Position numbers and translations under genes: made by a program. Source: a virus. Taken from it: 24,119 bases of DNA. Location of the stretch: positions 1 through 24,119 of the IMG/VR virus record IMGVR_UViG_3300050021_000236; one strand, written 5' to 3'. Shown here one piece after another: positions 1-24,119 of this stretch. Numbering within the stretch: the stretch's first letter is position 1; every line of letters starts with the position of its first letter. The notes beneath the pieces are model-generated. The model was not told the origin of the DNA. It did not search any database and saw only the letters and a list, made by a program, of their open reading frames with translations.

Positions 1-35
1 TTGCAAGCCCCCGGTTTCAGCCGTGGGGTCTTGAC
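1..35 (+). mobile_element. IS200/IS605-type end hairpin (element cut by window edge)
   Basis: The first bases hold an imperfect hairpin. CCCC (8-11) plus CGG (12-14) pair with CCG (21-23) plus GGGG (25-28), leaving a bulged T at 24, followed by TCTTGACG. The same architecture (CCCC, G/C stem, short T-rich loop, bulged T, GGGG) occurs twice at 9131-9151 and 9362-9382. Hairpins of this kind mark IS200/IS605 ends and the 3' ends of TnpB-associated omega-RNAs (family knowledge). Only one end is visible because the window starts here, so the assignment is tentative. Confidence 0.4.
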
Positions 36-94
36 GGACAAGCCATCAATTTGGAAGCGCATTGACAGCTCTGCACAGCCGCTGTTGTTTTCAT

Positions 95-122
95 AAAAAA
101 GGCTCTGCTAAAAAGCAGAGCC
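95..122 (-). terminator. Rho-independent terminator after the 62-aa gene
   Basis: A perfect 8-bp stem, GGCTCTGC/GCAGAGCC (101-108 with 115-122), encloses a 6-base A/T loop. On the minus strand it is followed directly by six T (95-100) and lies about 35 bases after the stop of the leftward gene at 158-346. The plus strand also has an AGTTTTT run after the stem, so the structure may terminate in both directions. Confidence 0.75.
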
Positions 123-157
123 AGTTTTTCCAGAGAACCTTCTGTCCTCTGTGTTTT

Positions 158-346
158 CTACTTGTGCTGTGCAACTGCTTTAGCCCAAGTGCTCTTGAAA
201 ACATTATCTACTACATTCATTACTGCTGTAGTCACGGGCACTCCGAGTTCTAGCAGTTTGAGAGAATAAAACTTCACAGCTCTCTTGTGCGCTTCAGAGG
301 TATGCGGCGAGAATTTGTAACGCGGTAATTGCTTTTCATTCGGCAT
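158..346 (-). CDS. Small hypothetical protein, 62 aa
   Basis: A 62-residue basic protein that I do not recognise. It begins MPNEKQLPRYKF and has no signal peptide or membrane segment. Residues 15-55 could form two helices (Ala/Val/Leu-rich, with a central GVPVTTAV turn). The start is well supported: AAAGGAG lies just upstream of the ATG. About 45 bases further upstream is promoter P3, the leftward member of a matched promoter set, and a strong terminator follows the stop. It is therefore a complete single-gene transcription unit, probably expressed with the rightward genes that use the same promoter type. The function is unknown; the own-promoter, own-terminator arrangement makes a real gene likely. 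Confidence 0.7.
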   Translation of the reverse strand: MPNEKQLPRYKFSPHTSEAHKRAVKFYSLKLLELGVPVTTAVMNVVDNVFKSTWAKAVAQHK

Positions 347-393
347 AAACTACTCCTTTTCCTGCTTTGGCTGAGTTACAAATCAGCAATCTA

Positions 394-436
394 AGAATAG
401 CACGTCAGAAACAGTCTGCAAGAGCACCTCAGTAAC
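394..436 (-). promoter_or_regulatory. Promoter P3 (leftward), GTTACT-box type
   Basis: On the minus strand, GTTACT (436-431) is followed by GAGGTG, a -35 TTGCAG (421-416), a 16-bp spacer and a -10 TATTCT (399-394) preceded by TGC (extended -10). The same elements at the same spacings occur at 700-742 and 1520-1562 on the plus strand. The -35 is weaker than in the two plus copies. The predicted transcript starts near 387 and leads into the gene at 346. Confidence 0.7.
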
Positions 437-445
437 ATTCAGAAA

Positions 446-574
446 GTGACCCCGGAGGAGCAGGAAAGACGGCAGAGGAAAGAGCGGTATGGCAGAGCAT
501 CAATCACAGTCTGGGAGCAGGACCTAGAGCACCTGGCGGGCAGGATCCACCAGTTTAATAGCTGCCCACAGTGA
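446..574 (+). pseudogene. Possible gene remnant or unrecognised small ORF (42 aa from GTG)
   Basis: A short plus-strand frame starting at GTG (446) encodes a charged, protein-like stretch (VTPEEQERRQRKERYGR..., then ...WEQDLEHLAGRIHQF) ending at TGA 572-574. The frame is open upstream to a TAG at 394-396, but has no ATG and no ribosome binding site. Its first part overlaps the P3 promoter upstream region on the other strand. The amino-acid composition looks more like coding sequence than noise, so I read it as the tail end of a decayed gene. It could also be a small gene with a weak start. I recognise no family. Confidence 0.28.
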
Positions 575-586
575 CTTTACAGGTTT

Positions 587-691
587 CTAGCCGATCCACA
601 AGACTTGAGACAAGTCTGGCTGACAGACATAGAGCAGCACAGTGACAGTCAGCACAAAGAAGGCTGCAATCAGGTCATCATTGTCCATCAT
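587..691 (-). CDS. Possible 34-aa single-pass membrane peptide
   Basis: A minus-strand ORF opens with two consecutive ATG codons (691 and 688) and encodes an acidic N-terminus (MMDNDD), a continuous hydrophobic stretch of about 17 residues (LIAAFFVLTVTVLLYVC) and a short polar tail ending at TAG (587-589). The topology is that of a one-span membrane peptide. Against it: no Shine-Dalgarno sequence, and the start lies only 8 bases from the rightward P1 upstream box. No family is recognised. The rest of 575-698 holds a perfect AGACTTG/CAAGTCT hairpin without a T run, inside this ORF. Confidence 0.33.
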   Translation of the reverse strand: MMDNDDLIAAFFVLTVTVLLYVCQPDLSQVLWIG

Positions 692-698
692 CAGATTT

Positions 699-742
699 GG
701 TTACTTTGGTGCTCTTGACCATGTTCTGAGAAGTGCTATTCT
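699..742 (+). promoter_or_regulatory. Promoter P1 (rightward), GTTACT-box type
   Basis: GTTACT (700-705), then TTGGTG, a -35 TTGACC (715-720), a 16-bp spacer ending in TGC and a -10 TATTCT (737-742). The box-to--35 distance (15 bp) and the spacer are identical to P2 (1519-1562) and P3 (394-436). The initiation point expected six or seven bases after the -10 falls on the ATG at 749, so the transcript may be leaderless or nearly so. Confidence 0.75.
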
Positions 743-748
743 GGGTAC

Positions 749-1123
749 ATGAAAAAGCATGAATCGCAAATGAGCGGTGCAGAGAAAGAAGCCATCGCGG
801 TTCGGGTTCGCGAGATCGCAGAGACAGTCATCAGCTCACACGCTGCCGACCGCATGAATCAGAAAATTGTCAGCAGCAAAGAAATTGAAATCTGCCTGAA
901 ATACGGACAAGCAGTTGAGCTACATGATGAGGCAGGAGAATTAAGAGCGGTCATAAGGCACGGATTCGGCCGCCCTAAAGTTGCTGTCTGTGTCGTAGTC
1001 GTACTTCAGACAGGGACAATCGTCACAACTTGGAAGAATGCCGGAAGCGACAACCACAAGACTCTGAACGTGTTTGCTTATGACAAGAGCGCGGATGTTC
1101 TGGCAATGCTGGGAGGCAGATAA
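749..1123 (+). CDS. DUF4258-like small protein, 124 aa
   Basis: The core (about residues 30-110) follows the DUF4258 pattern: HAADRMNQKIVS near the N-terminus, an isoleucine-rich helix with a following G, a beta-rich middle (AVIRHG...VAVCVVVVLQTGTIVTTW) and a conserved threonine-tryptophan. This family is distantly related to RelE/BrnT-like folds, but its function is mostly unproven. The catalytic residues of RelE ribonucleases are not obvious, so I do not call it a toxin. It is the first gene after promoter P1; the predicted transcript start coincides with the ATG at 749. A second ATG at 770 is an alternative start, and neither has a clear Shine-Dalgarno. The stop overlaps the next start (TAATG), indicating translational coupling. 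Confidence 0.7.
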   Translation: MKKHESQMSGAEKEAIAVRVREIAETVISSHAADRMNQKIVSSKEIEICLKYGQAVELHDEAGELRAVIRHGFGRPKVAVCVVVVLQTGTIVTTWKNAGSDNHKTLNVFAYDKSADVLAMLGGR

Positions 1124-1338
1124 TGAGCTACAAAGAAGAGCTGGAAAGAAAAATCGAGACAGTGGAAAGAAAAATCGTGACAGTGCTCGAGGATGCCCCA
1201 AAATACGGCTACAATGTGCACACCATCGGCACACGTGTGGCTGTCAGTGAAATGCTGGTGCTTGCCGTGCTGCACTCCCTAGCAGATGACAGCCGCGTCC
1301 GCCGCACGCCAAACACTTGCTTGCGGAGGCTGTCATGA
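1123..1338 (+). CDS. Small hypothetical protein, 71 aa
   Basis: The start overlaps the stop of the DUF4258-like gene as TAATG. The N-terminal 25 residues (MSYKEELERKIETVERKIVTV) form a charged heptad-like helix suggesting a coiled coil; the C-terminus is arginine-rich (SRVRRTPNTCLRR). I do not recognise the family. Its stop overlaps an ATG (ATGA at 1335-1338) that opens a 9-codon frame ending in another ATGA just inside the next gene start, so ribosomes could in principle re-initiate along this stretch. It belongs to the P1 transcription unit. Confidence 0.6.
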   Translation: MSYKEELERKIETVERKIVTVLEDAPKYGYNVHTIGTRVAVSEMLVLAVLHSLADDSRVRRTPNTCLRRLS

Positions 1339-1360
1339 CACAGCAAATGAATGGAGAAAA

Positions 1361-1504
1361 ATGACAACTGAGCAGGCAAAGAAAATCGTGCTCGCAGTCT
1401 TTCCGAGTGCCAGAGTGTTTGCTACAGGGCGGCAGGTGTGGATACAGTCACCGGAAGTGACAATATCGAAAGCGTACGCGTCTGCCGCAAAGGAGAGTCT
1501 GTAG
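1361..1504 (+). CDS. Small hypothetical protein, 47 aa
   Basis: The frame is open further upstream (to an ATG at 1286), but the start at 1361 is preferred. It has GGAG 6 bases upstream and gives a product (MTTEQAKKIVLAVFPSARVF..., then ...VWIQSPEVTISKAYASAAKE) resembling small phage proteins with an N-terminal EQA helix, an FPxA turn and a C-terminal A-rich helix. No function is known. It is the last gene of the P1 unit, and a 6-bp inverted repeat (GTAACC 1505-1510 with GGTTAC 1519-1524) lies immediately after its stop and runs into promoter P2. Confidence 0.55.
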   Translation: MTTEQAKKIVLAVFPSARVFATGRQVWIQSPEVTISKAYASAAKESL

Positions 1505-1525
1505 GTAACCTTCCGACAGGTTACT
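1504..1525. repeat. Inverted repeat overlapping the P2 upstream box
   Basis: GTAACC (1505-1510) and GGTTAC (1519-1524) form an inverted repeat with an 8-base spacer. The right arm is the GTTACT box of promoter P2. There is no T run, so a terminator is unlikely; a regulator binding site is possible. P1 and P3 have the right arm but no clear left arm. Confidence 0.4.
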
Positions 1526-1562
1526 TCGGTGACGTTGACTCTATTCCTGCCTGTGCTATTCT
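1519..1562 (+). promoter_or_regulatory. Promoter P2 (rightward), GTTACT-box type
   Basis: GTTACT (1520-1525), TCGGTG, a -35 TTGACT (1535-1540), a 16-bp spacer ending in TGC and a -10 TATTCT (1557-1562). It matches P1 and P3 in every element and spacing. The predicted transcript starts near 1569, followed by AAGGAG (1574-1579) and the ATG at 1587. Confidence 0.78.
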
Positions 1563-1586
1563 AGGACTGTAAGAAGGAGAAATCAA

Positions 1587-1886
1587 ATGAACAGCACACA
1601 CAAAGTACCGGCAAGCACTCTTCAAGGCGGCATCGCAATTGTTAGGGAACGCGACATTCGCAAGCGCGGGAAGCCCTTCAACGATATGATCGAATGCGAC
1701 CCGGTTAAGTGCGCGTGTTGCGGGCGGGACATCTACATAGTAGCCGAGCTGGCCAATGGTGAAATGATTGGTTCTGAGTGCGCTTGCATTATCCCGAACA
1801 GCCGGATTATGCGGATGGGGCGTTTTCTCAACAAAAAGCAGCAAGAGTATGCACGCAGCAAGGGACTGCTAGGGGGTGCGCAATGA
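1587..1886 (+). CDS. Cys-rich putative zinc-binding protein, 99 aa
   Basis: This is the first gene of the P2 unit, with a textbook AAGGAG 7 bases before the ATG. The centre of the protein holds two cysteine pairs: C42-x2-C45 (in KCACCGRDI) and C65/C67 (in GSECACII), separated by a beta-rich stretch. This is the layout of a small zinc ribbon, with C37 and C44 as extra cysteines. The N-terminus is basic, and the C-terminus is helical and positively charged (NKKQQEYARSKG). A structural zinc and nucleic-acid or protein binding are plausible, but no specific family is recognised. The stop overlaps the next start as ATGA (1883-1886), so the two genes are probably translationally coupled. Confidence 0.65.
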   Translation: MNSTHKVPASTLQGGIAIVRERDIRKRGKPFNDMIECDPVKCACCGRDIYIVAELANGEMIGSECACIIPNSRIMRMGRFLNKKQQEYARSKGLLGGAQ

Positions 1887-2410
1887 CGCGCGCGCCCAAG
1901 ACACCGCGCAAAAAGGCGGCAGTAACACCGCCAATTCCTTGCACGTGCCCGCCGATAAGTGCGCCCGCCGATGACTCACAAAGCTACGCAGCGTGGGAGT
2001 CTGACCTAAACACGTGGTTAGGTTTTAGGTCTTCCGATTTATACGAGGTTCTGAGTGCTGCCGGGTTTGGGGATGAATTCTCAGTCCGATTAACCGAGCG
2101 CGCCAAAGCACACGGAGCCATAAAAAACCGCCAAGCACTTACTGACATGTTAATCGTGGCCCAAACAATCTTCAGCATAAACGGGCAAGCGGCGGGCCTG
2201 TCCCGGTGTGCCGCTATAGCCGAGGCTATCCAGTACGGCACAGGCTACCCCAATCTCCCGGTCAATCCCCTGGACGGACTACACAAGCTATCAGCCAACA
2301 CGTGCAAAAAGCACCATTACACAACAGCCCGTGCACAGGACATCCTATCCGCGCTCGATAAACGGGGACGTGGGCCAGCGTTTTCCTGGAGTACTAGCGC
2401 CGAGCGATGA
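1883..2410 (+). CDS. Hypothetical protein, 175 aa
   Basis: I place the start at 1883 (ATGA overlap with the upstream gene) rather than at an in-frame ATG at 1778, which would overlap the zinc-protein gene by over 100 bases. The first 35 residues are basic and proline-rich and include CTCPP (MTRAPKTPRKKAAV...), probably disordered. The rest is mostly helical, with a tryptophan-rich segment (WESDLNTWLGF) and HHYTTARAQDIL near the C-terminus. No family or catalytic motif is recognised. It is the last rightward gene, and the leftward metabolic block converges on it from 2556. Confidence 0.6.
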   Translation: MTRAPKTPRKKAAVTPPIPCTCPPISAPADDSQSYAAWESDLNTWLGFRSSDLYEVLSAAGFGDEFSVRLTERAKAHGAIKNRQALTDMLIVAQTIFSINGQAAGLSRCAAIAEAIQYGTGYPNLPVNPLDGLHKLSANTCKKHHYTTARAQDILSALDKRGRGPAFSWSTSAER

Positions 2411-2490
2411 GCCTTTGAGACCTTGCATGTGTAGCGTCACTTTGCGGACATGATGCTGCGACTTGGCAAAGCACGGAGCAACGAGCAAGA

Positions 2491-2538
2491 GAAAGCATAG
2501 AACAAAGTGCGATAGTCTGCTCATTGCTCTATGCTCTC
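2491..2538 (-). terminator. Probable terminator at the end of the leftward metabolic block
   Basis: The 145-base gap between convergent genes (2411-2555) holds an inverted repeat: AGCATAGA (2494-2501) with TCTATGCT (2528-2535). On the minus strand the stem extends inward by CAA/TTG through a G.U pair, giving about 12 bp and a loop of about 18 bases, followed by TTTCTCTT. The G.U appears as an A-C mismatch on the plus strand, so the fold favours the leftward transcript. The rest of the gap shows nothing else that I can name. Confidence 0.45.
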
Positions 2539-2555
2539 ATGCTTCTGGCCGAAAG

Positions 2556-2903
2556 TCAAGATTTGATTTCTGGAACAACAGAGCCTCGAGAGATCGGAGC
2601 GCCAGCGGCTTCCATTTCTTCTTGAAGAATTGCAAGCGCACGCCAACACATTTTTGCTGAGTGCCGCTGCCCGTCGGTGTCGAGAGTCCCGCGTTCAGAA
2701 AAGTGACGAATCATTGTGTCAGGGTGGTCCATTGACTTCCCACGAGCCCAGTGCAGCGGCTCACCCGGGTTGTGCTGATCATTCCCTGCCTGTGAAACTT
2801 TTGCGACCTCAATCAATGCACTTGTGAAGTAGTCAAGCACACCACTTGCGAGAGGAATCTTCTTTCTTTCCTTCGCGTCTTTTGGGAGCAGTTCTGCCTT
2901 CAT
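2556..2903 (-). CDS. dATP/dGTP diphosphohydrolase-like protein (DUF5664 type)
   Basis: The core is highly characteristic: KIPLASGVLDYF, an ALIEVAKVS helix, GNDQHNPGEPLHWARGKSMD, ARH-like IRHFSERG, then DTDGQRHSAKMCWRAL and a C-terminal helix. This is the phage family annotated as dATP/dGTP diphosphohydrolase N-terminal/DUF5664. Its members are proposed to hydrolyse dNTPs to dNMP plus pyrophosphate; one phage relative is tied to 2-aminoadenine (dZ) synthesis. I chose the ATG at 2903 because it lies one base after the upstream stop (TAAAATG), has GGAGGCGG upstream and gives the usual N-terminus. Longer starts at 2942 or 2954 would overlap the nucleotidase gene. No purZ is visible here, so a role in nucleotide-pool control is the safer reading. 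Confidence 0.72.
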   Translation of the reverse strand: MKAELLPKDAKERKKIPLASGVLDYFTSALIEVAKVSQAGNDQHNPGEPLHWARGKSMDHPDTMIRHFSERGTLDTDGQRHSAKMCWRALAILQEEMEAAGAPISRGSVVPEIKS

Positions 2904-2904
2904 T

Positions 2905-3489
2905 TTACTTTCCGCCTCCGAGTACAATTTCTGCGAACTCATTGAAACCAGCAATGCGCTGAATGTTGATCGGTTCCTTCCATGATCTATTGTGACTTGA
3001 GTCTCTCAAGAACACCTTGCAATCTGGAAGTGCTCTCTTGATGTCTTCGCAGTTCTTAGGGCGATCATCGATGAAGTAATCATACTTCAAAGCGAGAGCC
3101 ATCGGACCCTTTTCCATGCACACAAAGACAGCGGGGAACTGAATGTCAAAATGCTTGCTGATCACTCTGGCGCACTGCTTCGGCACAGAACGTCCGACAC
3201 AAGCTGCGCGAGCAGTCGGAAAGTAAACGGTGTGAAGTGCGTCAAGAGCTGTGAGCAGTCCGCGGTTGACGCCTGTCCCGACGCTTAGGCTCTCCCAGAA
3301 GTTCGGAGTCATGTGAATATCGTTCCAAATATCCGTGATCTCGTCTTTCGTCAATCCGAAGTTTGACCATGACCAGTCAATCGGCGCAGTGCCGAGTGCG
3401 GGGCGGCCGTACTTCTTGTTTGCCATCGAGGTAAAGCGCCCGATGAAGTCAAAGAGAACATCGTCTAGATCGATACCGATTACGGCCAT
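2905..3489 (-). CDS. 5'(3')-deoxyribonucleotidase, HAD superfamily (NT5C-like)
   Basis: The N-terminus MAVIGIDLDDVLFDF carries the HAD nucleophile motif DxD (D7, D9). K127 (in EKGPMAL) fits motif III, and FIDDRP (D141, D142) fits the Mg-binding motif IV. Length (194 aa) and the bulky cap segment (DWSWSNFG, FWESL) match the cytosolic 5'(3')-deoxyribonucleotidase (NT5C) family, which dephosphorylates dNMPs. It sits between recA and the dNTP diphosphohydrolase-like gene, one base from the latter's start, suggesting coupled expression and sequential action (dNTP to dNMP to nucleoside). Functionally it could parallel the deoxynucleotidase of phage T5, though sequence kinship is not claimed. Specific substrates are not determined by sequence. 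Confidence 0.82.
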   Translation of the reverse strand: MAVIGIDLDDVLFDFIGRFTSMANKKYGRPALGTAPIDWSWSNFGLTKDEITDIWNDIHMTPNFWESLSVGTGVNRGLLTALDALHTVYFPTARAACVGRSVPKQCARVISKHFDIQFPAVFVCMEKGPMALALKYDYFIDDRPKNCEDIKRALPDCKVFLRDSSHNRSWKEPINIQRIAGFNEFAEIVLGGGK

Positions 3490-3494
3490 GAATT

Positions 3495-4496
3495 CTACTC
3501 CTCTTGCGGTGGCATAACTTTCAGCCGTGTTTCACTGAAAATCTTCTGAGCAAACTCAGGATTATCAGTGAGGAAAGAAACTGCTTGCTCAAGCCCCTGC
3601 CCGCACCTCTCACCTTTGTAGCTATACCATGACCCTGACTTTTCTGCAACACCGTGGTCAACGGCTAGTTTCAAGAGGTCATGAATCTGAGAGTAGCCGC
3701 GTCCATATATTAGCGGACACTCGGCTTCACAAAATGGAGCCGCGACCTTGTTCTTGACGACCTTCAGCTTGTTCATTGAGCCGTAGACGACATCACCGTC
3801 TTTCATCGCAGGTCCCTTGCGGACTTCAATGCGCATTGACGAGTAGAACTTCAGTGCTCTGCCGCCGGTAGTAACTTCCGGATTGCCGAACATGACTCCA
3901 ATCTTCTCACGCACTTGGTTGATGAAGATGAGACTGGTGCGCGACCGAGAAGTTGCTCCAGTTAGCTTGCGCATTGCTTGAGACATCAGACGCGCTTGCA
4001 ATCCCATCTGTGCGTCACCGAACTCACCATCAAGCTCGGCTTTCGGCACAAGAGCTGCAACGGAGTCAACTACGATCACATCAAAGGCATTCGTGCGAAT
4101 CAGTCCCTCAGTAAGCTCAAGCGCTTGCTCACCATTGTCCGGCTGTGAAATGATCAGGTCATCGACATTCACGCCGAGAGCGCGTGCATACTTCGGGTCG
4201 AGTGCGTGCTCTGCATCAATGAAAGCTGCTTCACCGCCAACAGCATTCGCCTGTGCGATGATTTGCAGTGCGAGTGTAGTCTTGCCGCCAGATTCCGGCC
4301 CGAAGACTTCAATGATGCGTCCTCGAGGAACTCCGCCAACACCAAGCGCGGCATCAAAGCTAAGAATGCCGGTAGGGATGACAGCGACTTTCATGGCCTT
4401 CGCTTTGCCGAGGCGCATGAGACATCCCTTGCCATGAACTTTCTCGAGGTTTACGATAGCAGCATCAATTGCTTTTTTGTTTTCAGCAGCGGTCAC
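3495..4496 (-). CDS. recA: RecA recombinase
   Basis: A full-length RecA core of 333 aa, aligning without gaps to E. coli RecA through its ATPase core. Walker A is GPESGGKTT at 66-74 (K72); the second S of the usual GPESSGKTT is G, a permitted variant. Catalytic E96 is in DAEHALDP, Walker B is [10 protein letters not shown] around 140-149, and loop L2 is [15 protein letters not shown]. It forms ATP-dependent filaments on single-stranded DNA for strand exchange. The acidic C-terminal tail is much shorter than in E. coli (ends KVMPPQEE), as in many phage RecAs, which usually loosens regulation of filament assembly. It starts 2 bases after the small membrane gene and is followed by the nucleotidase, so it is part of one leftward operon. 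Confidence 0.95.
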
Positions 4497-4498
4497 GA

Positions 4499-4801
4499 TT
4501 AGCCTTTCATTCCGGTAATTACAGGAGCACCATCAAAAGACTGTGCTCTGATGCCTGAGTCAGGAATCATTCCTTCGCAAATCAGTGAAGCTGCTTCAGC
4601 AAGAGAGCGAACGCGATTGAATTGTTCCGGCGTAGGAAGTTTGTTCACCACTTCGAGAGTGGTCGCAGCAATCTTAGTGACGGCGATGAGGTCAGTGGAG
4701 GCTGCTGCACTCTTTAGTTCTTTGCGAGCAAACAGCACAGCGACAAGATTGAAGCCAGAAATAGCAAACAACAGCGCAATAAGCGCGTAGACCAGCACCA
4801 T
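4499..4801 (-). CDS. Small membrane-anchored protein, 100 aa
   Basis: Residues 4-26 ([22 protein letters not shown]) form one hydrophobic helix followed by RKELK, so the protein is anchored with its 70-residue soluble part probably cytoplasmic by the positive-inside rule. The soluble part is helical ([28 protein letters not shown]). I do not recognise a family. A clear GGGAG precedes the ATG, and the stop is 2 bases from recA. The 66-base gap upstream (4802-4867) contains a TATAGA and a GTTAAAAAC stretch but no promoter I would defend. Confidence 0.6.
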
Positions 4802-4867
4802 ACTTCTCCCTTGAGTTGGTTGGGCACGAGGTGTTTTTAACTCGCGCCCTTCCGTCTCTATACTTCC

Positions 4868-6520
4868 CTAAACTGTTACAGCCGCGGCACCAGCGTGCCA
4901 TTTCCCGCCGCAGAGAGTTACAACTGTGCGCTGCCCGTTCGGGTAGAGGACAACATGCGAGTGTGTCCAGGCAGATGGGCCAACCGTATAGCCCCAGTCA
5001 GCAGTCAACTTTGTTGATGTGCCGGCAACGTACAGCCCGTGATAGATTCCAGCCACGTGCGTGTGCCCAGTTGTTGCTTTCGTGCCGATCTTGCTCAAGT
5101 TGCCAGGAGCACCGTACACACCATTCGGGCCGAGGTTTCCGTGCATCCCACATTCAACCCCACAGACAGTGAACGGCTCATCCGGTAGCAGGAATTTTGC
5201 CGCGCCGGGCTTCATGCCGCCATCCACTTCAAAAATATGCTGCATCAAGTTGACGTTCTTCGGCAACTTGCCGCTGCGCATTTCTGCATACATGAAAGCT
5301 TGCAGCCGCAAAAAGAATTCTGCGTTGCCCGGATCCTTGCGGTAGTCGAAATCTTGCAGCCACTGCCTGAACCATCGGCGGTCGTGATTCGCGTCCGGCA
5401 GGATAGTCTGGCACCACTCACGCAAGTAAGACTCAAGCACAACTTTCGTGCGCTTGACTTCCTCAGTTACTTTCTGCAAGCCATTCAGCCATGTTTCAAA
5501 CTGCTCGTGATTGTCTTTGTGCTTGCGCGTGTGAGGATTGATTGATGCACCCTCCATCGCATCGTGCAGAAACTGAAACTTCGGATGCAGAGTATCGAGC
5601 ATGTCAAGAGAGGATGCAGTGCACACCGGATCAATCTTTGTTGCGTGCAAGTCTCCCCAGGTGATAGCTTCAACATAACAGCCCATAGAAATAACTTTGC
5701 CATTCTCTACGAGCACATTCAAGTCCTGAATGCTATGCCCGTTCTTGCGAGCAGCTACTTGCCGCACCCACCAGTTTCCCTTGCTGTCAACTTCAGCAAC
5801 AATGCAAGCGTACCGATGATGGTGCTCAGCCTTCAAGCCAGCTTTCTTCTGAACATAATTCATGAGAGTGACGCAGCCTGTCGTGTACAGCAGCTTAACA
5901 GGAGTGGCGGCAGTCGTCGCAACGGAGCGCATCTCGACTTTCGTATGCGGGAAAATCACACTCGACGGACCGACATAGGTTTCAAGTCCGGAAAGAGGAC
6001 TCTGTTCAGTCGGCTGAATGTTCATTTCGCCGCACCATGTAAGTCCGGGTGCGAGTTCGACGCGCTCATCACTGAAGTACGGCTTCAACCGCTCGTCAAA
6101 CCACAGCGAGTTCTCAGCGGCTTTTGCTTTGCCGCGCTTGACTGCGAGCTTGCCGTAGTGGTTCTGGTTGTAGGAGAAAGTGCCGACCATGATTCTTGCG
6201 TCGTAGAACTCAGCAAGAGCAAGCACGTTTTCCCAGAAGTCTTCGTGCACGAGCGTATTGTTCTGCGCTGCTGTCAGAATGTAACGCTTAATATTCTCAC
6301 CGCGTGGCAGTGATAACCTGTTTTCTTTTGTGCCACTGATCTTGCCGCCGGCTAGCGGCTTCTTTCCAGCTCCAGCATTCCTCAAATGATGGCGAATTGT
6401 GCTCCTCTGCAAGTTGAGTTCGTTAGCCACAGCAGAGATATTTCCGCCGTGCTTCTCGAAACATGAGACAACTTTCTTTTGCTGCTCAACGCCGTGCAAC
6501 TTTTGTTCAGCGCCAGCCAT
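4868..6520 (-). CDS. T5 A1-like HTH/metallophosphoesterase protein, 550 aa
   Basis: Residues 14-46 form a helix-turn-helix (NISAVANELNLQRSTIRHHL). The rest carries calcineurin-type metallophosphoesterase signatures in order: a possible first metal site at D107, GDLHA (289-293), NHDRR (378-382), GMHG (458-461) and GHTHVAG (485-491). The length is close to the A1 protein of phage T5, an early protein needed for host DNA degradation and take-over, and the domain arrangement fits the wider A1-like phage family. I infer a metal-dependent nuclease or phosphoesterase with a DNA-binding N-terminus acting early in infection. A transcription-regulator-only role is the main alternative. AAGAAAGG lies upstream of the ATG. 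It precedes recA and the deoxyribonucleotidase in the same orientation, a sensible grouping for breaking down host DNA. Confidence 0.68.
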   Translation of the reverse strand: MAGAEQKLHGVEQQKKVVSCFEKHGGNISAVANELNLQRSTIRHHLRNAGAGKKPLAGGKISGTKENRLSLPRGENIKRYILTAAQNNTLVHEDFWENVLALAEFYDARIMVGTFSYNQNHYGKLAVKRGKAKAAENSLWFDERLKPYFSDERVELAPGLTWCGEMNIQPTEQSPLSGLETYVGPSSVIFPHTKVEMRSVATTAATPVKLLYTTGCVTLMNYVQKKAGLKAEHHHRYACIVAEVDSKGNWWVRQVAARKNGHSIQDLNVLVENGKVISMGCYVEAITWGDLHATKIDPVCTASSLDMLDTLHPKFQFLHDAMEGASINPHTRKHKDNHEQFETWLNGLQKVTEEVKRTKVVLESYLREWCQTILPDANHDRRWFRQWLQDFDYRKDPGNAEFFLRLQAFMYAEMRSGKLPKNVNLMQHIFEVDGGMKPGAAKFLLPDEPFTVCGVECGMHGNLGPNGVYGAPGNLSKIGTKATTGHTHVAGIYHGLYVAGTSTKLTADWGYTVGPSAWTHSHVVLYPNGQRTVVTLCGGKWHAGAAAVTV

Positions 6521-6545
6521 GTGATGATTGCCTTTCTTAGAAAAG

Positions 6546-7322
6546 TTACAAACCGAGAGTGTGTGCGTACAGACCGCCGAGAAATCCGACGATGAATCCG
6601 CGCTTGAACCACTTGAAATTATTCTTCTTGGCGTCTGCCTTGACTTGATTCAGGTCCGCAGTGCACTTTGCACCATCGGCGACGCGCGCCGCATTCAAAT
6701 CTGTGATGACTCCGCCTTGCTTGAAGATGACGCCGTTTGCGTTGTCGAGTGAGGTTTGTGTGTTTTGCGCAATCGTAGTCTCATCTTTCAGATTAGCCTG
6801 AAGCACAGGCACGAGTTCAAGAGTCTGAGCAACTGCAACAGAAGCATTGCGGCCGAGGCGCACATTGTCACCATCAATAGTGACTTCTGCCGGCGGCGCA
6901 CCGGAGAGTGTTGCGATCTTCTGTGCGATAGCCGTTGGAGGCAGCGTTGCATCAGTCTTCTGCTGCACGATGACAGTTGCCTGCCGCGAAGAGATTGCAG
7001 CCGCTAGAGATGCATTCTCTTGTGCAAGCAATGCATTAGTTGCATTCTTCTCTGCAAGAGCTTGCTGGAGAATGGCCATGCTCTGTGCTGCCGTCTTGTC
7101 TACATCAGCAGCGTGAGCATCGGCGATTGCCGCCCGTGTGTCTGCGGCTGCTGCTGCTTGATCAAAGTATTTTTGAATTCCCCAAGCACTCAGCGCAATA
7201 ACCATCACAACGATGACTATGCGCTCATGCGCCAGGAGCCATGCCCAGCCTTCAGAAGCTGTTGCGATCTTTGTTAATGTTACGACTGGAACAGACGGCT
7301 GCGGTATTGCGGTAGTGCTCAT
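6546..7322 (-). CDS. Coiled-coil membrane protein, 258 aa
   Basis: A short polar, proline-rich N-terminus is followed by a membrane helix (about 34-49, RIVIVVMVIALSAWGI). Next comes a long Ala/Gln-rich coiled coil (about 52-125) and a small beta segment (about 138-160, PPAEVTIDGDNVRLG). A second helical stretch (165-235) leads to a C-terminal hydrophobic end after FKWFKRG (FIVGFLGGLYAHTLGL). No family is recognised. The architecture would suit an inner-membrane protein spanning part of the periplasm, such as a lysis accessory or exclusion protein, but there is no Rz-like signature, so this is only a possibility. It has its own good promoter just upstream (7340-7369) and an AGAGGG ribosome binding site. 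Confidence 0.6.
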   Translation of the reverse strand: MSTTAIPQPSVPVVTLTKIATASEGWAWLLAHERIVIVVMVIALSAWGIQKYFDQAAAAADTRAAIADAHAADVDKTAAQSMAILQQALAEKNATNALLAQENASLAAAISSRQATVIVQQKTDATLPPTAIAQKIATLSGAPPAEVTIDGDNVRLGRNASVAVAQTLELVPVLQANLKDETTIAQNTQTSLDNANGVIFKQGGVITDLNAARVADGAKCTADLNQVKADAKKNNFKWFKRGFIVGFLGGLYAHTLGL

Positions 7323-7339
7323 AATTTTCCCTCTGCTTC

Positions 7340-7369
7340 ATTCTACAGCAAGCATGTTCCTGCTGTCAA
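7340..7369 (-). promoter_or_regulatory. Sigma70-type leftward promoter before the 258-aa gene
   Basis: On the minus strand, a consensus -35 TTGACA (7369-7364) is separated by an 18-bp spacer from TAGAAT (7345-7340). It sits in the only gap between the protease gene and the 258-aa gene, with the -35 overlapping the protease stop. It lacks the GTTACT box of P1-P3, so it is probably read by unmodified host polymerase. It would start transcription of the block that ends at 2556. Confidence 0.6.
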
Positions 7370-8292
7370 ACAACAGGACCGTTGCGAACTGCCGAATAGA
7401 CTGAAGAGCAAACAGTCTTCAGCAGCCGTGCAGCGTACAGAACAGTGCAGCCGATGCAGCAAAGAACACTCTTCACAGTTTTTACAACTGGTGGCACGAT
7501 GTAAATAAGGAGAGCAACAGACAGCAAAAACACAAGAAAATCAGGGAAGCTTTTAACAGGTGCTACTTGTACCTTGCCTTTTTCTTCTTGGAGCACAACA
7601 ACAACAGGATCGGTAGTCGGACTCGGACTGTAAACAAACGTACCATGACCGTCTGCCTGTGCAAGCTGTTCCGGAGTGAAAGTGATCGGATACACACCGG
7701 CAAACATGCCGTAGTAGATGCCATATGTCAGCACACCGCAGAGCCTGCCGTCTTCACCATAGATTCCGCTTCCAGAATCACCACCGACAACAGGACCTGA
7801 CAACATCATGAACGGAGAAGAAACGTCAATATCTTGTGTCTGGTCAACAGGAATGAATTCTCCTGTCACATAGCCCTCTCTGTACTGATCGGCCATCAGC
7901 CCTGGGTTTCCCCACAAATAATAGTGCTCTCCGCTGTGCAGGGATTTAGCAGAAAGGTTAAGCTTGACAAAATTCTTGAATGTGACGCTAGGAATCACAA
8001 GCAGCATGTGATCCTGGTGGTCCATAATCTTTTCAGAAACTGTGAGCGGGTGAACAAACGGTCGAAGAGTCTGATCTAAGTACAGAACTCCGCCTGCAAT
8101 GTCGCAGTGCTTCGCTGTCAGCAGAACATGTTCGCCAACAGCTGTAGCCGAGCATCCGGCGTCTTCGGAAGCTTTCTGATCGATCATTATGATCGTGTGT
8201 GCCGCTTTGTGCTGCTCGATTTTCAGAGCAGTCGGCAGAGCAAAGAGTGGAAGTGCAGAGAGAAACAGCAGTGCAGCAAGGACCGTCTTCAT
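7366..8292 (-). CDS. Secreted trypsin-like serine protease with C-terminal membrane segments
   Basis: A cleavable-looking signal peptide (MKTVLAALLFLSALPLFALP) is followed by a chymotrypsin-fold domain with the full triad: H62 (LLTAKHC), D94 (DHQDHML) and S173 (GGDSGSGIYG). C47 and C63 can form the disulfide that flanks the histidine in this fold. After a linker rich in P, T and V (about 220-248), two hydrophobic stretches (about 251-270 and 274-292, the second Cys-containing) should tether the protein to the membrane. The catalytic domain is thus probably periplasmic or extracytoplasmic. Such a protease is uncommon among tailed phages; possible targets are host envelope proteins, a receptor or phage proteins, none of which is indicated by sequence. 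It ends inside the promoter of the next gene. Confidence 0.8.
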   Translation of the reverse strand: MKTVLAALLFLSALPLFALPTALKIEQHKAAHTIIMIDQKASEDAGCSATAVGEHVLLTAKHCDIAGGVLYLDQTLRPFVHPLTVSEKIMDHQDHMLLVIPSVTFKNFVKLNLSAKSLHSGEHYYLWGNPGLMADQYREGYVTGEFIPVDQTQDIDVSSPFMMLSGPVVGGDSGSGIYGEDGRLCGVLTYGIYYGMFAGVYPITFTPEQLAQADGHGTFVYSPSPTTDPVVVVLQEEKGKVQVAPVKSFPDFLVFLLSVALLIYIVPPVVKTVKSVLCCIGCTVLYAARLLKTVCSSVYSAVRNGPVV

Positions 8293-8367
8293 GACTTTTT
8301 CCTGACGCGTATTCAGAGCGTTCCGCGGTTAGATTTTCCGGTGCGCTCTCGCGCTCCTCTGCTCCGG

Positions 8368-8652
8368 TCAAAGTGATGCAAGAATCTGAAGTGCTTTATC
8401 GACACTGTTCACAATGTGAACAGGTGCTTGTGCTGTATTATGCCACTCCTGCTCGTCATTTGTCAAGCGCTGCTTAGAAAGCGGATTTTTTCCATCCTTA
8501 ATTTCTATGCAAAACCATGTACCACGGAATCCAACAAGCAAGTCCGGACATCCGCCCCCAACAGATGCCAGAGATTGAACTGTCGCACCGGCCGCCCTCA
8601 GCGCAGACACAATATCGTTGTGATTAGCGTCTAATCTCGGATGCGCTCGCAT
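8368..8652 (-). CDS. VRR-NUC domain nuclease, 94 aa
   Basis: A stand-alone PD-(D/E)XK nuclease of VRR-NUC type. An N-terminal helix (NDIVSALRAAGATV) is followed by the conserved GGGCPDLLVGFRG segment (P36-D37) and IEIKDGKNPLS (E50-I-K52), the catalytic core. A later glutamate in LTNDEQEW and VHIVNSVDKALQIL complete the fold. Small phage members are proposed to be Holliday-junction-type or other structure-specific nucleases. It starts 2 bases after the preceding gene (stop at 8655), so it is co-transcribed with that membrane-associated protein. The following 75 bases (8293-8367) hold only the ribosome binding region of the protease gene. Confidence 0.8.
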   Translation of the reverse strand: MRAHPRLDANHNDIVSALRAAGATVQSLASVGGGCPDLLVGFRGTWFCIEIKDGKNPLSKQRLTNDEQEWHNTAQAPVHIVNSVDKALQILASL

Positions 8653-8654
8653 GA

Positions 8655-9011
8655 TTATTTGTGAAGAGAAACAACAGTTTGGATGTGCCCAGCAATCCGA
8701 TTGAAATAAATTCCGAGAGCTGTACCCTCAAGAGTGATAACAGCAGCCGCGCCAGCAGCCCATGCTTTTGAAGCCTTGCGCCATGTTTCAAGGGATCCGA
8801 TTCGAGAATCAGTTTTTTCTTTACAGAGCACGCACTCTTTAGCGCGCTCAGTAGATGCCTCAAGCATGTGCGTAAGCATCCCTTTTTGACCAGCATCACC
8901 GAATAGTCGGGCGCTCATGTCTTTTTGAGACTGAGCTATTGTTGCGAGTGATTCAGTGATTTTCAAATCACGGTCATACTGAGCACTAATGAAATCGTTC
9001 AATTCAGACAT
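8655..9011 (-). CDS. Helical protein with one membrane segment, 118 aa
   Basis: Residues 1-75 are helical and charged and contain a C-x2-C (CVLCKEKTDSR). A hydrophobic segment follows at about 81-103 (KAWAAGAAAVITLEGTALGI). The protein ends with a short polar tail. The layout, a long N-terminal helix plus a C-terminal membrane anchor, resembles haemolysin XhlA/holin-accessory-type phage proteins, but no family match is certain. The start has GAGGGCAAG upstream. It precedes the VRR-NUC gene and follows the IS-derived element at 9131-9390. Confidence 0.55.
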   Translation of the reverse strand: MSELNDFISAQYDRDLKITESLATIAQSQKDMSARLFGDAGQKGMLTHMLEASTERAKECVLCKEKTDSRIGSLETWRKASKAWAAGAAAVITLEGTALGIYFNRIAGHIQTVVSLHK

Positions 9012-9186
9012 CTTGCCCTCTCATGTAGCACCACCTTCACCGGGTAGAGAGTGAAAGCTTGCGCCTGGAATATCAATTCTAGTCAATATATCACGAATCT
9101 GTGACGGGTTACCGGAAAAACGGCGTAAAGCCCCTGCCTTTAGGCATGGGGATATAAGGCGTATTCCGCCGCAAGGCGGAAAGTGT

Positions 9187-9215
9187 TTGCACTTCGCACA
9201 AAATCGTGATACTAT
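9187..9215 (+). promoter_or_regulatory. Promoter inside the IS605-derived element
   Basis: A -35 TTGCAC (9187-9192), a 17-bp spacer and a -10 TACTAT (9210-9215) lie just upstream of the structured region. It is correctly placed to transcribe an omega-RNA-like transcript beginning near 9222 and running into the right end of the element. Confidence 0.45.
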
Positions 9216-9221
9216 TGTTGC

Positions 9222-9390
9222 GTGGTGAGGCGAAAACCAAGCCAAGCCTAAGCAAATGTTGCACCGAACTAAACCTCGCGGCGGGGCACGCCGAGAGGAT
9301 AAACGCTTGCGGACAGTGTGTCAGTCTGGCGAAAGCCAGCAACGCTGGTTGAACCAAGAATCCCCCGCCTTTAGGCGTGGGGAGTGTCAA
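9222..9390 (+). ncRNA. Omega-RNA-like (TnpB guide scaffold) RNA
   Basis: The stretch folds locally: CCTC-GC-GGCG...CGCC-GA-GAGG (around 9278-9301), CTGGC-GAAA-GCCAG (around 9328-9341) and the terminal hairpin 9362-9382 ending GTGTCAA. The order of these helices, the GTTGCACCGAACTAAACC-type segment before the first one and the right-end hairpin are features of reRNA/omega-RNA scaffolds of IS605-group TnpB. In that system the guide is the flanking sequence directly after the right end, here starting at 9391 (GCCTTGCTCAGCACCATGTC). No TnpB is encoded nearby, so any activity would need a TnpB supplied by the host or another element. The 5' end is estimated from the promoter. Confidence 0.52.
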
Positions 9391-9809
9391 GCCTTGCTCA
9401 GCACCATGTCCCCTATAGTTGAGCTGCACTGGCTCCGGTCCATCCGCTTTGTGACTGTCGGCGTCAGACCGTTTGCCCGCTGCATCCGCTTTGTAACCTT
9501 GAACTGCTCGCGTTGCTTCTCGGCTCTCTTCTCAGCCATCACTTTTGCCGGTGCGATCTTGATCGTCTCGCCAACACTTTTTAGGCACATCTCTATAAAC
9601 GGCGCAAGTATCGAGCGGTCAAGCAAAATGAGCGCACTTGAGTTGTGCTTCTCGCTGACGCTAATCGAGATATGGTCGTGCGGCACGTCCAAGCCGATTG
9701 CCGCATAAAGTTTGTCACTCAGTTCTTGTGGTGTGGTTGTGCTCAAGCAGGTGCAGAACAAAACAACTGGGGCTGTACTTCTGATTCGCATTCCGATTTC
9801 TTCGTTCAC
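9387..9809 (-). CDS. Hypothetical protein, about 140 aa, 3' end altered by the IS-derived element
   Basis: Start chosen at GTG 9809, which has GGGGAG 6 bases upstream and lies 16 bases after the XF1762-like gene. An upstream ATG (9899) would overlap that gene by 74 bases. The product has a beta-rich first half (STAPVVLFCTCLS, DHISISVSEKHNSSALILL) and a charged C-terminal helix (KVMAEKRAEKQREQF), ending in SKA. The TGA stop (9389-9387) lies in the terminal GTGTCAA of the IS605-derived element, so the C-terminus may have been cut short by its insertion. No family is recognised. Confidence 0.5.
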   Translation of the reverse strand: MNEEIGMRIRSTAPVVLFCTCLSTTTPQELSDKLYAAIGLDVPHDHISISVSEKHNSSALILLDRSILAPFIEMCLKSVGETIKIAPAKVMAEKRAEKQREQFKVTKRMQRANGLTPTVTKRMDRSQCSSTIGDMVLSKA

Positions 9810-9825
9810 TGTTTTCTCCCCGGCT

Positions 9826-10278
9826 TCATGTAAGTTCCTTTCCCCACCGCTGCTTACGGCATTGGGGCTGGTCTTGTCTGCGATTCGGCTTTGATTCACT
9901 CGTCCAGTCCCCGCCGCCGCTTTCTTGCTCGAACTTCCATCCTGCCGCCTTCAATGATGTGCCTGGTTCGGAGTCAAGAATAAAGGTCTGGATGCGCTTG
10001 TAGCCAAGTTCCTTGCCGATGCGAGCTGCTGCCGCGTAGAGGGCAGAGCAAGCGTTCTTTGTCCCATCTGTGACCAATCGCGTGACCTCCAACACGGTCC
10101 TCTGGTCAGTCAATCTCGCCGTAGGTCTGCCCACAGATGCCCCGCCGACCGTCTTTCCACCCAACTCCACGCCCACAGAAAATCGATGCCCCTGCACGGG
10201 CTTGTGATGGCGATGCAGACGCGCCACCAACTCATTCAGGTCGCGTAACTCAAGCGGGATTATTTTCAAGGTACTCAT
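9826..10278 (-). CDS. XF1762 family, GNAT-like protein, 150 aa
   Basis: Typical family features: an N-terminal ELRDLNELVARLHRHHKPV helix, a beta strand FSVGVELGGKTVGGASVGRP, VLEVTRLVTDGTKNACSALY, then LGYKRIQTFILDSEPGTSLKAAGWKF and a basic C-terminal tail rich in Q and R. This family is distantly related to GNAT acetyltransferases and is common in phages and prophages. Its substrate is unknown; the acetyl-CoA pyrophosphate loop is not a canonical Q/RxxGxG/A. It lies between the small 86-aa gene and the hypothetical at 9387, all leftward, downstream of the tail fibre gene, in a position phages use for accessory genes. Confidence 0.8.
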   Translation of the reverse strand: MSTLKIIPLELRDLNELVARLHRHHKPVQGHRFSVGVELGGKTVGGASVGRPTARLTDQRTVLEVTRLVTDGTKNACSALYAAAARIGKELGYKRIQTFILDSEPGTSLKAAGWKFEQESGGGDWTSESKPNRRQDQPQCRKQRWGKELT

Positions 10279-10305
10279 GTATTAGGCGAGCCTGGGTGAG
10301 TTGGG

Positions 10306-10566
10306 TTAACTTTTTTGAGTGCTAGTGCTCATCTTAATGAAAAAGTCTTTGGCTGCTTCCCGCTTGTGATACTGTCCTCGCACATGTGCATGGCGACTGT
10401 CCAGCCATGCTTGCAGGTCTGCCTCTGTGTGCTCTCCACTCACTTCAAAAGTGTGCACGGAGTCTGTGCTCTCATCACCACAGCACCGCAGAGTCACGGC
10501 AACAAGCGTGTTGGCGATGTGCTCAACTTTTATAACTTCAACAGCAATTTCAATTTTGTTTTCCAT
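10306..10566 (-). CDS. Hypothetical protein, 86 aa
   Basis: A small soluble acidic-to-neutral protein. A beta-rich N-terminal half (MENKIEIAVEVIKVEHIANTL, VAVTLRCC) is followed by VHTFEVSG and a helix ending in HHK-type basic residues (WLDSRHAHVRGQYHKREAAK). GGAGG lies upstream of the ATG. It starts 10 bases after the fibre-like gene, so it is probably read from the tail transcript. No family is recognised. Confidence 0.55.
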   Translation of the reverse strand: MENKIEIAVEVIKVEHIANTLVAVTLRCCGDESTDSVHTFEVSGEHTEADLQAWLDSRHAHVRGQYHKREAAKDFFIKMSTSTQKS

Positions 10567-10576
10567 AATCCCTCCG

Positions 10577-12652
10577 TTACGTTAAATGTCCGCCGCCGCC
10601 GCCGCCGTGTGAACCGCCACCACCGCCAGAACCGCCACCAGTGCCAGAGACTGTGAACGCTGCACCGTTACTGACATAACCGCCGACTGTCACAATAATG
10701 TTGCCTGTTGCAGCCGTCACTGGTACGATCACAACAATTGATGTTGCACTCCATGAGCTGTACGTTGAGACTGCAACACCACCGACTGTGACGGTGCTTG
10801 TGCTCTGTGTTGCTCCAAAGTTTGTGCCGGTGATTGTCACAGACGTTCCTGATACACCGGAAACAGGGGACACACTTGAAATCGTCGGAGCAACCACGCC
10901 CGCTGCAACTATTTGAATGGACCCGAAATAAAGTCTGCCGTCATTCGAGTAGATGTCTAGCGGGTTTGTCGTTGCAACGTAAGTCACTGCACCACCTGCA
11001 AAGGTCGGGTCATCTGCATAAACATAATAGAGACCGTAATTTGCAGGCGTCACAGTGCCGGAAGAGTACGTTACGGAATGGCTGCCGAAGACAATCGTGC
11101 TTGCTGCAACGTTAATTGTTTTGCTCGTGCTGCTTTGTGTCAGCGGGTTCGGTCCAGTGAATGCTCCAGTGGAAGAAATCGGGTTACTCTTCAATTGTGA
11201 GGCAAGCTGTCCATTGGAATTCAGCGGCGTGTTCGGCACAGACTGATTCGTCAAATCAACGACTGCACTGCCAGTCGGGTACCACAAGCTTGCTGTGCCA
11301 TTCCACCATGAGCAGCTCAGTGTTCCGGTCACCGCTCCGTAGCTGTCCGACAAAAAATCTTGTGCGATGAATTGTGTCGGTTCATTAAACGGTGTCCAGA
11401 GAACTTGGAGTTCATATGGTGAGCCGGTAGAATTCTGCCACTCAACGATGATCGGATAAATCACGCCAGCCGTCAGCATGATGTAATCTGCGTTCACGTA
11501 GGCTGCCGTAGCATTCGGCGTCTGGTTGCTTGCAAGATCAGAAATGATCTGCCGCGGTCCGATAAAAAGATTGCAGCCACCCGAGTAGTTGCAGCCAATC
11601 GTGTACTTGCCGGTCACTTGCGGGATGAGGTATCCTGTCGCTCTGAAATAGAAGTATGTAGCATTCACGGCTGACGGCTTCAAGCTTGATCCAGCGACTG
11701 CTGTGCCGATGTTGATGCCTCCGAATTTCTGTACAAGAACAAAGCCGACTGCACTCTGCACAGAAACACCGAGAGGCGTAGCAGAGCAGTCAGCAGTTAC
11801 GGTTGGAGCATGGACTGAACTGACAGCAGTGACACCAGACGGTGCTGCGGATCCAGCGTTTGCTCCTGTTGCGGATGCAGCACCAACACCGCTTGTTGCA
11901 CTGACACGCACTGGTGATGCAGAACTAGAGGCAGTGGTCGTCGGTGCATTTACTGAACTGGTTGCAGTGACACCGGTAGGGCTTGCACTTGCTCCGCCGC
12001 TTGCTGATGCAAGAAAGTCACACGCTATCGCTGCACCATAACCATTCGTACCAGCGAATGCTGTGGCAACTGCACTTCCCTGTGCAACGTTCAGTGCATA
12101 CTGCTCTTTTGCTATAGCGGAGGTGAACCCTGATCCTGTCGTAGGTCTACCCTCAGAAACACAAGCAGCGATAACTAGAGATACCCCAGCAGTGTTAAGA
12201 GTTCCGGCATTGATTGGCGATGAGGTGCTGCTGTTTATGGCGGCAAAGGTATCTAATGGCGCAGACGTCTGAATGCCAGAAAACTCATAAGCAGCAAAAG
12301 AAACAGTGACACTATCAGCACCGCTACGCGTGGCAGTCACTGAAGTGTTCAGTGTAGACGCCATCGCGCCAGCATTGGCAATGTAGTAAATGCTTATGCG
12401 CTCTGCCTGTTCGCCTGTTGCGTCAGTGTAGTATGCAGTATCTACTTCCGTCCACGTGAACCCCGCGGTGGAAGGAGTACTGATTGCTGGCACTGCGCTT
12501 CCTCCAGAGGACCAGTTAGCAAGTGCGCTAACTATGAGAACAAGAAGATTGTTGGCAGTAGTATTTGAAGCATAAGCATAGCCAGTCGCTGTGGCGGAGG
12601 CTGCCCCCGACCCAGTCGCAACTGTTTTAGATTGTACATTTGCTATCGCCAT
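10577..12652 (-). CDS. Tail fibre/adhesin-like protein, 691 aa
   Basis: The last large gene of the tail module. Residues 1-218 form an Ala/Ser/Thr-rich beta domain. Residues 222-300 contain four repeats of about 22-24 residues (SASPTGVTATSSVNAP, SASPVRVSATSGVGA, SAAPSGVTAVSSVHAP, SATPLGVSVQSAVG). Residues 303-440 resemble a PA14-type beta-barrel (YFYFRATGYLIPQVTGKYTI, IMLTAGVIYPIIVEW), commonly glycan-binding. An IPT/TIG immunoglobulin-like domain lies near 600-670 (ISSVSPVSGVSGTSVTITGTNFG). The C-terminus is Gly-rich with two His (GGGGGSHGGGGGGH). I infer a virion surface receptor-binding or decorating protein. It follows the 140-aa protein and the tip protein, where fibres usually lie. Confidence 0.72.
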   Translation of the reverse strand: MAIANVQSKTVATGSGAASATATGYAYASNTTANNLLVLIVSALANWSSGGSAVPAISTPSTAGFTWTEVDTAYYTDATGEQAERISIYYIANAGAMASTLNTSVTATRSGADSVTVSFAAYEFSGIQTSAPLDTFAAINSSTSSPINAGTLNTAGVSLVIAACVSEGRPTTGSGFTSAIAKEQYALNVAQGSAVATAFAGTNGYGAAIACDFLASASGGASASPTGVTATSSVNAPTTTASSSASPVRVSATSGVGAASATGANAGSAAPSGVTAVSSVHAPTVTADCSATPLGVSVQSAVGFVLVQKFGGINIGTAVAGSSLKPSAVNATYFYFRATGYLIPQVTGKYTIGCNYSGGCNLFIGPRQIISDLASNQTPNATAAYVNADYIMLTAGVIYPIIVEWQNSTGSPYELQVLWTPFNEPTQFIAQDFLSDSYGAVTGTLSCSWWNGTASLWYPTGSAVVDLTNQSVPNTPLNSNGQLASQLKSNPISSTGAFTGPNPLTQSSTSKTINVAASTIVFGSHSVTYSSGTVTPANYGLYYVYADDPTFAGGAVTYVATTNPLDIYSNDGRLYFGSIQIVAAGVVAPTISSVSPVSGVSGTSVTITGTNFGATQSTSTVTVGGVAVSTYSSWSATSIVVIVPVTAATGNIIVTVGGYVSNGAAFTVSGTGGGSGGGGGSHGGGGGGHLT

Positions 12653-12664
12653 GAAATTTCTTTC

Positions 12665-13087
12665 TTACGCGATAGAAATGGTCCGCGCCCCTGATGTAGC
12701 AGGCAGCACAAGTGTGAACGTGCCGTTGCTGGTTGAAGTGCTCGAAAAAGTCAACACTGCGATAGCTTTGTTTGACCGACTGGAGTTATAAATCAGCGCC
12801 GCTACAACGTTGGACAGAGTGCTGCTTGCCCACGTCGGATTGGTGAACGTCATATAGGCCGTGTCACCATCAATGCCGACTGCGAAGCCTGCAAGAGTTG
12901 CGCCACCGGAAATGTAAGCAGTGCCTGCACTGTTCGTGACTTCATTGGAAGAAGAGTATGCTGTCGTAGTCTTGTCCAATGCGGCTGCAGCAACGTAGAG
13001 AGCCACTTTGTATGTGTCCCCAGGTTGGTGCACGCCGTTGAGAAAATCCTGTTTTGCCTGATCTGTGAATGCCGCTGTGCTTGCCAT
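12665..13087 (-). CDS. Probable virion structural protein, 140 aa
   Basis: A Thr/Ser/Ala-rich, beta-strand-rich protein starting MASTAAFTDQAKQDFLNGVH and continuing with YKVALYVAAAALDKTTTAY. A regular alternation of hydrophobic and polar residues follows to the end (FTLVLPATSGARTISIA). Its composition closely matches the neighbouring 691-aa and 1017-aa proteins, and it sits between them, 12 bases from the former. Small proteins with this N-terminal pattern are common beside tail fibres in phages. A tail-tip or fibre-associated role is inferred; no biochemical function is known. Confidence 0.6.
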   Translation of the reverse strand: MASTAAFTDQAKQDFLNGVHQPGDTYKVALYVAAAALDKTTTAYSSSNEVTNSAGTAYISGGATLAGFAVGIDGDTAYMTFTNPTWASSTLSNVVAALIYNSSRSNKAIAVLTFSSTSTSNGTFTLVLPATSGARTISIA

Positions 13088-13116
13088 GTTAGTTGCTCCC
13101 TCTTGTCTCTAAAGTG

Positions 13117-16100
13117 TTACACCGTTGTGATTACCGGAGCCCAACCAAGCGGTCCAGCACCACGATCAAAATTGTTTGCGAGCACTAAGCCGCTTGATGC
13201 ATCAATCGTCCCTGGATTCTGCCCAGGCACAACGAACGTAACAGCAGTCAGTGTGCTCAGGTCTTGCGCCGTGTTCCCGAATCGGTTCACTGCTTGGAAC
13301 TTGAAGTACAGTGTCTTCCCTGCAAAGTTCGGATCATAAGTCCACTTGAAAATTGAATTGTCAAGGCGCAGGAACAGTGTGCCACTTGCATGAGAGTTGA
13401 TCGTAGACCCCATCTGACCACGGCGTATGTAGCCTGCAACAGACGGTGCGCCAAGGTTCATTGTGTACTGCCCTTGTCCGCTGATGGCACAAGAAGAATA
13501 CGCGATGATTTCGCCATCAACAAAGCACATCGTTACATTGGAATCGGCATCTGTTGAAGAGCCGGCGTCGAGCGCGGCGCTGTTGTCAGCCATGTCCACA
13601 ATGAGTTCATTGTTCTCATCAGGATCACTGCCACTTCCGAATGTTGTGTCAAGCGTGCCAAGCCTCGCGGCTTGCTGAATCGTTCCGATTTGAAGGTACT
13701 TTATTCCGTCTTGCGATACCCAGATGTTCGTGCTTCCGTAGTCAGCTGACGTGCCGCAAGCACCAATCCATATTTGGTTGCCGACTTGACCAGTCAGACG
13801 GCTTGTAGCTTCAAACATCACAACTTCAGAGCTTCCAGGCGGTGCATACACATCAATGATGTTCACACCTGACGACAAATCTTTGTTGAAGAGTGATGGG
13901 AGTGCAGCATAAAACAAGCTGTCCTCTGCCTCGATTTCAAGTCCGGTAATCGGATCATCTACAATCTTTGTGATGCGAACAGCTAAGTTCGTAATGCCGA
14001 GATTCACATTGTTCAGCCCTGCTGCCCAGACAGATGATGTTGTAATGTTAACCAAGTCCATCGGCTCAAGGTAACTGTAGGTGAACGGCAGCGTGAACTT
14101 GTAACTGTTGCGGATATTCATTCCGCGCTTCAGGCGCATGTTCGCAGAGAAAAGAGCTGCTGGCAAAGTGCAAACGAAATCCAAACTCTGCGAGCCTTCA
14201 GTTCTCTGTCCCCAACGATTGATGCTTGCCTGATCAGATTCTTGAAGCAACTCATTGCTGTACTGCGAAAGACGGTTGCTGAAATCAACCTGAACCTGAT
14301 TCCAACCATCTTGGTAGTCACTGCGTGAAATCTTGACAGGTGCCTCACCCTCCTTTTTCACAAAACAAGTGTCGTCAAGAGACGCAACAGCGGAAGGCGG
14401 AGCAACCCAAGTGCATCCATTAGCTGCACAGCTCTGTGTTCCGAGAGCAACAAGCTTGAGCAATCCCTCGGACATGAAGGCTTTGACTTGTCCGGCTTCA
14501 AGCCACTTTCCGATCAGTGATGCCGCGGAGTCTTGCGAGTCAATTACAGGGCTTATGAAAAAGTTGTTAGCAGCAAACCAGTTCCATGCTGTCGATCCAA
14601 CCTGGCGTGTCCCAGGCGTTCCTACAGCACCTCCCCATGTGCCGGAAGCTCCGTTATCTATTGCTGAGGTCGGAAACGGAACCGGTCCGGTACCAAGTCC
14701 CCAAACATTGTTCGTAAGAACTTGAAAGACACATTGAATGGGGTTGCAGTCCACTACATTGCCGCCGAATGCGTCTGCTGTAAAAACTTCAACGTTGATG
14801 TCAGGAATTTCTCCTGCCATTCCGAGTGACATCGGACCATACGCCAAGTATGCTGTGTTGCTGTACCCGAGTGCTGCTCCAGGAAAAGCTGGCTCGTGCG
14901 GCGCTTGACCACCATCATTTGTTCCGATAGTGACCTTGCCGCCAGAAAGTATGAACGGCCAAATGCTCTGCCCCAAGCCGCCTCCGAAGAGTTCGAACTT
15001 GAGAAGATTCGGAACGTTCGAAGGAGCAGCGCTGAGATTCTCGTACTTCCATGTGATAAGGACTTCTTTGCCAACGTCACCGGAATAGAAATGGTAAGTT
15101 GCACCACCAGTGCTGCCATCACCCGGAGTAGTAAAACTGTATTGACCTGTCGCCGACGGACTGCTCGGTGATACGTTCGTAAGTTTCTGAAGGTCGTTTG
15201 CCGGCGGTGTGCCGCTTGTGTCATACCAGATTACGCTCAAGTCAGTTGTCGGAGTGAAAGAACCGCCGACCGTCAGTTCAAGTCCGGACGGAATAACGTC
15301 TGTTTCCTGCGATCTCAGTTCCTGAACAGAGAGCTGATAATTTATTTGAGCTGTCTTGCCGACATCTGCCGTAGCGAAGTGATATGTGTTGCCTGTCTCA
15401 ACTGCTGTTGCAGTAGCAGACTGCATCACTCCATTTGTATTGCTCAGTGTCAAGCTCGCAGCATCTGAAGCGGTGCAGAGAAACGTTCCGTTGTTCAGCG
15501 CATTCGCAAAGCCGGTGATGATGAACCTGAAGCCGACATATCCGTTCGCTGCACCAGATCCATATGGAGACGTTCCGCCAGTGAAAGTGCCGGTGTAAAC
15601 AGTGCTGCCGGCTGAAGCGTTGCCGCAAGCCGTCACTGCAAACGTTCCGATAGAAGCTGAATTGACGCTGTACTTTCCTGTTGTAAGTGTTGTGCCATAC
15701 GGAACCAGAGTCAGCGGAGCATAGTCAGTGCCGCTCAGTACTGTTGCTGCCGGTGCGCCGTAATCAGTGTAACTTCCACTGTATGTTGTCGCAAAAGATA
15801 CGCCGTTATCTGCCACAAGCAAAGCGGCATTTGAAGGTGCATACACTTGCGCGATGCTGACAGAATCATTGTTTGAGTTTGCGCTAAGCCATGACTGTCC
15901 GTCCCACACACTGCCAATAGACTTTATCGAACCGCCGTTGCACAGTGCTGCGATAACATCACTCGCATATACATACTCTGATACACCCTTGCCGCCTCCC
16001 TTGCCGCCATCAAACTTCCAAGAAACAAGTCCGTCAGTCCACAACAAGCTCTGATGTATTCGGCCTGTTCCCATCACTACCGGAACACAGCGCCCTTGCG

Positions 16101-16170
16101 AAGAAGCAGTGACACGTATATTAGAGAGCCGCGATGGTCCGTGACCTTGCTGTGCTCCAAAGATTCCCAT
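13117..16170 (-). CDS. Tail tip/host-specificity protein, 1017 aa
   Basis: The N-terminus (NIRVTASSQGRCVPVVMGTGRIHQSLLW) is the usual opening of large tail-tip proteins, followed by a beta-rich domain (about 60-330) and a central region with FVCTLPAALFSANMRLKRGM and PMDLVNITTS. The C-terminal part (about 840-1000) has the signature seen in gpJ/GTA gp15-type proteins: YIRRGQMGSTINSHASGTLFLRLDNSIF, then KTLYFKFQAVNRFGN. By position (after NlpC peptidase) and size it corresponds to the central tip protein that contacts the host and closes the tail tube. It begins 2 bases after the peptidase gene stop, so the genes are tightly coupled. Confidence 0.78.
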   Translation of the reverse strand: MGIFGAQQGHGPSRLSNIRVTASSQGRCVPVVMGTGRIHQSLLWTDGLVSWKFDGGKGGGKGVSEYVYASDVIAALCNGGSIKSIGSVWDGQSWLSANSNNDSVSIAQVYAPSNAALLVADNGVSFATTYSGSYTDYGAPAATVLSGTDYAPLTLVPYGTTLTTGKYSVNSASIGTFAVTACGNASAGSTVYTGTFTGGTSPYGSGAANGYVGFRFIITGFANALNNGTFLCTASDAASLTLSNTNGVMQSATATAVETGNTYHFATADVGKTAQINYQLSVQELRSQETDVIPSGLELTVGGSFTPTTDLSVIWYDTSGTPPANDLQKLTNVSPSSPSATGQYSFTTPGDGSTGGATYHFYSGDVGKEVLITWKYENLSAAPSNVPNLLKFELFGGGLGQSIWPFILSGGKVTIGTNDGGQAPHEPAFPGAALGYSNTAYLAYGPMSLGMAGEIPDINVEVFTADAFGGNVVDCNPIQCVFQVLTNNVWGLGTGPVPFPTSAIDNGASGTWGGAVGTPGTRQVGSTAWNWFAANNFFISPVIDSQDSAASLIGKWLEAGQVKAFMSEGLLKLVALGTQSCAANGCTWVAPPSAVASLDDTCFVKKEGEAPVKISRSDYQDGWNQVQVDFSNRLSQYSNELLQESDQASINRWGQRTEGSQSLDFVCTLPAALFSANMRLKRGMNIRNSYKFTLPFTYSYLEPMDLVNITTSSVWAAGLNNVNLGITNLAVRITKIVDDPITGLEIEAEDSLFYAALPSLFNKDLSSGVNIIDVYAPPGSSEVVMFEATSRLTGQVGNQIWIGACGTSADYGSTNIWVSQDGIKYLQIGTIQQAARLGTLDTTFGSGSDPDENNELIVDMADNSAALDAGSSTDADSNVTMCFVDGEIIAYSSCAISGQGQYTMNLGAPSVAGYIRRGQMGSTINSHASGTLFLRLDNSIFKWTYDPNFAGKTLYFKFQAVNRFGNTAQDLSTLTAVTFVVPGQNPGTIDASSGLVLANNFDRGAGPLGWAPVITTV

Positions 16171-16172
16171 AA

Positions 16173-16628
16173 TTAACGTCCGTTCTCAAGCGTGAAAAAC
16201 CGCACTGGCTTACCGGTAAGCATTGGTGCTCTCTTTGCATCTGCTAACTTTACCCCGCCGTGTGCAACACTGTGCAGCACAAGCGGCCACTTCACAACGA
16301 TAGCCGAGTGTGCATATGCCAGAGCAATCTTGAACATAACCACATCCCCAGGCAGTACTTCATTTTCTGAAATCTCTCGCATGAACTTCAAAATGCCATC
16401 TACGTATTCTGTTGTGGCTTCATGCTGCCCGTGCTGCAAGCTGTAGCTCTTCGGGATTGACTGTGCGGCTTCTGCATCTGTAATGTGTCCAGTGTTGACG
16501 AACACACCTGCAACAAACCCGATGCAGTCCGCGCCGCAGTGCTTCATCCGACTCCATCCGCGATACGGAGTGTTCACCCACTCCATAGCCTCTTTTACGA
16601 TCTCCGCGCGCTGTTTTGTGTAAAGCAT
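16173..16628 (-). CDS. NlpC/P60 tail-tip peptidoglycan peptidase, 151 aa
   Basis: The catalytic cysteine C35 is in HCGADCIGFVAGV, the histidine is H107 in AYAHSAIV, and H119 (LVLHSVAHGGV) fits the third position of the NlpC/P60 triad. PGDVVMF before the histidine is also typical. Length and order match GTA gp14/TIGR02219-type tail peptidases, which open peptidoglycan during DNA entry by cutting the peptide cross-link. The start overlaps the upstream stop (TAATG at 16630-16626), indicating coupling to the hub gene. It is virion-associated rather than a lysis enzyme, by context. Confidence 0.87.
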   Translation of the reverse strand: MLYTKQRAEIVKEAMEWVNTPYRGWSRMKHCGADCIGFVAGVFVNTGHITDAEAAQSIPKSYSLQHGQHEATTEYVDGILKFMREISENEVLPGDVVMFKIALAYAHSAIVVKWPLVLHSVAHGGVKLADAKRAPMLTGKPVRFFTLENGR

Positions 16629-17995
16629 TAGATAGCACTCGTCGGCGGAGGAATGAACGGGTAGCCGCCGAAATACAAAGAGTTGTCAACGGAAGAACCA
16701 GCAGCAGTCCGCCGCGCCTTGCACCCACTGAGCGTCTTAGGACAGCCTGCAATTACGCTGAAAGTATCGCCAGCAGTAATCGGCAGCAGCCACGGGTTCA
16801 TCATCTGAAGATTGCCAGAACCATCATGTAGCACAACTGTCTGACTCAACCCTACGTTTGCCCCGGCAGTGCACTTGACCACACCCTGTGTTGCCCAACC
16901 AGCAGCTTGCGTGAATGCGGAAACAGGTGTGAGCGTAACTTGTGTGCTACCAGACTTTGCGGTAAAGTTCGTTGTGTATGTTGGCGCACTGAGATTGCAG
17001 TTCACATCGCAGAAACCCCACGGACAGTTGCTCTGGAACAAGCGCGCTGGAACTTTCTGGTTCAGAAAGTACATGGCATCTGCACATTCAAACTCGGCGC
17101 TGATCCTGTTGATGTCTGCCAAGCTCTTGATGGTTCCGCTAAACTTTGTTTCAAGTCCCTTCGACGTGTCTCCGTAAGTCGGCATGTAGACGGTGTACAC
17201 AGTCACAAGTGCAGCATCAAACAGACCATGAAATGCAGCATTCAGAATTCCGATTGTAGAACCTGGATAGGCAACAGGCTGCTGAGCAATGCACGCGAGT
17301 GTCATTGTGTTTGCTGAGCAACTGAAAGAAGCCTCCGACGTGATTGCCCCGCGCTGCCAGCGACCATAAGTAGCCGCTTTGAATGTAGTCTGAGCACCTG
17401 TCCAACCCGGTGTGCCAACTACAATGTCATCGCAATAGAAAGTACCAGACGTTCCAGATAAAAGGCATGGGATAATATGCAGTGCAACGGTGCCTGCCGG
17501 AGCTATTTTTGAAGCTGCACTTAATGACCAAGCACTGGAAGTCACCGTAGGAGTCCAGAACTGATCTATGATTCCTCCACCTGAATCCAGAAAGTGAACG
17601 ATAATTCCGGCTGACGCTCCTGAAACAGTCTTGAACCATCCGCTAACACTTATCAACTGTCCGGCAGCAGCAGGCGTGCTGACAGTCTGACAAACTCCGC
17701 CGTACAATGCAGTGGCTGCAACTGCTAAGGATTGAGTGCCGCCATGCTGGCCGGATGTGAGATATGATAAACTCGCAGAGGCGTTCAGACTCCAGCTAGA
17801 TGGCGGTGCTGCATTGTCAGCAATTTCAAAATTTCCGTTAACCAAGCCGCCGCACAGAAGAGTGATGTCCAACTGCCCAGATGTTGCATAGAACACTGTA
17901 CCAGTCGGCAGAGTGATCATGAACAAATCGCCGCGCTCGCAGTTTGGATTAGTCTGCAAGTATGACACAAGCGATGGCGGCATTAGCCTTTTCAT
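16628..17995 (-). CDS. Tail hub protein, DUF2163/BR0599 family, with inserted CBM-like domain
   Basis: The start is the ATG at 17995, overlapping the upstream stop as ATGA; a longer start at 18037 would overlap further. The N-terminus (residues 1-48, MKRLMPPSLVSYLQ) and residues 205-320 follow DUF2163. The C-terminus is the BR0599 motif: CPWGFCDVNC (C324, C329, C333), GANVGLSQTVV, then AGCPKTLSGC (C418, C425) and FGGYPFIPP. The cysteines match the set that in GTA gp13/lambda gpL-like hubs holds an iron-sulfur cluster. Residues 51-195 are extra: NGNFE...SW..., GGTQSL, ISVSGWFKT and DDIVVG suggest a carbohydrate-binding jelly roll inserted in the DUF2163 part. Confidence 0.82.
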   Translation of the reverse strand: MKRLMPPSLVSYLQTNPNCERGDLFMITLPTGTVFYATSGQLDITLLCGGLVNGNFEIADNAAPPSSWSLNASASLSYLTSGQHGGTQSLAVAATALYGGVCQTVSTPAAAGQLISVSGWFKTVSGASAGIIVHFLDSGGGIIDQFWTPTVTSSAWSLSAASKIAPAGTVALHIIPCLLSGTSGTFYCDDIVVGTPGWTGAQTTFKAATYGRWQRGAITSEASFSCSANTMTLACIAQQPVAYPGSTIGILNAAFHGLFDAALVTVYTVYMPTYGDTSKGLETKFSGTIKSLADINRISAEFECADAMYFLNQKVPARLFQSNCPWGFCDVNCNLSAPTYTTNFTAKSGSTQVTLTPVSAFTQAAGWATQGVVKCTAGANVGLSQTVVLHDGSGNLQMMNPWLLPITAGDTFSVIAGCPKTLSGCKARRTAAGSSVDNSLYFGGYPFIPPPTSAI

Positions 17996-18657
17996 TGAAT
18001 GAACTCTGAGGTGAACTTGATTGCGTTCACATCCCAAATATCTGTGCCGGAGTTCTGTGTGTACACACGCACGCAGTCAAGCTCATCTTCATCGAAGCGA
18101 ACGTAAAAGTAAAAGCTTCCGGTCCATGTGAGCACAGCGCTGCTCGCGGGCGCAACAGTGAAAGTGATCACTCCGGTAGAGGAAATCGAGAAAGCAACTG
18201 TCGCACTGCCGTTGACATAAACTACTGGAGTGCCAACAACATTCTGGATGATGTCATACCCTGTGCCGCCGATGACGCGCGCAAGCTGAAACTGTGTGCT
18301 CACACCATCACCTTCCAGTCCCATCGGTGCAGCAGCTCCAGCGGTGACGTTGAGCATTGCACTTGTGCTCTGTGTTACAGTGCTGTCCTGCGGGTCAAGG
18401 AACAGGAACGGGAATGTTCGGCCGTTCGAAGCCATGTGAAGCCCCATGAAAGTTGCGATCGTAGAGGAGACAGTGGCTTCATTGCCTGTAATGCGGTCAG
18501 CGTCAAACTCAAAAGTCCATGTCGGATAGGCTTGCAGGCTTGCAGCCGCAACACCTTTGCCGGCAACAGGCCGCTGCACAACAGTGTTAAAGATCGGATT
18601 CTTTTTCAAACCCTTGCTCATCGCAATAGGGAAATTTGACAGAATCGGTATGCTCAT
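17992..18657 (-). CDS. Distal tail protein, DUF2460 (GTA gp12-like), 221 aa
   Basis: The opening (ILSNFPIAMSKGLKKNPIFNTVVQ), the WTFEFDADRIT strand, the FMGLHMASNGRTFPFLFLDP segment and the C-terminal YFYVRFDEDELDCV...DIWDVNAIKF are typical of DUF2460/TIGR02217. These proteins form the distal ring linking the tail tube to the hub. The middle (about 95-160) includes LEGDGVSTQFQLAR and PVVYVNGS, a common insert in this family. It begins 1 base after the tape measure stop and overlaps the hub gene start as ATGA, as in the conserved gp12-gp13-gp14-gp15 order. Confidence 0.85.
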   Translation of the reverse strand: MSIPILSNFPIAMSKGLKKNPIFNTVVQRPVAGKGVAAASLQAYPTWTFEFDADRITGNEATVSSTIATFMGLHMASNGRTFPFLFLDPQDSTVTQSTSAMLNVTAGAAAPMGLEGDGVSTQFQLARVIGGTGYDIIQNVVGTPVVYVNGSATVAFSISSTGVITFTVAPASSAVLTWTGSFYFYVRFDEDELDCVRVYTQNSGTDIWDVNAIKFTSEFIQ

Positions 18658-18658
18658 A

Positions 18659-20911
18659 TTATCCTCTTGAAGCCCTTACGTTCATCTTTCGCATCGTCTG
18701 TACAGCGTGTTTCTGAAACTCTGCATCGTGCTGCTTCAACATCCCTCGCACGCCGCTGGCGTCAATCATGCTGACGTGATACGTCGGGTTGTGTTGAATT
18801 GTATGACCATTACCTCCGCCGCCTTGCGAGCGCTCAACTTGTGATGTCAGTGCTTTGCTCACGACAGTCTCCCCAGGCATCAACATCGCATTTACGCTGT
18901 CAGTGTTCCCGTAGCCAGGGACTTTGCCACCGGAGCCAAAAGCAAGAGCACTCGTAAAAGCTTCCATACCAACTACAGGAGCAGTAGCAACGTTCGCAGG
19001 AAATGGAACGGCTTCCATGACAGATTCAAAACCAGCCGCACCTGCCATAGAAGCTAGAATCGGCTTTATTACAGCAGCCGTTGCCACTGCTTGCCCAATC
19101 TTAGCAGCATCTCCAGCAGCTCCAGCCGCACGCTGATGAACGAGTGACAGGACATAAACTTCGAGCTTCTTCAATTCTTGCTCGATGACGCTTTCTAAGA
19201 GCTGTGCTCCGACCTGCTTCATTGCCTTGCCGAAGTTCTTACCCTCAACAAGATACTTCGCCATCGCAGAGTTCATACTATCAAAGGCATGTTCAAAGTC
19301 TTTCTCCAGCATTGCAGCAGTCTTCGGCATATCGCGTTGCATTTCAGTAATCCACAATTTGAAATCACCGCGCAACTTTTTTGTTTCATTATCACATGAT
19401 TTCTGTGCCGACTCATTGTGTGCTAACTCAACAGTGTACTTTGCTGTCGCTGCATTCAGCTGACTTTGTGCCTGTGCAGCATCATGGAGTGCTTTTGTTC
19501 TTGCTTCACCCTCAGGCATTGAGTTTGCTGCTGCTTTCAGTGCATCAACGTAGCGCTGCTCTTCTGCAATGTCAGAGGCATGAGCGTCGACAAGGTCCTG
19601 ATGCTCTTTTTCAAGAATCTTTTTCTTCTCGGCCTGCTCATCAATCTTGGATGTCTTGCCCTCATGAACGTCATCCTCAATGTGAATCATGGAGACTTCG
19701 TGTTTTGACTTTGCCAGTGCCTCCATGTTTGACGCTTCCTTCTGAATTTCTTCATGCGCCATACGGATGCTTGAGATTTCTTTCTCATCTTCTTTAGCAG
19801 CTTCCTCGCCATATTTTTTAGCTGCTTTACGCCCGCTCATTTGCAATTCAAAATAGGAATTCCAAGCTGATTTCATCTCACCGATGATGCTCTTGTTACT
19901 GGAAGCAAGTCTCTCAGCTGCGTCGGTCTCCTCTTTCTTGTCTTCTTTGTGTGCTACCGTCACAGTTTTTTGTATTCTTATTATTTCTTTAGCGGTGTCA
20001 TTAGCCCTTGAAATGTCTTCAGATGCATCAAGTTCCGTGCTGGACTTCAATTCAGGATTTCGTGTACCTGTAGCTTTTCCGACTTTCTCCTCGGCGGCAG
20101 CTCTCTCCCGCAGAGCATCACCCAAAGCTTTCTGCTTAGCAATCTGTTGGCTTTCCGTCTCATCTGCCATTCTGCCGGCATCGTTAACTTTATTTTGTGC
20201 AGCGTGCAGCTCAGTTTTCGCAGCGATCATCTGCGCATCGCCATGCACAGCTTGCTCCCATGATGCTTTGTAACCTTGTGTACCGCCGGACAGCACATCA
20301 TAAAACTCAAGTGCGCTGCTTTTCATTCTCCCGAAAAAGGCAGTAGACGTTTCAACCTCCTCGTCTACCTTTTTGAAGTCAGACGTCAGAGTCTGCGCCA
20401 TTCTTTCCGAGGCAATAGCCGTCTCAAGCAGTGCCTCTTTAACTCTGTTTTTAGTAATTCCGCCGTTCAATTTAGTGATCTGATCATCCAGTTTCAGGTT
20501 CACCAAGTCCATGCTGTTAGAGGTCTCTTTTTCTTTGGCGCCGAGCCCCTCCATTTCTATTGCGTGCTTGCGTATGGCAACTTCCGCCATTTCATGTTTT
20601 TCAATCAGTTTGCCGATGGCCATGACAGCAATACCGACGCCGGCAACAGGCAGCATCGACGCGAACAGCTCACCGACTTGCGGAATCTTTGAGATTAGAC
20701 TGTTCAGGTGACGCGGGAGTGGAACACCGAGAAGATGCTCGGTCAACATCAGGCCGCCGCGGGCTTCACCGAAAGAAGAGCCCATCTGCTTGCCGGCTTT
20801 TTCACCCTTGTCGCCGAATTCTACGAGCAGAGTATTCGATTTGCCGAGGGAGTCTGTGAACTCAGCAGTTTGCGCCTTTAAATTTACAACAAGCTCGCCG
20901 ATGACCGCCAT
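18659..20911 (-). CDS. Tail tape measure protein, 750 aa
   Basis: The N-terminus (VIGELVVNLKAQTAEFTDSLGKS) is the usual tape-measure opening. Two hydrophobic zones (about 83-103, SMLPVAGVGIAVMAIGKL, and about 600-690, Ala/Val/Met-rich) flank a very long charged coiled coil (about 105-560), and HTIQHNPTYHVSMI lies near the C-terminus. It sets tail length, is wrapped by the chaperones G and G-T, and is ejected during DNA entry. At the customary scale of about 0.15 nm per residue, 750 residues imply a tail of roughly 110 nm (estimate). It lies directly downstream of the gp10-like gene, as the largest helical protein of the module. Confidence 0.9.
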   Translation of the reverse strand: MAVIGELVVNLKAQTAEFTDSLGKSNTLLVEFGDKGEKAGKQMGSSFGEARGGLMLTEHLLGVPLPRHLNSLISKIPQVGELFASMLPVAGVGIAVMAIGKLIEKHEMAEVAIRKHAIEMEGLGAKEKETSNSMDLVNLKLDDQITKLNGGITKNRVKEALLETAIASERMAQTLTSDFKKVDEEVETSTAFFGRMKSSALEFYDVLSGGTQGYKASWEQAVHGDAQMIAAKTELHAAQNKVNDAGRMADETESQQIAKQKALGDALRERAAAEEKVGKATGTRNPELKSSTELDASEDISRANDTAKEIIRIQKTVTVAHKEDKKEETDAAERLASSNKSIIGEMKSAWNSYFELQMSGRKAAKKYGEEAAKEDEKEISSIRMAHEEIQKEASNMEALAKSKHEVSMIHIEDDVHEGKTSKIDEQAEKKKILEKEHQDLVDAHASDIAEEQRYVDALKAAANSMPEGEARTKALHDAAQAQSQLNAATAKYTVELAHNESAQKSCDNETKKLRGDFKLWITEMQRDMPKTAAMLEKDFEHAFDSMNSAMAKYLVEGKNFGKAMKQVGAQLLESVIEQELKKLEVYVLSLVHQRAAGAAGDAAKIGQAVATAAVIKPILASMAGAAGFESVMEAVPFPANVATAPVVGMEAFTSALAFGSGGKVPGYGNTDSVNAMLMPGETVVSKALTSQVERSQGGGGNGHTIQHNPTYHVSMIDASGVRGMLKQHDAEFQKHAVQTMRKMNVRASRG

Positions 20912-20916
20912 GATTT

Positions 20917-21438
20917 TTAATCCTTGAATCTTTCAACGAGATTCTGTCCTGCCTCAATGAAAGCTGCGAGACAGGCATCTTTACTGCTCATCCAGGCGCC
21001 GTACAAGAAATGCAGTGCAGGAATGTTGTCTTGCACGTGCTGCTTTTCTGTCTTGCGCTTGTGCGAGCGCACTCTTCCAGAAATGTTTTTCCCCAGGCGT
21101 GTGTTTGCGCCGAACTCAAGAAAGAAAGCAATGATGTCAGCAGCTTTGCCCTGCGGATACGGTGCTGTTCCAGGACCGATTTTCATTTGCAACTGCTCGC
21201 CATCGGCAGAAGTAAGCCATTTGCTCTTGCTGCCAATAGTCTCTGCCATGTGTCCAGTGCCCTTTCCGGACTCATCTGGAACAGCAGCTTTCATCGCTTC
21301 AATAACTGGCACAGCTGCCAATTTCTCAATGTTAGTAAGATAACGCTTCGTAGTCCTACGCAACCGATCTTCCGAGAGCACTTCTTGCAGCTCTGCAAGT
21401 CCAGTAATTTCGATTGCGCCATCACCCACTTTGATCAC
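20917..21438 (-). CDS. HK97 gp10-like tail/neck protein, about 173 aa
   Basis: Residues match the HK97 gp10 pattern: GDGAIEITGLAELQEVL at the N-terminus, PVIEAMKAAVPDESGKGTGHMAETI in the middle, then KIGPGTAPYPQGKAADIIAFFLEFG and a C-terminal basic helix. These proteins join tail tube and connector and are needed for tail maturation. I place the start at GTG 21438, which overlaps the upstream TGA (GTGA) and gives the usual short N-terminus; a TTG at 21459 is an alternative. Its location after the chaperones rather than before the tube gene is slightly unusual for this family. Confidence 0.78.
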   Translation of the reverse strand: MIKVGDGAIEITGLAELQEVLSEDRLRRTTKRYLTNIEKLAAVPVIEAMKAAVPDESGKGTGHMAETIGSKSKWLTSADGEQLQMKIGPGTAPYPQGKAADIIAFFLEFGANTRLGKNISGRVRSHKRKTEKQHVQDNIPALHFLYGAWMSSKDACLAAFIEAGQNLVERFKD

Positions 21439-21884
21439 TCTTTCAAGCTCGGCCAACAACTGTCAAACACTTTCTCACTGTCCGTGCGGCCGCGAGCATT
21501 CAGACTTTTTATCACATTCGCTTTCATCTTCAACAGCACTTCACGCGATGTTCCGGCAGGTGCTGCTGTGATCGCAGTCTTGATGACTTTCTTAATCTCT
21601 TCTAACTCCTCTTGCTCTCTCGTCTTCTCTACAATGAAATCCATTGGCTGAATCACAGGAGAATCTTGCTTCCTGTTCACATTGTAGACCGCTGACGCTG
21701 TGATCGCATGTGCAAGCCGCTCATACTTATAGCGGATCCTCTTGCGTTCACAAAGTGCATGAAACATTCCAGGAGTAATCTCACCGAATTCTTCGTAAGA
21801 CAACCCCAGGTCGTAGCGCGCAACTGCCCACAATTCAAGCCATGTGCTGGGCGGCTCCTCTAGGCGGCTGGAGTCGCCTTCTGA
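21435..21884 (-). CDS. Tail assembly chaperone T part, made as G-T by -1 frameshift
   Basis: This frame has no good start of its own: the first possible start, TTG 21833, lies inside an already protein-like region. It is open upstream through EEPPSTWLELW to the slippery site at 21884. Read from the slip it gives 149 aa (SEGDSRRLEEPPSTW, then ARYDLGLSYEEFGEITPGMF, an AHAITASAVYNVNR middle and a charged C-terminal helix). The Y-E-E-F-x-x-x-P-G-M-F pattern is typical of lambda gpT-like C-domains. G-T would be 275 aa. The T domain is thought to recruit tube protein while G coats the tape measure. The stop overlaps the gp10-like start as GTGA. Confidence 0.75.
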   Translation of the reverse strand, partial: SEGDSSRLEEPPSTWLELWAVARYDLGLSYEEFGEITPGMFHALCERKRIRYKYERLAHAITASAVYNVNRKQDSPVIQPMDFIVEKTREQEELEEIKKVIKTAITAAPAGTSREVLLKMKANVIKSLNARGRTDSEKVFDSCWPSLKE

Positions 21885-22261
21885 GGGTTTTCAGTTTCAC
21901 CATCAGCCTTTTTATCCATTGCTTCCCGCATCCCCGGGAACATGTAAAAGAAAATCTCGTCACTCAACAGTCGTTGAGCCATAGGGTTAAGAGAGTCAAT
22001 CACTTCTTCCAGAGTCACGTCTTTGTGATAACGGTTAAGTCCGGCATGAACTATCGCCGGAAAGTCTTTTCCGGAGCTGATGTCCTTCCACGCAGTGATC
22101 CGCTTCAAGTCTCTGCCTGTTGCTGCTTCTGCTTTGGCGATAGCGCGGTAATCGTACACTAATCGCCATGTCTTCTTGACTTCATTACCAGACGCATCTT
22201 CCGTTACAACTACCAGCCTGATCTCTGGCGTAACCGTAGATTGAATATCAGTCGTATGCAT
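21860..22261 (-). CDS. Tail assembly chaperone G, 133 aa
   Basis: A 133-aa protein between tail tube and tape measure genes. The core (VYDYRAIAKAEAATGRDLKRI, then FPAIVHAGLNRYHKDVTLEEVIDSL) is the pattern of phage tail assembly chaperones (GTA gp10/lambda gpG-like). It coats the tape measure during tail assembly and is not in the finished virion. Near its 3' end it contains GAA-AAC-CCT, a site for -1 slippage into the T frame. Translation without a slip ends at TAG 21862-21860. Start at ATG 22261, preceded by GGGGGAAGG. Confidence 0.8.
   Translation of the reverse strand: MHTTDIQSTVTPEIRLVVVTEDASGNEVKKTWRLVYDYRAIAKAEAATGRDLKRITAWKDISSGKDFPAIVHAGLNRYHKDVTLEEVIDSLNPMAQRLLSDEIFFYMFPGMREAMDKKADGETENPQKATPAA
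21884..21890 (-). other. -1 ribosomal frameshift slippery heptamer A AAC CCT
   Basis: AAACCCT in the G frame reads A-AAC-CCT, fitting X-XXY-YYZ for simultaneous slippage of two tRNAs by -1. It lies 21 bases before the G stop codon. The -1 frame is open from here to 21435, and its product looks like gpT. The heptamer is not one of the most efficient known types, so a low slip rate is expected, matching the few percent used by phages. Confidence 0.6.
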
Positions 22262-22281
22262 ACACCTTCCCCCTTGGTCCT

Positions 22282-22315
22282 ACAAGACAGCTTGTGGGGA
22301 CATTTTCTGTCCCCA
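22282..22315 (-). other. Two adjacent hairpins between tail tube and chaperone genes
   Basis: In the 62-base gap after the tail tube stop the transcript can form TGGGGACA-GAAAA-TGTCCCCA (22315-22295), a perfect 8-bp stem, followed by ACAAG-CTGT-CTTGT (22295-22282), which shares one base. No T run follows, so a full terminator is unlikely. A partial terminator or an mRNA 3'-end stabiliser that keeps tube protein far above chaperone levels is more plausible (inference). Confidence 0.5.
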
Positions 22316-22323
22316 GGTGTTGA

Positions 22324-22963
22324 TTATCCTTGTGAGTACGTGATCGCGCCAGTGACTTTGATCTTGATGTCCAACGAGCAAACTTTTGCCAGCGGTAATC
22401 CGCGAGTCACGTTCTCAACGATACCCAAGAAGGTCGCTGTGCCGAGACCGAGCGGATAGATCACTTGACACTGCACAGCCACACCGGCATTCTTGACAGC
22501 TTCAATAGCGATCTGCGATGCATCACCGGGGTAATAGAACCCCTTGATGTCCACAGTTCCCGGCTCTTTCGTAGAGCCAATGTAAGTGTCGACGCCGTTC
22601 GTAGTCAACATCGTGGTCGTCTTGTCCGTCGAAACCTTGTCACCGCTGAAAGTGACAGACTCGACGCCAGCAAGAACAGTCAGAGTGGACGGATTTCCGC
22701 CGACCGGCTCGAACTCGAAAGTGGTCCCTACAAACTTGTTACTCGCTTTGCAGCGGGAAGAATCTCTTCGGATCCCTCTCTCGTGATTCTTCTTATTCTC
22801 ACGAGTTCAGACTATCGCATCGCTCTTTCGAGCGCCCTCTCACTTAGTCGTTCACGGTGCTTTTCAGCTTCCGCCCTGTTAGCATCTCAGCTTCCAAGTC
22901 AATCAGAGTGGGTTTTATTAGGCCAAGGAAAGTTTAGCCTACAAAAGGTCCAGTAGTTGGCAT
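22324..22963 (-). CDS. Major tail tube protein, split by a group I intron (exons 22963-22936 and 22730-22324)
   Basis: Exon 1 (28 bases) encodes MPTTGPFVG plus the first base of a Leu codon; the unspliced frame then meets TAA at once. Exon 2 starts at 22730 and encodes LGTTFEFEPVGGNPSTLTVLAGVESVTFSGDKVS..., with DTYIGSTKEPGTVDIKGFYYPGD and a C-terminal TRGLPLAKVCSLDIKIKVTG. Together they give 144 aa, the size and beta-rich make-up of lambda gpV-like tube proteins that polymerise into the tail tube. The gene sits directly before G/G-T as expected. The upstream sequence has an AAGAG-type ribosome binding site. Nothing but splicing restores the frame neatly; without it only a 9-aa peptide or a start at the internal ATG 22611 (95 aa) is possible. 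Confidence 0.85.
22731..22935 (-). ncRNA. Group I self-splicing intron, 205 nt, no ORF
   Basis: P1: exon end UAGGCU (22941-22936) pairs with intron GGCCUA (22924-22919) over 6 bp, with the diagnostic U.G at the 5' splice site. P10: exon 2 AGGGA (22729-22725) pairs with intron UUUCCU bases 22930-22926 immediately 5' of the P1 strand. P7: GACUA (22849-22845) with UAGUC (22814-22810), the latter in the typical GAUAGUCUGAAC context. P8: CGCUC-GAAA-GAGCG (22834-22821). P9: CUCGUGA with UCACGAG (22805-22799 and 22786-22780). The last base is G (22731). The cut in the reading frame and the restored protein agree with these borders. P3-P6 pairings were not worked out with confidence. Confidence 0.87.
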
Positions 22964-23006
22964 TTCTTTTCTCTTTTCTTGTTACAAAATTTGTGAGAGT
23001 CTCCCC

Positions 23007-23582
23007 TCACATTATAGCTAAACTGTGACGCTCTTTTTCTTTGCGGAGGAGTTGTGCAGCGCTCATCCGATCACGCGTCTTTTGTGATAACTTCCAATGC
23101 TTGCCGAGTGCATTACTGTTGCCTTGCCGTGCAGCACTCATATTCTTGCGTGCTTCTGCACTACGCGGCTTACTGCGAATCTCTGGATGAAGCCTCAAAT
23201 ACTCAGTCAATTCTGGATGCTTTACTCCCAGTCCTGGCTTGATAATTTTATTCCGCTCTTTCAAGTACGGACGAGGTCTGCTCAACTTCTCAAGTGCTTC
23301 CACAGTGTGCTTGTAGCCAGTTGAACCTTCACCGCCATCAGTTCTGTTTCTGAGAATTCCTGTTCCGCTGTCCTTACGTCCGAACAACCGAATGTAGAAT
23401 TTCTCCATCTCAAAAGCTTCGGCTTCTGAACTCCAAAACTGAATCAATATCCGAGATTTTTCTTTCGGCTTCGGCACTGTACGAAATGCAAAGAAAGGAC
23501 GGCTCTCAACACCCTTTCCAACATAATAAGGTGTAGCATCCTCACGCAAATACATGTACGTGCAGAATCTTCTCATAAGCAA
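23007..23582 (-). CDS. GIY-YIG homing endonuclease with NUMOD3-like C-terminus, 191 aa
   Basis: The GIY-YIG module opens with TYMYLREDATPYYVGKG (about 8-24, with YMY and YYVGKG replacing GIY and YIG). R28 after the second motif is in the position of the catalytic arginine; E58/E60 in EAFEMEKFYI are candidates for the metal-binding glutamate, and NRTDGGEGSTGYKHT (79-93) is typical of phage GIY-YIG enzymes. The C-terminal half has NUMOD3-like DNA-binding repeats (SAEARKNMSAARQGN, then TRDRMSAAQ). It is free-standing, 43 bases upstream of the intron-split tail tube gene and in the same orientation. It is probably a mobile gene in the tail operon; the cleavage site is unknown. An in-frame ATG at residue 3 is an alternative start. 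Confidence 0.88.
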   Translation of the reverse strand: MLMRRFCTYMYLREDATPYYVGKGVESRPFFAFRTVPKPKEKSRILIQFWSSEAEAFEMEKFYIRLFGRKDSGTGILRNRTDGGEGSTGYKHTVEALEKLSRPRPYLKERNKIIKPGLGVKHPELTEYLRLHPEIRSKPRSAEARKNMSAARQGNSNALGKHWKLSQKTRDRMSAAQLLRKEKERHSLAIM

Positions 23583-23597
23583 TGTTCGGAGTTGATT

Positions 23598-23720
23598 TTA
23601 GAGCAGGAAGGGACACACAACTGCTTGTGAGACGCCACATCCTGAATCTACTTCAACCACCGGTCTTTCTGCTGCACTTGCTTGTCTTTCTACCGCAAAC
23701 TCGTGGCAATATGTCCACAT
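23598..23720 (-). CDS. Possible 40-aa small protein
   Basis: Between the DUF3168 gene stop and the homing endonuclease (23583-23733) the minus strand encodes a 40-aa frame, MWTYCHEFAVERQ..., ERPVVEVDSGCGVSQAVVCPF..., ending TAA. It starts 13 bases after the DUF3168 stop. The peptide has a balanced composition with Trp, three Cys and conserved-looking VVEVDSGCG, unlike random sequence. There is no strong Shine-Dalgarno, so it would rely on coupling. No family is recognised. Confidence 0.38.
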   Translation of the reverse strand: MWTYCHEFAVERQASAAERPVVEVDSGCGVSQAVVCPFLL

Positions 23721-23733
23721 AGTGTGACGGGCA

Positions 23734-24119
23734 TTATGCTGTTTCATTGAAGATCACAAGGAAAGTGAGATCGGTCACGAACATTGTTCCCTTGCCGATC
23801 GGAATTTTGCTGTCTGCTTCTCTCCTCAACCATACCCCCTGTGTCGTTGGGACAGCATTAGGCGGGACAGCAAGCAGTGTGTCTTTCACTATCTGAGCAA
23901 GCTTCTTGGCTTGCTTGTAGTTTGATCCGTAGCAAGACAGCATCCAGTGCGCTTGCCGCAGCGGGGCGGTACCAACCATAGTCTCTGCGAGTGGTTCCCC
24001 ATCTGCTTGTGAGTAGCAGATGTACGGCATCGTCAGCGCTGGCCCGTCGAGTGCTTCAACAGGGAAGAGCCCGTTCGTGCTGTCAGAACGCGAAGAGGTC
24101 GTCCCCAGCAGAGCCGTAA
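23734..24119 (-). CDS. DUF3168 tail-completion protein, 5' end beyond the window
   Basis: From ATG 24030 the frame gives 98 aa, but it is open upstream to the window edge without a stop, and the added residues are family-like (TALLGTTSSRSDSTNGLFP, then VEALDGPALTMPYICY). I therefore treat the gene as partial, with at least 127 aa visible. DUF3168 features: ALTMPYICYSQADGEPL, the Gly then RQAHWMLSCYGSNYKQAKKLAQIV helix and a beta-rich end (TMFVTDLTFLVIF). These proteins cap or complete the tail near the neck, and the gene normally precedes the tail tube gene, as here once the mobile endonuclease is removed. Confidence 0.75.
   Translation of the reverse strand, partial: TALLGTTSSRSDSTNGLFPVEALDGPALTMPYICYSQADGEPLAETMVGTAPLRQAHWMLSCYGSNYKQAKKLAQIVKDTLLAVPPNAVPTTQGVWLRREADSKIPIGKGTMFVTDLTFLVIFNETA

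Follow-up and report, generated by a model that had tools for sequence, protein, structure and literature searches.

A compact group I intron in a phage tail tube gene and an adjacent GIY-YIG endonuclease gene as a probable two-part mobile unit

The DNA analysed here, referred to as the window, spans positions 1 to 24,119 (24,119 nt) of the IMG/VR virus record IMGVR_UViG_3300050021_000236. Near one end, the minus strand carries, in reading order, a tail terminator gene (23734..24117; phrog_347, E=0.00046) whose 5' end lies beyond the window, a free-standing homing endonuclease gene of the GIY-YIG + NUMOD3 type (23007..23576) and a tail tube gene in two pieces. Exon 1 of the latter (22936..22963) comprises 28 nt, beginning at the ATG, a start conserved in intronless relatives, and ending with base 1 of codon 10, while exon 2 and the stop codon occupy 22324..22730; a 205-nt insert lies between them (22731..22935). 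A terminator-like hairpin (22992..23011, minus strand; a consensus match only, with 1.3 such sites in shuffles) is placed where the endonuclease gene ends, ahead of the ribosome-binding region of the tube gene. The same contig also encodes RecA (3495-4496, minus strand; Pfam RecA, E=1.8e-122).

Read from the ATG at 22963, the tube frame meets a TAA after 9 codons and one base (GTA GGC T/AA, the slash here and below marking the insertion site), and a standard ORF caller reports just a 95-aa fragment (22611-22324), as a preliminary description had predicted and the ORF list confirms. With 22935-22731 taken out, GGC T runs directly into TA GGG, and the frame encodes a 144-aa protein. In a profile search, this product matched the phrog_158 major tail protein with E=7e-12, as compared to 5.8e-8 for the 95-aa fragment alone, a family match that identifies it as a lambda-like tail tube protein and bears out the host gene proposed earlier. 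Scores against Pfam Phage_TTP_12 and the NCBIfam tube model were under cut-off, and AlphaFold models of both the tube protein and the endonuclease were of low confidence.

Comparison with seven relatives (L002-L008)—all from viral contigs and, like the window, metagenome assemblies—revealed precise empty sites. The insert is missing from L002, L003 and L005-L008. L005 and L006 carry the joined-exon sequence around the splice exactly (CCCTTTGTAGGCTTAGGGACG; given over the junction as GTAGGCTTAGGGAC), and L002, L003, L007 and L008 are uninterrupted through the same tube codons. Aligned to intronless relatives, the spliced protein is gap-free at the junction, which falls within a PFVGLG motif that is invariant in 6/6 aligned proteins and restored by splicing. 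The insert length, its borders and the 144-codon frame had thus been described exactly to the base; that homologues might instead translate the 205 bases was not seen, as the relatives read straight through the join.

The insert has the anatomy of a group I intron: a P1 with U.G at the splice point, a pseudoknotted P3-P7 core together with P4-P6 and P8, a P10 and a terminal G (22731). In P1, the internal guide sequence GGCCTA (22919..22924, minus strand) pairs with the 5' exon TAGGCT (22936-22941), and P10 joins TCCTT (22929-22925) to AGGGA (22729-22725) through 5 pairs, one of them G.U. The 5' arm of P3, CCCACTC (22906..22912, minus strand), pairs with GAGAGGG (22835-22841), and all 7 pairs covary across 53 introns; the fourth is an A.A mismatch in the window copy, a position at which a standard pair is missing in 10/53 introns. 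For P7, the arms GACTA (22845..22849, minus strand) and TAGTC (22810-22814) are invariant and formed part of the search pattern, so they offer no independent test. Covariation was found in 4/4 tested pairs of the GAAA-capped P8 hairpin CGCTC-GAAA-GAGCG (22821..22834, minus strand), while the P9 hairpin CTCGTGA/TCACGAG (22780..22805, minus strand; arms 22805-22799/22786-22780) was identified from the sequence. P1, P10, P7, P8, P9 and the terminal G, all listed in the preliminary description, are therefore present, and the intron indeed holds no ORF.

A search pattern derived from the core retrieved related introns from at least 119 environmental viral stretches, and 53 distinct intron cores from environmental phages were aligned for covariation analysis. 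Among these 53 cores, 96% of cells pair on a group I fold in which P3 and P7 cross, and 198 cells have both sides changed, against 62 in shuffles (0/500); shifting the partner by one column lowers pairing to 41-43%. The covariation signal resides in P3, P5, P6a and P8. In P4, P7 and the base of P6 nothing varies, largely a consequence of the search pattern having fixed these bases, and they contribute no covariation. Throughout the family, P1 varies with the host gene yet fits its own exon in most members, with the guide often ~10 nt from the splice site. Taken with the empty sites in relatives, these patterns make it very likely that the 205-nt insert self-splices as a group I intron.

The check suggested earlier, a search with the Rfam group I model RF00028, returned no match in the window, neither at the gathering cut-off nor even at E≤10, and likewise detected none of the family members in split genes of named phages. 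A match to RF00028 is a common diagnostic of group I introns, not a definition. The T4 introns scored 105, 40.3 and 35.7 bits against a cut-off of 50, two of them falling below it; because these controls show the model to be insensitive to this lineage, its silence on the window carries little weight. Covariation across the 53 introns and the empty-site relatives, rather than Rfam, decided the group I assignment.

According to profile searches, the family resides mainly in genes for major head proteins and tape measures, and also in those for a ribonucleotide reductase, a sigma factor and a portal protein. Group I introns in a phage structural gene are also known from orf142 of phage Twort, which the preliminary description had cited. 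A blastn search over 50,697 named phage records found the family in only four. In one record (MW202674.1, 1193-2708), the annotation divides a P22-like coat gene into two CDS and places a small hypothetical protein over the intron, and in phage CRP-118 (OR420741.1, 512-2585) a family intron lies between two ribonucleotide reductase CDS. Two environmental loci, L016 and L058, each contain two family introns, about 300 and 540 bp apart. A stop codon built into the 5' splice site was considered as a family rule and rejected, since it is not general.

Immediately upstream of the tube gene, the endonuclease ORF (ATG at 23576; the ORF finder's start is a TTG at 23582) stops 43 nt short of the tube ATG and 71 nt short of the intron. 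It matches phrog_15526, phrog_10829 and phrog_314 (homing endonuclease); in Pfam, NUMOD3 exceeds the cut-off and the GIY-YIG model gives only a sub-threshold match. Y9, Y20, R28, E60 and N79, the catalytic residues characteristic of GIY-YIG nucleases, are kept in five aligned sequences. With the two tyrosines, the arginine, the glutamate, the asparagine and a NUMOD-type DNA-binding tail, the predicted product is assigned to the GIY-YIG nucleases, and the gene looks intact. A second copy of the 5' exon upstream of the endonuclease gene is absent in the window, and we accordingly rejected a nested arrangement with the endonuclease gene inside the intron, as found at two other loci described below. 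As a side observation, an endonuclease relative in Synechococcus phage S-SRM01 (1486-2244 of the stretch compared) is labelled ‘translation initiation factor 2’, seemingly in error; the label also occurs in phages B23 and Sf-CH5.

Intron and endonuclease gene occur together. L004 carries both, like the window, and no endonuclease gene precedes the tube gene in 5/5 intronless relatives with upstream sequence (L002, L005, L006, L007 and L008). Searching for additional tube alleles, by alignment and via the 3' junction, returned no more intron carriers; a plasmid search yielded nothing convincing, and no cellular genomes with the tube protein were found. At and below 22678, the window and L002 show 3 mismatches over 10,283 bp, whereas from 24093 to 22678, around the intron and the endonuclease gene, 1,416 bp of the window are identical to L004. 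Beyond this tract, 24119-24089 agrees with L002 and not with L004, although this L002-type left flank is just 31 bp, at the contig end. Because the window is nearly identical to L002 outside the tract (22678..24093) and identical to L004 inside it, and L002 and L004 share only about 70-80% identity around it, an L002-like phage evidently received ~1.4 kb from an L004-like donor. Both breakpoints can be placed, in the tail terminator gene within 24089-24093 and in exon 2 within 22678-22684, and the sequence shared at them is limited to 5 bp (TCGCG) and 7 bp (TCTGACT). The received piece runs from within the tail terminator gene through the endonuclease gene, exon 1 and the intron to 47-54 bp into exon 2. 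The window and L002 thus appear to be a natural before/after pair for a recent joint transfer of intron and endonuclease gene. Given just two carriers and a tract common by descent, their co-occurrence amounts effectively to one transfer. In L004, the gap between the tube gene and the one that follows is ~330 bases longer than in the window (about 5279-5694).

In collaborative homing, a free-standing endonuclease targets the insertion site of an intron whose presence protects the carrier (PMC6083498; reviewed in PMC3984707). The locus has the corresponding parts, namely an ORF-less intron adjoining a free-standing endonuclease gene, present, absent and transferred jointly, albeit in one event with two carriers. 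From sequence, we consider it likely that the neighbouring endonuclease confers joint mobility, and that intron and GIY-YIG/NUMOD3 gene probably constitute a two-part unit of this type. The intron would remove itself from the tail-tube mRNA, giving the full 144-aa tube protein; the endonuclease would cleave tube genes that lack the intron, in or close to their first codons; recombination repair, for which the phage-borne RecA could serve, would copy the endonuclease gene, exon 1, the intron and some of exon 2 into the recipient; and the new carrier would be protected, its target split by the intron. Thanks to the co-converted exon flank, P1 and P10 remain fitted to the exons, which matters because the own exon of L002 (GTTGGTT/TGGGAAC) would probably match the intron guide poorly. 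The preliminary description had called an intron so close to the start codon unusual. This stands as regards the position, which now has a likely cause in the upstream gene: the intron would sit there because it has to disrupt the target of the nuclease encoded just upstream. The earlier reading is hence supported, but the adjoining endonuclease gene, the recombination tract and the membership in a large family were absent from it.

Could the intron, although genuine, be passive cargo of an endonuclease that homes for itself into the intergenic region between the tail terminator and tube genes? Free-standing endonuclease genes between conserved phage genes are common (PMC10448857), 1.1 kb separate the left breakpoint from the intron, with the tract spanning the endonuclease gene fully, and this explanation conflicts with no sequence fact. 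Yet the intron starts so shortly after the endonuclease gene, the right breakpoint lies so close beyond the insertion site (47-54 bp), and other endonuclease families likewise adjoin 5'-proximal introns, so that we regard it as unlikely, if with an appreciable chance of being right. A somewhat smaller chance attaches to ordinary phage homologous recombination having moved the tract with no endonuclease cut. Phages are mosaic and the window encodes RecA, but the breakpoints fall in roughly 70-80% identical DNA with just 5-7 bp in common, and the swapped piece consists of the endonuclease gene, the intron and short flanks only, which together make this improbable.

That the mosaic is an assembly chimera, or the split tube gene artefactual or dead, we consider very improbable. 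Metagenome assembly of all contigs and the location of the left flank at a contig end would allow it, but L004, a separate contig, also has the intron and endonuclease gene, the exon 1 differences from relatives are largely synonymous, and short-read misjoins via 5- and 7-bp overlaps at both ends of one element are unlikely. Finally, translational bypassing, with ribosomes skipping the 205 nt and no RNA splicing, is scarcely credible: TTTGTAGG is present at both ends of the insert and bypassing in T4 gene 60 was mobilised by a neighbouring endonuclease, but known bypass elements measure ~50 nt, landing on the repeat would produce PFVGTTF and lose the conserved LG, and the insert has a full covarying group I core with P1 and P10 fitting the exons.

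Two further sets in the intron family fit the collaborative arrangement that we favour for the window: in each, a gene whose intron falls within codons 2-6 is immediately preceded by an endonuclease gene. L086 and L106 have a GIY-YIG gene 5 or 62 nt before the ATG of a split gene that has no PHROG match, and an intron after 16 nt of exon (ATGGCACAAGGTGGCT/). In L022, L048 and L126, an HNH gene lies 8 nt before the ATG, and the intron follows ATG GCT. This insertion site, ATG GCT/AAT ACA (protein MA/NTI), is shared by L050, L064 and L012, in each case in head genes. L050 and L064 have introns of about 760 nt with an HNH gene within the P1 loop, homologous to that of L022 (48% identity over 151 aa); for L012, no endonuclease gene was found in the stretch examined. 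Tentatively, with the odds somewhat against it, these loci may reflect a large lineage of compact group I introns that Rfam does not see, carried by uncultivated phages chiefly within head and tail genes, which repeatedly pairs with varied endonuclease families just upstream of the start codon, with homologous genes inside or just outside the intron at ATG GCT/.

Several components have precedents. The F-CphI/psbA system of cyanophage S-PM2 similarly combines a group I intron with a free-standing endonuclease gene beside the split gene, and there the intron blocks cutting of the carrier, which for the window is only proposed from sequence (PMC6083498). It differs in its Endo VII-like nuclease, as opposed to GIY-YIG/NUMOD3, and in its host gene; in the window this is a virion tail gene entered 28 nt from the ATG, with a near-isogenic pair with and without the intron. 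In phage ICP1, the large terminase gene has an intron and, beside the N-terminal exon and outside the intron, a T5orf172 gene of the GIY-YIG superfamily; the gene is another one, splicing was demonstrated by RNA-seq and RT-PCR, and a with/without pair is not described in the accessible portion of the report (PMC10448857). The 265-bp intron in a minor tail gene of mycobacteriophage BAKA is, like ours, a short ORF-less group I-type element revealed by an intronless relative, but it sits in a different tail gene, was confirmed by RT-PCR and, in the accessible text, has no neighbouring endonuclease tied to it (PMC3706429). Tail genes with short ORF-less introns (BAKA) and split genes flanked by an endonuclease gene (S-PM2 psbA, ICP1 terminase) are already known. 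In the literature collection searched, neither this intron lineage nor a lambda-like tail tube gene so arranged nor such a with/without pair was found to be described, which argues weakly for their novelty.

Together, L002 (without), the window (with) and L004 (donor) would permit direct testing of cleavage, protection and co-conversion. If the proposed lineage is real, the family would record the interconversion of nested and two-part mobile introns, arrangements whose origin is called unclear in PMC10448857. The family also draws attention to a class of introns, interrupting head and tail genes, that Rfam scans and gene callers alike overlook, so that major virion proteins are left truncated in the annotation of environmental phages.
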